Below are positions 1-64,000 of a DNA stretch of 64,000 nt, piece after piece. Position 1 is the first letter of the stretch; the number at the start of each line of letters is the position of its first letter. The stretch is from Erythrobacteraceae bacterium (GTDB taxonomy: Bacteria > Pseudomonadota > Alphaproteobacteria > Sphingomonadales > Sphingomonadaceae). Location of the stretch: assembly GCA_027489065.1 (NCBI GenBank), contig JAIYAM010000035.1:1-64000 (forward strand). The letters are read 5' to 3'. Made by a program: the position numbers and the translations under genes. The notes under the pieces were generated by a model. It worked only from the letters and a program-made list of their open reading frames with translations. It searched no databases and had not been told where the DNA came from.

Positions 1-105
1 GGCATCAACCCGCACACATGGCTTACCGCGACGCTCACCAGCCTCGCTAACGGTCACCCGGCATCGCGGATCGACGAGCTCCTGCCCCACGCCCACGTGG
101 CCTGA
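1..105 (+). CDS. IS66 family transposase, C-terminal end (partial, runs off the left edge)
   Basis: Frame 1 reads GINPHTWLTATLTSLANGHPASRIDELLPHAHVA*, typical of the IS66 TnpC C-terminus. Confidence 0.8.
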   Translation, partial: GINPHTWLTATLTSLANGHPASRIDELLPHAHVA

Positions 106-118
106 GAACAGCGCTTAC
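1..118 (+). mobile_element. Right end of an IS66-type insertion sequence (left end outside window)
   Basis: Transposase C-terminus followed by CAGCGCTTAC; IS66-type inverted repeats typically end in TTAC. Exact boundary is inferred. Confidence 0.55.
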
Positions 119-160
119 GCTCGGGTCTGCGAACCACCCGCAGAAGCCGTCCCCTGCCAC

Positions 161-1645
161 TCAGTGCGGGCTGACCCCAAGCTCGAAGCCGGTCTTGTCG
201 TGCAGCGCGAAGCGATCGACGATGTCCGCGCTTGCACGGTTGTAGCCCACCACTTCGACATTCCGGCCGTCGCGGCGCAGCCTTGCGACGATCTTGTCGA
301 GCGCGGCGACACCGGAGATGTCCCAGAAATGCGCTCCCGTCATGTCGATGGTGACATTGGGCGCGGTCTCGGTGACGTCCATCGCCTCGACGAAACGCTC
401 AACCGAAGCGAAGAAGATCTGGCCCGCAACGCGGTAATGCGCGGTCTGGCCGCCCGCCGATAGCGTCCGCTCGACCCCGAACATCCGCTGCACCTTTCCG
501 GCAAAGAAAATGCCCGACAACAGCACGCCCGCGAGCACGCCGAGCGAGAGATCATGCGTGCCGACCACCACCGCAACGGTCGTCAGCATCACGACCGACG
601 AAGGCCAGGGATGTCGCCGCAGATTGGGGATCGAGTTCCAGCTGAAGGTGCTGATCGACACCATGATCATGATCGCCACCAACGCCGGCATGGGCACCTG
701 CCCCACATAGGGGCCAAGCACTGCGAGCAGGAACATCAGGAACGCGCCGGCCGTGAAGGTCGACAGGCGTCCGCGACCGCCCGAGGTCACGTTGATCACC
801 GACTGGCCGATCATCGCGCAGCCGCCCATCCCGCCGACCAGCGCAGCGGCGATGTTGGCAGTGCCTTGCCCTGCACATTCGCGGCGCTTGTCGCTGCCGG
901 TGTCGGTCATGTCGTCGACGATCTGCGCGGTCAGCAGAGATTCGAGCAGCCCGACCGCCGCCATCGCCGCCGAATAGGGCGCGATGATCGCCAGCGTTTC
1001 CCACGTCAGCGGCACATCGGGCCACACGAGGCTCGGCAGGCCCTCGGGCAGATTGCCCATGTCCGCGACTGTGTTGACCGGAGCGCCGCTTGCAATCGCG
1101 ATGCCCGTCAGGACGATGATCGCGACCAGCGGCGGGGGCACGGCTGTGGTGACCCGGGGCAGCAGATAGATGATGGCGAGGCCGCCTGCGACCATCGCAT
1201 AGGCCTGCCACGTGACGCCGGTCAGCTGCGGCAGCTGCGCCATGAAGATCAGGATGGCGAGCGCGTTGACGAAGCCGGTTATGACCGAGCGAGAGACGAA
1301 CTGCATCACCAGATTGAGCCGCAGCGCGCCGGCGGCAATCTGCATGATGCCCATCAGGATCGTTGCGGCGAAGAGGTATTCGACGCCGTGGTCTCGCACC
1401 AGCGGCACCACCAGCACCGCCACGGCAGCCGTCGCGGCGGAGATCATGCCGGGCCGCCCTCCCGTGAAGGATATGACGATGGCGATTGCGACGGAGGCGT
1501 AAAGCCCGACGCGCGGATCGACCCCGGCGATGATGGAAAAGCCGATCGCCTCGGGGATCAGCGCGAGCGCAACGACGATGCCCGCCAGCACCTCCGAACG
1601 AGGATTCGATAGCCAATCGCGGCGAAGCGTGGCGAAAAATGTCAT
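161..1645 (-). CDS. SulP family inorganic anion transporter with C-terminal STAS domain
   Basis: SulP core motifs ([32 protein letters not shown]) and a STAS-like C-terminus; start placed at [11 protein letters not shown] rather than the upstream ORF start. Confidence 0.9.
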
Positions 1646-2013
1646 GAGAAGTCCAGATACGATCATCGGCAGAGCGCTGCCGGATTGTCCCGGGGATAGG
1701 CGCCGGGCCGAGCCACTCGCCAAAGCCGCGAGTCCGTCGATGCGGACCCTATGGTTCAATTGCCGCGATAAGACAAGCCGACACGACCGCGGCCGGGCGA
1801 AGCACTGTTTCGCCCAGCGCTTCACTTGGCGCAGCGAAATCGCGTCGGCTGCATCCGGTCGGGCGGCAGGCTGATGCGAGAGATAAATAAGTCGGCCTGC
1901 GTAAGCAATCCAAGCCCGCGAGGTGTTTACACCGTAGATACAACCCCTATCAGGCGCCGTGCGCCTCCTTCAGAGAGTCTGTCATTCTTCTTCCCGTTTC
2001 CCACAAACTGTCG

Positions 2014-3171
2014 TTGGTCACACGTCTTGCTCTGAGTGGGCTGGCGCTGCTGGCGCTATCCGGTTGCGCGGGAAACACGAACGACAAGCGATCTCCGCCG
2101 CCTGCCCCGGAAGTCGGCTACGTTGTGGTGCAGGCGAGTTCTGTTCCGGTCGCCGTGGAGCTCGCCGGCCGGATCGCAGCGTTCGAGATGTCCGAGGTGC
2201 GGCCGCAGGTCACCGGGCTGATCCGGAAGCGGTTCTTCACCGAAGGGGCGCTCGTACGGGCCGGGCAGACCCTCTACGAGATCGATCCTCGCCTCTATCG
2301 CGCGACCACACAGGAGGCGAACGCGAACCTCAATAGTGCAATTGCCAACGCCAAAGCCACACGCGTTCGCGCCGACCGGCTAAAGCCGCTGGCAGAGGCT
2401 CAGGCGGTGTCGCTGCAGGAGTATACCGACGCCCTGGCGGCTTCTCAACAGGCGGCGGCGGCGGTGCAACAGGCGCGCGCGCAGGTGCAGACTGCTAACG
2501 TCAACCTGCAGTTCACCCGAGTGCCGGCACCCATCAGCGGGCGCATCGGGCGCTCGCTGTTCACGGTGGGCGCGCTGGTCACGGGCAACCAGGCCGAACC
2601 GCTCGCGGTGATCCAGGGTGTCGATCCGGTGTTTGTCGATATCCAGCAGTCCAGCGCCGATCTGCTGGCACTGCGCCGGTCGCTGGCGCAAGGCGGTGCC
2701 GTTGCCGCGAGCGCCTCGGTCAGTCTCTTCCTGGAAGACGGGAGCGAATATGGCCCGCGCGGGGTCGTGCAATTCTCCGAAGTCATGGTCAACGCCGCCA
2801 CGGGCACGGTGACGCTCCGGGCGCGTTTTCCCAACCCCGACGGTCTGTTGCTGCCGGGCATGTTCGTGCGGGCGCGGTTCGATCAGGCGATCAACCCCAA
2901 CGCGATTCTGGTGCCGCAAGCGGCGGTAACGCGCAACGCGCGCGGCGAGGCGAGCGTGTTTGTGGTCGATGCCGGCAACAAGGCGGCCGAGCGCAAGGTC
3001 GCGGCCGAGCGCGCGGTCGGCACCGACTGGGTCGTTACCAGCGGGCTCAAGCCGGGCGACAAGGTGATCGTGCAGGGTCTGGCCAAGATCAGACCGGGCG
3101 CGGCCGTCAAGCCTGTTCCAGCCGGCAAGCCGCAGGTGATTGCTGCACCCTCGCCCGGCCAGAAAGATTAA
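2014..3171 (+). CDS. RND efflux periplasmic adaptor subunit (MexA/AcrA-like lipoprotein)
   Basis: Lipobox LALSGC, RPQVTGLIRKRFFTEGALVRAGQTLYEIDP; TTG start as given in the track. Confidence 0.92.
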   Translation: MVTRLALSGLALLALSGCAGNTNDKRSPPPAPEVGYVVVQASSVPVAVELAGRIAAFEMSEVRPQVTGLIRKRFFTEGALVRAGQTLYEIDPRLYRATTQEANANLNSAIANAKATRVRADRLKPLAEAQAVSLQEYTDALAASQQAAAAVQQARAQVQTANVNLQFTRVPAPISGRIGRSLFTVGALVTGNQAEPLAVIQGVDPVFVDIQQSSADLLALRRSLAQGGAVAASASVSLFLEDGSEYGPRGVVQFSEVMVNAATGTVTLRARFPNPDGLLLPGMFVRARFDQAINPNAILVPQAAVTRNARGEASVFVVDAGNKAAERKVAAERAVGTDWVVTSGLKPGDKVIVQGLAKIRPGAAVKPVPAGKPQVIAAPSPGQKD

Positions 3172-3180
3172 GGCTCCGCG

Positions 3181-6100
3181 ATGTCGCGCATTTTCATCGA
3201 GCGGCCGATCTTTGCGTGGGTGCTGGCAATCATCACCATGCTGGCGGGCCTCGGCGCCATCTATCTCCTGCCTGTCGAACAATATCCCGACGTCGCCCCG
3301 CCCCAGGTCAATATCCGCGCAACCTTTCCCGGCGCGTCTGCGGAAACGCTGGAAAACAGCGTCACCCAGATCATCGAGCAGCAACTGACCGGTATCGACG
3401 GGCTGCTGTATTTCAATTCGAGTTCGAGCTCTCGCGGGCAGGTGACGATCAGCGCGACCTTCGAGAAGGGCACCGATCCCGACATCGCTCAGGTGCAGGT
3501 GCAGAACCAGGTGCAGCAGGCGCTGGTGCGGCTCCCCCAGCAGGTCCAGCAGCAGGGGCTGCGCGTCACCAAATCGAACCCCGATTTCCTCATGATCGTC
3601 GGCGTCTATGACGAGACAGATCGCAGTACCAATATCGACGTATCCGATTTCCTCGTCACCAATCTGCAGGACACTCTCGCACGGATCGAGGGCGTGGGCG
3701 AAACCAATGTATTCGGCTCGCAATACGCCATGCGGATCTGGCTGGACCCCGACCGGCTGGCGTCGGTCGGGTTGATGCCGGGCGATGTTGTCACCGCGAT
3801 CCGCAACCAGAACACCGAAGTCGCTGCGGGCGAGGTCGGCGGCCTTCCGCAGCCCGAAGGCAACCAGCTCAACGCCACGGTGACCTCGCAATCGCGGATG
3901 CGGACGGTGGAGGAGTTCGAGTCGATCATCCTCAAGTCCGAACAGAGCGGCGCAATCGTGCGGTTGGCCGATGTCGCCCGGGTGGAACTGGGCGCGGAAA
4001 ACTATTCCGCGTCCAGCCGCATCAACGGGCATCCCGGCGCAGGTTTGGCAGTGTCGTCGGCTCCGGGTGCGGATGCCCTCGCCACCTCGAACCTGGTGAA
4101 AGAGGCGGTCAGACAGGCCGAGTCCAGTTTTCCGCCGGGCTACAAGGTTGCCTATGCCAACGACACGACAGCCTTCATCCGCCTGTCGATCGACGAGGTG
4201 GTGGGGACTTTGTTCGAAGCGATCATCCTGGTGGTGATCGTCATGTTCGTGTTCCTGCACAGCTGGCGCGCAACGCTGATCCCGACGATTGCGGTTCCCG
4301 TGACCCTGCTGGGCACCTTCGTGGTTTTCTACCTCTTCGGTTTCTCGATCAACACGCTGACACTGTTCGGCCTGGTGCTGGCGATCGGCATTCTGGTCGA
4401 CGATGCAATCGTGGTGGTCGAGAATGTCGAGCGTCTGCTGGAAGAAAATCCGGACATGACGCCCAAGGAAGCGACCATCCAGTCGATGGGTGAAATCCAG
4501 GTTGCACTGGTCGCCATCGCGATCGTTCTTTCGGCCGTGTTCTTGCCGATGGCGTTTTTCGGCGGGTCGACGGGGGTCATCTACAGACAGTTTTCCGTCA
4601 CGATGATTTCGGCGATGATCCTATCGACGCTGGTCGCGCTGATCCTCAGTCCGGCGCTCACGACCTCGCTGCTGCGCCAGAAGCACAGACACGGCGATCA
4701 TCCCCAGGGCTGGCTGGACCGGCGCTTCTCGGCAGTGACGGACCGGCTCGACCGGGCGCAGCGCTGGTTCAACGATGGCTTTGCGCGCGGCACGGACCGC
4801 TACGTTGGCGCCATTCAGAAGGTGGTGGACCGCAAGTGGTTGTTCCTTGCGATTTACGCGATCATTCTGGTGCTTCTGGTGGCGATGTTCGTGCGTTTGC
4901 CGACCAGCTTTCTGCCCACCGAAGATCAGGGCGCGGCGCGGGTCCAGTTCCGTCTGCCTGCCGGGGCGACACAGGCACGCACCCGCGAGGTCCAGCTTGC
5001 GGTCGAAAAATACATGCTGGAACAGGAAGCCGACAATATGGCGGTGATGTTCAGCGTCGCTGGCGGCGGGCAAGGCGCTGCGGGACAGAATACCGGTCAG
5101 GGCTTCGTCAACTTCGTGGACTGGTCCGAGCGTAAGGGCTCGGAAAACACCGCAGATGCTATCGTCGAACGGGCCGGCAAGGCGTTTTCGCGGTTCCGCG
5201 ACGCGCAGGTGAACGTGCTGGTCCCGGCGGCCATTCGCGGCCTGGGGCAGACCAACGGTTTCAGCCTGCAGCTGCAGAATACCAGCGGCATGCCCCGCGA
5301 GGAATTCGCGGCCGCGCGCGACAAACTGCTGCAATTGGCAGAGGAGGATCCGTTGCTGGCGGGCGTCCGTCTCGGAGAGCTTCCCGATGTCGCCACCTTG
5401 CAGGTCGATATCGACCAAGCACGGCTTGCCGCGCTCGGGCTTAACCAGTTGGATGTGAATACGACGCTGTCGGCGGCGTGGGGCGGGCAATATGTCAACG
5501 ACTTCATTGACCGTGGACGGGTCAAGCGGGTCTTCGTGCAGGGCGATGCGCCGTATCGCGCGACACCCGATGATCTGGGCAACTGGTTCGTGCGGGGATC
5601 AGGTGGACAGATGGCGCCGTTCTCGGCTTTCTCACAGACGCGCTGGTCGACAACGCCGACGGTTTTGTCGCGCTTTCAGGGCTATCCCAGCTTCCAGTTC
5701 GAAGGCCAGGCGGTTCCCGGCGAGAGTTCGGGCGCGGCGATGGACCGGATCGAGGAGCTGGCGAAGCAGATTGAAGGTGTCAGCGTCGCCTGGTCGGGGC
5801 TGTCGTTCCAGGAGAGGCTGTCATCGGGCCAGGCGCCCCTGCTCTATGGTCTTTCGCTGCTGGTCGTCTTCCTGTGCCTTGCGGCGCTCTATGAAAGCTG
5901 GAGCGTCCCTGTGGCAGTGATGCTGATCATTCCGCTCGGGCTGGTGGGTGCGATCTTTGCCGTGACCCTGCGCGGGCTCGAGAACGACGTGTATCTCCAG
6001 ATCGGCCTGCTCACCACGATGGGCCTCGCGGCCAAGAACGCCATTCTGGTGATCGAATTTGCCGAGCGTGCCGAGCGGCAGGGCGCGCGGGTGATCGACG

Positions 6101-6372
6101 CCGCCCTGCAGGCTGCACGTCTGCGGCTGCGCCCGATCCTGATGACCAGTCTGGCCTTCATCTTCGGCGTTCTGCCACTGGCGCTCTCGAGCGGGGCGGG
6201 CGCCAACAGCCGCATCGCCATCGGCACCTCTGTGATCGGCGGAATGCTGACCGCTACGGTGCTGGCGATCTTCTTCATCCCGCTGTTCTTCGTGCTCGTG
6301 CGCCGCACCACGCGCGATACCTTGGCGAGGCTTCATGTCGGCGCGGGCAAGGCGCCGGAGGCGCTGGCATGA
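3181..6372 (+). CDS. RND efflux permease (AcrB/MexB-like, HAE1)
   Basis: 1063 aa, FIERPIFAWVLAIITMLAGLGAIYLLPVEQYPDVAPP, GILVDDAIVVVENVER. Confidence 0.96.
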   Translation: MSRIFIERPIFAWVLAIITMLAGLGAIYLLPVEQYPDVAPPQVNIRATFPGASAETLENSVTQIIEQQLTGIDGLLYFNSSSSSRGQVTISATFEKGTDPDIAQVQVQNQVQQALVRLPQQVQQQGLRVTKSNPDFLMIVGVYDETDRSTNIDVSDFLVTNLQDTLARIEGVGETNVFGSQYAMRIWLDPDRLASVGLMPGDVVTAIRNQNTEVAAGEVGGLPQPEGNQLNATVTSQSRMRTVEEFESIILKSEQSGAIVRLADVARVELGAENYSASSRINGHPGAGLAVSSAPGADALATSNLVKEAVRQAESSFPPGYKVAYANDTTAFIRLSIDEVVGTLFEAIILVVIVMFVFLHSWRATLIPTIAVPVTLLGTFVVFYLFGFSINTLTLFGLVLAIGILVDDAIVVVENVERLLEENPDMTPKEATIQSMGEIQVALVAIAIVLSAVFLPMAFFGGSTGVIYRQFSVTMISAMILSTLVALILSPALTTSLLRQKHRHGDHPQGWLDRRFSAVTDRLDRAQRWFNDGFARGTDRYVGAIQKVVDRKWLFLAIYAIILVLLVAMFVRLPTSFLPTEDQGAARVQFRLPAGATQARTREVQLAVEKYMLEQEADNMAVMFSVAGGGQGAAGQNTGQGFVNFVDWSERKGSENTADAIVERAGKAFSRFRDAQVNVLVPAAIRGLGQTNGFSLQLQNTSGMPREEFAAARDKLLQLAEEDPLLAGVRLGELPDVATLQVDIDQARLAALGLNQLDVNTTLSAAWGGQYVNDFIDRGRVKRVFVQGDAPYRATPDDLGNWFVRGSGGQMAPFSAFSQTRWSTTPTVLSRFQGYPSFQFEGQAVPGESSGAAMDRIEELAKQIEGVSVAWSGLSFQERLSSGQAPLLYGLSLLVVFLCLAALYESWSVPVAVMLIIPLGLVGAIFAVTLRGLENDVYLQIGLLTTMGLAAKNAILVIEFAERAERQGARVIDAALQAARLRLRPILMTSLAFIFGVLPLALSSGAGANSRIAIGTSVIGGMLTATVLAIFFIPLFFVLVRRTTRDTLARLHVGAGKAPEALA

Positions 6373-7823
6373 GGCACTCCGTTCTGATCGCGCTGGCGCT
6401 GCTATCGGGCTGTTCGATGGCGCCGAAATACGTGCAGCCAGCGTTGCCTGTCCCTGCATCCTGGCCGGCGGGTGACCCCTATCTCGCGCAGAGTGAGGCG
6501 GCGTTGCCGGTGATGACCTATCGCGAGGTGTTTGCCGATCCGCGATTGCTTGCAGTCATCGAACAGGCGCTCGCAAACAATCGCAACCTGCGCGTCGCGG
6601 CCGCGAATATCCAGGCAGCGCGCGCCCAGTTCCGGATCCAGCGCGCGGCCCAGCTGCCCCAAATCGGTGCGGCCGCTGGCCGGACGCAGTTCGACAATGG
6701 CACCGCCAACCGGAACCGCAATCAGGATGTCGACATCGGCAACGACCCTACCGCCAGCCCCTCGACCGCCGGGGTCCGCTACACCGCCGATGTCAGCACG
6801 ACCGCCTTCGAACTCGACCTGTTCGGGCGGCTCCAGTCGCTTTCGGATGCCGCGCTCAATCGCTACTTCGGCACCGAGGCCGCCGCCCGTGCGACGCGGC
6901 TGACGCTGATCGGCGATGTGGCCGATGCATGGCTCACCTACGCGGCTGACCGGTCGCTGCTGAAGCTGGCTGAAGATACCGCCGCCAATGCGCGTGAGCA
7001 GGTCAAGCTGACGCGGCTGCGGCTCGACGGCGGGATCGCCCCGCGCACCGATTTGCGTCAGGCCGAGCAGATCCTGGCGACGGCGGAGTCGGATATTGCG
7101 CAGCAAAGGACGGCGCTCGCGCAAGACGTCAACGCTCTGCAATTGCTGGTCGGCGCGCCGTTGGATGAGGCGCTGCTGCCGCTATCGATCAGCGATGCAG
7201 ACGATGCGGTGCGCATATTGCCCGCCGGCCTCGACTCGACGATCCTGCTGCGCCGGCCCGATGTCATGCAGGCCGAGTACGAATTGCGCGCGGCCAACGC
7301 GGAAATCGGTGCCGCGCGCGCGGCGCTGTTCCCGCGTATCACGTTGACGGGGCTGGCGGGCCTGGCGAGCAATGCGCTCTCGACCCTGTTCACGGGCGCG
7401 GCGTTCAACTTTTCGGCCGGGGCGAACGTGCGTTATTCGCTGTTTGCTGGCGGCGCTGCACGGGCTGGCGTGGCGCAGACCGAGGCGCAGCGTGACGCGG
7501 CGGTGGCAGGCTACGAAGGCGCAATACAAGCCGCGTTCCGCGATGTTGCCGATGCTCTAGCAAGGCGCGGTACGATCACCGAGCAATTGCGCGCCAACCG
7601 CGCCTTTGTCGATGCCGCCGATGACAATTTCCGTCTCGCCGACCTGCGTTACCGCGGCGGCGTGGACTCCTTTCTCATCAGCCTTGATGCGCAACGCGCG
7701 GCCTATCAGGCGCAGCGTACGCTTCTCGCTACCCAGCTGATCGAAGCAAGCAATCGGGTAACGCTCTATCGTGCGCTGGGGGGGGAAACAGTTGCAGACA
7801 GGCAGACCGACAATTCGCCTTGA
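6369..7823 (+). CDS. RND efflux outer membrane factor (OprM/NodT family lipoprotein)
   Basis: LLSGCSMAPKY, TolC-type repeats; overlaps the permease stop by 4 bp. Confidence 0.94.
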   Translation: MRHSVLIALALLSGCSMAPKYVQPALPVPASWPAGDPYLAQSEAALPVMTYREVFADPRLLAVIEQALANNRNLRVAAANIQAARAQFRIQRAAQLPQIGAAAGRTQFDNGTANRNRNQDVDIGNDPTASPSTAGVRYTADVSTTAFELDLFGRLQSLSDAALNRYFGTEAAARATRLTLIGDVADAWLTYAADRSLLKLAEDTAANAREQVKLTRLRLDGGIAPRTDLRQAEQILATAESDIAQQRTALAQDVNALQLLVGAPLDEALLPLSISDADDAVRILPAGLDSTILLRRPDVMQAEYELRAANAEIGAARAALFPRITLTGLAGLASNALSTLFTGAAFNFSAGANVRYSLFAGGAARAGVAQTEAQRDAAVAGYEGAIQAAFRDVADALARRGTITEQLRANRAFVDAADDNFRLADLRYRGGVDSFLISLDAQRAAYQAQRTLLATQLIEASNRVTLYRALGGETVADRQTDNSP

Positions 7824-7913
7824 CCTTCGGCAAGGGTACCGGACCTCGCACAAACGATCAGCGGTCCAATCTCAAGACATGGATTCCCTGTGGGCTTCAC
7901 GTAGAAGGCGGAC

Positions 7914-9548
7914 ATGAACGAACCAGTCGCCAGCAATAGCTCAGCCAGCAAGGCCAAGCTGATCATCCGTCAGGCACGGGTCGGCGATGCTCCGGCAATC
8001 GCGCGTCTCTCGGTCAAGGTCTACTCGGTGGGCGACGCGTTCACCCGTGCCGAGATCAGGGGCCAGATCAACAACTTCCCCGAAGGGCAGTTCGTCGCCG
8101 AATACGAAGGCAAGGTGGTTGGCCACTGCGCCACCATGGTGCTGACCGCGGAACAGGCGTTCGCTCCGCATGACTGGGAGGAGATCAGCGCAGGCGGCTA
8201 CGGCCGTCCGCCTGCCGAGGACGGCGAGGTCCTTTACGGCTTCGAAGTCTGTGTCGATCCCGATTACCGCCGGCTGCGCATCGGCCAGCGATTGTATCGC
8301 AAGCGCAAGGAGCTGTGTCAGGAGCTTGAGCTGAAGGGCATCGCCTTTGCCGGGCGCATGCCCGGTTTCGCGCGGCGCAAGCGGAGCTATCCCACGCCTG
8401 AGGACTACCTCCAGGCAGTCCTGGCGCGCAAGGTGCGCGATGCCGTCATCACGTTTCAGCTGGGCGAGGGATATGAGCCCCGCGGCATCCTTGCCAACTA
8501 CATCCCAACCGACAAGGAAAGCGGCGGCAATGCCGTCCTGATGTACTGGACCAATCCGCTCGCCCCGCAGGAGACCGGAAAGAAGCTGCCCGGCTTCAGG
8601 GAACGCCTGCCGTCATCGGTGCGCGTGGCGACGGTGCAGTTCCAGATGCGGCGCATTTCCGCGATCGACGAGTTCGAGGAGCAGGTCGAATACTGGGTCG
8701 ATGTCGCGTCGGACTACAATGCGGATTTCGTGGTGTTTCCGGAGCTGTTCACGCTCGAACTCCTGTCGATCGAGGACAAGAAGCTGGGCCCGGTGGAGGC
8801 GATCGAGAAGGTCGCCGATTACACCGCCCGGTATTGCCGGTTCATGGAACGCATGGCTGTCAGCTACAACATCAACATCGTCGGCGGGTCCCATCCCACG
8901 CGCGTCGCCGCCGGAGAGATGCGCAACATCAGCTATGTCTTCCTGCGCGACGGCTCGACGCACACGCAGGAAAAGCTGCACCCGACCCCGTCGGAAAGAC
9001 GCTGGTGGAACATCCGCGGAGGTTACGGGGCGAGTGTCATTCCGACCGACTGCGGCCCCATCGGCGTAATGATCTGTTACGACAGCGAATTCCCCGAAAT
9101 GGCCCGCCACCTTGTGGATCAAGGGGCGATGCTGTTGTTCGTGCCTTTCTGCACCGACGAGCGACGCGGCTATCTGCGCGTGCGCTACTGTTGCCAGGCC
9201 AGGGCCGTGGAGAACCAGTGCTATGTCATCACCTCCGGGGTCGTCGGAAACCTGCCGAACGTGGAGAACATGGACATCCATTACGCCGAGAGCGCGATCC
9301 TCACCCCATCCGATTTTCCATTCGCGAGAGATGGCGTGGCTGCGGATACGGCACCCAACACAGAAACTATTGCAATTGCTGATCTTTCAATCGACGATCT
9401 GCTGACGAGCCGGCAGTCGGGTGCGGTGCAAAATCTCCGCGATCGGCGGTTCGACCTTTACCGTGTCGAGTGGGCAGAGCGCACGGGGGATTCCCGGCCC
9501 CTTGCAACTGGTGGTGGGCTGACCGGAGGCGGGTCGACGCACGGCTGA
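7914..9548 (+). CDS. Bifunctional GNAT N-acetyltransferase / carbon-nitrogen hydrolase (nitrilase-fold) protein
   Basis: N-terminal GNAT (FEVCVDPDYRRLRIGQRLYRKR) fused to a nitrilase domain (VVFPELF, GVMICYDSEFPE). Confidence 0.9.
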   Translation: MNEPVASNSSASKAKLIIRQARVGDAPAIARLSVKVYSVGDAFTRAEIRGQINNFPEGQFVAEYEGKVVGHCATMVLTAEQAFAPHDWEEISAGGYGRPPAEDGEVLYGFEVCVDPDYRRLRIGQRLYRKRKELCQELELKGIAFAGRMPGFARRKRSYPTPEDYLQAVLARKVRDAVITFQLGEGYEPRGILANYIPTDKESGGNAVLMYWTNPLAPQETGKKLPGFRERLPSSVRVATVQFQMRRISAIDEFEEQVEYWVDVASDYNADFVVFPELFTLELLSIEDKKLGPVEAIEKVADYTARYCRFMERMAVSYNINIVGGSHPTRVAAGEMRNISYVFLRDGSTHTQEKLHPTPSERRWWNIRGGYGASVIPTDCGPIGVMICYDSEFPEMARHLVDQGAMLLFVPFCTDERRGYLRVRYCCQARAVENQCYVITSGVVGNLPNVENMDIHYAESAILTPSDFPFARDGVAADTAPNTETIAIADLSIDDLLTSRQSGAVQNLRDRRFDLYRVEWAERTGDSRPLATGGGLTGGGSTHG

Positions 9549-9586
9549 ATCCTGATCCCTCCCCCGCATCATCACCTCAACCCGAT

Positions 9587-9602
9587 TGTTTCACGTGAAA
9601 CA
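9587..9602. promoter_or_regulatory. parS: parS centromere site (TGTTTCACGTGAAACA), perfect 16-bp palindrome
   Basis: Exact match to the TGTTNCACGTGNAACA chromosomal parS consensus, intergenic. Confidence 0.93.
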
Positions 9603-9625
9603 GCGGCGCAACGCACCGTCTGTGC

Positions 9626-9680
9626 GGGTCTGGGAGGGGTCTAGCGGGGGTCTGGGAGGGGTCTAGACGGGGTCTAGCCC
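9626..9680 (+). repeat. Five tandem 11-bp direct repeats with GGGTCT core, adjacent to parS
   Basis: GGGTCT at 9626, 9637, 9648, 9659, 9670 (GGGTCTGGGAG, GGGTCTAGCGG, GGGTCTGGGAG, GGGTCTAGACG, GGGTCTAGCCC). Confidence 0.95.
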
Positions 9681-9690
9681 CGCGCAAACC

Positions 9691-10302
9691 TCAACACAGC
9701 GCCCGTTCGCGCGCGATCATTGCGGCATGGGTGCGGTTTCTCGCGGCCAGCTTGCGGCAGATCGTCTTGACGTGGAGCTTGATCGTCGGCTCGCGCAGGT
9801 TGAGCTCGCGCGCGATCTCCTTGTTCGCCTGGCCAGAGCACAGCCGCGTCAGCACTTCGACCTCGCGGGGGCTCAGCCCCGAAGGTGCCGGCGCCGGGCT
9901 TTGCGAGGGGCGGTGCAGGTCGAGCGGCATGTAGGTCTCGCCTGCCGCCATGAAGCGGATCGCGTTGACCAGCGAGCGCGCGGGCAGCGTCTTGGGCAGG
10001 TAGCCCGCCGCGCCTGCGCCGAGCACCTTGTCCGCGACCCCCGGCGGGGCAAGGCCCGACATCAGCGCGACCGGCTTGCCCTTGCCGGCCGCAATCGCCT
10101 GCTCCAGCCCGGCATAGCCATCCATCCCCGGCATCCCGTAATCGAGCACCACCAGATCATAGGGCGTCTCTGCCGCAGCCATGCTCGCGAGCGCCTCGTG
10201 GAGGTCGGCGACCAGATCGACCGTGAAGCCGCCCTCGGCCTCGAGGAAGGAGCGCAGCACGTCGCGCAGCAATTCGTGGTCGTCGGCAATCAGGATACGC
10301 AT
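9691..10302 (-). CDS. LuxR/NarL-type response regulator
   Basis: REC domain (MRILIADDHELL...VVLDYGMPGMDG) plus LuxR HTH (LSPREVEVLTRLCSGQANKEIARELNL); ORF track start extends it artificially. Confidence 0.93.
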   Translation of the reverse strand: MRILIADDHELLRDVLRSFLEAEGGFTVDLVADLHEALASMAAAETPYDLVVLDYGMPGMDGYAGLEQAIAAGKGKPVALMSGLAPPGVADKVLGAGAAGYLPKTLPARSLVNAIRFMAAGETYMPLDLHRPSQSPAPAPSGLSPREVEVLTRLCSGQANKEIARELNLREPTIKLHVKTICRKLAARNRTHAAMIARERALC

Positions 10303-12788
10303 GCAGTGGTCCTCTCTCGCGCAGCGTCGATCGCGGACGCGGCGGCAGCGGCGAGCTGCGCGGTGCCGGCAGGCTTGCCGAGCACCCCGTCGAACAGCCC
10401 GACCTGTTTCTGATGGAGCTGGTGGATGCGCGGGAGCGCGGTGAGCAGCAGGATCGGCAGGTCCGGGCGCAGCTTGCGCAGCCGGCGCGCAAAATCTGCG
10501 CCGTTCATGCCGGGCATGTCGTAATCGGTGACCACAAGGTCCCACAGGCCCGGATCGTCCCTGATCGCGGTGATCGCGTCGCGCGGGTCGAGGCAGGGGC
10601 CGGGCTCGGCGCCGACCTCCTCGAGCATCGCCACGAGGGTGTCGACCACCGCCGGGTTGTCGTCGACCACCAGCACGGTCTTGCCGGTCAGCGCGGCATT
10701 GAGATCGAACCCGTCGCCCTGCATCGCCCCGTCGCCGGCCTCGGCCTGGAGCGGCCACCACACCTCGAAGATCGTGCCCACGCCGGGCCAGCTCTGGATG
10801 GTCAGCGCGCCGTTGTTACCCGCGATGATCCCGGAGACGACCGCGAGGCCCAGCCCGGTTCCGGCCTCACCCTTGCGGGTGAAGAAGGGCTCGAACACCT
10901 TGCCCAGCTCCTCGGGCTCGATGCCGCAGCCGGTATCGCTGATGCGGATCAGGACGGACGGCACCTTGGGGATGGCGCCGATCACCAGCCTGCCTTCGGG
11001 CACCTGCCACTCGGCGGGAATGACCTCGAGACGGATCCGTCCGGTCTCGGCGGGTCGCAGCGCGTCGCGCGCGTTGAGCACGAGGTTGAGCAGCACCTGA
11101 TTGAGCTCGGTATCGTCGGTCAGCACCATCACCGGCGAACTCGGCACGGAAAGCTCGATGCGGTGGAGCGGATCGGTAAGGGCGGGCGCGGCGAGATCGC
11201 GCACGTCGCGCACCATGCGGGTGAGATCGACGAGCTTGGGATGCGGCACCCGGCGTCCGAGGGTCAGCATCTTCTCGACCAGCCGCGCCGCGGTCGCCGC
11301 TGCCGACTGGATGCGCAAGGCATGATGCGCCACGCGCTGGTCGTTCAGATTGCGGAGCAGTTCGGCGGTGCCGGAAATGGCGGTGATGAGATTGTTGAAA
11401 TCGTGGGCGATCCCGCTCGCCAGCTGGCCGACCACCTCCTGCCGCTGGGCGAGCATCAGCTGTTCGCGAAGGCGCGCCTTCTCGCGTTCCATCGCCCGCC
11501 GGTCTCCCATGTCGCGGGTGACGCAGACGATGCCGTTCTCGGGGCTGAGCGAGAGGGCGATTTCCTGTTCGACCGGGCTGCCGTCGCGCCGCAACCCTTG
11601 CGTCTCGCCGCGCCATTGCCCTTGCGCGAAGAGGATCGGCATGGCGTCCTGCGAGAGGCGCTGCGCCTCGTCCGCATCGTAGAGCACGCTCCACGGCTTT
11701 CCAATCAGCGCCTCGGGGCTGTCATAGCCGAACATCGCCGCGTGGGCGTGGTTCATGAAGATGAAGGCGCCGTCCGCGTCGGTGATCGCGATCCCGTCGT
11801 CCGAGGCCTCGACCGCAGCGAGGTGCCGGGCGAGCCGTGCCTCGGTGGCGGCGCGTTCGGCCTCGGCGGCCCTGCGGGCCGACACATCGCGGATGATCGC
11901 GGCAAAGCCCTCAGGCGCGTTGCCGGCCGCGCCAGCCGCTTCGCCGACGCTGACGCCCTCGCCCTCGCCGGTCCACATGGCAAGGCTGAGTTCGATCGGG
12001 ATTTCGCGCCCGTCCTTGGCGAGCGCGGGGACCTCGACCGTGGTGCCGACCAGCTTCGAAGGCTGGCGGTCGCGCATCCGCGCCACGCCCGCATGGTGCC
12101 CGTGGCGGTGACGGCCCGGAATGATGAGATCGAGCGACTGGCCGATTGCCTCCTCGGCGGTCCAGCCGAACAGCCTCTCGGCCGCGCGGTTCCAGAGCGT
12201 GATGCGGCTGTGCGCATCGGCGCAGACGATCGCATCGCTGGTGGTGCGCCCGATGAGGTCGGCGATGCGCCGCTCCTGCCGGATCTGGCGGCCTTCAAGG
12301 AAGGTGACGACCTGGTTCGCCATCAGCGCGAGGATCGCGCGGTCGTGCTGCGACATCGCCTGGCGCGGCGCGGGGTCGATGACGCACAGCGTGCCGACGC
12401 GGTGCCCGTTGGCAAGGATCAGCGGCGCGCCCGCGTAGAAGCGGATGTGCGGCTCGCCCGTCACCAGCGGGTTTTCGGCAAAGCGCGGGTCGGCGTGCGC
12501 ATCGGGCACCACCATCACGCCCTCGCCCGCGATCGTGTGGGTGCAGAAGCTTTGACTGCGGCAGGTGTGCGTCGCGGCGAGGCCGAAGCGCGACTTGAAC
12601 CACTGCCGCTCGGAATCGACGAGGCTGACGAGCGCGATCTGCGCGTCGAAGCGATCCGCCGCAAGCCGCGTGATGACGTCGAGTTCGGCGTCCGCCGGCG
12701 TGTCGAGCACATCCAGCGCCCGCAGCGCGGCGATCCGTCCGGGCTCGTCTTTTCCCAAGGGGTAAGGCGGGTTGTGGTTCGTGGACAT
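10290..12788 (-). CDS. Hybrid sensor histidine kinase (GAF, PAS, PAS, HisKA, HATPase, REC)
   Basis: GAF N-terminus, GIAHDFNNLITAISG phosphoacceptor region, DTGCGIEPEELGKVFEPFFTRK, C-terminal REC VLVVDDNPAVVDTL; 13-bp overlap with the downstream regulator. Confidence 0.93.
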   Translation of the reverse strand: MSTNHNPPYPLGKDEPGRIAALRALDVLDTPADAELDVITRLAADRFDAQIALVSLVDSERQWFKSRFGLAATHTCRSQSFCTHTIAGEGVMVVPDAHADPRFAENPLVTGEPHIRFYAGAPLILANGHRVGTLCVIDPAPRQAMSQHDRAILALMANQVVTFLEGRQIRQERRIADLIGRTTSDAIVCADAHSRITLWNRAAERLFGWTAEEAIGQSLDLIIPGRHRHGHHAGVARMRDRQPSKLVGTTVEVPALAKDGREIPIELSLAMWTGEGEGVSVGEAAGAAGNAPEGFAAIIRDVSARRAAEAERAATEARLARHLAAVEASDDGIAITDADGAFIFMNHAHAAMFGYDSPEALIGKPWSVLYDADEAQRLSQDAMPILFAQGQWRGETQGLRRDGSPVEQEIALSLSPENGIVCVTRDMGDRRAMEREKARLREQLMLAQRQEVVGQLASGIAHDFNNLITAISGTAELLRNLNDQRVAHHALRIQSAAATAARLVEKMLTLGRRVPHPKLVDLTRMVRDVRDLAAPALTDPLHRIELSVPSSPVMVLTDDTELNQVLLNLVLNARDALRPAETGRIRLEVIPAEWQVPEGRLVIGAIPKVPSVLIRISDTGCGIEPEELGKVFEPFFTRKGEAGTGLGLAVVSGIIAGNNGALTIQSWPGVGTIFEVWWPLQAEAGDGAMQGDGFDLNAALTGKTVLVVDDNPAVVDTLVAMLEEVGAEPGPCLDPRDAITAIRDDPGLWDLVVTDYDMPGMNGADFARRLRKLRPDLPILLLTALPRIHQLHQKQVGLFDGVLGKPAGTAQLAAAAASAIDAARERTTACVS

Positions 12789-13103
12789 GGTCGGCGGACT
12801 TCTCTTTCAGGGGACGCGTGGTTGCCGGGAGAGGGGCAAGCCTGCCCGTCCCACGCGTGTCCTGCTGGCGCAATCCGACCTTATGGCGAGGAAGTCTTAT
12901 CCTTTCGTATAGGTTGCCCTCTCCCTCCGGCGTTTTTGCTAGCCCTGCGGGCGCCCGCGTTAACCCCAAAGCGGCGCCGCGCCATCCTTCCGCCGCGCCG
13001 ACTATCCCCCCGCTCGAATGACAGGCTAGGTCCGGCCCGGCATTGGGGCTGGGCCACGGCAGAACTCGCCGCTGGAATTGACCAGACCAAAAGGACCAAT
13101 GAT

Positions 13104-13604
13104 ATGAACAAGATGTTTGCAGTTGCCGGCGTGTTCGCGTCGCTCGCTATCGCCACTTCGGCTCAGGCTGCCGAAATCCCGACCGCCGATGCCGGCGCCG
13201 GTGCCAAGATCGTCGCCCCGCTCGAAATCAGCAACGTCGCCGACCTCTACTTCGGCACGATCGCTCCTTCGACGACCGTCGCCGACCAGGTCGTCGTGAC
13301 CGCTGGCGGCGAGCGCAAGTGCGGCCCGGCCGTGACCTGCCTGACCGCCGACCACACCGCGGCGGCCTTCAAGGTGACCGGCGAAGCCAACGCTTTCTAC
13401 ACCGTCTCGCTCCCCAAGGCGATCAAGATCGTCAACGAGAACGGCAACGCCATGCTCGTGTCCGACTTCTCGGGCTCGAAGGACAAGGGCCAGCTCATCA
13501 AGGGTGAAGACAGCTTCACCGTCGGCGGCACGCTCGACGTGGGCGTCCGTCAGGAAGCCGGCAAGTACACCGGTAGCTTCACCGTCGCGGTGGAATACCA
13601 GTAA
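13104..13604 (+). CDS. DUF4402 domain-containing secreted protein (putative surface/fimbrial subunit)
   Basis: Signal peptide, PLEISNVADLYFGTIAPSTT and GTLDVGVRQEAGKYTGSFTVAVEYQ typical of DUF4402. Confidence 0.82.
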   Translation: MNKMFAVAGVFASLAIATSAQAAEIPTADAGAGAKIVAPLEISNVADLYFGTIAPSTTVADQVVVTAGGERKCGPAVTCLTADHTAAAFKVTGEANAFYTVSLPKAIKIVNENGNAMLVSDFSGSKDKGQLIKGEDSFTVGGTLDVGVRQEAGKYTGSFTVAVEYQ

Positions 13605-13626
13605 GCCCTCCGTGGCAGGGGGAGAA

Positions 13627-13672
13627 GGGAGCCGCGCACCCCCAAGCGCGGCTCCCCGATCCCGATTTTTTT
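13627..13672 (+). terminator. Strong hairpin plus T-tract between the DUF4402 gene and the chaperone gene (terminator, attenuator or mRNA-stabilising stem)
   Basis: GGGAGCCGCGC (13627-13637) / GCGCGGCTCCC (13646-13656) perfect 11-bp stem, 8-nt loop, T7 at 13666-13672. Confidence 0.65.
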
Positions 13673-13749
13673 GCTGCCCTACCGCTTCGCTACTTGAGGG
13701 CGTTCCAGCCCCACCCAAGACCACCCCTGCCAATGTGAGGTCTTCCCCC

Positions 13750-14583
13750 ATGCCCCGTTTCCCCCTCGTCGCCGCGCTGATCGCGGCGATCGCCACCCCT
13801 TTGCCTGCCGCCGCCGAGCTGCTCGTCGCCCCGACCCGCGTCGTGCTCAGCCCCAATAACCGCTCCTCCGAGCTGGTGCTCGTCAACAAGGGCAGCGAAA
13901 CCGCCGCCTTCCGCATCAGCATCGAGAACCGCCGGATGCGCGAGGACGGCAGCCTCGAGGACGCCCCCAACGCCGAGGCCGGCGAGCTCTTCGCCGACGA
14001 CAAGCTGCGCTATTCGCCGCGCCAGCTGGTGCTCGAACCCGGCGCGCGCCAGGTCGTGCGCATCATGACGACCTCGCCCGGCGACCTCGCTCCAGGCGAA
14101 TACCGCTCGCACCTGCGCCTCATGTCCGCCCCCGTCAGTGCGGGGACCACCCAGGTCGCAGGCCAGGCGCCGACCGACAACAGCCTCTCGATCGAACTCG
14201 TCGCGATCCGCTCGATCACCATCCCCGTGATCCTGCGCGTGGGCAAGCTCGAGGCGAGCGTCACCATGGACGACGCCGCGATTGCCAAGGACGCGCCCGA
14301 CCAGCTGGTGCTGCGCCTGACCCGCTCGGGCACCCGCTCGACCTATGGCGACGTCAGCTTCACGCCCGAGGGCGCCAAGGAGCCCGTCTGGGTGGTGCGC
14401 GGCGTTGCCATCTACACGCCGAACACCGCGCGCGACGTGGTCATTCCGCTGCCCCCCGAAGTGCGCAAGGCGCTCGCCGGCAAGCAGGTGCGGATCGACT
14501 ACATCTCGACCGACGCCGCGGTCGGTGCGGGCGATCCGGCCAGCGCCGGCAAGCGCCTCGCCACCCTGACCGCGGGCCTCTGA
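13750..14583 (+). CDS. PapD-like periplasmic chaperone (fimbria/pilus assembly)
   Basis: ELLVAPTRVVLSPNNRSSELVLVNKGSETAAFRISI ... SPRQLVLEPGARQVVRI. Confidence 0.85.
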   Translation: MPRFPLVAALIAAIATPLPAAAELLVAPTRVVLSPNNRSSELVLVNKGSETAAFRISIENRRMREDGSLEDAPNAEAGELFADDKLRYSPRQLVLEPGARQVVRIMTTSPGDLAPGEYRSHLRLMSAPVSAGTTQVAGQAPTDNSLSIELVAIRSITIPVILRVGKLEASVTMDDAAIAKDAPDQLVLRLTRSGTRSTYGDVSFTPEGAKEPVWVVRGVAIYTPNTARDVVIPLPPEVRKALAGKQVRIDYISTDAAVGAGDPASAGKRLATLTAGL

Positions 14584-14617
14584 CCGACGCCGCCGTCCGC
14601 CGCGCAGGTCCTCGCCC

Positions 14618-17218
14618 ATGCCCCGCCCCTCGTCCCGGCCCCGCCGCTGGCTGGCCCTGCTGTGCGCCCTCGCGGCGGCGACAGGGCCTGCCCCGGCGCA
14701 GGCGCAGGATGCCGGAGACAATGGCGGCGTGTTCGACCGCCTGTTCGGCAATGACCCGGCCGCCGAGCGGGCGGGCAAGGCGGCCGACGGCCTCGCGCTC
14801 CCCGCGCTGGTCGCCGATCGCCGGGTGATCGCAGAGGCCCTGCCGCTCCACGACCTGGGCGCCGCGGGCGGCGCCTGCGTCGCGATCCTCCCGCTGCTCG
14901 ATGCGCTGGAGATCGCCCACACCGACGAGGCCGGGGCGATCATTCTCACCCTCCCCGAACCGCGCCGCAAGGTGACCATCCCCGCGGCCGCCGTGCTGCC
15001 GAGCCCGAGCGGCCTGTGCCTGCCGCTGGCCGATGTGCCCGCCTACCTCCCCCTCTCGCTGACCCATGATGCCGTCAGCCAGCGCCTGATCCTCGCCGCC
15101 ACCGCCGCGCTGCCTGTCCTGATGCGGCTGGAGCGCGAGGAGCGCGCAGCGCGGCTCCACCCCGAAACCCTGCGCCCCGCCTTCGCGCTGCTGCCCCGCC
15201 CGAAGCACGCCGCCGAACTGTGGAGCGCCGATCTCGCCGCAGGAATTGGCCTCACCTCGCAGGGCCGCCAGATGTCGGCCGCGATGCTGGCGAGCGGCGG
15301 GTTGTTCGGCCTTGCCGGACGCTTCGGCCTTGCGGTCACGAACGCCGGCCAGCTCACCCCCGGCTTCACCCTGTCCGAGGCGCGCGACACCCCCGACCTC
15401 CTCGGGCCGCTGAAGGCGCGCAGCCTCGCGATCGGCGACATCGCCGCCCCTGCCCAGCCGCTGATCGCCGACAGCCTTTCGGGGCGCGGACTCGTGATCT
15501 CCAGCCGCGCGCCGTGGCGGGCAGACCTCGTCGATACCATCACCCTGACCGGCCCCCTCCCGCAAGGCTGGGAGGCCGAGCTGTGGCACGAGGACAGCCT
15601 CGTCGCCGTCACCCGCGAGGCGGACGCCGCGGGCCAGTGGCAGTTCGGCGACGTGCCGCTCAGGATCGGCGCGAACCGCTGGGTGGTGCGCCTCTACGGC
15701 CCCAATGGCGAGACCGAGGAACAGGTGTTCACGCGCCTCGTCGGCACCGAGATGAACGCCGAGAACGAGGTCGGCTTCACCTTCGGCTTCGTCGACGGCG
15801 GCCGCCCGCTGATGGGCAAGGCGCTCGCCGCGGAGCCCGCCGGGCCGAGCGCCTTTGCCAGCATCGACTACGGCCTCGCGTCCGACGTCACCGCACGGCT
15901 CGACCTGCGGGCGGGGATGACCGGCCAGCCCACCGTGGCGCTCGGCTTCAACGGGTCGCTCGGCGGCGGGCTGTGGGCGGTGACCGGCGCACGCGACCGC
16001 GAGGGCGGGCTGGCCGCGGCGATGAAGCTTGCCCGGCGGATCGGCGCACAGGACGTGACCTTCGACCTTGCCCGTCATGGCCGCGACACCGGCCCCGGCG
16101 TGCCGCCGCTGGTGCGCGAGTTCGCCAGCGTCATGGCGGTGAGCGGACAGGGCCGCATCGGCCTGGGGCGCCTCAGCCTGCCCTGGCAGGCGCGCTACCA
16201 GACCGGCGAATTGCGCAGCGGCAACACCCGCCAGATCGCAGCTGCGCGGCTGGTCTTCCCGATGCCCGACTGGCAGGCCAACTTTGCTTTGGGCGGGGTG
16301 CGCGAGGGCGGCGACGGCTGGCTCCCCACCGCCGCGCTGGGCGTGAGCGCGCGCCACGGCGACTGGCGGCTGCGGAGCGGCATCACCGCATCCTCACGCG
16401 ACAAGTGGCGGATCGACGGCGCCAACCTCAGCGCCGCGCGGCGGGTCGGCGGATCGGGCAACCTCGCGCTCGATCTCGACTGGCAGGCGCAGAGCGGGCG
16501 CGTGGGCGGCGGGGTGACCTATGCCCGCCAGATCGGCCCGCTCGGCCTCAGCGCCACGGCGGGGCGTGACGGCTCGGGCCTGCGCGCCGGGATCGGCCTC
16601 ACCATCGGGCTGTTCCGGGGCCCCGACCGCTGGCGCACCGCGCCCTCGGGGGTCGCCCGCAGCGGTGCGATCATGGCCGACATGTTCGTCGACGAGGACG
16701 GTGACGGGACGCGCGATGCGGACGAGGCCGGAGTTGCAGGCGGACGCTTCATCGTCGGCGCTTCGCTGCGGCGCGAGGAAACCGACGAAGGGGGCCGCGT
16801 GCTGATCGGCGGGATCGCTCCCGGCCCTTCGACCGATATGGAGACGCAGATGTCCTCGCTCACCGACTTCACCTTGCGCCCCGCCCGCCCGGGCGACCGC
16901 CTGGCCCTGCGCCCCGGCGAGGTCCGCCATGTCGCCGTGCCCCTGCGCCCCACGGGCAGCATCGAGGTGCAGGTGGTGCTCGTCGCCGGTGACCAGCGCA
17001 CCCCGCGCTCGGGCGTGCCGGTGGTGCTGCGCGACACGGCAGGCAAGGAGGCGGCGCGCGCGGTCACCGATTTCGAGGGCTTCGTGCTGTTCGAAGGCCT
17101 GCCCTTCGGCACCTACCAAGCCGAGGCGGCGGGGCAGTCCTCGGCGGCGCTCACCGTCTCTCGGGAGCGGTCGGATCAGGCCGCCAAACTGCTGATCGCG
17201 CCTGCTTCGGGCAGCTAA
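14618..17218 (+). CDS. Divergent usher-like outer-membrane protein with C-terminal beta-sandwich domains
   Basis: Signal peptide, long alternating beta-barrel-like segment, DEDGDGTRDADEAGVAGG linker, C-terminal Cna-B-like GVPVVLRDTAGKEAARAVTDFEGFVLFEGLPFGTY; downstream of a PapD-like chaperone. Confidence 0.65.
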   Translation: MPRPSSRPRRWLALLCALAAATGPAPAQAQDAGDNGGVFDRLFGNDPAAERAGKAADGLALPALVADRRVIAEALPLHDLGAAGGACVAILPLLDALEIAHTDEAGAIILTLPEPRRKVTIPAAAVLPSPSGLCLPLADVPAYLPLSLTHDAVSQRLILAATAALPVLMRLEREERAARLHPETLRPAFALLPRPKHAAELWSADLAAGIGLTSQGRQMSAAMLASGGLFGLAGRFGLAVTNAGQLTPGFTLSEARDTPDLLGPLKARSLAIGDIAAPAQPLIADSLSGRGLVISSRAPWRADLVDTITLTGPLPQGWEAELWHEDSLVAVTREADAAGQWQFGDVPLRIGANRWVVRLYGPNGETEEQVFTRLVGTEMNAENEVGFTFGFVDGGRPLMGKALAAEPAGPSAFASIDYGLASDVTARLDLRAGMTGQPTVALGFNGSLGGGLWAVTGARDREGGLAAAMKLARRIGAQDVTFDLARHGRDTGPGVPPLVREFASVMAVSGQGRIGLGRLSLPWQARYQTGELRSGNTRQIAAARLVFPMPDWQANFALGGVREGGDGWLPTAALGVSARHGDWRLRSGITASSRDKWRIDGANLSAARRVGGSGNLALDLDWQAQSGRVGGGVTYARQIGPLGLSATAGRDGSGLRAGIGLTIGLFRGPDRWRTAPSGVARSGAIMADMFVDEDGDGTRDADEAGVAGGRFIVGASLRREETDEGGRVLIGGIAPGPSTDMETQMSSLTDFTLRPARPGDRLALRPGEVRHVAVPLRPTGSIEVQVVLVAGDQRTPRSGVPVVLRDTAGKEAARAVTDFEGFVLFEGLPFGTYQAEAAGQSSAALTVSRERSDQAAKLLIAPASGS

Positions 17219-17286
17219 ACGCAAATCGCGGGAAAACTCGGGCCAGCGCCTTTGCCGCCCGGGCCCCGCCCCCTAATCGCTTGGGC

Positions 17287-18780
17287 ATGACGGCACGGAT
17301 CGAGATCGGACGCGACCACCAGAGCGGGCAGGCGATCGGCATCGACCTGGCCGAGCTCCTCGCCACGCGCCTGCTGGTGCAGGGCAATTCGGGCTCGGGC
17401 AAATCGCACCTCCTGCGCCGCCTGCTGGAGGAATGCGCGGGCGCAGTCCAACAGATCGTGATCGATCCCGAGGGCGATTTCGTGACCCTCGCCGACGCCT
17501 TCGGCCATGTGGTGATCGACGCGGCGGCCTATTCCCCGCGCGAGATCGAGGCGCTGGCCCTGCGCGTGCGTCAGCACCGCGCCTCGGTGGTGCTGGCGCT
17601 GGACGAGCTCGAGGTCGAGCAGCAGATCCGATGCGCCGCGCTGTTCCTCACCGCCCTGTTCGATGCCCCGCGCGAGCATTGGTACCCCGCGCTGGTGGTG
17701 GTCGACGAGGCGCAGATGTTCGCGCCTGCCGCGGCGGGCGAGATGAACGACGAGGTGCGCAGGCTGACGCTGGCCGCGATGACCAACCTGATGTGCCGGG
17801 GGAGAAAGCGCGGGCTGGCGGGAATTGTCGCCACGCAGCGGCTGGCCAAGCTCGCCAAGAATGTCGCGGCCGAGGCCAGCAACTTCCTGATGGGGCGCAC
17901 TTTTCTCGACATCGACATGCAGCGCGCCGCCGATCTTCTCGGCATGGACCGGCGGCAGGCGGAGCGGATTCGCGATCTCCAGCGCGGGCAGTTCCTCGGC
18001 CTCGGCCCGGCGATTTCGCGGCGGCCCGTGGCGGTCAATGTCGGCGCGGTGCGGACTGCCGGGCGCGGCGGCGGTCAGGGGTTGATCCCGCTTCCCGAAG
18101 CTGCCGAGGGCGCGATGGAGGCGCTGCTGACCGAGCGGCTTGCCGAAGCCGCCGCCGCGCCTCAGCCAGCGCGCCGCCCGGCCCCGCCGCCGGTCCCCAA
18201 GGCCGCCGTGGAGGACGCGATCGCTCACGCCCCCGTGCTGCCGGAGGTCGTTCCTACCGCCGAGGCTCCTCCGGCGCGCTCTCCCGCCCCTCCCCCGCCC
18301 GTCACGCCTCCTGCGGCCCCTTCCCCTTCGGGCGGCCCCGAGGACGTGGTGCGCGAACTGGCGCTGGCCGAGGGCGCGACCTTCCGTCCGGCGGCGGCGC
18401 TGTTCCGTGACTTCGCGGTGCTCTGCCGGCAGCGCGGCATTGCCTCGGCGCATGTCGATCTCGCGCGTTTCCGCCGCCTTTTCGCGTTCGCAATCAGCGG
18501 CTTGGACCGCATCGAAGACACCGCTCGCAGCGCCATCCAGCGGGCGGCAGAGGGGCTCGAGGAGGACCTGCTCGCCCCCTATCTCGCGATCCTCATCGCC
18601 GCCCACACCGGCCACCCCATGCCGGACGAGGAGGAGCTGGGCCGCCTCTACGGCAGCGCTTCCCCGAGCCGGGTTCGGCGGCTGCTCGACCATCTCGAAC
18701 GGCTGGGCCGGATCGTGGTGCGCGAGGAGTTCGGCGGGGAGCGGACGATCACCGTTCCGGCGATACCGGCGGCGGCGTGA
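17287..18780 (+). CDS. HerA/FtsK-superfamily-like ATP-binding protein
   Basis: Walker A QGNSGSGKSHLLRR, Walker B ALVVVDEAQMFAP, RGRKRGLAGIVATQRLAKLAKNV. Confidence 0.85.
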   Translation: MTARIEIGRDHQSGQAIGIDLAELLATRLLVQGNSGSGKSHLLRRLLEECAGAVQQIVIDPEGDFVTLADAFGHVVIDAAAYSPREIEALALRVRQHRASVVLALDELEVEQQIRCAALFLTALFDAPREHWYPALVVVDEAQMFAPAAAGEMNDEVRRLTLAAMTNLMCRGRKRGLAGIVATQRLAKLAKNVAAEASNFLMGRTFLDIDMQRAADLLGMDRRQAERIRDLQRGQFLGLGPAISRRPVAVNVGAVRTAGRGGGQGLIPLPEAAEGAMEALLTERLAEAAAAPQPARRPAPPPVPKAAVEDAIAHAPVLPEVVPTAEAPPARSPAPPPPVTPPAAPSPSGGPEDVVRELALAEGATFRPAAALFRDFAVLCRQRGIASAHVDLARFRRLFAFAISGLDRIEDTARSAIQRAAEGLEEDLLAPYLAILIAAHTGHPMPDEEELGRLYGSASPSRVRRLLDHLERLGRIVVREEFGGERTITVPAIPAAA

Positions 18781-18796
18781 TGTTCCACGTGGAACA
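18781..18796. promoter_or_regulatory. parS: parS centromere site (TGTTCCACGTGGAACA), perfect 16-bp palindrome
   Basis: Match to TGTTNCACGTGNAACA, immediately after the HerA-like stop codon. Confidence 0.92.
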
Positions 18797-18819
18797 TCGC
18801 CAAACCGCTCCTCTGGCGG

Positions 18820-18874
18820 GGGTCTAGGAGGGGTCTGGAGGGGGTCTAAGGGGGGTCTAGGGCGGGTCTGACGC
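18820..18874 (+). repeat. Five tandem 11-bp direct repeats with GGGTCT core, adjacent to parS
   Basis: GGGTCT at 18820, 18831, 18842, 18853, 18864 (GGGTCTAGGAG, GGGTCTGGAGG, GGGTCTAAGGG, GGGTCTAGGGC, GGGTCTGACGC). Confidence 0.95.
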
Positions 18875-18899
18875 CCGGCAATCGCCTGCGAACCCCTGT

Positions 18900-19271
18900 T
18901 CAGAACAGCCTTGCCCCGAGCGGCACCGCGCTGTCAGGCTGGAACAGCACCACGCGCCCTTCGGCATCGGGGAAGCCCAGCGTCAGCACCTCGGACATGA
19001 ACTTGCCGATCTGGCGCGGCGGGAAGTTGACCACGGCGGCGACCATCCGGCCCTCCAGCGCCTCGGGCGCGTAGAGCTCTGCGACCTGCGCCGAGGAGCG
19101 CTTGACGCCCACCCCCTCGCCGAAGTCGATGGTAAGCTTCAAGGAGGGCTTCCGCGCCTCGGGGAACGGCTCGGCGCGGATGATCCGCCCGGCGCGGATG
19201 TCGACCTTGAGGAAGTCGTCGAAGGTGATGGCTGCGGCCGGCGGCGCGGCGGGATCGTGGACGAGGTGCAT
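18900..19271 (-). CDS. csaA: CsaA-like tRNA-binding protein / export-related chaperone
   Basis: ITFDDFLKVDIRAGRIIRAEPFPEARKPSLKLTIDFG ... VVNFPPRQIGKFMSEVLTLG. Confidence 0.88.
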   Translation of the reverse strand: MHLVHDPAAPPAAAITFDDFLKVDIRAGRIIRAEPFPEARKPSLKLTIDFGEGVGVKRSSAQVAELYAPEALEGRMVAAVVNFPPRQIGKFMSEVLTLGFPDAEGRVVLFQPDSAVPLGARLF

Positions 19272-19367
19272 GGGAGCAAGGCTACTCCCGATAGGTTGCA
19301 TTTGACAATCCATCGCGCCTCTTGCAGCAAGGCCGCCGGAGAGCTTTCTTCGCAAGGGGATCAATCG

Positions 19368-19817
19368 ATGCAAGCGCAAATGCTCGCGCCCGCCGCCGTG
19401 CTGGTGGTGTGGTCGCTCGTCATGCTGTTCTGGATGGCGGGCGTCCGCCTGCCGGCGTTGAAGAAGGCCGGGATCGACCTCGGCGCACGGCCCGGCGGAC
19501 GCGGGCAGGATCTGGAAGGGCAGGTCGCCCCGCCGATCAACTGGCCCGCACACAATTACAGCCACCTGATGGAACAGCCCACGGTGTTCTATCCCACCGT
19601 CGTGATCCTCGCGATCATGGGCGCAGGTCCGGTCGATGTGGCGCTGGCATGGACCTATGTCGCGCTCCGGATTGTCCATTCGATCTGGCAGGCGACGGTC
19701 AACAAGGTGCCGGTCCGCTTCCTGCTGTTCATCACCTCGACCTTGGCGCTGCTCGCTCTGGCGATCCGCGCGGTGATGGCGACCGCCTTCGCCGACCCTT
19801 CGGCCCTGCCCATCTAA
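19368..19817 (+). CDS. MAPEG family membrane protein
   Basis: Four hydrophobic helices; NYSHLMEQPTVFYPTVVIL; similar to the next gene. Confidence 0.82.
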   Translation: MQAQMLAPAAVLVVWSLVMLFWMAGVRLPALKKAGIDLGARPGGRGQDLEGQVAPPINWPAHNYSHLMEQPTVFYPTVVILAIMGAGPVDVALAWTYVALRIVHSIWQATVNKVPVRFLLFITSTLALLALAIRAVMATAFADPSALPI

Positions 19818-19827
19818 GGACACGACC

Positions 19828-20256
19828 ATGATCGGAATGGACATTCTTCAACCCGTCGTCGCGCTGCTGGCGTGGACGATGGTGATGTGGGTGTGGATGT
19901 ACGCCACCCGCATCCCGGCAATGCTCAAGGCGGGGATCGATGCCAAGGGCATGGTCGGCTCGACCGGGGCTTCCTTGCGCGCCCAGCTGCCCGACACCGT
20001 CAGCTGGAAGGCCGACAACTACAACCACCTCCACGAGGCGCCGACGCTGTTCTACGCGGTGGCGATCGTGCTGGCGATCATCAGCGAGGGTGACGGGCTG
20101 AACACCACGCTCGCCTGGGCCTATGTTGGCTTGCGGGTGGCGCACTCCATCCTGCAGGCGACCGTCAACAAGGTGGCGATCCGCTTCGCGCTGTTCGCGC
20201 TGTCTTCGCTGGTGCTGATGGCGCTGATCCTGCACGCGGGGATTGCTGTTTTCTAG
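19828..20256 (+). CDS. MAPEG family membrane protein (tandem paralog)
   Basis: NYNHLHEAPTLFYAVAIVLAI...AYVGLRVAHSILQATVNKVAIRF, colinear with 19368-19817. Confidence 0.82.
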   Translation: MIGMDILQPVVALLAWTMVMWVWMYATRIPAMLKAGIDAKGMVGSTGASLRAQLPDTVSWKADNYNHLHEAPTLFYAVAIVLAIISEGDGLNTTLAWAYVGLRVAHSILQATVNKVAIRFALFALSSLVLMALILHAGIAVF

Positions 20257-20278
20257 GGTAGCGTTTGCCCACCCCTAA

Positions 20279-20342
20279 CCCCTCCCGCCTGCGGGAGGGG
20301 GACTGATAGCGCGACCTTCTCCCCTCCCGCTTGCGGGAGGGG
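20279..20342. repeat. Pair of REP-like palindromes CCCCTCCCGC-YT-GCGGGAGGGG
   Basis: Perfect 10-bp stems at 20279-20300 and 20321-20342, intergenic. Confidence 0.85.
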
Positions 20343-20362
20343 CCGGGGGTGGGCCCTTGGCC

Positions 20363-21331
20363 TTACTCCGCCGCTTCCGCCTGCACTTCGTGCGCCCGCG
20401 CCGCGAGGAAGCGTTCGCCGTCGAGTGCGGCCATGCAGCCCATGCCTGCCGCCGTCACTGCCTGACGATAGACGTGATCGGTCACGTCGCCCGCGGCAAA
20501 GACGCCGGGGATCGATGTCTTGGGCGTGCCGGGCTCGGTGAGCAGATAACCGCTCTCGTCCATCGGCAGCTTGCCGACGAACAGCGAGGTCGCCGGCGCG
20601 TGGCCGATGGCGACGAAGGCTCCGTCGACTTCCAGCGTCGAGGCTTCGCCCGTCACCGTGTCGGTCAGCGCGAGGTGGTGGAGCATGCCGTTCTCGCCCG
20701 CCTCGAAGCTGTCGACCGCCTTGTTCCACAGCACCGTGATCTTGGGGTGGGCGAACAAGCGCTCCTGAAGGATCCGCTCGGCACGGAGGCTGTCGCGGCG
20801 GTGGATCAGGGTCACGTCGTCGGAATGGTTGGTGAGGTAGAGCGCCTCTTCGACCGCAGTGTTGCCGCCGCCGATCACCGCGACCTTCTTGCCGCGGTAG
20901 AAGAACCCGTCGCAGGTCGCGCAGGCCGAAACGCCCTTGCCGCCCAGCGCCATCTCGCCCGGAACGCCCAGCCACTTGGCCTGCGCGCCGGTGCAGATCA
21001 CCACGCAATCGGCGATGTATTCATCCCCGCTGTCACCGATCGCACGGAACGGCGAGCCGTGATCGAGATCGACGCTGACGATCGTGTCCCAGATCATGCG
21101 CGTGCCGACGTGCTCGGCCTGGGCGCGCATTTCCTCCATCAGCCACGGACCCTGCACCACGTCGCGAAAACCGGGGTAGTTCTCGACATCGGTGGTGATG
21201 GTGAGCTGGCCGCCGGGCTGGAGGCCCTGCACGACGATCGGTTCCAGCATCGCGCGCGCGGCATAGATCGCGGCGGAGTAGCCCGCCGGGCCGGAGCCGA
21301 TGATGAGCATCTTGGTGGTGTGGGTGGCCAT
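20363..21331 (-). CDS. trxB: Thioredoxin-disulfide reductase
   Basis: MLIIGSGPAGYSAAIYAARA, SACATCDGFFYRGK redox motif. Confidence 0.96.
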   Translation of the reverse strand: MATHTTKMLIIGSGPAGYSAAIYAARAMLEPIVVQGLQPGGQLTITTDVENYPGFRDVVQGPWLMEEMRAQAEHVGTRMIWDTIVSVDLDHGSPFRAIGDSGDEYIADCVVICTGAQAKWLGVPGEMALGGKGVSACATCDGFFYRGKKVAVIGGGNTAVEEALYLTNHSDDVTLIHRRDSLRAERILQERLFAHPKITVLWNKAVDSFEAGENGMLHHLALTDTVTGEASTLEVDGAFVAIGHAPATSLFVGKLPMDESGYLLTEPGTPKTSIPGVFAAGDVTDHVYRQAVTAAGMGCMAALDGERFLAARAHEVQAEAAE

Positions 21332-21390
21332 GGGTAGCGTTGCCTCGGGTGAAACTCAGGTCTGCGATATGGGCATTCCGGCCGCGATTG

Positions 21391-22203
21391 TCACGCCACC
21401 AGCTTGGCGATGAGACGCGCTTTTCTTGCCTCGTCCACACCTAAGATTGTGTCGAGATAGGTATCGAGCGAACCGTGATCGCGTGTCACTTCTGCGATGT
21501 ACGTCTCTATATATTCAGGAAGAACGCCCATCAGGTTGTGCAGCGCCTCGGGGTCGATCCTGCCGTAATGCCCCATGCGGGGGAGCGACTGGCGTTCGAG
21601 CACGTGGCGCGTGGGCGCATCGTTGGTGAGCAGGAACTCGGCGATGTAATCGTCCGGGTGGACGCCGAGCACGTGGAGCAACAGGCTCGCGGCGATGCCG
21701 GTGCGGTCCTTGCCGGCAAAGCAATGGACGAGGCTGCCGCCCTCGTTGGCGTCCAGAGCGTTGAAATATTCGCGGAACACCCAGATCATCGCCGGGTTGA
21801 CCGGCATGCGGGTATAGACCGCCAGCATCCGCTCGCGCGCCTTCTCGGGGGTCATCACCACCGTGCCGCCCCCGCCCTCATGCGGCGGCGAGTTGCTGGT
21901 CTCGCCGTCATAGGCGATCACCTGGGCTGCGAACTGGGGATGGCGGCGGCAGGGAAAGCCCTCGCGCTCGCTCACCCCGCGCAGATCGATCACGGTGCGG
22001 ATATCGAGCGCGTGGAGTAGCGCCAGATCCTCGTCCGAGGCCTCCATGTGCTGGCCCGACCGCAGCAGCAGCCCGGTCTTCACCCGGCCCCCGCCCGACG
22101 TCGTATAGCCGCCATAATCGCGAAGATTATGAATGCCTTGGGTGACGTAGAAGGGGCCGATGCGGGCGCCGTCGGCCGGCTGCCTGAGAGAATCGCTGGT
22201 CAT
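21391..22203 (-). CDS. Tyrosine/serine protein phosphatase (dual-specificity type)
   Basis: GIHNLRDYGGYTT, signature SLVHCFAGKDRTGIAASLLL. Confidence 0.9.
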   Translation of the reverse strand: MTSDSLRQPADGARIGPFYVTQGIHNLRDYGGYTTSGGGRVKTGLLLRSGQHMEASDEDLALLHALDIRTVIDLRGVSEREGFPCRRHPQFAAQVIAYDGETSNSPPHEGGGGTVVMTPEKARERMLAVYTRMPVNPAMIWVFREYFNALDANEGGSLVHCFAGKDRTGIAASLLLHVLGVHPDDYIAEFLLTNDAPTRHVLERQSLPRMGHYGRIDPEALHNLMGVLPEYIETYIAEVTRDHGSLDTYLDTILGVDEARKARLIAKLVA

Positions 22204-22366
22204 CGCGGAGGACCCTTACAGGCGTTCGGGAGAGGGGCAAGCCGGGCACGCGCCCGCCTCAGGGCAAGCCCCTAGGGCATATTGCGAGGGGGCGCGGCAG
22301 GCAGGCTGACACGGGTGCGTGGTTAATCGTGCATTTCCCATCCCTCGAAACCGCAGCAGACCCTCC

Positions 22367-22828
22367 ATGGCCCGCATCCTGATTGCCGATGACGACGAGC
22401 TGATCGCCGAACTGGCGAGCGAGGTGCTGATCGATGCGGGCCACGCCTGCGGCTGGGTGACCAGCGCGGCCGCCGCCTGGACCTGCGTGCAGAAGAAGCG
22501 TCCCGATCTGCTGCTGCTCGATCAGGGGATGCCCGGCGAATCCGGCATCACCCTGCTGCGCCGCCTGCGCCGCTCGCCCGAGCTTTACGATCTGCCGGTG
22601 ATGATGTTCACCGCGATGCACGGCGACGAGGACAAGGCGCAGGCGATCTTCGCCGGCGCGCAGGACTTCCTCTCCAAGCCTTTCGAGCCCTTCGATCTGG
22701 TGCGGCGGGTCAATCGCCAGATCCGCCTGCGGGGCGACCGGCCGCGCCATGTCGATCTGCGCGAGGCGGTGGTCCCCGATCCCCACCGCGCCGTGCTGCC
22801 GAGAGAGGCCTATCGCCGGGTGCTCTAG
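22367..22828 (+). CDS. Single-domain response regulator
   Basis: MARILIADDDELIAELAS ... LLLLDQGMPGESG ... FLSKPFEPFDLVRRV. Confidence 0.9.
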   Translation: MARILIADDDELIAELASEVLIDAGHACGWVTSAAAAWTCVQKKRPDLLLLDQGMPGESGITLLRRLRRSPELYDLPVMMFTAMHGDEDKAQAIFAGAQDFLSKPFEPFDLVRRVNRQIRLRGDRPRHVDLREAVVPDPHRAVLPREAYRRVL

Positions 22829-24522
22829 GCGGCCGCAGATGCCCTCGTCATGGGGCTCTGCCCGGCGAGCAGCCCGCGCCCGATCACCTGCGCCTGGATC
22901 TCGGCGGCACCCTCGAAGATGTTGAGGATCCGCGCGTCGCACAGCACCCGGCTGATCGGGTATTCGAGCGCATAGCCGTTGCCGCCGTGGATCTGCACCG
23001 CGTTGTCCGCCGCGCTCCACGCGACGCGAGCGGCGAGCAGCTTCGCCATTCCCGCCTCGATATCGCAGCGCGTGCCGGTGTCCTTGGCGCGCGCGGCGGC
23101 ATAGGTGAGCTCCCTCGCCATGACGATCTCGGCGGCCATCAGCGCCAGCTTGTCCGCGACCCGCGGGAAGGTGACCAGCGCCTCGCCGAACTGCTTCCTC
23201 CCCAGCGCATAGTCCAGCGCGAGGTCGAAGGCGTTCCACGCCACGCCGATCGCGCGCGCCGCCGTCTGGATGCGCGCGCCTTCGAAGGTGCGCATCAGCT
23301 GCTTGAAGCCCTGCCCCTCGCGCCCGCCGAGCAGGCCGTCGGCGGCGACCGCAAAGCCATCGAGCCCCAGCGCATATTCCTTCATGCCCCGGTAGCCGAG
23401 CACCCCGATCTCGCTCCCCTCGATCCCAGCGTCGGGGAACGGCGCGCTGTCCGTGCCGCGGGTCTTTGCCGCGAGCAGCATCGAAAGTCCCGCATAGCCC
23501 GGCGTGCCCGCATCGGTGCGCACCAGCATGGTCATGAGGTCGGCGCGTGCGGCGTGGGTGATCCAGGTCTTGGCGCCCGTCACGGCCCACGCGCCGTCCG
23601 GCTGGCGCTCGGCGCGGGTGCGCACCGCGGCGAGGTCAGATCCGGTGTCGGGTTCGGTGAATACCGCGGTCGGCAGGCACGATCCGTCGGCGATGCGGGG
23701 GAGCCAATGCGCCTTCTGCTGCGGCGTGCCGTTCTCGGCTATGAGTTCGCCGGCGATCTCGCTGCGGGTGCCGAGGCTGCCGGCACAGATCCAGCCGCGC
23801 GAGAGTTCCTCCGAGACCACCGCCATCGCCAGCTTGCCGAGGCCGAGCCCGCCATGCTCTTCGGGAATGCACACGCCGAACACGCCGAGCGCGGCCATTG
23901 CGGCGATCACGCTGTCGGGGATCAGCGCATCGGCGAGGTGCCACTGGTGCGCGTGGGGCGTGATCGCTTCGGCGGTGAAGGCGCGCAACTGTTCGCGCAC
24001 GAGGTCCAGCGCATCGTCGCCCCCCAAGCCTCCTAGCGCCTCGTCGGGGCGAACGCCGTCCGCCAGCAGCGCGGCATAGGCGGTGCGGGTCTCGGGCGTG
24101 CTGCCCTCGGCGAGAAAGCGCGCCGCCGCCGGGTGGGCGGCAAAGGCGCGCGCGGCATCCGCCGTGCCGAGGCCCGAAGGGCGCACGATCTCGCTCGCGC
24201 TCATCGGCAATCCGCTGGCGATCTGCGCGCAATATTCGCCGAAGCCGATCCTCAGGGTCAGCTCCTCGACCGCGCCGAAGCGGCCCGCCTTCTCGGCGCG
24301 CACCGCCCAGTCGAGCGTCGCTTCCATTGCGGCGATGCTGGCCGCTACCCAGGCAAAGCCGTGGACGCGGTGCTGCTCGCGGGCGAGCAAAGCGGGATCG
24401 GGCGCGCCGCCGGGAGCCACCGCCGCGGCCGTCGCCACACGCACCGCCTCACCATAGGCACGCGCCGCCACAAGGCTGTCACGCGCCGCCGTGATCCATT
24501 CGCTGGTCGAACTGTCGGTCAT
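22825..24522 (-). CDS. Acyl-CoA dehydrogenase with extended N-terminal domain (possibly methylsuccinyl-CoA dehydrogenase-like)
   Basis: Acyl-CoA dehydrogenase motifs (FTEPDTGSDLAAVRT, AVQIHGGNGYALEYPISRVLCDARILNIFEGAAEIQ) plus about 170-aa N-terminal domain with FGEYCAQIASGLPMSASEIVRPSGLG. Confidence 0.85.
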   Translation of the reverse strand: MTDSSTSEWITAARDSLVAARAYGEAVRVATAAAVAPGGAPDPALLAREQHRVHGFAWVAASIAAMEATLDWAVRAEKAGRFGAVEELTLRIGFGEYCAQIASGLPMSASEIVRPSGLGTADAARAFAAHPAAARFLAEGSTPETRTAYAALLADGVRPDEALGGLGGDDALDLVREQLRAFTAEAITPHAHQWHLADALIPDSVIAAMAALGVFGVCIPEEHGGLGLGKLAMAVVSEELSRGWICAGSLGTRSEIAGELIAENGTPQQKAHWLPRIADGSCLPTAVFTEPDTGSDLAAVRTRAERQPDGAWAVTGAKTWITHAARADLMTMLVRTDAGTPGYAGLSMLLAAKTRGTDSAPFPDAGIEGSEIGVLGYRGMKEYALGLDGFAVAADGLLGGREGQGFKQLMRTFEGARIQTAARAIGVAWNAFDLALDYALGRKQFGEALVTFPRVADKLALMAAEIVMARELTYAAARAKDTGTRCDIEAGMAKLLAARVAWSAADNAVQIHGGNGYALEYPISRVLCDARILNIFEGAAEIQAQVIGRGLLAGQSPMTRASAAA

Positions 24523-24913
24523 GGCAGCGGTTGCTAGCAGAGCCCGGGGCCGCATGCGAACCCTTCAAATTATTGCAGGTTTGCATGCTTATCGGCAATA
24601 TTGTTGCTTCCGGGTGACACCCCGAAGCGAAAAGCTTTCCAAGACCCCATTATCAAATGTTTCCCCCTTACCACGATGGGTCGCAAAGGTAATACTGGCC
24701 CCTGCGCTAATCATTTTGATGGGCGCAAACGGGGGGGCGGCAGACACGGGGCGAACAGCCCGGCTGACCGAAACTCGTGCAGGAAGGACCGACAGGGTCC
24801 GCCCCGGGTGAGCCGCAGGCTCGCTCACGGCGGAGCACCTGGCGATGAAGGACCGACGCCGCCGCGTGCGGTCTCGAACCGCTCCATGGCTTGTATCTCG
24901 CGAGGTAAACAAG

Positions 24914-27900
24914 ATGCGTATCAAGAACTCGACACTCCACATGTCCTCGCTCCCGGCGCTCGCCGCGGCGATGATCGTCGCCGGCGTCGCCGCCGCGCCC
25001 GCTTACGCTCAGGACAGCGTGGCCGAAGAGGGCGCCACCACCGCAGAGGATGGCAAGCCGATCGTCGTCACCGGTTCACGCATCGCCCGCGATCCCAACG
25101 CCACTGCCCCGCTGCCGATCAGCACGGTCGACGCGACCGACCTCAAGAATTTCGGCGGCAGCGATCCCACCGCCGCGCTGCGCACGATCCCTGCGCTGAT
25201 CTCTTCGGGCACGGTTGCCGATTCGATCGAACGGGGAGCCGGCGGCGTGGGTCAGGCCACGCTGAACCTGCGCCAATTGGGCGCGAACCGCACGCTGGTG
25301 CTGGTTGACGGCTGGCGGCACGTGTCGGGTGTGGCCGGTTCGCAGACGGTCGACGTCTCGACCATCCCGCGCGCTCTGATCGAGCGCGTGGAAGTGCTCA
25401 CCGGCGGCGCTTCGGCGATCTATGGCGCGGACGCGGTGACCGGCGTGGTCAACTACGTCCTCAAGAAGGATTACGAGGGCGTCTGGCTCGACGGTCAGAT
25501 GGGCATCTCTTCGCGGGGCGACGGCCGCAGCGCGCGGATCGAAGGTCTGGTCGGCCAGAATTTCGCGGACGGGCGCGGCAACATCACCTTCGCGGCGGGC
25601 TACACCAAGGACGACGAGATCCTGATGGGTGACCGCGCCTTCACGCGCGACAACGGCCGCGGGAACAACTCGACCACCTACGAGAACCCGCTGCTGCGCT
25701 TCCAGAAGGGCGACATCAACCCGACGACCATGCCGAACTTCGCCCGCTTCTTCACGGTCGGCGGGCCGGGCGTCTTCCGCTATGGTGAATCGATCCCCAG
25801 CGCAGCCGACTTCGCCACCAGTTTCCGTGACGCGTTCGGAACCACGCCGACGCTGACCGCTGCCGAACAGGCGCTGATCGCCCGCACCAACGGCGTGCCC
25901 GGCTTCGTCATCGGCCGTGACCCCAAGTTCGCCATCTCGGCCAACTCGGGCCTCGTCTTCCGCCGCGACTTCAACTTCTTCACCGCCGACATCAACAATA
26001 ACGGCGTCCCCGATTGCGATGAAAGCTACATCGGGCAGACCGGCTTTGGCGGCGGCGGGTGCTATGTCACCACCCCGGGCGGCGGCGTGAAGATCTTCCA
26101 GGACGGCATCGTTTCGACGCCTTCCAACCAGTTCGGCGGCGACGGCGCGGTCGAGCGCACCAACGAACAGTCGCTCATCCCGGGCTCGGAACGCATCTAC
26201 GCCAATCTGCGCACCAGCTTCGAATTCTCGGACGCGGCGCGGGTGTGGGTCGATGCCAAGTATGCGCGCAACACCGCGATCGATCGCAACAACTACAACT
26301 CGTTCTACGACAGCCTGCTGATCTTCGCCGACAACCCGTTCATTCCGCAGGTCCTGCGGGCTGACGCCACGGCCGCCCGCGGTCTGCGGATCAGCCGCGA
26401 CTTCCTCGATCTGGGTGCCGGCATCACCGAATCGAAGCGTCAGACCTATCGCCTCGTCGGCGGTATCGACGGTGAAATCACGCCGCACCTCAGCTACCAG
26501 CTGGTCGGCAACTACGGCCGGACCGACAACAAGACGACCGACCGCAATTCGGTGCTCTATGATCGTCTGTTCGCGGCGATCGACGTGGTCCAAGGCCCGA
26601 ACGGCCCGACCTGCCGCTCGACCCTCAACCCGACGGCGGCAGCGCACCCGGGATCGCAATTCTTCCCGGTCATCCGCGGCGGCTTCTTCACCTTCACGCC
26701 GGGCGCGAACAGCGGCTGCGTGCCGGTCAACCTGTTCAACGGCGTCAATTCGGTGACGCCGCAGGCAGCAAACTGGATCACCACGCCGACCACCACCAAC
26801 GCACGGCTCGAACAGACCGTCGTCACCGGCATGCTGAACGGCGACACTGGCGGCTTCTTCAATCTGCCGGGCGGACCGATCGGCTTCTCGGCGGGCGCCG
26901 AATACCGCAAGGAGAAGTCGAACACCGTCTTCGATCCGCTGGTGCTCGGTCTGCTGCCGGCGGGTTCGCCCGCCGGTGCCGCCGGAACCTTCATCGGCAA
27001 CATCTCGGCCAACCAGTCGCTGGTCTTCGACGCGACCCGTACCCAGAACGCCGGCGGTTCCTTCGATGTCAAGGAAGTGTTCGGCGAGCTGAACATCCCG
27101 CTGCTGGCCGACAAGCCGTTCTTCGAGGAACTGACCATCGGTGCGGCGGGCCGCTATGCCGACTACTCGACCGTGGGCGGCAACTTCACCTGGAACGTCA
27201 ACGGCGTGTGGGCACCGGTGCGCGATCTGCGCCTGCGCGGCAGCTACGCCCAAGCCATCCGTGCACCCAACATCTCCGAACTGTTCAGCCCGCAGCAGAC
27301 TGCGTTCTTCCGTCCGAGCGACCCGTGCACGCAGGCCAACATCAACCGCCTGCTCGCCACCAATGATCCGGCAGCCCAGAACCGGCTCAACAACTGCCGG
27401 GCGGACGGCGTACCTGCAGGCTTCGTCGACCCGCTGACCGCACGCTTCGCGGGCACGTCGGGCGGCAACCCGAACCTCAAGGAGGAAAAGGCCACGACCT
27501 TCACCGTGGGTGCGGTGGTCCAGCCGCGCTGGATCCCGGGCCTGTCGTTCTCGGCAGACTACTACTCGATCGAGATCGAGGACGCCATTTCGGCCGTCCC
27601 CGCGCAGGATATCGTCAATACCTGCTACGACCTGCCGACCTTCCCGAACGACTTCTGCGCACTGTTCACCCGCAACCGCGATGCGACCTCGCCCACCTTC
27701 CTCGGGTTCAACAACCTGCGCCAGGTGCAGATCAACTTCGCGAAGCTCGAAACCCGTGGGGTGGACTTCCAGGCCAACTACGCGTTCAGCCTGGGCAAGA
27801 ACAACTTCAACCTGCAGGTGGTGGGCAACTGGACAGAGCGGCTCAATCGCTTCTTCGATCCGGTGCGCACCGACTTCGTCAACCCCGGCCTGCGCGAGCT

Positions 27901-28225
27901 GGGTGCCCCCGAATGGTCGGGCTTCGGCTCGGTGACCTGGAACCGCGGCGATCTCTCGGTGAACTACGGGGTGCAGTACATCCAGTCGACCGCAGCCGCT
28001 TCGGTGATGCAGATCGAGCGCATCGAGAGCGAATTCGGCCCGGCCGGTTTCGCCCCCGACTACTGGATCCACAACGTCGCCTTCAACTTCGACGCCACCG
28101 AGAACTTCACGATCTACGGCGGCATCAACAACCTGACCGACGAGGAACCCTACCTGTCGAGCTCGGCGTACCCGGTTTCGGGCATGGGCCGCAGCTTCTT
28201 CATCGGGGTGACCGCCCGCTATTGA
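24914..28225 (+). CDS. TonB-dependent receptor
   Basis: Plug (IVVTGSRIARDPNATAPLPISTV), YGADAVTGVVNYVLKKDY, C-terminal ...FFIGVTARY. Confidence 0.95.
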   Translation: MRIKNSTLHMSSLPALAAAMIVAGVAAAPAYAQDSVAEEGATTAEDGKPIVVTGSRIARDPNATAPLPISTVDATDLKNFGGSDPTAALRTIPALISSGTVADSIERGAGGVGQATLNLRQLGANRTLVLVDGWRHVSGVAGSQTVDVSTIPRALIERVEVLTGGASAIYGADAVTGVVNYVLKKDYEGVWLDGQMGISSRGDGRSARIEGLVGQNFADGRGNITFAAGYTKDDEILMGDRAFTRDNGRGNNSTTYENPLLRFQKGDINPTTMPNFARFFTVGGPGVFRYGESIPSAADFATSFRDAFGTTPTLTAAEQALIARTNGVPGFVIGRDPKFAISANSGLVFRRDFNFFTADINNNGVPDCDESYIGQTGFGGGGCYVTTPGGGVKIFQDGIVSTPSNQFGGDGAVERTNEQSLIPGSERIYANLRTSFEFSDAARVWVDAKYARNTAIDRNNYNSFYDSLLIFADNPFIPQVLRADATAARGLRISRDFLDLGAGITESKRQTYRLVGGIDGEITPHLSYQLVGNYGRTDNKTTDRNSVLYDRLFAAIDVVQGPNGPTCRSTLNPTAAAHPGSQFFPVIRGGFFTFTPGANSGCVPVNLFNGVNSVTPQAANWITTPTTTNARLEQTVVTGMLNGDTGGFFNLPGGPIGFSAGAEYRKEKSNTVFDPLVLGLLPAGSPAGAAGTFIGNISANQSLVFDATRTQNAGGSFDVKEVFGELNIPLLADKPFFEELTIGAAGRYADYSTVGGNFTWNVNGVWAPVRDLRLRGSYAQAIRAPNISELFSPQQTAFFRPSDPCTQANINRLLATNDPAAQNRLNNCRADGVPAGFVDPLTARFAGTSGGNPNLKEEKATTFTVGAVVQPRWIPGLSFSADYYSIEIEDAISAVPAQDIVNTCYDLPTFPNDFCALFTRNRDATSPTFLGFNNLRQVQINFAKLETRGVDFQANYAFSLGKNNFNLQVVGNWTERLNRFFDPVRTDFVNPGLRELGAPEWSGFGSVTWNRGDLSVNYGVQYIQSTAAASVMQIERIESEFGPAGFAPDYWIHNVAFNFDATENFTIYGGINNLTDEEPYLSSSAYPVSGMGRSFFIGVTARY

Positions 28226-28247
28226 GCATAGCCTCAGGCTGAATCAG

Positions 28248-28281
28248 AAGGCCCGGCCCGCGACACGCGTGGCCGGGCCTT
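28248..28281 (+). terminator. Hairpin terminator downstream of TonB-dependent receptor
   Basis: AAGGCCCGGCC / GGCCGGGCCTT perfect 11-bp stem. Confidence 0.75.
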
Positions 28282-28293
28282 CGCATTTCCGCT

Positions 28294-28320
28294 CCCCTTC
28301 CGCCTGCGGGAAGGGGCCGG
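28294..28320. repeat. REP-like palindrome variant CCCCTTCCGCCTGCGGGAAGGGG
   Basis: Variant of the 20279-20342 palindromes, followed by the same GGCCGG tail. Confidence 0.7.
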
Positions 28321-28325
28321 GAGAC

Positions 28326-29492
28326 CTACTCGTAGGTCCCCAGCAGCCCGCGCGCGACGACCCAGTTGTGGATCTCGGAGGGGCCGTCGTAGATGCGCAT
28401 GGTGCGCAGCTTGTTGCTCATGAGATAGAGCGGCAGCTCGCGGGTCATGCCCATGCCGCCGTAAAGCTGCATCGCGTGGTCGACGATCTCGTAGGCGCTC
28501 TCGGTGCAGAAGCTCTTGATCATCGAGATCTCGGAGCGGGTGTCGCGCCCCTCGTCGATCTTCCACGCGCAGTCATAGGTCATCAGCCGCATCGCGTGGA
28601 TCTTGGTCGCGGCGTCCGCGATCCAGTTCTGCACCGTCTGGCGCGCCGACAGGGGCTTGCCGAAGGTGCTCCGCTGCGGCGCATAGTCGATCATCATGTC
28701 GAGCGCGCGCTGCGCCATGCCGATCGACCAGGACGCCATCTCGATCCGCCGCGTGCCGAGCCGCACCTGCATCGGTGCGAAGCCCTGTCCGCGTGTGCCG
28801 AGCAGCTTCCAGCCCGGCACGCGGCAATCCTCGAGCGCGATCTCGTAGGTGGCCGTACCGTCGATCATCGGGATCTTGCGGGTGACGTTGAAGCCGGGCG
28901 TGCCCTTGTCGACAAGGAAGGCCGACATGCCGTTGCGGCCGTTCGGGTTCTTGTCGGTGACGGCCATCAGGATCGTGAAATCGGCTTCCGCGCCCTTGGT
29001 GATCCAGATCTTGCGGCCGTTGATGATCCAGTCGTCGCCGTCCTGCACCGCGGTGGTGCGCATCCCCTGCGGGTCCGCGCCCGCGCCCGGCTCCGAGATG
29101 CCGATCGCGCTGATCGTCTCACCGCGTACATAGGGCGCAAGGTAGGCTTCGCGCTGGCGCTCGTCGGCCGCGACCATCAGCATCCTGAGGTTGGGCGAGT
29201 CCGGCGGCAGGTAATAGGGCACCACGGTCTTGCCGAGTTCCTCGCTGACGCCGACCATCGCCACCATGGGGAGATTCATGCCGCCGACTTCCTCGGGCGC
29301 GTCGAGGCCCCACAGGCCCAGCTCGCGGCTGACGGCATCGACCTTGGCGGTCTCCTCGGGGGTCAGATAGGTGCCCTGCCCGATATTCTCGCGTGCGATG
29401 ACGCTCGCCTCGTAAGGCATCAACTGATCGCGCACGAACTTGCCGACCAGCTCCTTGAGCATCGCGTGTTCGTGGTCGAGCTCGAAATTCAT
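28326..29492 (-). CDS. Acyl-CoA dehydrogenase family protein
   Basis: ISEPGAGADPQGMRTTAV, MQLYGGMGMTRELPLYLMSNKLRTMRIYDGPSEIH. Confidence 0.93.
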   Translation of the reverse strand: MNFELDHEHAMLKELVGKFVRDQLMPYEASVIARENIGQGTYLTPEETAKVDAVSRELGLWGLDAPEEVGGMNLPMVAMVGVSEELGKTVVPYYLPPDSPNLRMLMVAADERQREAYLAPYVRGETISAIGISEPGAGADPQGMRTTAVQDGDDWIINGRKIWITKGAEADFTILMAVTDKNPNGRNGMSAFLVDKGTPGFNVTRKIPMIDGTATYEIALEDCRVPGWKLLGTRGQGFAPMQVRLGTRRIEMASWSIGMAQRALDMMIDYAPQRSTFGKPLSARQTVQNWIADAATKIHAMRLMTYDCAWKIDEGRDTRSEISMIKSFCTESAYEIVDHAMQLYGGMGMTRELPLYLMSNKLRTMRIYDGPSEIHNWVVARGLLGTYE

Positions 29493-29682
29493 GATGTCCC
29501 GTCCTGTATCCTGTGGGGTCCGTCTGGTGCCTGACACCACACAATACGCAAGCTGTCACTCACGAGATTGAGAGGTCTCCCGATTTCCGGCGCGCTTGAC
29601 GCTGCGGCCTGCGGGCCATACCTTCTAGCCTCGTTATCTGCAAAGATTTGCAGCCACTTCGCCTGTCCCGAGGAGCCGCCCC

Positions 29683-30348
29683 ATGTCCCGTTTCGCCGAA
29701 GGCGTGGTCAAGTTCCAGCGCGAGGTCTTCCCGGAAAAGCAGGCGCTCTTCGAGCGGCTGAGCACCGGGCAAAGCCCCGAGGCGCTGTTCATCACCTGCT
29801 CGGACAGCCGGATCGAGACCGCGATGCTCACCCAGACCGATCCGGGCGAGCTGTTCATCTGCCGCAACGCGGGCAATATCGTGCCCCCGCACACCAACCA
29901 GACCGGCGGCATGACCGCCTCCATCGAATTCGCGATCGGCGCGCTGCGCATTCCCAATATCGTGATCTGCGGGCACACGCAGTGCGGAGCGATGAAAGGC
30001 GCAATGAACCGCGCCGCGCTGACCAAGCTGCCGCACGTGCGCGAATGGCTCGGCTTTGCCCAAGGCGCGGTCGACATCACCGAGGCGCTGGGCGCCCATC
30101 TCGATCCCGAGGCGAAGATGCGCATGCTGCTCGAGCAGAACGTGATCCTGCAATTGCAGCATCTCAAGACCCACCCCACGGTCGCTGTGGCGCTGGCCCG
30201 CAAGGAGCTCGAGCTGCACGGCTGGGTCTATGACATCAAGACCGGTGAAGTGTCCGCCTACGACGATGCGGCGGGAGAATGGGTACCGGTCGAGGAACGT
30301 TACGCCTCGGAGCTGGCCGGCGGCATGCTCGCCGCACACGCCTGCTGA
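29683..30348 (+). CDS. Beta-class carbonic anhydrase
   Basis: ALFITCSDSRIETAMLTQTDPGELFICRNAGNIVPP, ICGHTQCGAMKG. Confidence 0.96.
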   Translation: MSRFAEGVVKFQREVFPEKQALFERLSTGQSPEALFITCSDSRIETAMLTQTDPGELFICRNAGNIVPPHTNQTGGMTASIEFAIGALRIPNIVICGHTQCGAMKGAMNRAALTKLPHVREWLGFAQGAVDITEALGAHLDPEAKMRMLLEQNVILQLQHLKTHPTVAVALARKELELHGWVYDIKTGEVSAYDDAAGEWVPVEERYASELAGGMLAAHAC

Positions 30349-30359
30349 GGCAATTGCAG

Positions 30360-30737
30360 TCAGGCGGCTTCGGCCGTTTCGACCGGCTCGGCCTCGGCCA
30401 CCCACAGCTGCTTGGCGTGGGCGATGTCGTCGGGAGTTGCGCGGCTCAGGCGGTGGGCGACGAAGTCGATCCCCTCGATCAGCCATGCCGCAAGGTCGCG
30501 TTGGGCCAGCCGGTAGACCCGCTTCTGGCCGACCGTGCGGGTCTCGACCAGCGCCACCGCGCGCAGCACGCCGAGATGCTGGGAGACACGGGTGGGTGAG
30601 ATTTCGAGGATGTCGCCCAACTCGTTGACCGTCTGCTCGCCCGCCTGGAGCTTCAGCAGCAGACGGATGCGATCAGGATGCGATATCTGTCGCAGAACAT
30701 GAGCCAGTTCATTCGCAACTATCTTGCGGCTCGGCAT
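30360..30737 (-). CDS. ArsR-family winged-helix transcriptional regulator
   Basis: LRQISHPDRIRLLLKLQAGEQTVNELGDILEISPTRVSQHLGVLR. Confidence 0.9.
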   Translation of the reverse strand: MPSRKIVANELAHVLRQISHPDRIRLLLKLQAGEQTVNELGDILEISPTRVSQHLGVLRAVALVETRTVGQKRVYRLAQRDLAAWLIEGIDFVAHRLSRATPDDIAHAKQLWVAEAEPVETAEAA

Positions 30738-30755
30738 TGATGCGTCCCTTCGTAA

Positions 30756-31823
30756 CTAAGAATCTGCCAAATCCCATGATACAATGCGCAAGGGGGCGAT
30801 TTGGGTCCCATCATTTGATATATCATCTTCTGCAAGCGCATGCCACGGCTTCTGCATGCCGCGGTTGGCCGCTGTATCGCGGCACAGGAGCCCGATGAAC
30901 TCTGCATCGCCGACCTCGATCGCGTAAGGTGCATCGGCCCCGCGCCCTGCGGTGGCGACGCCCCTGCCCTGCAGCCGCGCCCAGCTTGCGTGGAGCCGCC
31001 GCGCCGGGCGCATCATCCCTGCCTCCCGCAAGGCCAGCGCCAACGCGAGCGCCAGCGCCGCAGCGTCGAGCGGCAAGGTTCCCTCTCCCGCGCCTTCGCT
31101 GCCCGCGCTGTTGCCCAGCGCCTCGCAAGTGACACGGCAGAGTCCCCCGCCGCTCCCCCCCGCGTGCCACAGCATCGGCCAGGGCCCGCGCACGCCGGTC
31201 GTCTCGGCGAGCATCGCGAAGACGATTCCGCGCAGGTCCGGCATGGCAATGATCGCGTCCCACGCCGGCGTGCCGCGCATCAGCGCCGGCAGCGCCTCCT
31301 CGATGGCAAGAACATCGAGCACGGTGCCCGGCGCACAGAGCCGCATGCCGGTCACCGCAGCGCGGTGCCGGGCGTGGACCATCACCGCGATCCGCTCGCG
31401 CCCCTCCTTCGAAGCCGCGCGGATCATGGCCTTGAGCACGCCGGCGCACGGCAGGGCATCGCCGCCGTGCTGCCGGACGGTGCAGGTCGCCGGATGCGGC
31501 GAGAGCAGCATGATATCGGCCCCGGCACCGCGCCCATGGTCGATGCAATAGCTGGCGACGAACCGGGCCTCGGGAAGCGCCGCGTGACCACCGTTCTGGA
31601 AAGCGGCCGGGCTCCAGCAGGCCCACGGCGCGAACACCGGGGACGTCTGCCCGGCAGACACGAATTCGTGATCGACCGCGAGCCAGTCGAGCAACTGCCC
31701 AAGCGCGGCGCGCCACTCCTGCGGCGGGCTTTCGGCGGCCTGCGCAAGGCGCAGAGGCTTGCGCACCAATGCGAGCCAGGGCGCGCGGACGGCGGCGGCA
31801 GGATTGTCGCTGCTTTGGTTCAT
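30756..31823 (-). CDS. Divergent isocitrate/isopropylmalate dehydrogenase-fold protein, probably catalytically degenerate
   Basis: Colinear weak similarity to the IDH/IMDH C-terminal half (PAWDAIIAMPDLRGIVFAMLAETTG; EALGNSAGSEGAGEGTLPLDAAALALALAL); metal-binding Asp motif not conserved. Confidence 0.5.
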   Translation of the reverse strand: MNQSSDNPAAAVRAPWLALVRKPLRLAQAAESPPQEWRAALGQLLDWLAVDHEFVSAGQTSPVFAPWACWSPAAFQNGGHAALPEARFVASYCIDHGRGAGADIMLLSPHPATCTVRQHGGDALPCAGVLKAMIRAASKEGRERIAVMVHARHRAAVTGMRLCAPGTVLDVLAIEEALPALMRGTPAWDAIIAMPDLRGIVFAMLAETTGVRGPWPMLWHAGGSGGGLCRVTCEALGNSAGSEGAGEGTLPLDAAALALALALALREAGMMRPARRLHASWARLQGRGVATAGRGADAPYAIEVGDAEFIGLLCRDTAANRGMQKPWHALAEDDISNDGTQIAPLRIVSWDLADS

Positions 31824-32025
31824 CTGCCCCGATCCTTCGTCACGTGCCAAGGAATTCGCGCCCAATTAGCGCCAGCAGGACAATCGGAATAATTCAATCT
31901 TTGAGCGCAAACGTTCCAGAATATGAAAGTTTGCAGATAGGCCCCCGCCCATGCGCCCCGCAGCGGCTTGAATTGACGCGCGCATGCGGGCATCACCCGC
32001 CTCGGGAGCAGAGGGGACAGAGGAC

Positions 32026-33987
32026 ATGACCATCGCATTCTTGCGCGCCGGGAGCGCGCTCGCACTCGTCGTCAGCGCGGCGAGCCTGACGGCGCAGGAT
32101 CAAACCGGTGAGGCGAGCGCGTCCACCCGCGCCGGCAATGCCGCGATGGCCCGCCAGCTCCCACCCGAAGGCACCCGCGATGCGGCGGATTCCCAGCGCG
32201 GCTTCCTCGCAACGCGCAAGGATCCATTGATCCTGAACGCGAACGGCAAGCCGGTCTGGGACCTCGACGCCTACGCCTTCGTCTCGGGCCCCGCCCCCGA
32301 CACGGTCAACCCTTCGCTGTGGCGGCACATGACCCACCTCAAGCACCACGGCCTGTTCCAGGTGACGCCGAACGTGTGGCAGGTGCGCGGCTTCGACGTT
32401 TCGAACATGACCGTGATCCGGGGCGCAAGCGGCTGGATCGTGATCGACCCGCTGACCGGAACCGAAACCGCCAAGGCGGCGATGGAGCTGGTCAATGCCA
32501 CTCTCGGCCAGCGCCCGGTCAGCGCGGTGATCTACTCGCACAGCCACGGCGACCACTTCGGCGGGGTCAAGGGCGTGGTCGACGAAGCCGCGGTCAAGGC
32601 CGGCACCGTCGCGGTGATCGCGCCGGCAGGCTTCATGGAGGAAGCCACCTCGGAGAACGTCATGGCCGGGGCTGCAATGATGCGCCGCGCGGGCTACCAG
32701 TTCGGCACCGGCATCCAGCCGGGCGCCAAGGGCCAGATGGGCAGCGGCATCGGCAAGGGCCTGTCGGCTGGCACGCTGTCGCTGATCCCGCCGACCGACA
32801 CCATCGCCGCAACCGGCGAGACTCGCGTGGTCGACGGGGTGACACTCGAATTCCAGATCGTCTCGGGCACCGAGGCTCCGGCCGAATTCGACGTCTTCGT
32901 CAAGCCGGAGAAGACCTTCCTCGCCGCCGAGATCGCGACCTGCTCGCTGCACAACATCCTCACCCCGCGCGGGGCCAAGGTGCGCGATGCGCGCGCCTGG
33001 GCGCATTATCTCGATGAAGCCGCTATCCGCTATGCACCGCAGAGCGATGCGGTGATCTCGAGCCATTGCTGGCCGATCTTCGGGCGGGCGGAGGGCACCG
33101 CGTGGCTCGCCGCCCAGCGCGACAATTACCGCTGGCTCCACGACCAGACCGTGCGCCGGATGAACCGCGGCGAGACGATGGTGGAGATCGCCGAGGCGCT
33201 CGAGAACGCGCCCCCGCCGGGCAACGCCAAGGAATGGTCGACACGCGGCTACTACGGGACGATCAGTCACAATGCCAAAGCGATCTATCAGTTCTACCTC
33301 GGCTGGTATGACGCGGTCCCGGCCAACCTTCACCCCTACCCCCCGGTCGAACGGGCGACGAAGCTGATCGAGGCCTTGGGCGGCGCGGAGCGTACGCTGG
33401 CGCTGGCAAGGAACGCCCTTGCCGCGGGCGATTACCGCTGGTCCTCCGACCTGCTCCAGAACCTCGTCTTCGCCGATCCCGGCAACGCGGAGGCCAAGGC
33501 GTTGCTCGCGCAGAGCTACGAGCAGCAGGGCTACCAGTCCGAAAGCGCGATCTGGCGCAACCAGTTCCTCGCCGCGGCGGACGAGTTGCGGAACGGACGG
33601 GTGGATCGCAGCGCGGCGCAGAGCAATGACATGATTGCCGCGATCTCGACGCAGGAGCTGCTCGATTCCGCCGCGACACGCTTCGCGCCTGAGCGTCCCG
33701 GCCCGCACAATATCGCCATCGGCATCGATCTTACCGATCGCAAGGAGCAGGCGAGCCTCGAAATTACCGAGCAGGCGATGATCGGTCGCGTCGGCACCTT
33801 GCCCGCAAACCCTGCGGCGAGCGTCAAAGGCCCCCGCCAATTGTTGCTGGCGATGCTGTTCCTCAAGCTGCCGGTTAGCGCGCTCGAGAAGGCCGGGCTT
33901 CAGGTGACGGGCGACAAGGCCGCCTTGCAATCGCTGATCGACAGCCTCGACCCGATGCCGCAAGGCTTCGATATCGTCACGCCGTGA
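32026..33987 (+). CDS. Alkyl/aryl sulfatase, metallo-beta-lactamase fold (SdsA1-like)
   Basis: YSHSHGDHFGGVKGV, NVWQVRGFDVSNMTVIRG, LGWYDAVPANLHPYPPVERA. Confidence 0.93.
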   Translation: MTIAFLRAGSALALVVSAASLTAQDQTGEASASTRAGNAAMARQLPPEGTRDAADSQRGFLATRKDPLILNANGKPVWDLDAYAFVSGPAPDTVNPSLWRHMTHLKHHGLFQVTPNVWQVRGFDVSNMTVIRGASGWIVIDPLTGTETAKAAMELVNATLGQRPVSAVIYSHSHGDHFGGVKGVVDEAAVKAGTVAVIAPAGFMEEATSENVMAGAAMMRRAGYQFGTGIQPGAKGQMGSGIGKGLSAGTLSLIPPTDTIAATGETRVVDGVTLEFQIVSGTEAPAEFDVFVKPEKTFLAAEIATCSLHNILTPRGAKVRDARAWAHYLDEAAIRYAPQSDAVISSHCWPIFGRAEGTAWLAAQRDNYRWLHDQTVRRMNRGETMVEIAEALENAPPPGNAKEWSTRGYYGTISHNAKAIYQFYLGWYDAVPANLHPYPPVERATKLIEALGGAERTLALARNALAAGDYRWSSDLLQNLVFADPGNAEAKALLAQSYEQQGYQSESAIWRNQFLAAADELRNGRVDRSAAQSNDMIAAISTQELLDSAATRFAPERPGPHNIAIGIDLTDRKEQASLEITEQAMIGRVGTLPANPAASVKGPRQLLLAMLFLKLPVSALEKAGLQVTGDKAALQSLIDSLDPMPQGFDIVTP

Positions 33988-33997
33988 GGCGGGCGGC

Positions 33998-36388
33998 CTA
34001 GAACGAGCACTCCGCCTTGGCGGCGTTCTCGTCGCGGACGATCTCGCTGATCTGGAAGGCGAAGGGCGCTTGTGAGGCGAAGGTGAGCTTGCCGCCCGTC
34101 TCGCCGAGGCAGGCAGGAGCGAGCACCATTTCGCGCCAGCCCTTGCCTTCGGCGACGACCAGCCCCTGCGTGATGTCGAGCGCCTTGCCGCCTGCCGTGA
34201 CCGTCACCGGACCGGCGGGGCGGCTCGTCACCTGATAGGTGATCCGCCATGCCGCGGCGCTCGCAGGGCCGGTCAGGGACAGCTTCGCGCCGGGGCCGAA
34301 GGTGATGCGGCGCGCGTCTTCCTGCGCCTTCCGATCGACGCCCGTGACGACGACGCCGTTGCCAGCCCCGCGCAGATCGGGGAGCAGCGCGTTGTCGGCG
34401 ACAGCCTGCACCTGCACACCCAGCTTGCCATTGGCGAACCACACCGCGCCTGCATCGCGGGTGAGCGCGGCGCAGGTCTCATCGGGAGGAAACAGGGGCG
34501 GCGGGGGGCTATCGTAGCGCAGACCGTAGCCCTGCCCGAACAGCACGCCCTTGCTGTTGCGCGGTCCGCCCTCGCAGGTTGCAGGCCAGTCGAAGGAGAG
34601 CCGCCCGGTGGGCTGAACCGTGCCGAACAGCACGTCGGCCACTCCCGCACCCTCGCTCCCCGGCAGCCATGCGGCGACGAAAGCGTCGGCAGCGTTGATC
34701 TCGCGGTTCACCCACAGCGGCCGGCCCGAAAGGAACACCGCGACAGTCCTGATGCCGCGCGCGCGGTAGGCCTTGAGGAGGTTCAGCCCCTCCTCGTCGC
34801 GGAAGGCGAGGTCCTTGCGGTCACCGACGAACTCGGCATAGGGCTGCTCGCCGAAGACGACGATCGCGATGTCGGGCTTGCTGGCGCTGCTCCCCTTGGG
34901 TGCCAGCACCGCTTCGCCGCCCGCCGCTTTGGCCGCCGCTGCGATGCCTTGCCAGATCGAAGTCGCGCCGGGGAAATCGGCCGCGGTGAGATCGCCGCCG
35001 CCTTGCCAGGTCACCGACCAGCCGCCGGCCTGCTGCGGAATGTTGTCGGCGGCGGTGCCGGCGACCTCGATCCGCGCGCCCGGCTTCAGCGGCAGCACAC
35101 CGGCGTTCTTGAGGATCACCTGCGACTTGGCCACCGCTTCGCGGGCAAGGCTGCGGTGTTCGGGCGAGCCGAGCAGTTCCCACTTGCCGCCATTGGCGCG
35201 CTGCGAGGGCTTTACCTCGCCATCGAGGATGCCGAGCTTCTGCTTCAGGCGCAGCACCCGCAGCACCGCCTCGTCAAGCCGCGCCATCGGGATCGTGCCA
35301 TCCTTGACCTGCGCCACGAGACTCGCGTGGAGCGCCTTCCAGTCCTCGGGCACCATGTAGACATCGAGCCCGGCCAGCAGCGCCTGCGGGCAATTGCTGT
35401 TGGTGCAGCCCCTGACCTGACCGTGGCCGTTCCAGTCGCCGACCACCAGCCCCTCGAAGCCGAGACGCCCGCGCAGCTCATCGGTGAGCAGCGGCTTGTT
35501 GCCGTGCATCTTCTCGCCGTTGATCGAGTTGAAGCTCGCCATGACGCTGGCGACGCCGGCGCCGATCGCGGCGGGATAGGGCCTGGCGTGGATCGCCATC
35601 AGCTCGCCGAGGTCACCGTTGACGTCGCCCTGATCGACGCCCTGCGCGGTGCCGCCGTCGCCGAAGAAGTGCTTGGCGGTGGCGGCGACCTTGCCCGTGC
35701 CGAGGAAGCCGGGTTCGCCGCTGCGGCCCTGCAAGCCTTCGATCATTGCCGCGCCGTAGCGGGTGACCAGTTCGGGATTCTCCGAATAGCTTTCGTAGGT
35801 GCGGCCCCAGCGCGCATCGCGCGCGACCGCGACGGTGGGCGCGAAGGTCCAGTCGAGGCCGGTCACTTCGATCTCGACTGCGGTGGCCGCCCCAATGCGG
35901 CGGATCAGATCGGTGTCGAATGTCGCGCCGAGCGCAATGTTGTGCGGGAAGACCGTCGCGCCCGGGACATTGGCATGGCCGTGGACCGCGTCGGTCGCCC
36001 ACAATGCGGGGATCGCAGGCTCGCCGTTCGACAAGGGCGCAGTGGAGGCCTCCCAGTATGCGTCGGCAAGCTTCAGCCAGTCGGACGCGGGGGCCTTGTC
36101 GTTCCCGAACGGACCGGAATTGCCGCCGTTGAGGATCGTGCCGAAGCGGTATTGCCGCACGTCTTCGGGGGTGATCGAGCCGATGTCGGGCATGATGATC
36201 TGCGCGACCTTGCTCTCGACGCTCAACCGCGCGAGCAGCGCCTCGGGCGTGTTGGTCGCCGCAGCGACGGCGGCGAGAGCCGGACCGGGAGCCGAGGCCG
36301 ACCGAACCTCGGGCGCCGCATTGCACCCGGCCAGCAAAGCCCCGAGCGCCGCTCCGCACACCAGCCGCACCCAACCTTCTCGCGCCAT
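33998..36388 (-). CDS. Glycoside hydrolase family 3 (beta-glucosidase)
   Basis: WTFAPTVAVARDARWGRTYESYSE, FEGLVVGDWNGHGQV. Confidence 0.95.
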   Translation of the reverse strand: MAREGWVRLVCGAALGALLAGCNAAPEVRSASAPGPALAAVAAATNTPEALLARLSVESKVAQIIMPDIGSITPEDVRQYRFGTILNGGNSGPFGNDKAPASDWLKLADAYWEASTAPLSNGEPAIPALWATDAVHGHANVPGATVFPHNIALGATFDTDLIRRIGAATAVEIEVTGLDWTFAPTVAVARDARWGRTYESYSENPELVTRYGAAMIEGLQGRSGEPGFLGTGKVAATAKHFFGDGGTAQGVDQGDVNGDLGELMAIHARPYPAAIGAGVASVMASFNSINGEKMHGNKPLLTDELRGRLGFEGLVVGDWNGHGQVRGCTNSNCPQALLAGLDVYMVPEDWKALHASLVAQVKDGTIPMARLDEAVLRVLRLKQKLGILDGEVKPSQRANGGKWELLGSPEHRSLAREAVAKSQVILKNAGVLPLKPGARIEVAGTAADNIPQQAGGWSVTWQGGGDLTAADFPGATSIWQGIAAAAKAAGGEAVLAPKGSSASKPDIAIVVFGEQPYAEFVGDRKDLAFRDEEGLNLLKAYRARGIRTVAVFLSGRPLWVNREINAADAFVAAWLPGSEGAGVADVLFGTVQPTGRLSFDWPATCEGGPRNSKGVLFGQGYGLRYDSPPPPLFPPDETCAALTRDAGAVWFANGKLGVQVQAVADNALLPDLRGAGNGVVVTGVDRKAQEDARRITFGPGAKLSLTGPASAAAWRITYQVTSRPAGPVTVTAGGKALDITQGLVVAEGKGWREMVLAPACLGETGGKLTFASQAPFAFQISEIVRDENAAKAECSF

Positions 36389-36437
36389 CACGATTCGACC
36401 CTCCCAACGTGGCACTTCGAGCGCCCGCTGCTTTTCT

Positions 36438-36453
36438 TTGAGAACGTTATCAG
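36438..36453. promoter_or_regulatory. Putative LacI-family operator upstream of GH3 (TTGAGAACGTTATCAG)
   Basis: Near-palindrome with central CG, shared with 43267-43282. Confidence 0.6.
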
Positions 36454-36498
36454 CCTAAGTCGGTGCGGCGTTTTTGGCAAGCGCCTCTCGCGCCATCC

Positions 36499-37695
36499 TT
36501 ACCGCCGCAGCGACGCGACCAGCAAGGCGGCGCTGCAAAGCGCCAGCGCGGCGAAAAGCACGAACAGCCCGCTGAAGCCGAAGCGCGGAACCAGCAGCAC
36601 CGTCAGCCACGGCATGACCATGCCCGGCACGGTGTTGGTGAGGTTGAACAGGCCAAGGTCGCGCCCGCGGTGCTGGGCTGCGGGCAGCACGCGCAGGGTC
36701 TGGCTGGCGTGGAGCGAAAGGAAGATCGTCGCCGAGAGCCCGAAAAGGACGTAGCCGGCGATGGCCCAGGCCAGCGTCTGCGCGGCCGCCATGACGAGCA
36801 TGCCCACCGCGCACAGCACCGCGCTCGCCGCAAGCGGACGCACCGGGCGGGAGCGGCGGTCCGACCAGCGCCCCAGCCACAGCGATAGCGGGACCGAACA
36901 GACCAGCACGGCGCTGAACACGTTCGCCGCCGCGTTCTCGGGATAGCCCGGCGCGATCGAGCGCAGCCAGTAGAGGAGGAAGGCGAACATGCCCCCTTCC
37001 GCGACCTGCACCAGCAGCCGCGCCGCCCACATTCGCGCGACCACGCTGTGACGCCCCGGCCGTGCGCGGCTTGCAGCGGTGGCGGGCACCATCAGCGCGG
37101 GCAGCACCCTGCCCTTGCCCAGCAGCACCGCAGGCAGCACCAGCGCGCTCACCAGGCCCGCGACCACCAGCAGCCGCGCGCCGGGCTCGACGAGGCCCAC
37201 ATAGGTGACGAACGACCCCGCCAGCGCGCCCATTGCAGGGGCCAGCGCCAGCGTGCCGCCGAGCATGCCCTTCTGTTCATCGGGAAAGCAATCGCCCGCC
37301 CATGCCATGAGGGGGCTGAGCATGCAGTTGAGCGCAACCTGCCAGACCATCAGCAACACGATGATCTCGCCCACGCTGCGCGCCTCGCCCACCGCCAGCA
37401 GCAGCAGGTTCGACGCGATCAGGCCCGCGACGATCCACGGCCGCCGCACCCGGCTTCGGTCGGACAGCCAGCCGACCGCAATGTTGGCGAGGCTTGCCGT
37501 CAGCGCGCCCAGAAAGGTCACCTGCGCAAGGCTAGCGACGTCCTCGCTCCCCTGCAGGTCGGCGATGCGTTGCGGGAGCAGCACGGTGAGCAGCGGCACA
37601 TAGGCGACCGCGCCCCCCGCAGCGGCGAGCGCAAACAGCGCGAGGAACCAGCCGGGCTGGCGTCGGGGCGGATCGGCGGGGGTGAGCGGGCTCAA
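36499..37695 (-). CDS. MFS transporter
   Basis: Twelve hydrophobic segments, LSDRSRVRRPWIVAGLIAS. Confidence 0.88.
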   Translation of the reverse strand: MSPLTPADPPRRQPGWFLALFALAAAGGAVAYVPLLTVLLPQRIADLQGSEDVASLAQVTFLGALTASLANIAVGWLSDRSRVRRPWIVAGLIASNLLLLAVGEARSVGEIIVLLMVWQVALNCMLSPLMAWAGDCFPDEQKGMLGGTLALAPAMGALAGSFVTYVGLVEPGARLLVVAGLVSALVLPAVLLGKGRVLPALMVPATAASRARPGRHSVVARMWAARLLVQVAEGGMFAFLLYWLRSIAPGYPENAAANVFSAVLVCSVPLSLWLGRWSDRRSRPVRPLAASAVLCAVGMLVMAAAQTLAWAIAGYVLFGLSATIFLSLHASQTLRVLPAAQHRGRDLGLFNLTNTVPGMVMPWLTVLLVPRFGFSGLFVLFAALALCSAALLVASLRR

Positions 37696-38759
37696 GCCCG
37701 CGCCGGATGCGGACGCGGCGGCGCGGCGGTCGAGGAACGCTCGACCAGACCGGCAGGCACCTCGATCACCGTGGCACCGCCGAGGTTCTCGCCGCGCGCG
37801 ATGAGCTGTTCCACCGCGCGCGACACGGTCTCGGCGATCGGCTGGTCGATGGCGGTCAGCGGCGGCTGCGAGAAGCGCACGATCGGGGTGTTGTCGAAGG
37901 AGATGAGCGACAGGTCGCGCGGCACCACCAGGCCCCGGTCCCGCGCGACCTCGAGCGCGGCGAGCGCCATCTGGTCGGACGAGGCGATGATCGCGGTCAG
38001 ATCGGGATTGCGATCCAGCAGGGCGCGCGCGGCGCGGGTGCCGCTCTCATAGCCGAAGTCGCCCACCTCGAGCAGGCCTTCATGCGGCAGGCCGAGTTCG
38101 GCAAGCGCGCGCTTCCAGCCCTCGATACGCCAGCCCGAGAGGCTGTAGGCCGATGGCCCTGCGATCATCGCGATGTGGCGGTGGCCGAGCTCGGCGAGCC
38201 GCGTGGTGGCCAGATGCGCCGCGCCTGCGTCGCCCATGGTCAGCGGAATGCCCGGCCCTTCGGCGTCCGAGCCGATCCGGGCGAAGGGGATGGCGCGCTG
38301 CGCGAGCAGTTCGGTGATCAGCGGGTTTTCCGAGTGCGGCGGGGTCAGGATCACTCCGTCGGGCTGCAGCGCCGAAAGCGCCGCGCCGAGTTCGCGCTCG
38401 ACATGGTCGGAATGGGTGTCGACCAGTTCGACCATCATCCGGTAGCCGTGCTTCGAGCAGGTGAGGATGCCGCCCAGCAGCATCTGGTCAACCCAGTCCG
38501 TGCCGCGCCGCTCGCGCCAGTCGGCCAGCGTGCGCTCCCGGTCGTTGATCGCAAGGATAATGTAGGAGCGCGATCCGCTCATCCGCTGGGCCGCGAGGCT
38601 GGGGACGTAGCCGAGCCGCTCGATCGCGGCTCGCACCTTGTCGCGGACCTGCGGACGCACGTTGGGGCCGCCGTTGACGACGCGGCTCACGGTCTGGAGC
38701 GAGACGCCCGCGTCCTCCGCGACGTCCCTGATCGTGACTGTCTTGCGCACCCGCGCCAT
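37692..38759 (-). CDS. LacI-family transcriptional regulator
   Basis: VTIRDVAEDAGVSLQTVSRVVNGGPNVRPQVRDKVRAAIERLGYVPSLAAQRM. Confidence 0.96.
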   Translation of the reverse strand: MARVRKTVTIRDVAEDAGVSLQTVSRVVNGGPNVRPQVRDKVRAAIERLGYVPSLAAQRMSGSRSYIILAINDRERTLADWRERRGTDWVDQMLLGGILTCSKHGYRMMVELVDTHSDHVERELGAALSALQPDGVILTPPHSENPLITELLAQRAIPFARIGSDAEGPGIPLTMGDAGAAHLATTRLAELGHRHIAMIAGPSAYSLSGWRIEGWKRALAELGLPHEGLLEVGDFGYESGTRAARALLDRNPDLTAIIASSDQMALAALEVARDRGLVVPRDLSLISFDNTPIVRFSQPPLTAIDQPIAETVSRAVEQLIARGENLGGATVIEVPAGLVERSSTAAPPRPHPARA

Positions 38760-38794
38760 TCGTTCCGCGCCCCTATCCGCCTACCGCCCCGTAC

Positions 38795-39769
38795 CTATCT
38801 CATGCAGGCGCGTCCCGTTTCCGGATCGCTGGGGCAGCGGTAGACCCTTATCCAATCGATTGCGAATTGCGCAGGAAAGCTTGTCCCCGCAACCCCTTTG
38901 GCGTTGTTGTCTTCGGACAATCTGCCGCCGACTGCAAGATTAGCCATGATGTAGAACGGCTGGTCGAAGGGCGCGGCGGGCCTGCCCTTGGCATTGGGCG
39001 CGGCGGTGTTCCACTGATCGGCGGTGACGGTGAGGTGCACGCGGTCATCGACGAGGAAGCGGATCAGCCCCTCGCCCCATTCGACCGCATAGACGTGGAA
39101 GTCGTCCGACGGCAGGCCCTCGCCGGGCATAGTGTTGCGGTGATCGACGAAGCGGTTGGCGGGCGCGAAATCGCCGAAATGCAGCGCGCTGATCGTGCGG
39201 TTCTCGCGCCCGCCCTCGCAGGTCTTGCACTTTGCGCCGATGTTGACCGCCTCGAGAATGTCGATCTCGCCCGAGCGCGGCCAGGCGCCGTAGCCGCTCT
39301 GTGCGGGCATCATCCACACCGCCGGCCATGTGCCCTGCCCCGCCGGCACCTTGGCACGGACCTCGAAACGGCCGTAGCGCCAGGCGTGGAGGCCGAGCGT
39401 GCGGACCTTGCCGGAGGTGTGCGACTGGGCGAGGCTGGGATTGGGCCGTTCGGCGATCTCGGGCGGGCGCGCCGGGCCGGTGAAGCGCTCCTTCCTCGCC
39501 TTCAGGAGCAGCATCCCGCCCTCGACGGCGATGTTCTCCGGCCGGTCGGTGTAGCACTGGCGTTCCGCGTTGCCGCCGCCCCAGCACGACACCTCGGGTG
39601 CCCACTTGGTCCGATCGAGCGCCGTGCCATCGAACTCGTCGGCCCAGGCCAGCTCCCAGCCCGCACCTTCGCGCGGAGCGAGAACCTGCGCCTCGGGCGC
39701 GCTTGCCCCGCACAGCAGCAGGGCCGCTGTCAGCGTGGAAGCCTTCAGCAGCCCTGACTGTGTCATCAT
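38795..39769 (-). CDS. Glycoside hydrolase family 16 (endo-beta-glucanase/laminarinase-like)
   Basis: WPRSGEIDILEAVN catalytic motif, FHVYAVEWGEGLIRFLVDD. Confidence 0.94.
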   Translation of the reverse strand: MMTQSGLLKASTLTAALLLCGASAPEAQVLAPREGAGWELAWADEFDGTALDRTKWAPEVSCWGGGNAERQCYTDRPENIAVEGGMLLLKARKERFTGPARPPEIAERPNPSLAQSHTSGKVRTLGLHAWRYGRFEVRAKVPAGQGTWPAVWMMPAQSGYGAWPRSGEIDILEAVNIGAKCKTCEGGRENRTISALHFGDFAPANRFVDHRNTMPGEGLPSDDFHVYAVEWGEGLIRFLVDDRVHLTVTADQWNTAAPNAKGRPAAPFDQPFYIMANLAVGGRLSEDNNAKGVAGTSFPAQFAIDWIRVYRCPSDPETGRACMR

Positions 39770-39779
39770 GTGCCTCGCA

Positions 39780-42700
39780 TCAGAAGTCGAAGCGCGCCAG
39801 GAAGGTGTAGCGCCGGTCATTGCGGAACGCCGAGCGGGTCACGCGGTTGCCGTCGAAATCGACCACCTGGCTGGTGCGGGTAACCTCGTCGAGCAGGTTC
39901 ACGCCCTGCACGCCAAGCTTCACGCCGTCCATCACCGTCACGAAGATCGAAGCATCCAGCTGCCCGGTATCTTCCTGCCAGATCGGCGAGAACGGGAAGA
40001 TGTCGTCACGCGGCGTGATCAGGAATTCCGAGCGCCAATTGTAGGCAGCCCGCATCGACAGCCAGTCCTTCTCGTAGAAGACCGTGGCATTGAACGAATG
40101 CTTGGAAATCCCCGCCAGCGGCTGCCCGGCCACGAAGGCGCCGGCGTTCAGACGGTTGGCCCCGGTGGTCACCGAAGGAGCCCCCACACCCGACAGCCTC
40201 GGGTTCGAGAAATCGCTGCCATCGACATAGGTGTAGGTGAACTGCGTCCCCAACCCGCTGAGGAAGCCCGGCAGGAAGTCGTAGGTCTGCTGATAGGCGA
40301 GCTCGAAGCCCTTGAGCCTGCCGTCCTGCGAGTTGACAGGGCCGTCAATCACGATCTGCAGCGGCACGCTCGCCTGGTAATCGACGAGGCTGAAGCCGTT
40401 GTCGATGAAGCCGGTCACATCCTTGACGAAGCCCGCCAGCGTGATCGAGCCGACTGCGTCGAAATACCATTCGACCGACAAGTCGTAGTTCCAGACCGAT
40501 ACCGGCAGCAGGTTGCGGTTACCGGTTTGCAGGGCAAACAGCGGGCCGGTGGCGAGTGCCTGCGCCCCTGCGATCTGCAGCGCGTTGGTGTTGTCGCCGA
40601 TCCCGCCGCCGGCCCGGAAGAGCTGGAGATCGGGGCGCGAAATGTTCTTGGACGCCGCGACACGGAACAACAGGCCGCCGCCCACATCGAGCTTGGCATT
40701 GAAGCTGGGCAGCCAGTGCGCGAAGGTGATGGCGCGATCATCGATCACCTCTTCGCCGGTGTGCGCCGCGGCAAACTGCGCCTGACGCGCAGGCGAGAGG
40801 CTGCAATAGCCGCGCAGCACGCCCGGCGTCGGCGGAGCGGCACAGGCGGCCGCGATTTCCGACGGCTGCACGATCCCGTCACCGTTGGCGAAGCCGTTGC
40901 GCGGATCATCGAAGCGGCGCGGATCGGGCAGGCCGATCCGGCCCTGAGTCTGCACCTCGGTTTCGACATAGCGCAGGCCGAAATTGCCGTCCACGTTCCA
41001 GCCATTGCTGAAATCATGGCCGAAATCGACGCGGGCATAGGCTGCCTTGGTCACTTCGGTCACGACCGAGACTTCACCCGGGCAATAGACGCCTTCGATG
41101 TCGCACGGCACAGGCGCGCCGGTGATCGCATCGGCCCGCACACGGCCGTTCACGCCATAGTTGAAGCGTTCGGGGGAGAGCCCGAAGTTCTGGATCGCCT
41201 CGAACTGCTGGTCGGTCAGGCCCGACAGATACTCGCCGAGGAAATCATCCCCGCCGAAATAGAACGCGCCGCCGTTCTGGATCGGCGCAGACCCGCCGCG
41301 CTGGAAATTGTTGCCGAACGGCGTGCGGTATTGCGCGAAGGTCGGGAAATCATCGACGAAGGCACCGCCCGCAATCGCGAATTCCTGACCCGGAAGGCCG
41401 GTGTAATAGCGGCCCGGCACGAAGCCGTTGGTGTTCTGGGCGGGGAAACGGCGACCCGGATCGAAATCGGGGTAAGTCAGAACACCGGGCGCAGTGGGAC
41501 TGCAGCCCGAGCCTTCACCCCACGGGGCACAGCCCGCACGGCCGGCCCAGACAGCCGAGAGGTTGCCCCAGGTGCTGAAATTGGTGTTGCGCGTGGTGCG
41601 ATCGCGTTCCGCCCAGCGTGCACCGAACCGCGCCGCCTTGAAGAAGCCGTCTTCGCTGATGTCGTATTCGGCATCGAAGCGCAGGCTCTGCAAGTCGCCT
41701 TCGTTCTTTTCGCGGCTGTCGAGGCCGAACCAGTAATAGGCGTCGCGGCCCGAGGTGAAGTAATCCGCCGGCGCGCCCGGAGGGGCCAGGAAATTGACCC
41801 GCGGCACGCGCCCGGTCAGATCGAGATCGACATTGGCAAAGGTGCTGAGCGCCCCGAACACCGAATCCCGCGCCAGATCCGACGTGATGTTCTGCGCCTC
41901 GAGATTCACCCTGAAGCGATCGGTGATGTTCCATTTGATGTCGAGCGAGAAGTCCTCGGTCGTCGTCTTGGTGTCGCGGACGAAGCGCAAGGAATCCAAT
42001 GGGATGCCGCCGCGCCCGAAGGGCGTCGCATAGGCATCGCCGGGGCGCTGGGTGAGAACCCCGCTCTGGAAGAAGCCGCGATCGTCGAACTTGAGCGTGC
42101 TGCCTGCCGCAGCGACGGGGAACAGACCTTCATCGTCGACCCGCGAAATGAGCGCGTATTCTTCCGACTGGAAGCCCGCTTCGGCCCGCAGCCATTCGAA
42201 GGTGGCGATGAAGTCGCCGGTGGGGTCTTCGTACTGGACAACGGCCGAGAACGCTTCCCGGTCGCGGTCGAGATCCGTCGTGCGCACCCCGGCGCCCTTG
42301 GGCACCAGCACGGAACCAGCCGGCGGGAAGTTGGTCTCATTGAAATTGGGGTTGCCGACAAAGCCGCCCGAACCCACCGACTGTGCGCGGATACAGGGCC
42401 CGTTGAGATTGGCAGGACGATAGCAGGGGTCGGCAACCTGCGATGCATCGGTGCGGCTCAGCAGTTCGGACTTGGCGTAGGAGATCTGCACGCCGAGCGA
42501 ACCGGCAGCGGTCTCGGTCGTGGTGGAAGCGAGCACCGAGTAACCGGGTGACCATTCCTTCCTCAGATCGCCGTAATTGGCCTCCAGCGTGCCGGCGATA
42601 TGGGTGCCGCGCTTGTCGAGCGGCTTGCGGGTGACGAGGTTGACGGTGCCCGAAGGGCCGCCCTCGATCATGTCGGCGGTCACGTTCTTGAAGACCTCGA

Positions 42701-43193
42701 CCCGGCCAAGCAGTTCCGGGGAGACATCGTTGAAGCTGAGCTCGCGGCCGCCGGTGGCGGAGAAGATGTCACGCCCGTTCAGTTCCGACCGCGCAAAAGG
42801 CAGGCCGCGAATGATCACCCCGGTTCCCTCGACCGAGAAGCGGTCGGGGTCGGTGGTCTTTTCGAAGCGGCCGATGGTGATGCCGGGGATACGCTGGAGC
42901 GTTTCGGCAACCGAACGGTCGGGCAGCGCGCCAATATCCTCGGCGGTGACGGCATCGACGAAGGTGTCGGCATCACGCTTGATGTTCTGCGCGTTCTGCA
43001 GCGAGGCCCGGAAGCCAGTGACGATGATCTGATCCGTCGTCTCGGGATCGGCCGGTGCATCGGCCGCGTCCTTGTCAGTGGCATCGGGCTCGGCGTCCTG
43101 CGCCAGCGCCGGGCTTGCGGCGATGATGGCGAGCGCAGAGGCGGTACCGAGTGCGAGCAGACGCCGGCGCGGCGCGAGCGGTGCGGTTTTCAT
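39780..43193 (-). CDS. TonB-dependent receptor
   Basis: QIIVTGFRASLQNAQNIKRDADTFVDAVTAEDIGALPDRSVAETLQRIPGI, C-terminal YTFLARFDF. Confidence 0.96.
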   Translation of the reverse strand: MKTAPLAPRRRLLALGTASALAIIAASPALAQDAEPDATDKDAADAPADPETTDQIIVTGFRASLQNAQNIKRDADTFVDAVTAEDIGALPDRSVAETLQRIPGITIGRFEKTTDPDRFSVEGTGVIIRGLPFARSELNGRDIFSATGGRELSFNDVSPELLGRVEVFKNVTADMIEGGPSGTVNLVTRKPLDKRGTHIAGTLEANYGDLRKEWSPGYSVLASTTTETAAGSLGVQISYAKSELLSRTDASQVADPCYRPANLNGPCIRAQSVGSGGFVGNPNFNETNFPPAGSVLVPKGAGVRTTDLDRDREAFSAVVQYEDPTGDFIATFEWLRAEAGFQSEEYALISRVDDEGLFPVAAAGSTLKFDDRGFFQSGVLTQRPGDAYATPFGRGGIPLDSLRFVRDTKTTTEDFSLDIKWNITDRFRVNLEAQNITSDLARDSVFGALSTFANVDLDLTGRVPRVNFLAPPGAPADYFTSGRDAYYWFGLDSREKNEGDLQSLRFDAEYDISEDGFFKAARFGARWAERDRTTRNTNFSTWGNLSAVWAGRAGCAPWGEGSGCSPTAPGVLTYPDFDPGRRFPAQNTNGFVPGRYYTGLPGQEFAIAGGAFVDDFPTFAQYRTPFGNNFQRGGSAPIQNGGAFYFGGDDFLGEYLSGLTDQQFEAIQNFGLSPERFNYGVNGRVRADAITGAPVPCDIEGVYCPGEVSVVTEVTKAAYARVDFGHDFSNGWNVDGNFGLRYVETEVQTQGRIGLPDPRRFDDPRNGFANGDGIVQPSEIAAACAAPPTPGVLRGYCSLSPARQAQFAAAHTGEEVIDDRAITFAHWLPSFNAKLDVGGGLLFRVAASKNISRPDLQLFRAGGGIGDNTNALQIAGAQALATGPLFALQTGNRNLLPVSVWNYDLSVEWYFDAVGSITLAGFVKDVTGFIDNGFSLVDYQASVPLQIVIDGPVNSQDGRLKGFELAYQQTYDFLPGFLSGLGTQFTYTYVDGSDFSNPRLSGVGAPSVTTGANRLNAGAFVAGQPLAGISKHSFNATVFYEKDWLSMRAAYNWRSEFLITPRDDIFPFSPIWQEDTGQLDASIFVTVMDGVKLGVQGVNLLDEVTRTSQVVDFDGNRVTRSAFRNDRRYTFLARFDF

Positions 43194-43266
43194 GATCTTT
43201 CAACTCTCCCCATGCCGCGCGACAGTTTCGTGCCTGATGCTGCGGTCCCGCCATTGGTAACGCATA

Positions 43267-43282
43267 TTGAGAGCGTTCTCAA
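43267..43282. promoter_or_regulatory. Putative LacI-family operator in the TBDR/halogenase divergent promoter (TTGAGAGCGTTCTCAA)
   Basis: Near-perfect palindrome, central CG, shared with 36438-36453. Confidence 0.65.
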
Positions 43283-43386
43283 GACTTGTAATCTGACGTT
43301 CATATTGCATTCTGGCAACAGGTGGCGGGACCCGGTCGGTCCCCGTATAGAGGGTCCACAAGGGCCTCCATGGGATCGAGGAAAAC

Positions 43387-44898
43387 GTGGCAATAGAACG
43401 CATTATCATCGTTGGCGGGGGCACGGCCGGATGGATGGCGGCGGCCGCGCTGTCGCGTCTCAAGGCTGGGCGGGCTGTGGAAATCGTGCTCATCGAATCC
43501 GAAGCGATCGGCACGGTCGGGGTCGGCGAGGCAACGATTCCTCCTTTCGTCGGCTTCAACCAGCTGCTCGGCATCGACGAACGCGAGATGCTTGCCCAGG
43601 TCGGCGGGACCTTCAAGCTCGGCATCCAGTTCGAGAACTGGGGCCAGCTCGGCGACAGCTACATCCACCCCTTCGGAGCCTACGGCTACACGATGGGCGG
43701 GATCTCCTTCCACCACGTCTGGCATCGCATGGCCGAGGACGGCGACAAGCGCCCGATCCAGGTCTTCAACCTCGAAACGATGGCGGCCTATTTCGGCAAG
43801 TTCGCGCGCACCGAGGATTTCAAGCGCGACGACCTGCCGCCGGTCAATTACGCCTATCACTTGGACGCCGGGCGCTATGCCGCCTTCCTGCGCCGCTTGG
43901 CGGAGAGCCGCGGGGTGGTGCGCCAGGAAGGCAAGGTCGCCGACGTTGCCCTCCACGCCGAAACCGGCTTCGTCACCGGCGTGACGCTGGACGACGGGCG
44001 CGAGTTCACCGGAGACCTCTTCGTCGATTGCTCGGGTTTCCGGGGTCTCCTGATCGAACAGGCGCTGCATACCGGCTACGAGGACTGGAGCAACTACCTC
44101 CCCTGCAACCGCGCCGTGGCCCTGCCCTGCCTGCGCGAGGACGGCGGCCCGCCCCCGCCCTTCACCCGCGCCACCGCACACAGCGCCGGATGGCAATGGC
44201 AGGTGCCGCTCCAGCACCGCAACGGCAATGGCCACGTCTATTGCTCGGGCTTCATGGAGGATCAGGCGGCGCTCGACATCCTGCTCGGCAATATCGCGGG
44301 CAAGCCGCAGGCCGAGCCCAACTGGCTGCGCTTCACCACGGGGCGGCGCAAGAAGTTCTGGAACAAAAACGTCGTCGCGCTAGGGCTGGCGGCAGGCTTC
44401 ATGGAGCCGCTCGAGTCCACCTCGATCCACCTCATCAACACCGGCATCGACAAGCTGATCTCGCTGCTCTCGCTCGACGGAGTGACGCAGGTGCAGGAAG
44501 ATACCTTCAACCGTCTGACGGGCCGCGAATATGCCCGCATCCGCGACTTCCTGATCCTGCACTACAACGCCACCGAGCGGACGGATTCCGACTTCTGGAA
44601 TTACGTGCGCACCATGCCGGTCCCCGACACGCTCACCGAGAAGGTCGAGATCTTCAAAGCCAACGGCCAGATCTTCCGCGAGGAGGACGAGCTCTTCACC
44701 GAGACCAGCTGGGCGGCGGTGATGATGGGCCAGCGTATCCGCATGGGCGGGCGCAACGCCATGGCCGACGCGCTCGATCCGGTGAAAACCCGCGGCGAGG
44801 TCGACGAGATGGAGAAGTCGATCCGCTGGCTCGTCCAAGCCATGCCCGGGCACGGCGATTACCTCGCCCGCTACTGCCCCGCGCCAATGGGCGCGTGA
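43387..44898 (+). CDS. Flavin-dependent tryptophan halogenase-family protein
   Basis: IIIVGGGTAGWMAAAAL, GVGEATIPPF, GFMEPLESTSIHLI. Confidence 0.93.
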   Translation: MAIERIIIVGGGTAGWMAAAALSRLKAGRAVEIVLIESEAIGTVGVGEATIPPFVGFNQLLGIDEREMLAQVGGTFKLGIQFENWGQLGDSYIHPFGAYGYTMGGISFHHVWHRMAEDGDKRPIQVFNLETMAAYFGKFARTEDFKRDDLPPVNYAYHLDAGRYAAFLRRLAESRGVVRQEGKVADVALHAETGFVTGVTLDDGREFTGDLFVDCSGFRGLLIEQALHTGYEDWSNYLPCNRAVALPCLREDGGPPPPFTRATAHSAGWQWQVPLQHRNGNGHVYCSGFMEDQAALDILLGNIAGKPQAEPNWLRFTTGRRKKFWNKNVVALGLAAGFMEPLESTSIHLINTGIDKLISLLSLDGVTQVQEDTFNRLTGREYARIRDFLILHYNATERTDSDFWNYVRTMPVPDTLTEKVEIFKANGQIFREEDELFTETSWAAVMMGQRIRMGGRNAMADALDPVKTRGEVDEMEKSIRWLVQAMPGHGDYLARYCPAPMGA

Positions 44899-44902
44899 AC
44901 CG

Positions 44903-45703
44903 CTAGGCTGCGGCGGCCCGGCGCCGCGCCATGATCTCGGTGGCGCAGGCGTGGGTGCGTTCGTTGTCGACGTCGATGGCGTAGCTGCCGTCGGCGAGCA
45001 CCACAGGCACGAGGCTGACCTTCATGCGCTTCGAGATGCGCTTGAAGGCGCTCGCAAGGCTGAGCCAGCCCTGCCGGAACATCAGCGTGTTGACGAGACC
45101 GAAGGCGGCGATCACCCGGCGCGGGTTCTTCGCGAACTGCCCGCCCTCGCGGAAGATCTCGACTACGCGCAAGACCTCGGGCCGGCCGATCCAGTAGGTG
45201 TTGCAGTTGGAATAGCCGTCGTCGGCAAATTCGTAGAAGCGGCGCTGGCCTTCGGGGTGCGCGGCGAGAATGTCGGCCTTGCGCGCGAAGGCGGCGGCGG
45301 CATCGGCATCGCCCGCGCCTTCGACCATCAAAGCGATGCTCTCCGGCGTCATCAGCACGTTGTCGGCGGTGGTGATGAGGATCGGGAAGCTCGCCTGCCT
45401 GGCGGCGGCGAGCACGCTTTCGGCCAGATTGTGTTCGGCCTTCAGGGCAGTCAGGCGCCCCTCGGCCGCGAGGCGATCCGCCGTGGGCAGGCCCGTGAGG
45501 ATTGCCGGATCGTTGATCGAGATGACGACATCGCCGATCTCGGGCGCTGCGACCAGCGCCTGAAGCACATGCTCGATGCAGGGCGTGCCGAGCACCGGAA
45601 CGAGGCACTTGTCGGCGACCCCGTGCGCCGCCGCCAGCGCGTCGATCGAACCGTCGCGGCGACCGGCCAGCACGAGGGCAGTCGCCTTCCCGCCAGCAAT
45701 CAT
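44903..45703 (-). CDS. NTP transferase (MobA/GlmU-like nucleotidyltransferase fold)
   Basis: ALVLAGRRDGSIDALAAAHGVADKCLVPVLGTPCIEHVL, FPILITTADNVLM. Confidence 0.82.
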   Translation of the reverse strand: MIAGGKATALVLAGRRDGSIDALAAAHGVADKCLVPVLGTPCIEHVLQALVAAPEIGDVVISINDPAILTGLPTADRLAAEGRLTALKAEHNLAESVLAAARQASFPILITTADNVLMTPESIALMVEGAGDADAAAAFARKADILAAHPEGQRRFYEFADDGYSNCNTYWIGRPEVLRVVEIFREGGQFAKNPRRVIAAFGLVNTLMFRQGWLSLASAFKRISKRMKVSLVPVVLADGSYAIDVDNERTHACATEIMARRRAAAA

Positions 45704-46713
45704 TGCGCGAAGAGGCCCTGGCGCAGCATGCTTTCGGCGACGATCGTCTCGATCAGCTCTTCCTGTGTCATGCCGGCAAGGATCGCCGAGCGGCCGAATA
45801 CCTTCTCCGACCACAGGTTGCAGTTCAAATTGACCTCGAGGAAGTCGATCCGGCCGCTTTCATCGTCAACGCGGAACTCGAAGCGCCCGTAGTCGAAGGG
45901 GTCGAAGATGCCCATCAGCGTCTCGGTCATTTTGGTGATGCGCGCGACCATGTCGGGGCTGTCGTAGTGGACGAGGCTATACTTGTTCGAACGGTCGACG
46001 AGGTCGCGCTTCTCGTAATAGGTCCTGAGGTGGGCCGGGTCCTGCTGGAGGAACTGCATCATCGGCATGATCGTCGGGCGGCCGTTCACGGTGATGACCG
46101 GCACCTCGACATCGCTGCCGACGAGGAACGGCTCGACGATGGCGTCATGGCCATCGGCGTGGACCGAAGCGATGGCGGTCTCGAGGCCTGCGGCGTCGCT
46201 CGCATCCTGCACGCCCCAGCTCGCCGAGGAGGCATTCGGCTTGATCACCCAGCGCTCCGCCGGGGGAACGATGCTGACGTCGACCGGCGCGCCGCGGCGG
46301 AAGATCGCCCATGGCGCGGTCGGCACGCCGCGCGCGTGGCATTCGAGCTTGGAGAGGTGCTTGTCGTCCGACAGCCCGCGCAGGATCGGCGTCGCGCCGA
46401 TATAGGGCAGCCCCAGCCGCGTGCAGAGCAGCGGCAGCATCATCTCCGAATTGAGGAAGCCCCCGCGATTGAGCAGCGGGAAGACGAAATCGACGCCTTC
46501 CGGCTTTTCGAACAGCGCGTTGTAGCTGTTGGCAACCTTGAGGCCCATGCCGAGCCCCTCGAGGATCGTGCGCACCTCGTGGTGGTAGATCGCGTGGTTG
46601 CCGTCCTCCGGATGGAGCGACCCGTCGCCCAGCGCGTGCTTGGCGATGAACAGGGTGGTGAGGCGCTGCTTGGCCTCCTCGGGAATGCGGGTCGGGCGGA
46701 TGGTCTGCGTCAC
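45700..46713 (-). CDS. ATP-grasp protein, D-alanine-D-alanine ligase-like
   Basis: VPTAPWAIFRRG, WVIKPNASSASWGVQDASD, IDFLEVNLNCNLWSEK; GTG start at 46713; ATGA overlap with the NTP transferase. Confidence 0.78.
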   Translation of the reverse strand: MTQTIRPTRIPEEAKQRLTTLFIAKHALGDGSLHPEDGNHAIYHHEVRTILEGLGMGLKVANSYNALFEKPEGVDFVFPLLNRGGFLNSEMMLPLLCTRLGLPYIGATPILRGLSDDKHLSKLECHARGVPTAPWAIFRRGAPVDVSIVPPAERWVIKPNASSASWGVQDASDAAGLETAIASVHADGHDAIVEPFLVGSDVEVPVITVNGRPTIMPMMQFLQQDPAHLRTYYEKRDLVDRSNKYSLVHYDSPDMVARITKMTETLMGIFDPFDYGRFEFRVDDESGRIDFLEVNLNCNLWSEKVFGRSAILAGMTQEELIETIVAESMLRQGLFAQ

Positions 46714-46814
46714 AGGCGTCGTCGTCCTTTGCGAGGAGGGGCGCCTATAGGGAGCAACGGGGACGAAAATCAACCGCTACCATTTGTCGTGCGAGATGGG
46801 CTAAGGGCGCGCGC

Positions 46815-48305
46815 ATGAGCGAACCGATCACACCGACCGCCCCGATCGACGAGCGCCCCGATGCACATTTGGGCGTGCTGCTGAGCGAGGGCGGCGACGC
46901 CCGCATCGTCATCGATCCCGCGACGCGCCGCAACCAGTACATGAGCTCGCCCTGGCCGGTGGCGACCGTGGCCTATGCCTCCTCGACCGCCAACGACATC
47001 TCGGCCGATGCCTATGCGCACGGCCTTGCGCGTCTGGCTGCGCTGGCACCCAATCGGGCCTTGTCGCCGGAAGGCTATGCCGCGGCGCTGGGCAGCCTGC
47101 GGGGCCGCATCCTTACAGCCTACGGCGTCACCACACCCGCCAGCGTCGTCTTTGCCGCTTCGGGCACCGACCTCGAATATCTCGGCCTTGCCCATGCCAA
47201 GGGTCGCAGCGCCGTCGGCATCCGCAATGTGCTGCTCGGCGCGGACGAGGTCGGCTCGGGGTGTGTCTATTCGGCGAGCGGGCAGTTCTTCGCAGATCTG
47301 ACCGCGCGCGGGGTCCCGGTCACCAAGGGCGAACCGATCGGCGGCAGCCTCCCCGGCAAGATCGAGCTTTACAACATTCCGGTGCGCGACGACGCAGGCC
47401 GGGCCTTCAGCGCCGCAGAGATGGCCGCCGCGATTGATCACGCAGTGGCCGAGGCGCATGACGCAGGGCGCCACACGCTGGTCCACGTGCTCCACGGAAG
47501 CAAGACCGGGCTGGTCGTGCCGCACTTCAACCACATCGACGCATTGCAGGCACGCTACGGCAATGCGGTGAGCTTCATCGTCGACGCCTGCCAGGCGCGG
47601 ATCACCTCGAATGCGATCCACGGCTATCTCGCGCGCGGTTGCATCGTCATGCTGACCGGTTCCAAGTTCATGGGCGGCCCGCCGTTCAGCGGCTTTGCGC
47701 TGGTCCCTCAAGGCGTGATCGACGCCGCTGCCGAGTTGCCCAGCGGTCTAGCCGAAATCTTCCGCCGCGCCGAATGGCCGGCCGACTGGCCGGGCGTCGC
47801 GCTGCTGCCCGAGGAGGCCAACCTCGGCCTCCTGATGCGGCTCGAGGCGAGCGTCTTCGAGTTGGAGCGCTTCCAGGCGATCCCCATTGCGCGGGTCGAG
47901 CGGGTGGTGCTGGCGTTCCACGCCGCGGTGCGCACCGCCTTCGTCGAGCGTCTCGGCGGAAGGCGGCTGGCGCCCTATGAGCCCGGTGCGCTGGCCGAGG
48001 GCGATGCCCATCCGGTCGAGATGCGCACGCTTTCGACCATCGATCTGCGCGCTCTCCCGGGCGCGCCGGACTTCGACGAGGCGGTGGCGCTGCACAAGGC
48101 GCTGGTGGCGTGCGACGTGCGGCTCGGCCAGCCGGTGAAGTGCGTGAAACTGCCGGACGGCCGCTGGGGCGCAACCTTGCGGGTCGGGCTGTCGATGCCG
48201 CAGGTGACCGCCTTCGACGCGATGGACGACGCGGCGATGGCGGCGAAACTCGCAGCCGACATGGACCGCATCGTCACCGCGATCGAGGCTTGCCGCGCCG
48301 CCTAG
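46815..48305 (+). CDS. PLP-dependent enzyme, aminotransferase fold type I
   Basis: VSFIVDACQARI and IVMLTGSKFMGGPPFSGF resemble the cofactor Asp and Schiff-base Lys motifs. Confidence 0.72.
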   Translation: MSEPITPTAPIDERPDAHLGVLLSEGGDARIVIDPATRRNQYMSSPWPVATVAYASSTANDISADAYAHGLARLAALAPNRALSPEGYAAALGSLRGRILTAYGVTTPASVVFAASGTDLEYLGLAHAKGRSAVGIRNVLLGADEVGSGCVYSASGQFFADLTARGVPVTKGEPIGGSLPGKIELYNIPVRDDAGRAFSAAEMAAAIDHAVAEAHDAGRHTLVHVLHGSKTGLVVPHFNHIDALQARYGNAVSFIVDACQARITSNAIHGYLARGCIVMLTGSKFMGGPPFSGFALVPQGVIDAAAELPSGLAEIFRRAEWPADWPGVALLPEEANLGLLMRLEASVFELERFQAIPIARVERVVLAFHAAVRTAFVERLGGRRLAPYEPGALAEGDAHPVEMRTLSTIDLRALPGAPDFDEAVALHKALVACDVRLGQPVKCVKLPDGRWGATLRVGLSMPQVTAFDAMDDAAMAAKLAADMDRIVTAIEACRAA

Positions 48306-49252
48306 GGCGCTAAGATCACAGCCTGAGCCAACGCGCGGCCCGAGAGCCAGGCACCCTCGACACGGGGGCTGTGCAGCCAGTCTCCCGCCACGCCGATTTG
48401 CAGGGCGGGGTCGAAGCGGGCGCCCTCCCCTTTCAGCGCCTGAGGCAGGGCATAGAGCCAGCGGTGGGCATCGAGGTGCGCCGGCTGGACTGGTCCGATG
48501 CCGGTGGCGGCGAAGAAATCCGCCAGCACCGCCTGCGCTGCCTCCTCCTTGGGCCGGTCGACCAGCTGGCGACTGCGGGCGGGCGAGGCATGGATCACCC
48601 AGGCCTCGCCGCCCCCGCGCCCCGGCTTGGCCGAGTTGCGCGCCGCCCAGCTGACGGGAGCACTGTCGGAACGGAAGCAATCGGCGAGCGGCAGAGCTGA
48701 ATCGAACGTCGCCATCACCGCCCAGCAGGGTGCCGATTCTACGCTCGCGGCCAACGCTGCAAGCTCGGGCGACGCATCGAAAAGCAGCACCGCGGCCTGC
48801 TCGGCAGGCACGGCCACGAGAACGGTTGATGCCGTGAAGCTCTCGTCGCCCGCAGCGACGTGCCAGAGCGCGCCCTCACGCCGCAATCCATCCGCGCGTA
48901 CGCCCCAGCGCACGTCGAGCCCTTCGGCCAGCGCCTTCACGCAGCCGTTCATCCCCGGAGTGCCGACCCATGCGTCCTTGCCCGCCGCCGGCCAGCGTGC
49001 AGCGGCACCCGCCTGCTCCCAGGCGGCGACAACCTCGCGAAAGGCCGGATCGCGCGCGGTGAAGTATTGCGCGCCGTGATCGAAGCGCAGCGTCTCGCCC
49101 TCGGCACCGACGCGCCGGGTCGCCATCCGGCCGCCGGGACCGCGCCCCTTGTCGAGCACGATGATGCGGCAGCCCGAGTGCGCGAGGGCGTGCGCGGCGG
49201 AGAGACCGGCCATGCCGCCGCCGATGATGAGGATATCCGAATTTCCGTCCAT
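48302..49252 (-). CDS. NAD(P)/FAD-dependent oxidoreductase (renalase-like)
   Basis: ILIIGGGMAGLSAAHALAHSG, DKGRGPGGRMATRR, RFDHGAQYFTARDP. Confidence 0.87.
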   Translation of the reverse strand: MDGNSDILIIGGGMAGLSAAHALAHSGCRIIVLDKGRGPGGRMATRRVGAEGETLRFDHGAQYFTARDPAFREVVAAWEQAGAAARWPAAGKDAWVGTPGMNGCVKALAEGLDVRWGVRADGLRREGALWHVAAGDESFTASTVLVAVPAEQAAVLLFDASPELAALAASVESAPCWAVMATFDSALPLADCFRSDSAPVSWAARNSAKPGRGGGEAWVIHASPARSRQLVDRPKEEAAQAVLADFFAATGIGPVQPAHLDAHRWLYALPQALKGEGARFDPALQIGVAGDWLHSPRVEGAWLSGRALAQAVILAP

Positions 49253-49283
49253 CCCGCGCCAACGCTCGGGATGCCGGCAAGTT

Positions 49284-50270
49284 TCAGGGCGCCGAACGCG
49301 GCCGCGCGGCCTCGGCCAGCACCAGCGAGAACTGCCGCGCCTCGTCCGTCCACCGCCCGCGCGGCTCCCACCCGCCTGCCGCGAGCAGCAATTGCGAGGA
49401 GCGCTTGGTGAACTTGTGGCTGTTCTCGGTGTGGATGCTCTCGCCTTCCCGCATCGTGTAGTGCTCGCCCCCGACGGTGAAGGCGATGTCGTCGGTGGCC
49501 ACCAGATGCATCTCGATCCGCGCGAAGGTGTCGTTCCAGCGCGCTTCGTGCCGCAGTTTCTCGAGCGGGATGTCGCCCGCCAGCTCGCGGTTGATCCGCG
49601 TCGCAAGGTTGAGATTGAATCGCGCCGTCACCCCGTCCGCATCATCGTAGGCGGCGAGCAGCACAGCCTCGTCCTTGACCAGATCCATGCCGATCAGCAG
49701 CAACGCGCCCTCACCCAGAGTGTCCTTCATCGAGCGCAGCAGGTCGGTGGCGGTGCGGGCGATCATGTTGCCGATCGTCGAGCCGGGGAAGAAGCCGAGC
49801 TTGGGCAGATTCGCAACCTCGGCCGGAAGCTCGACCCGGCGCATGAAATCGGCCTCGACCGGCCATACGGGCAGGCCGGGGAATTTCTCGGACAGCGCCG
49901 CCGCCGACGCGCGCAGGAAGTCACCCGCAATGTCGAGCGGCACATAGGCGGAAGGCTGGATCGCGGAGAGCAGCAGCGGCGTCTTCACCGAGGAGCCCGA
50001 ACCGAACTCGACCACGGCCCTGCCCTCGCCGATCAGCTCGGCAATCTCGGCAGAGCGGGTGCTCAGGATCTCGGTCTCGGCGCGGGTCGGATAATATTCG
50101 CCAAGCTGCGTGATGTCCTCGAACAGCGCCGAGCCCGCATCGTCATAGAACCAGCGCGCGGGGATCGCCTTCTGCGGCTCGGCCAGCCCGGCGAGGACGT
50201 CGGCGCGAAAGGCGAGGTCGACACCGCTTGCATCGCGTTCGACCAGTCTCAGACCCTTTGCAGACGTCAT
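49284..50270 (-). CDS. egtD: L-histidine N(alpha)-methyltransferase
   Basis: IPARWFYDDAGSALFEDITQLGEYYPTRAETEIL, FPGSTIGNM. Confidence 0.94.
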   Translation of the reverse strand: MTSAKGLRLVERDASGVDLAFRADVLAGLAEPQKAIPARWFYDDAGSALFEDITQLGEYYPTRAETEILSTRSAEIAELIGEGRAVVEFGSGSSVKTPLLLSAIQPSAYVPLDIAGDFLRASAAALSEKFPGLPVWPVEADFMRRVELPAEVANLPKLGFFPGSTIGNMIARTATDLLRSMKDTLGEGALLLIGMDLVKDEAVLLAAYDDADGVTARFNLNLATRINRELAGDIPLEKLRHEARWNDTFARIEMHLVATDDIAFTVGGEHYTMREGESIHTENSHKFTKRSSQLLLAAGGWEPRGRWTDEARQFSLVLAEAARPRSAP

Positions 50271-50271
50271 T

Positions 50272-51594
50272 TCACAGGTCCTTGGCCAGCCTCAGCCCGG
50301 TGAATTGCCAGCGCTGATGGGGATAGAAGAAGTTGCGATAGGAGGGCCGCGAATGGCCGCGCACCGTGGCACAGCTCGCGCCGCGCAGGACAACCTGACC
50401 GCTCATGAATTTGCCGTTGTACTCGCCGACCGCACCTGCCGCCGGGCGGAAACCGGGGTACGGGAGATAGGCCGAACGGGTGAACTGCCAGCATTCGCCG
50501 AACAATCCGGGCGAGCCGATCGGCAGCACTGGCCCTGCGCAATAGAGCTGGACGCCGCCAGCCGGATCATGCGCAGGCGCGGCGGAGGCCCCGTCCTGCC
50601 CGCGCGCGATTGCCTCCCACTCGAATTCGGTCGGCAGCCGCCCCCCTGCCCATGTGGCATAGGCGTCGGCCTCGTAGAAGGAGATATGCGTCACGGGAGC
50701 ATGCGGCTCACGCGCCTGCCAGCCCTGATGGGTGAAGTGCTCGCCGCCCCCTTGAGCATCGCGCCAGTAGAGCGGTGCCTTGATGCCCTCGCGCTGCACC
50801 CAAGCCCAACCGTCGGAGAGCCACAGCCGCGCATCCCGGTAGCCTCCATCGGCGATGAACGCCTCCCACTCTGCGTTCGTGACCAGCCGGTCGGCAAGCG
50901 CGAAGGGCTCGAGCAGCACGCGATGCGCGGGGCCCTCGTTATCGAAGGCGAAGCTATCGCTCTGGTGACCGACGCGTGCAATCCCGCCGGGATGGGAGTG
51001 CCAGCCAAGCGGTGCGACGGGTGCGCTGGAGGGCGCAGCCGTGCCGTTCCACATGGCCGGGCCAAGCGGGTTCTGGAACAGCGCGTGCTTGATGTCGGTA
51101 AGCAGCAGCTCAATGTGCTGCTCCTCGTGCGCCACCCCCAGCGCAATGAGGCCCGCCAGCGCCGGATCGCGCAGCAGCGGCTCCATCGCAGCGGTGACGA
51201 CCGCCCGCCATTCGAGCACTTCGGCCAGCGTCGGCCGCGACAGCAAGCCTCGTGCGGCGCGCGAAATCCGCGCCCCTTCGGCCTCGTAATAGGAGTTGAA
51301 CAGGAACGGCCAGCGTTCGTCGTGCAAGGCATATCCGGGAGCGTGTTCGCGCAGCAGGAAGGTTTCCCAGAACCAGGTGGTGTGCGCGAGGTGCCACTTG
51401 GCAGGGCTCGCGTCGTCCATCGACTGGAGGGATGCATCGGCGTCGCTGAGTGGTGCGACCAGCGCCTCGGTCAAGGCGCGGGTTCTGCCGAAGCGCTCTG
51501 CCAGAGGCGCGAGATCGGCACCCCCATTCGCATTATACCGTTCGCTGCGATGCACGCGCGCCCTCCTCGCCGTTACGGACGGACTTTCGCACAA
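50272..51594 (-). CDS. egtB: Ergothioneine biosynthesis protein (EgtB-type sulfoxide synthase)
   Basis: DinB-like SPAKWHLAHTTWFWETF, HEEQHIELLLTDIKHA, C-terminal FGE-sulfatase domain LRGASCATVRGHSRPSYRNFFYP. Confidence 0.94.
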   Translation of the reverse strand: MCESPSVTARRARVHRSERYNANGGADLAPLAERFGRTRALTEALVAPLSDADASLQSMDDASPAKWHLAHTTWFWETFLLREHAPGYALHDERWPFLFNSYYEAEGARISRAARGLLSRPTLAEVLEWRAVVTAAMEPLLRDPALAGLIALGVAHEEQHIELLLTDIKHALFQNPLGPAMWNGTAAPSSAPVAPLGWHSHPGGIARVGHQSDSFAFDNEGPAHRVLLEPFALADRLVTNAEWEAFIADGGYRDARLWLSDGWAWVQREGIKAPLYWRDAQGGGEHFTHQGWQAREPHAPVTHISFYEADAYATWAGGRLPTEFEWEAIARGQDGASAAPAHDPAGGVQLYCAGPVLPIGSPGLFGECWQFTRSAYLPYPGFRPAAGAVGEYNGKFMSGQVVLRGASCATVRGHSRPSYRNFFYPHQRWQFTGLRLAKDL

Positions 51595-51682
51595 TGCCCG
51601 CTTGCCGTTACACAGGAAAGTCGCCTGATAGCTGTGCGGCCATCATAAAATCATCACAAGCTTGAGGTTTTCGCCCCGAAAA

Positions 51683-53068
51683 TCAGGCAGCGTGGCTGAC
51701 TTCGGCCTCGCGCCCGCCGCCTGCGGCCTCGTTGAGCATCTCGGCAACGAGGAAGGCGAGCTCCAGCGATTGCTCGGCGTTGAGGCGCGGGTCGCAGTGG
51801 GTGTGATAGCGGTCGCCGAGACGCTCTTCAGTGATCGCGACGGCCCCGCCAACGCATTCGGTGACGTCCTGCCCGGTCATCTCGATATGGATGCCGCCGG
51901 GATGCGAACCTTCCGCGCGGTGGACCGCGAAGAAGCCCTTCACCTCCCTGAGGATGCGGTCGAAAGGACGGGTCTTGAAGCCGCTGTCCGACTTGACGAC
52001 GTTGCCGTGCATCGGATCGCAGGACCACAGCACCGGGTGGCCTTCGCGCTGCACGGCGCGGATCAGTCTGGGCAGCCCGTCCTCGACCTTGTCGTGACCG
52101 AAGCGGCTGATGAGCGTGATGCGCCCGGCCTCGCGGCCCGGGTTGAGCTCGTCGAGCAGCCGCAGCAACGCATCGGGCTCCAGCGAAGGGCCGCACTTCA
52201 TCCCCAGCGGATTGCCGATTCCGCGAGCAAATTCGATATGCGCCGAACCCGGGAAGCGGGTGCGGTCGCCGATCCACAGCATGTGCGCACTGGTCGCATA
52301 CCAGTCGCCGGTCAGCGAATCCTGCCGGGTCATCGCCTCCTCATAAGGGAGCAGCAGCGCCTCGTGGCTCGTATAGAAGCTCGTGCCCTTCAACTGCGGC
52401 ACGGTGCCGGGATCGATCCCGCAGGCTTCCATGAAATCGAGCGCCTCACCGATCCGGTCGGCCATCTCGGCGAACTTGTCGGTCCACGGCGTGCGGCCCA
52501 TGAAATCCAGTGTCCACTGGTGGACCTGCCGCAGGTTGGCATAGCCCCCGCCGGCGAAAGCGCGCAGCAGGTTGAGCGTCGCGGCAGCCTGCGAATAGGC
52601 ACGCACCATGCGGGCCGGATCGTTGCGGCGCGAGACGGGGTCGAAATCGATCCCGTTGATGTTGTCGCCCAGATAGCTCGGCAGGGTCATGTCGCCGATG
52701 GTCTCGGTCGGCGACGAGCGCGGCTTGGCGAACTGGCCCGCCATGCGCCCGACTTTCACCACCGGGCGCTTGCTGGCGAAGGTCATGACGACCGCCATCT
52801 GCAGCAGCACGCGGAAGGTGTCGCGGATGTTGTTCGGGTGGAACTCGGCGAAGCTTTCGGCGCAGTCGCCGCCTTGCAGGAGGAAGCCGTGGCCGTTCGC
52901 GACCTGCGCAAGATCCGCCTTCAGCGCGCGCGCTTCGCCGGCGAAGACCAGCGGGGGATAGGACGAGAGCGTCTTCTCCGCCTCGGCGAGCTCGGCCGCA
53001 TCCTCGTAATGCGGCAGGTGGCGCGCTTCGTGAGCCTTCCAGCTCTGCGGGGTCCAGGTCTCGGGCAC
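51683..53068 (-). CDS. Class II 3-deoxy-7-phosphoheptulonate synthase
   Basis: [43 protein letters not shown]. Confidence 0.96.
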
Positions 53069-53203
53069 TTTACTTACTCTTTCTCGTCAAGGCGCTGGCG
53101 TAGCGCGCGGGGGCGCCCGCTACAGGAGCACGGCACGAATTGTAAAGGCGCAAAGGCACCTTGGACAACTTTATTTCGCGACTACTGTGAGCGAGGCCTC
53201 CGA

Positions 53204-56200
53204 TCAGCGCCCCGCCGGTGCTGACTGCGCATTTTTCGCACCCGCCGCCCCGGCGGGTGCTTGGGCCAGTGTCTGACCTTCGGGAATGATGGCAAGGCGG
53301 AACGGACTTGCCTTGGCGAGGTAGCGCTCGGCCAAGGCCTGCATCGCCTGCGGGGTGGTCTGCGAATAGTCCTGCAGCAGGGTGCGGAGCATCGCCACCC
53401 GCTGCGGATCCTGCGTCGCACCCTCGAGGTTGTAGAGCCAGAACTGGTTGCCGGTCGAAGCGCGGCGGATCAGCTGGCCGAGCGGCTCTGTGACCCGCGC
53501 GAGCTCGTCGGCGCTCGGCGGATTGGCCGCGAGATCCTTGGCGATGCGGTCCGACTCGGCGAAGAACACAGGCACGAACTCGGGCGTAAGCTGCGCGACG
53601 GCGGCAATACGCCCGCCGCTGGCGAGATCGGCGGGCCAGCTCGAGAAGGCCTGCGGCGAATAGCTCGCCCCGGCCCGCTCGCGCAGTGCCTCGAGCAGGC
53701 GGTTGCTGAACAGCTGCGTGAGAATTTCGAGCTGGCGGCTTTCACGCAGGTTCGCGGTCCCGCCTCCGCTCGACCACGCAATCACGGCCGCGGCCTGATT
53801 GGCATCGCCGCGATGGGTGATGACCGTCGGCTCGGCCGCCGGCGCGGCGAAGCCCGGGACGCGCGCGGCGACTTCCGGGGCGATCGGCTCGCGAGGCGGC
53901 AGAGCGCCGAAGGTCAGGCGCAGCTGCTCGATTACCTTGGCCTTGTCGAACTCGCCGAACACCAGCACCTCGATCGGGCCCTGCTTCAGCAGCGGCTCCC
54001 ACACTTGGCGGAAACCTTCCGGAGTCGCCGTCTTGAGCGTTGCCGGGTCGGGCGTCGCGAAGCGCGCGTCGCCACCGGTCACGAGATATTCCAAATCGCG
54101 GTTGAGAACCCCGCCGGGGCTGGTCGCGAAGGTGTTGTAAGCCAGTTCCGACGCCGCCTTGGCGCGGATCACCGGATCCTTGTCCCAGCGCGGCATACCG
54201 AGCTTGGCGGCGAACAGGTACAGCTGGTCGTTCACATCCTCCGAGCGGGTCTGCGCCGTGAGAGTGAAGACCGCATCGTCGATTCCGAAATCGAAGCCGA
54301 GCTTGCGGCCCGTCGCGAGCCGGTCGATCTCGTTCTGACCGAGTTCGCCCAGCCCCGAACCGACCAGCGCCTGCTCGCCAAGCGCGGCATAGACCGCGCT
54401 GTTCTTGTCGAATGCGCGCCAGCCCGCGCCGAAGCGCACGCGGACGGTGACCCGGCCCGGCTCCGCGTCGTTGGCCCAGATCAGCGCCTTCACGCCATTG
54501 GCGAAATCGACCTGCTCGATCTCGAGCGCGCCGGCAGGCTTCTGCGCGGTGATCGTGCCGGTCGCGCCGACGGGGGGCAGGTCGGCAAAGGCGATGGTCT
54601 GCGCGGCGAGCCTGGCGGTGGTGTCCACCTTGGCCTCGCTGGCAAGTGCCATGCGCAGAGCCGCGACATCGGCCTCGCCGGTGGTCGGCGTCACGTAGAC
54701 CCCGCGCGTCACGTCGCCTTCGAAGAGCTGTTGCGTATGCTTGAGCACCACGTCCGGGGTGAGGCGCGGCTTCATGTCGCGGAACACGCCGAGCACGACC
54801 TTTGGCGCGGCGACAGTCTCGCGGATGTCCACCGCATTGATGAGATTGTCGGCGAGGCTGGAGCCGGACTTGACGCTCTCCTGTTCGACATCATTGGCGA
54901 AGACCACGTCGAACTGTGCGACCTCGCGGTCGATCTCCTCCTGCGTCGGCGGGTTGACGAGCGAGTCGGCGATCACGCTGCGCACGTCGGCGAGCGCGGC
55001 TTTCCAGTCGGCGCTCAGCGGCGCGAAAGTGATGAAGGTCGCATCGGTCGAGCGCGAAACGTCGTCCTGCTGGACCTGCGCATAGAGGAAGCTGCCGCCG
55101 CCGCGCGCGCGGCTTTCGAGCCGGCGGTTGATGATCGCCTGGGCAACGGCATCGGTGAGCAGGCCCTCGTTATAGGCGATGGTGTCCTGCACCTGCCGCC
55201 ATGGGCGCATGATCGCGTAGGTGAGGCTGCGCGGCAGATCGGGTTCGACCCCGACCGCGAGTTCGCCGATCGGCGTTGCCGGTCCGGCCGGATCCTTGGC
55301 ACCGGCGGGCGGCACGGGATCGCCGAAGTCGGGCGCGGTTCCGGGTCTGCCGGTGCCCTTCCAGTCGCCGAACCATTGCTCCACGAGGCCGGCGAGGACC
55401 ATCGGATCGGCATCGCCTGCGACCACGATCACGGTGTTCTCGGGCCGGTAATAGCGGTCGTAGAACGCTTTCACCCCCTTGCCAGTCGCGCCGTTGAGGG
55501 TCGCGTCCGTGCCGATGGGATTGCGCACCGCGAGGCGCTGCCCCGCGAAGAAGGTCTGACGGGTGAGGTCGGCCATGCGCAGACCCGCTCCGCCCCGCTC
55601 GCGCTTCTCGGCGAGCACGATCGGGCGTTCTGCGGCGACATTGGCATCGCTCAGCACCGGCTCGCGGATCATGCCCGAAAGCAGCTTGAAGCTCTCCGAC
55701 AGCTTGGCCTGATCGATGTTCGGGATGTCGAGCTTGTAGGCGGTGTGGGTCGGGCTCGTTTCGGCATTGGCATCGCTGCCGAAGGTCGCGCCGAGGCGCT
55801 GCCAAGCGGAGATTGCTTCGGCCTTCCCGAGATACTTGCTCTCGCGGAACAGGAGGTGTTCCAGAAGGTGCGCATAGCCCTGCTCGCTGTCTTCCTCGTA
55901 GAGCGAACCCGCGTCGATCCGCACCCGGATGGAAACCTGGCGCGGCGGCACCCCGTTGCGGCGCACTGCGTAGCGCAGACCGTTCTTCATCTGGCCGAAC
56001 AGCCACTGGCCATCGGGCGGAACGTCCGAGCCCTTGTAGAGCCAAGCCTCGCCGATCGGCTGGAGCGCCTTCGGCGCCGGAACGCCCGTAGCGGTCTGCT
56101 GGTGCGCGGGGTCGTGGGCGGTTGCGGCGGAATTCGGCTGTGCCTGCTCGGCAAGCAACGGCTGAAAGGCCACGAGAGGCGCAAGAAGAAGGGCGAAGGC

Positions 56201-56227
56201 GCGGGTCGCGCGGGGAGACGACGTCAT
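53204..56227 (-). CDS. M16 family zinc metallopeptidase (two-domain)
   Basis: GYAHLLEHLLFRESKYLG (HxxEH), start at MTSSPRATRAFALLLAP. Confidence 0.93.
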   Translation of the reverse strand: MTSSPRATRAFALLLAPLVAFQPLLAEQAQPNSAATAHDPAHQQTATGVPAPKALQPIGEAWLYKGSDVPPDGQWLFGQMKNGLRYAVRRNGVPPRQVSIRVRIDAGSLYEEDSEQGYAHLLEHLLFRESKYLGKAEAISAWQRLGATFGSDANAETSPTHTAYKLDIPNIDQAKLSESFKLLSGMIREPVLSDANVAAERPIVLAEKRERGGAGLRMADLTRQTFFAGQRLAVRNPIGTDATLNGATGKGVKAFYDRYYRPENTVIVVAGDADPMVLAGLVEQWFGDWKGTGRPGTAPDFGDPVPPAGAKDPAGPATPIGELAVGVEPDLPRSLTYAIMRPWRQVQDTIAYNEGLLTDAVAQAIINRRLESRARGGGSFLYAQVQQDDVSRSTDATFITFAPLSADWKAALADVRSVIADSLVNPPTQEEIDREVAQFDVVFANDVEQESVKSGSSLADNLINAVDIRETVAAPKVVLGVFRDMKPRLTPDVVLKHTQQLFEGDVTRGVYVTPTTGEADVAALRMALASEAKVDTTARLAAQTIAFADLPPVGATGTITAQKPAGALEIEQVDFANGVKALIWANDAEPGRVTVRVRFGAGWRAFDKNSAVYAALGEQALVGSGLGELGQNEIDRLATGRKLGFDFGIDDAVFTLTAQTRSEDVNDQLYLFAAKLGMPRWDKDPVIRAKAASELAYNTFATSPGGVLNRDLEYLVTGGDARFATPDPATLKTATPEGFRQVWEPLLKQGPIEVLVFGEFDKAKVIEQLRLTFGALPPREPIAPEVAARVPGFAAPAAEPTVITHRGDANQAAAVIAWSSGGGTANLRESRQLEILTQLFSNRLLEALRERAGASYSPQAFSSWPADLASGGRIAAVAQLTPEFVPVFFAESDRIAKDLAANPPSADELARVTEPLGQLIRRASTGNQFWLYNLEGATQDPQRVAMLRTLLQDYSQTTPQAMQALAERYLAKASPFRLAIIPEGQTLAQAPAGAAGAKNAQSAPAGR

Positions 56228-56346
56228 GGTCCGGCTTATAGGGGGCCGAAATGTGAAGCGATAGTGAATGCTTGGGCTGCTAGCTCCCACCAGCTTAATG
56301 TCATGACACCTTGTGGCATGCCGCGCCGGACCCTAAATGTCTTACC

Positions 56347-56928
56347 ATGTTCATCGAGACCGAAACCACACCCAACCCGTCTGCGCTCAAGTTCCTTCCC
56401 GGCCAGCCGGTGATGGGCACAGGGAGCCGCGAATTCGCCACCCCCGAAGCTGCCGAAGCGAGCCCGCTTGCACAGGCGATCTTCGACACGGGCGAGGTCG
56501 TGAACGTGTTCTTCGGCGCCGACTTCGTTTCAGTCACGGCAGCACCGGGCGCGGATTGGAGCGCCTTGAAGCCGCAGGTGATCGCAATCCTGCTCGATCA
56601 CTTCGTGTCCGAGGCCCCGCTGTTCGCCCCCGCCACCGCCGGCGGGATCGCCGTCCCTGCGCCCGAGGATGACCTCGCCGTCGAGGAACGCCCCGAGGAC
56701 GCCGAGGTGATCGCCGCGATCAACGAGCTGCTCGAGACCCGGGTGCGCCCGGCTGTGGCGGGCGACGGCGGCGACATCGCCTATCGCGGCTTCCGCGACG
56801 GCGTGGTGTACCTCACCCTGCAAGGCTCCTGCGCGGGTTGCCCGTCCAGCACTGCCACTCTGAAACACGGCATCGAAGGGCTGCTGAAGCACTATGTTCC
56901 GGAAGTGAGCGAAGTGCGCGCCGCATGA
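56347..56928 (+). CDS. nfuA: NifU family Fe-S scaffold protein
   Basis: [39 protein letters not shown]. Confidence 0.94.
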
Positions 56929-57533
56929 ACCAGCAGTTCCACGACCAGCCCCTCTCCCCCGCCGCGCTCGACCAGCTGTTCAACGAGGCGCGCAGTTACA
57001 ATGGCTGGCTCGACAAGCCGGTTACCGACGCGCAGCTCCACGCAATCTGGGACCTGATGAAGATGGCTCCCACGTCGGCCAACATGCAGCCGGCGCGGAT
57101 CGTGTGGGTCAAGTCTCCGGAAGCCAGGTCGAAGCTCGCCGCCTGCGTCATGGAAGGCAATCGCGCCAAGGTGCTCGCCGCCCCCGTCACTGCCGTAATC
57201 GGCTACGACATCGATTTCCACGAAGAACTGCCCTGGCTCTTTCCGCACACCGACGCGAAGAGCTGGTTCGAAGGCAACGAGCCGGGGCGCGAGGAAGGAG
57301 CCTTCCGCAATTCTTCGCTGCAAGGCGCATATCTGATGCTCGCCGCGCGCGCGCTGGGGCTCGATTGCGGGCCCATGTCGGGCTTCGATCCGGCGGCGGT
57401 CAACGCCGCTTTCTTCGCTGATGAACCCCGCCACCGCGTGAATTTCATCTGCTCGGTCGGCTATGGCGATCCCGCGAGCATCTTCGACCGCAGCCCGCGT
57501 CCGGACTTCGCGCGCTTCAACGCCATCATCTGA
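56925..57533 (+). CDS. Nitroreductase-family malonic semialdehyde reductase-like protein (RutE/HadB type)
   Basis: [32 protein letters not shown]. Confidence 0.9.
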
Positions 57534-57587
57534 CCGCGCACATGTCCCGCTTGCACGCCCGCGCGCCGTGAGGCATCGGCGGGCACC

Positions 57588-58205
57588 ATGCGGATGCTCG
57601 CCATAGAAACCGCCTCCGAGGCCTGCTCGATCGCCCTGTTCGAGGGCGAGGTGTTGGTGGCGCATGATCACCGCGCGATGGGGCGTGGACATGCCGAGGC
57701 GCTGGTGCCGATGATCGGCGCGCTGCCCGGCAAGGGCCGTGCGGAACGCATCCTCGTCAGCCTCGGCCCGGGCAGCTTCACCGGCGTGCGGATCGGTCTT
57801 GCCACTGCACGGGCGCTGGGCTTTGCCTGGGGCGCCGAGGTGCTCGGCTATCCGACCCTTGCCCTCGTCGCGGCGCAAGCGGAGCGGGACGCCCCCCTTA
57901 CCGTTTGCATGAACGGCGGACATGGCGAGTGGTTCGTGCAGGACTTCGCCGATGGACTTCCGCTGGGTGAACTGCGATCGCTGCCCCCCGCGGCTGCGGC
58001 CGAGCGCGGGGCGAAGGACATCATCGTCGGCAACCGCGCGCACGCCTTCGCAGCCCTGCTGGGAGGCGACCGCGAAGTGATCGAGCACCTCCCGGATGCC
58101 CGCGCCGTGCCGCAGCTTTCCAAGGAACTCCTGACCGCTGCGCTAGCGCCGGTCTACGGGCGCGGACCGGACGCCACCCCGATGGCCGAGCGCACCCCCG
58201 CATGA
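57588..58205 (+). CDS. tsaB: tRNA threonylcarbamoyladenosine biosynthesis protein TsaB
   Basis: MLAIETASEACSIALFE, GPGSFTGVRIGLATARAL. Confidence 0.94.
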   Translation: MRMLAIETASEACSIALFEGEVLVAHDHRAMGRGHAEALVPMIGALPGKGRAERILVSLGPGSFTGVRIGLATARALGFAWGAEVLGYPTLALVAAQAERDAPLTVCMNGGHGEWFVQDFADGLPLGELRSLPPAAAAERGAKDIIVGNRAHAFAALLGGDREVIEHLPDARAVPQLSKELLTAALAPVYGRGPDATPMAERTPA

Positions 58206-58675
58206 CCCCCTCGCCTGCCCTGATCGATCGGATCATGGCGGTAATGGAAGCCGCCTTCGACCCTGCCTATGGCGAAGCATGGAACAGGCGGCAGGTGAGC
58301 GACGCCCTGACGTTCGCCAACACCCATGCGCTGGTCGTTGACGCGCAAGGCGCTCCGATCCCCGAAGCCTCGCCCGCAACGCCGGCCGGCTTCGTCCTTA
58401 CCCGTCACGTGCTCGACGAGGAGGAGTTGCTGCTCATCGCGGTCGTGCCCGAAGCGCGCAGGCGCGGGGTCGGGGCGGCGCTGATCGAACAGTTGGCGGT
58501 GACGGCCCGTACCCGCGGCACGGCGCGCATCTTCCTTGAAATGCGGCGCGGAAATCCGGCCATTCATCTCTATCGCAAGTGCGGTTTCGCGCCGATCGGA
58601 GAGCGAAGAAACTATTACCGCATGGCTAATGGCGAGCGCATAGACGCGATTACTTTCGCGCGCTCAATTGAGTAA
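58202..58675 (+). CDS. rimI: Ribosomal protein alanine N-acetyltransferase-like GNAT
   Basis: LLIAVVPEARRRGVGAALIEQL, IFLEMRRGNPAIHLYRKCGFAPIGERRNYY. Confidence 0.92.
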   Translation: MTPSPALIDRIMAVMEAAFDPAYGEAWNRRQVSDALTFANTHALVVDAQGAPIPEASPATPAGFVLTRHVLDEEELLLIAVVPEARRRGVGAALIEQLAVTARTRGTARIFLEMRRGNPAIHLYRKCGFAPIGERRNYYRMANGERIDAITFARSIE

Positions 58676-58764
58676 CTCTCGGTTCGTCGCAAGACGGCTA
58701 GTACGCAAAGCAACCCGGTTGCCAAGTTTGTGATTGTCGGCCATGGGGCAAGCATGGGCGCAAG

Positions 58765-59241
58765 TTGAACGACGTCCGCGAGGAACTCATGCAAGATCTG
58801 GAAATCGATGTGAAAGAAACACTCATCACACTGACCAGCGATATCGTCGCTGCACACGTCAGCAACAATGATGTCGCCGTGGGTGATCTGCCCTCGCTCA
58901 TCACCAACGTCTACAACGCACTCGCCAACCTCGGCGAAACGCCGGTCGTGGAAGAAGCGAAGCCGCAGCCCGCTGTCGCGGTGCGTAATTCGGTGAAGCC
59001 CGATTACATCGTCTGCCTTGAAGACGGCAAGAAGCTGAAGATGCTCAAGCGCTATCTTCGCACCAATTACAACATGAGCCCGGAAGATTACCGTGCGCGC
59101 TGGGGCCTGCCGGCCGACTATCCCATGGTCGCCCCCAATTATGCCGAAAAGCGCCGCGATCTGGCCAAGAAGATCGGCCTCGGTCGCAAGCCCGGCACGG
59201 TCGTCGCCCCCAAGCCGCGCCGCGCCAAGAAGCCCGCCTGA
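58765..59241 (+). CDS. mucR: MucR/Ros family zinc-finger transcriptional regulator (start TTG 58765 or ATG 58789)
   Basis: YIVCLEDGKKLKMLKRYLRTNYNMSPEDYRARWGLPADYPMVAPNYAEKRRDLAKKIGLGRK. Confidence 0.95.
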   Translation: MNDVREELMQDLEIDVKETLITLTSDIVAAHVSNNDVAVGDLPSLITNVYNALANLGETPVVEEAKPQPAVAVRNSVKPDYIVCLEDGKKLKMLKRYLRTNYNMSPEDYRARWGLPADYPMVAPNYAEKRRDLAKKIGLGRKPGTVVAPKPRRAKKPA

Positions 59242-59291
59242 CACGACTGGCCCTTCGCCGCTGTTCAAACGGCGGCGTGCCAGCTTGAGCA

Positions 59292-59323
59292 AGCAGCCTC
59301 GTCCCTGTAGGGATGAGGCTGCT
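59292..59323 (+). terminator. Hairpin terminator after mucR
   Basis: AGCAGCCTCGTCCC-TGTA-GGGATGAGGCTGCT, 14-bp stem with one G-T wobble. Confidence 0.75.
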
Positions 59324-59372
59324 GATGCTTTAGGGCGCCCGTGTTCTTGCAAGGAAGCGGACGTGCCTGGCG

Positions 59373-59807
59373 ATGGAGCCGTCCTTGACCCAGAAAATCG
59401 ATCTCGAACAATTGTGCGCCGAGAAGGGCCTGCGGATCACCGAACAGCGCCGGGTGATCGCCAAGGTCCTGTCCGAGAGCGACGACCATCCCGATGTCGA
59501 GCTGCTCCACAGCCGCGCGGCGGCGGTGGATCCGCGCATCTCTATCGCGACGGTCTACCGCACGGTGCGCTTGTTCGAGGAAGCGGGCATTCTCGACCGT
59601 CACGATTTCGGTGACGGCCGCTCGCGCTACGAACCTGTGCCCGAGGCGCACCACGATCACCTCATCGACGTCGAGACCGGCAAGGTCGTCGAATTCGTCG
59701 ATCCGGAAGTCGAGGCGCTGCAGCGCCAGATCGCGGAGCGGCTCGGCTACCGCCTCGTCGATCACCGGATGGAGCTTTACGGCGTGCGCCTCTCGCGCAA
59801 TGACTGA
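59373..59807 (+). CDS. fur: Fur family transcriptional regulator
   Basis: CAEKGLRITEQRRVIAKVLSESDDHPDVELLHSRA ... HHDHLIDVETGKVVEF. Confidence 0.94.
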   Translation: MEPSLTQKIDLEQLCAEKGLRITEQRRVIAKVLSESDDHPDVELLHSRAAAVDPRISIATVYRTVRLFEEAGILDRHDFGDGRSRYEPVPEAHHDHLIDVETGKVVEFVDPEVEALQRQIAERLGYRLVDHRMELYGVRLSRND

Positions 59808-60660
59808 CTGGGCTGTCAGACAAGCCGCCGCACGGGGTGAGGTTACGCCAGTTACGCTCGCCGGCTGGATGCACATCGCGATGCGTGCGGCCGGGCTGAT
59901 CGGGCTGATCCTCGTCTTCGTCCCGCTCCACTACCTGTACCGGGTCTTCGCCTACGGCTCGCCTTTCCCCATGCTGTTCCTGCGCTATGCCGCGCGGGTG
60001 TGCGGGGCAAAGGTCGAGGTGATCGGCACGCACCTGAAGCGTGACGTTTTCTTCGTCGCCAACCACGTCTCGTGGCTCGACATCCTCGCGCTGGCCGGCG
60101 CGAGCGGGACGGCCTTCGTAGCCAAGGCGGAGCTCGCCGAGGCGCCGGTGGTGGGCTGGCTGGCGAGCCTCAATCGCACGGTGTTCGTCAAGCGCGAGCA
60201 CCGCATGGGCGTCGCCGAGCAGATCAACGCCCTGAAGGAAGCCTTCGTCGACAACTGGTCGGTGACGGTCTTCCCGGAAGGCACCACCACCGACGGGCAA
60301 TCGCTCCTCCCCTTCAAGACCTCGATGCTCTCGGTGCTCGAGCCCCCGCCGCAGGGCGTGCTCGTCCAGCCGGTGATCGTCGACTACGGGCCGGTTGCGG
60401 AATGGATCGGCTGGATCGGCGAGGAAAGCGGGCTCAACAACGCCAAGCGCGTGCTGTCACGCAAGGGCACCTTCAAGGTGCGGCTGCACTACCTCGATCC
60501 GTTCAGTCCCGAGGACTTTCGGGGGCGCAAGGCGATCAGCCACGAATCGCGCCGCCGCATCGAAGAGGCGCTGGTCGCGATCCTCGGAACGCCGCTGCGC
60601 CCCTTTGCGCATACAGTGCCGCCGGTGCGGTACGAACCCAAGGTGGAAGCGGCGGAGTAG
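59800..60660 (+). CDS. plsC: 1-acyl-sn-glycerol-3-phosphate acyltransferase family
   Basis: VANHVSWLDILALAG, FPEGTTTDG; ORF track start is too far upstream. Confidence 0.91.
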   Translation: MTDWAVRQAAARGEVTPVTLAGWMHIAMRAAGLIGLILVFVPLHYLYRVFAYGSPFPMLFLRYAARVCGAKVEVIGTHLKRDVFFVANHVSWLDILALAGASGTAFVAKAELAEAPVVGWLASLNRTVFVKREHRMGVAEQINALKEAFVDNWSVTVFPEGTTTDGQSLLPFKTSMLSVLEPPPQGVLVQPVIVDYGPVAEWIGWIGEESGLNNAKRVLSRKGTFKVRLHYLDPFSPEDFRGRKAISHESRRRIEEALVAILGTPLRPFAHTVPPVRYEPKVEAAE

Positions 60661-60661
60661 C

Positions 60662-61546
60662 CTAGAGCCCCGCGCGCACGAGCCAGTCGTGGAAGATGCG
60701 CACCGGACGGCTCTCCAGTGCGACCGGCTTGCACACGAACCAGTAGCTGTAGGGACTCTCGACCGGCTTGCCGGGGAGATTGGTCAGCCGGTTGTCGCTG
60801 GCGCGGCGCAGGTGATCGTCGTGCATGATCGCGATGCCGAGCCCCTGGGCCGCCGCCTCGAGCATCAGCGCGCCCGAATCGTAGTGATCGATCGCCGCCG
60901 GATCCATGCTATCGAGCCCGTTGGCCTTCTTCCACGCCACGAAGCTCTCCGGCAACTCGTTGTGGATGAGGAAAGTCTGCTTGGTCATCACCTCCGGGGT
61001 GATGTCCGGACCAATGGCGCGCGCGGTATCCTTGGAACAGATCGCGTGGACGAGATTGTGGTCGAGGCGGACGGCGTGCAACCCGCTCGCGGGTCCGCGC
61101 GACAGGATGATCGCCGCATCGAGCGTGTCGCCGACACGGTCCTCAAGATGCGGCGCGGTGTCGATGTCGATGTGCAGCAGCGGGTGGCGCTTGCGCAGCT
61201 CGCCGAGCCGCGGGAACAGGCGCTGGCTGCCGAACATCGGCAGCACACCCAGCCGCAACCGCAGCAGCGCGATATTGTCCGACTGGCTCTCCACCGCCCG
61301 GGCGAGTGCCTCCATGTGCGGGTTCACCGCTTCGTAGAACGCCTGACCTTCGTCGGTCAGCTGCATGGACTGGCGCGCGCGGGTGAAGAGCTTCTTGCCG
61401 ACGAATTCCTCGAGGTTGCTGATCCGCCGCGACAGCGCCGAGGGGCTGAGACCGATCTCCTCAGCCGCTGCTCGAGCCGAGCCGAGGCGCACGGTGCGCA
61501 TGAAGGCTTCGAGGGCACGCAGGGGGGGCAGGCGACGGGCGGGCAT
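60662..61546 (-). CDS. LysR-family transcriptional regulator (GcvA-like)
   Basis: RLPPLRALEAFMRTVRLGSARAAAEEIGLSPSALSRRISNLEEFVGKKLFTR. Confidence 0.94.
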   Translation of the reverse strand: MPARRLPPLRALEAFMRTVRLGSARAAAEEIGLSPSALSRRISNLEEFVGKKLFTRARQSMQLTDEGQAFYEAVNPHMEALARAVESQSDNIALLRLRLGVLPMFGSQRLFPRLGELRKRHPLLHIDIDTAPHLEDRVGDTLDAAIILSRGPASGLHAVRLDHNLVHAICSKDTARAIGPDITPEVMTKQTFLIHNELPESFVAWKKANGLDSMDPAAIDHYDSGALMLEAAAQGLGIAIMHDDHLRRASDNRLTNLPGKPVESPYSYWFVCKPVALESRPVRIFHDWLVRAGL

Positions 61547-61639
61547 GAACTCTCTCCTTGTTGAGACGAGATACGCGCCAGTTGCCCAAAGGATGCAAAA
61601 AATCGAAGGAAAAATGCGGGGAAAGGCGAAAAGTTGCGC

Positions 61640-62569
61640 CTACTGCACCTCTTCCGCGAGCAGCGGCGGGTGCAGACGCAGCCGGGTCACGTGCGTTTCG
61701 TCGCCCGCCGTCACTTCAATCTTCCAGCCGCTCGGATGTTCCAGCACCCTCCCGACCGACGGCACAGCCTCGGCCAGCACGAAGGCAAGGCCCCCCAGCG
61801 TATCGACCGCCTCTTCGACTTCGGCAAGGCGCGGGTCGATCAGCTTGGCAATATCGTCGAGCTCGGCACGCGCGTCGCAGTCCCACATCCCCTCGCCGAT
61901 CGAGGTGATCAGCTCCTGCGGTGTCTCGTCATGCTCGTCCTCGATATCGCCGACGATCTCCTCGACGAGGTCCTCGATGGTGATCAGGCCGTCGGTGCCC
62001 GAGAATTCGTCGAGAACGATGGCGAGGTGGACGCGCTGCGTGCGCATGTCGGCTAGCACATCCAGCGCCCCGCGCGCCTGCGGCACGTAGAGCGGCTGGC
62101 GCATCAGCGTCGTCCAGTCGGCGGGCGGCGGCGTGCCGTTCGCCAGGAAGGGGAAGATATCCTTGATGTGGATCATCCCGATCACGTGATCGAGCGTCTC
62201 GCGGTAGACGGGCATGCGCGAATGGCCATGCTCGGAGAAGGCCGCAACCATCTCTGCCCAGCTGATCGAGGCGTCGACCGCGATGATCTCGCCGCGCGGA
62301 ACGGCAACGTCGTCGGCGTCGTGTTCGGAAAAGTGGAGGAGGTTGCGCAGCATCTGCCGCTCGACCCGTGAGAGGTCCCCGCCGGGATGGCCACCGGTGT
62401 CCGAGCCGGTCGAGCCGTTCTCGTCCTCGTGCTCGTCGATGGCTTCCTCGAGCTGCTCGCGCAGGGACCGCGCGCCTTCGAGCCCGAGGATCTTGCGCAA
62501 GGCAGGCCAAAGCCCGCTACTACTGTCCGCGTCTCCCGATTGAGACGCAGGCGAATGGGAATCGGCCAT
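61640..62569 (-). CDS. corC: CBS-domain hemolysin/CorC family protein
   Basis: DDVAVPRGEIIAVDASISWAEMVAAFSEHGHSRMPVYRETLDHVIGMIHIKDIFPF. Confidence 0.93.
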   Translation of the reverse strand: MADSHSPASQSGDADSSSGLWPALRKILGLEGARSLREQLEEAIDEHEDENGSTGSDTGGHPGGDLSRVERQMLRNLLHFSEHDADDVAVPRGEIIAVDASISWAEMVAAFSEHGHSRMPVYRETLDHVIGMIHIKDIFPFLANGTPPPADWTTLMRQPLYVPQARGALDVLADMRTQRVHLAIVLDEFSGTDGLITIEDLVEEIVGDIEDEHDETPQELITSIGEGMWDCDARAELDDIAKLIDPRLAEVEEAVDTLGGLAFVLAEAVPSVGRVLEHPSGWKIEVTAGDETHVTRLRLHPPLLAEEVQ

Positions 62570-62595
62570 GGCCTTCGAAACAGCTCCTCGTGGTT

Positions 62596-63075
62596 TCAAT
62601 CGCCATATGGGTCAGCGATGCCCAGTTTGGCAAGTATCCGGGTCTCCAGCCGCTCCATCGCCTCGGCCTGCTGGTCGCTCTCCACGTGATCGTGGCCGGC
62701 AAGGTGGAGCAATCCGTGGACGATGAGGTGCGTCGCATGGGACTCGAGACTGATACCCTTCTCCCCGGCCTCACGCGCGCAGGTTCCAAGCGCGAGCGCG
62801 ATGTCGCCGAGCATGACGGGCGGCCCGTCCGGGGCGAGGTCTTCGAGCTCCTCGCGCTCCAGCATCGGGAAGGAGAGCACATTGGTCGGCTTGTCACGCT
62901 CCCGCCATTCGCGGTTGAGGACATGGACCTCCCCGTCAGAAGTGAACAGCAGGCTGGCGATCAGGCGCGGATTGGCAAGCAGCGGCTCCCCCTCCCCGGC
63001 AGCCGCCGCAGCGCGCCCGGCCAGCGCCTCCCAGTCGCCCGCAGGCCAATCTTCGATATCGATGTCGAGTTGCAT
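62596..63075 (-). CDS. ybeY: Endoribonuclease YbeY
   Basis: LNREWRERDKPTNVLSFPM, HLIVHGLLHLAGHDH. Confidence 0.95.
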   Translation of the reverse strand: MQLDIDIEDWPAGDWEALAGRAAAAAGEGEPLLANPRLIASLLFTSDGEVHVLNREWRERDKPTNVLSFPMLEREELEDLAPDGPPVMLGDIALALGTCAREAGEKGISLESHATHLIVHGLLHLAGHDHVESDQQAEAMERLETRILAKLGIADPYGD

Positions 63076-63211
63076 GGGATCGGCCCTTAGCGCGGAATGG
63101 ATCGCGGAGAAACGCCGGGGCGCAATCATCCGTGGCAAGGCCGGCCCGCCCCGATTGCCGCGATCATGATCAGCCGATTAACCCCATGTAGAAACCTTCC
63201 GTGCAAGGCAG

Positions 63212-64000
63212 ATGGGCATGAGCGAACTCAAGGTCTCCAACGATACGTCCGCGTTCGAGGTGCATGCAGTCCTCGACGAAAGGGGAAAGCTCACGCCGGA
63301 AAGCGTGGGCCGCGCCCTGAGCATGATGGATGCTCACGGTCTGGTGGTCCTGACGAACCTGCTTTCGGACGAGGAGGCGGATCTTGGCCTTTCGCTGATG
63401 CGTCAAACCATCGAGGATCCGGACCGCGAGCGCTCGTCCTTCGCGAGCGAAACGGACAACCGCTATCTTCGCCGCGACTTCTGCTCCCTTCCCGCAAACC
63501 CGGCCGTAACGGGCTTTGCCGCCCAATTGTGCCAGCGTCTCGAGAGGGTCCTCTCGGAATATTGCGGCCGATCACGTCCGCTTCTCGAAGTCGCCACCTT
63601 CACCAGTTATCTCGGATCGTCGCACCAATATGTTCACCGCGATCCCAGCGGCGTGATCAGCCTTTTCGCTGCTGTCGAGGATGTGTCGGACCAGCAGGGC
63701 GGGACGGTGTTCGTTCCCGGGACGCACATGTACGGCGGTGCCGGAAACAACCTCGGAGGCCAAGCCAACGAATTGATGGAGCTGTTCCGGACACAGTGCA
63801 ACTGCCGCATATTTCTCCATAATCTAAAGAAGCTCTGGCGGATGCAAGGGGACGGACAGGCGCCGCTGGCACCCGGTGAGTTCCTCGACCGGGTGTTCTC
63901 GACCAAGTGGGATCAGCACCAGCCGAATCTGCTGCGCTTCGTGTCGGGCAAGAATTCCCAGTTCAGCCTTCGCACGCTCGGGCCCAGGACCTTGTGGAAG
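63212..64000 (+). CDS. Phytanoyl-CoA dioxygenase-like Fe(II)/2OG oxygenase, 3'-truncated by window edge (absent from the ORF track)
   Basis: Manual translation MGMSELKVSNDTSAFEVHAVLDERGK... with HRD and GGTVFVPGTHMYGG, open to position 64000. Confidence 0.7.
   Translation, partial: MGMSELKVSNDTSAFEVHAVLDERGKLTPESVGRALSMMDAHGLVVLTNLLSDEEADLGLSLMRQTIEDPDRERSSFASETDNRYLRRDFCSLPANPAVTGFAAQLCQRLERVLSEYCGRSRPLLEVATFTSYLGSSHQYVHRDPSGVISLFAAVEDVSDQQGGTVFVPGTHMYGGAGNNLGGQANELMELFRTQCNCRIFLHNLKKLWRMQGDGQAPLAPGEFLDRVFSTKWDQHQPNLLRFVSGKNSQFSLRTLGPRTLWK

Follow-up and report, generated by a model that had tools for sequence, protein, structure and literature searches.

The window analysed here, a stretch of 64,000 nucleotides, carries what is very probably (we put the probability at about 0.88) a minimal chaperone-usher (CU) pilus system of an unnamed, non-classical branch, with a DUF4402 protein as its pilin. 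Three consecutive genes on the + strand, spanning positions 13104 to 17218, encode the DUF4402 protein, a PapD-like chaperone and an usher-like protein, exactly where the first-pass annotation had placed them, and a signal peptide is recognizable by eye in each of the three proteins. The interpretation given there is supported by our analysis and largely holds. The order DUF4402-chaperone-usher is kept across 97 loci, and because it recurs in this way, the three-gene arrangement is not a chance one. The folds, family memberships, residue hallmarks, gene order, intergenic hairpin, operator-like motif and regulator linkage reported below were all established computationally.

The DUF4402 subunit and its chaperone

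The first gene of the locus (positions 13104 to 13604, + strand) codes for a protein of 166 amino acids whose only Pfam match is to PF14352 (E 3.6e-31). A signal peptide (residues ~1 to 22) is followed by a donor-strand-like N-terminal extension (residues ~27 to 42), and the C-terminus reads ...G(-14)...Y(-2)Q. When the AF2 model of this protein (pLDDT 89.6) was searched with Foldseek, the top 17 matches were all CU pilins, with Caf1 in first place and probabilities from 1.00 down to 0.75; the E-values are marginal (best 3.4e-3), and the leading matches are nonetheless CU pilins throughout. Donor-strand-complemented pilins (Caf1, CfaB, CsuA/B and FimF) are among them. Tyr -2 is present in 118 and Gly -14 in 112 of 130 relatives, and both tail residues occur in all eight of the classical Escherichia coli subunits tested as well. 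The N-terminal strand alternates: the even positions from 28 to 36 are hydrophobic in 75-94% of the aligned rows and the odd positions from 27 to 35 in 0-4%. The first-pass annotation had made its proposal depend on a geometry suited to donor-strand complementation, and both a CU-pilin fold in the model and the C-terminal pilin hallmark were found. The DUF4402 protein is predicted to be a pilin of Ig-like fold that is one strand short, with an N-terminal donor extension and a C-terminal F-strand.

The second gene (positions 13750 to 14583, + strand) encodes a PapD-like periplasmic chaperone of 277 amino acids. Its match to PapD_N is weak (17.1 bits against a cut-off of 23), and its relationship to known chaperones emerges from an hhalign comparison with the FimC family (P 91.4 at E 9e-7, against P 0.5 for the reversed control). 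Among 101 aligned sequences, the proline that is invariant in the CU superfamily (P90) is kept in 99%, an R8-like arginine (R30) in 98%, and R119, which aligns with Arg89 of EcpB, likewise in 98%; a counterpart of the classical Lys112 is absent from this alignment. Arg89, located in strand F of domain 1, is the chaperone anchor of the non-classical (archaic and alternative) systems represented by CsuC and EcpB (PMC4654587). Three further conserved residues, Y222, R192 and R228, lie near the domain-2 anchor Tyr196/Arg174 of CsuC, with the register offset by 1-2 residues. Judged by these residues, the chaperone is of the non-classical type, with a predicted Arg89-type anchor and without the classical Lys112.

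The divergent usher and the class of the system

The third gene (positions 14618 to 17218, + strand) encodes a protein of 866 amino acids that sequence searches of Pfam, NCBIfam, PHROGs and the PDB (by phmmer and by profile) did not connect with any usher. It had been described as divergent and devoid of a classical FimD signature, in keeping with the failure of every Pfam usher model to match it; matches to PF00577, TcfC or CooC_C were found in none of the 18 family members scanned. The same models recognized their proper targets, FimD being matched by PF00577, PapC_N and PapC_C and E. coli EcpC by TcfC (PF16967) and CooC_C (PF15976).

The structural model is that of an usher-type barrel, which is what the first-pass annotation had expected a structure prediction to reveal. 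In the AF2 model (pLDDT 84.4), an N-terminal alpha/beta periplasmic domain, seen in the predicted secondary structure and lacking a PapC_N match (residues 57-180; positions 14786 to 15157), precedes barrel strands 1-6 (residues 199-295; 15212 to 15502), an Ig-like insert that represents the plug (residues 304-375; 15527 to 15742), barrel strands 7-24 (residues 385-667; 15770 to 16618) and, at the C-terminus, a pair of beta-sandwich domains (residues 683-763 and 769-860; 16664 to 17197), all on the + strand. This is the layout of FimD with its 24 strands. The top 18 Foldseek matches in the PDB were all FimD or PapC (E 1.5e-29 to 2.2e-12; best FimD 3rfz_B), with TM-scores to FimD of ~0.5-0.58 by target, and an hhalign comparison with classical and archaic ushers gave P 96.8 and E 2.2e-10 over 525 columns, while reversed alignments and unrelated membrane proteins scored P <=1.7. 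The plug is also the most conserved part of the usher family (G..EL.....DG.Y.F..V....N....LYGP.G). An affiliation with SdrD/MSCRAMM adhesins was rejected, as the SdrD_B/CarboxypepD_reg match in the second C-terminal sandwich (residues 796-855) is confined to the last ~60 residues and the rest of the protein is barrel; a TonB-receptor-like barrel was likewise rejected (hhalign P <=1.4). The suggestion of an EcpC-type fold was not borne out: the family is devoid of the TcfC and CooC_C matches that are clear in E. coli EcpC, and hhalign against the single EcpC sequence gave a P of only 1-6%.

In the usher tree, a long branch (support 100/99) sets the ushers of DUF4402 systems on one side and the archaic, classical and weak-PF00577 ushers on the other; the former make up a separate, well-supported branch that is distinct from the classical, archaic and alternative ones. 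The same machine is present in hundreds of related bacteria under uninformative RefSeq names ('carboxypeptidase regulatory-like' or 'hypothetical'), and of 17 alphaproteobacterial genomes that encode DUF4402, 16 also encode this usher. Our literature search found no paper naming DUF4402 and none pairing Novosphingobium with a chaperone-usher system. It is conceivable, at slightly less than even odds, that these systems constitute a fourth CU branch beside the classical, archaic and alternative ones, defined by DUF4402 pilins with a classical-type tail, chaperones in which an Arg8-like anchor is paired with an Arg89-like one, and an usher family outside the current profiles, and centred on the Alphaproteobacteria with representatives in the Beta- and Gammaproteobacteria.

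The system might instead belong to a class that already has a name, as a diverged archaic (sigma) system whose DUF4402 subunit is a diverged spore-coat-U (SCPU) pilin. The Arg89 hallmark is common to archaic and alternative systems (PMC4654587), the DUF4402 profile matches SCPU pilins weakly (E 6e-5), and a wide occurrence throughout the proteobacteria has been described for archaic systems (PMC10104325). Against this stand the long branch that separates the ushers from their archaic counterparts, the missing Pfam usher matches in all 18 family members scanned, the classical Tyr-2/Gly-14 motif of the pilin tail, and an SCPU pilin (PF05229) that was not found in the genome by a search that had no positive control. 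We regard an archaic origin as rather unlikely, though it fares best among the alternatives. Much less probable is an usher homologue that builds no fibre and instead exports a DUF4402 protein to the surface, or tethers it there, as a monomer. The single small subunit gene and the absence of an adhesin from the window would suit such a function, but the C-terminal pilin motif and the alternating N-terminal extension speak against it, as do the plug and the C-terminal domains, which the usher shares with its polymerising counterparts, and relatives in which the same machinery comes with 2-5 DUF4402 genes. The earlier description of one subunit and no adhesin is correct for the window locus; its single subunit does not extend to these relatives. 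Least probable of all is a decaying locus without a product in this strain. In two relatives (G031 and L059) an in-frame stop interrupts the usher gene, but the window keeps all three reading frames open, ~75 relatives are intact, and the usher is 81% identical to its nearest relative with the conserved residues kept.

Candidate control elements and a proposed assembly route

A hairpin with an 11-bp stem and an 8-nt loop lies between the pilin and chaperone genes (positions 13627 to 13672, + strand; fold z -4.6), and a run of seven T residues begins nine nt 3' of the stem. A generic promoter and terminator scan listed nothing, the hairpin included, because the T-run starts only nine nt past the stem; the element was therefore assessed by direct folding and family comparison. 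Stems of at least 10 bp are present in 65 of 78 single-subunit loci, against an expectation from shuffled sequences of 1.6 for 97 loci. This conserved hairpin behind the pilin gene of single-subunit loci, reported here for the first time, resembles a terminator or attenuator. Also new is a divergent regulator pair with an associated motif in the window's clade. It consists of a hybrid sensor kinase (positions 10290 to 12788, - strand; GAF-PAS-PAS-HisKA-HATPase-REC by Pfam), which stands beside the pilus genes in the loci of this clade that were compared, and a LuxR-type response regulator (9691 to 10302, - strand; REC-GerE by Pfam). Judged by its linkage, the latter is a probable regulator of the pilus operon. 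The divergent intergenic region contains a 15-bp candidate operator, TATCCTTTCGTATAG (positions 12898 to 12912), which occurs once in 3.38 Mb even when one mismatch is allowed.

By analogy with the CU pathway, we infer the following course of secretion, donor-strand exchange, fibre formation and regulation. The DUF4402 pilin would reach the periplasm via Sec as an incomplete Ig fold, where the G1 strand of the chaperone would cap it and Arg119, the counterpart of Arg89 in CsuC and EcpB, would grip its C-terminal carboxylate. The N-terminal domain of the usher would receive this complex, and at this site the incoming pilin would insert its own N-terminal strand in place of the chaperone strand; a shift of the plug would let the growing chain exit via the 24-strand pore. 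A thin, Caf1-like homopolymer is the most likely product, because the genome encodes one DUF4402 gene (next-best match E 0.01) and one usher of the DUF4402-linked family, and no other pilin was found in it; a Pfam search of the genome detected no PF00577 usher. Further subunits, from families that escaped detection, might nevertheless be encoded elsewhere. The terminator-like hairpin probably holds pilin output above that of chaperone and usher, and the linked sensor kinase and LuxR-type regulator probably switch the operon via the unique 15-bp motif.

Comparison with known systems

The minimal CU pilus system proposed here would provide DUF4402 with a function, along with hundreds of 'carboxypeptidase regulatory-like' or 'hypothetical' proteins of sphingomonads and other proteobacteria, and it shows that PF00577-based usher surveys overlook a whole branch. 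With three genes, a single pilin and a mixed chaperone anchor, it is a simple system in which to examine how classical and non-classical pathways differ in carboxylate anchoring and donor-strand exchange.

With the archaic CU pili (Csu, CupE), the system shares the Arg89-type chaperone anchor, the pilin-chaperone-usher machinery and a wide distribution in proteobacteria. It differs from them in its DUF4402 instead of SCPU pilin, its usher without a PF00577 match, its single pilin without a two-domain tip adhesin, and the classical Tyr-2/Gly-14 tail that it has kept. The alternative CU pili (ECP, CFA/I) also possess an Arg89-type chaperone, and a CarboxypepD_reg-like C-terminal usher domain scores in EcpC too; the differences are that the present usher has no TcfC or CooC_C match, that an EcpD-like adhesin is missing, and that EcpA is without Tyr-2/Gly-14. 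Type 1 pili (FimC/FimD) resemble the system in the 24-strand barrel, the plug between strands 6 and 7, the two C-terminal sandwiches and the pilin tail motif, yet identity is ~11%, PF00577, PapC_N and PapC_C do not match, and separate tip fibrillum genes are missing from this locus. The Caf1 (F1 antigen) system, of the classical FGL type, makes a homopolymer from one pilin, one chaperone and one usher. The present locus has the same composition, its homopolymer being predicted from the genes, and Caf1 is the best fold match of the DUF4402 protein; in contrast to the Caf1 system, its chaperone carries the non-classical arginine in place of a Lys112-type residue, and its usher is unrelated at the Pfam level.

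The three-gene locus and its usher

The first-pass annotation had placed three consecutive same-strand genes at 13104-17218, and all three were found there on the plus strand. The first (13104-13604) encodes a 166-aa DUF4402 protein with a signal peptide (PF14352, E 3.6e-31), the second (13750-14583) a secreted 277-aa PapD-like chaperone whose PapD_N match is sub-threshold (17.1 bits; cut-off 23), and the third (14618-17218) a secreted 866-aa protein whose sole domain match is SdrD_B/CarboxypepD_reg (residues 796-855). No usher model matched the latter in the domain-model search, nor any of the 18 relatives scanned, so that the absence of a classical FimD signature noted at first pass held; PDB sequence searches likewise returned no usher, including one that used a profile built from 18 relatives. 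RefSeq names the trio "DUF4402 domain-containing protein," "molecular chaperone," and "carboxypeptidase regulatory-like domain-containing protein" or "hypothetical protein."

Structure and profile comparison bore out the suspicion that the 866-aa protein is an usher. Its AlphaFold2 model (75 aligned sequences; mean pLDDT 84.4) has an alpha/beta domain (residues 57-180) ahead of the barrel; six barrel strands (199-295) and eighteen more (385-667) flank an Ig-like insert (304-375), and two sandwiches (683-763 and 769-860) follow at the C-terminus. FimD and PapC have a 24-strand barrel with the plug between strands 6 and 7, the same strand number and plug position as in our model, and Foldseek returned FimD or PapC structures as all 18 of its best PDB matches (lowest E 1.5e-29). 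Without recourse to the model, hhalign aligned the family (the usher homologues of this protein) with classical and archaic ushers over 525 columns (P 96.8, E 2.2e-10) and with sphingomonad ushers that match PF00577 weakly (P 97.5, E 8e-12); no control, whether a reversed alignment or an unrelated membrane protein, exceeded P 1.7.

In an unrooted maximum-likelihood tree, the DUF4402-system ushers occupy one side of a long branch (support 100/99), and classical, archaic, weak-PF00577, and EcpC ushers the other; given the long branches and missing root, this demonstrates distinctness, not rank. The weak-PF00577 ushers (20-48 bits; loci L148-L157, Sphingomonadales genomes G001, G003, G005, G014, G017-G020, G031, and G036) accompany SCPU (spore-coat-U, PF05229)- or Fimbrial-like subunits, form a separate supported clade, and are under-annotated as well.

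Chaperone and pilin

In hhalign the chaperone profile matched the FimC family at P 91.4 (E 9e-7), compared with P 0.5 for the reversed control. The pilin carboxylate is held by two basic domain-1 residues in classical chaperones and by domain-1 Arg89 plus a domain-2 Tyr and Arg in archaic and alternative ones; one proline is invariant throughout (PMC4654587). In the window's chaperone family this proline is P90 (99% conserved), and R119 (98%) aligns with EcpB Arg89; the classical Lys112 is absent from the alignment. R30, resembling Arg8, is also 98% conserved, but is not decisive by itself because two archaic loci in the alignment carry such an arginine. For the domain-2 Tyr and Arg only tentative counterparts emerged: Y222, R192, and R228 are conserved nearby, in a register shifted by 1-2 residues.

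The first 17 fold matches of the AlphaFold2 model of the DUF4402 protein (pLDDT 89.6) were all chaperone-usher pilins, among them Caf1 in its strand-complemented form, CfaB, CsuA/B, and FimF, with marginal E-values (best 3.4e-3). Like classical pilins, DUF4402 proteins carry a C-terminal Tyr at -2 (118/130 relatives) and Gly at -14 (112/130), a motif that EcpA lacks and that each of the eight classical E. coli subunits examined possesses. At the mature N-terminus, positions 28, 30, 32, 34, and 36 are hydrophobic in 75-94% of rows and odd positions 27-35 in 0-4%, a sequence alternation such as would be expected of a donor strand. In four multi-subunit relatives (L039, L040, L042, L043), the first DUF4402-like gene of the cluster, the one most distant from the chaperone, encodes no Tyr/Gly tail; its product may be a tip or terminating subunit.

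Distribution and genetic setting

Of 61 genomes searched (the window's own and those of relatives), 17 contain a homologue of the third gene. In the GTDB collection, a search with nothing but one conserved peptide yielded 522 candidate relatives; nearly all of the 80 retrieved bear Sphingomonadales names. One or more DUF4402 genes, then chaperone, then usher is the order in 97 retrieved loci with complete context; a single DUF4402 gene typifies the window's clade and most others, and two to five occur in other lineages. Class-wide, the usher family was found in 28 of 387 genomes, spanning about 20 families, and in 16 of the 17 with a DUF4402 match. A phylum-wide search together with a plasmid collection added Polaromonas (Betaproteobacteria) and, by a partial match, Pseudoalteromonas (Gammaproteobacteria). 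Plasmids typed as conjugative carry the cassette in Sphingopyxis indica and Novosphingobium sp. ES2-1 (L192, L195).

Some relatives depart from this pattern. At a contig end, the nearest (G017:C179, L031) has a second, partial usher of the family that shares about 37% identity with the window's. In-frame stops interrupt the usher genes at L059:6995-9616 and in G031 (L005), which are possibly pseudogenes. A single ORF at L057:6473-9175 runs from chaperone domain 1 directly into the usher at roughly profile position 122, so that the second chaperone domain and the N-terminal part of the usher are missing; it is either a genuine fusion or a metagenome assembly error.

Divergently upstream lie genes for a GAF-PAS-PAS hybrid kinase and a LuxR-type response regulator; in all window-clade loci listed, the kinase gene lies next to those of the pilus, although the gene 3' of the usher varies. 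TATCCTTTCGTATAG (12898-12912), in the divergent intergenic region, is conserved across the window clade, occurs once in the 3.38-Mb genome even allowing one mismatch, and is a candidate binding site for the LuxR-type regulator. A HerA-like ATPase (17287-18780) directly follows the usher gene; retained in few close relatives, it probably lies outside the pilus system.

Between pilin stop and chaperone start, an 11-bp GC hairpin is followed by T7 (13627-13672); the intergenic RNA as a whole has a folding z of -4.6. Stems of at least 10 bp lie 3' of the pilin gene in 65/78 single-subunit and 8/19 multi-subunit loci (shuffled mean 1.6 over all 97), and 3' of the usher gene in none of the loci compared. 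Since most window-clade relatives keep the stem without the T-run, RNA stabilization or processing is as possible a role as attenuation.

Proposed assembly and classification

The locus is best read as a chaperone-usher pilus: the chaperone would cap the pilin, donor-strand exchange would take place at the usher, and the chain would be exported through the usher pore. The own genome holds one DUF4402 gene and one usher of this kind, and neither a PF00577 usher nor an SCPU match (searched without a positive control) was found in it; the fibre is therefore probably homopolymeric, like that of the Caf1 system.

A diverged archaic system is a less likely possibility; the DUF4402 profile does find archaic SCPU pilins weakly, and an SCPU pilin, the archaic hallmark tested, is missing from the locus. 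Also missing are the classical Pfam usher domains and Lys112, and the alternative TcfC/CooC_C. The window's system shows every defining feature of the chaperone-usher pathway that was tested, and the classical, archaic, and alternative classes each have single hallmarks in common with it; we therefore regard it as a novel chaperone-usher pilus variant, possibly a fourth branch beside these three.
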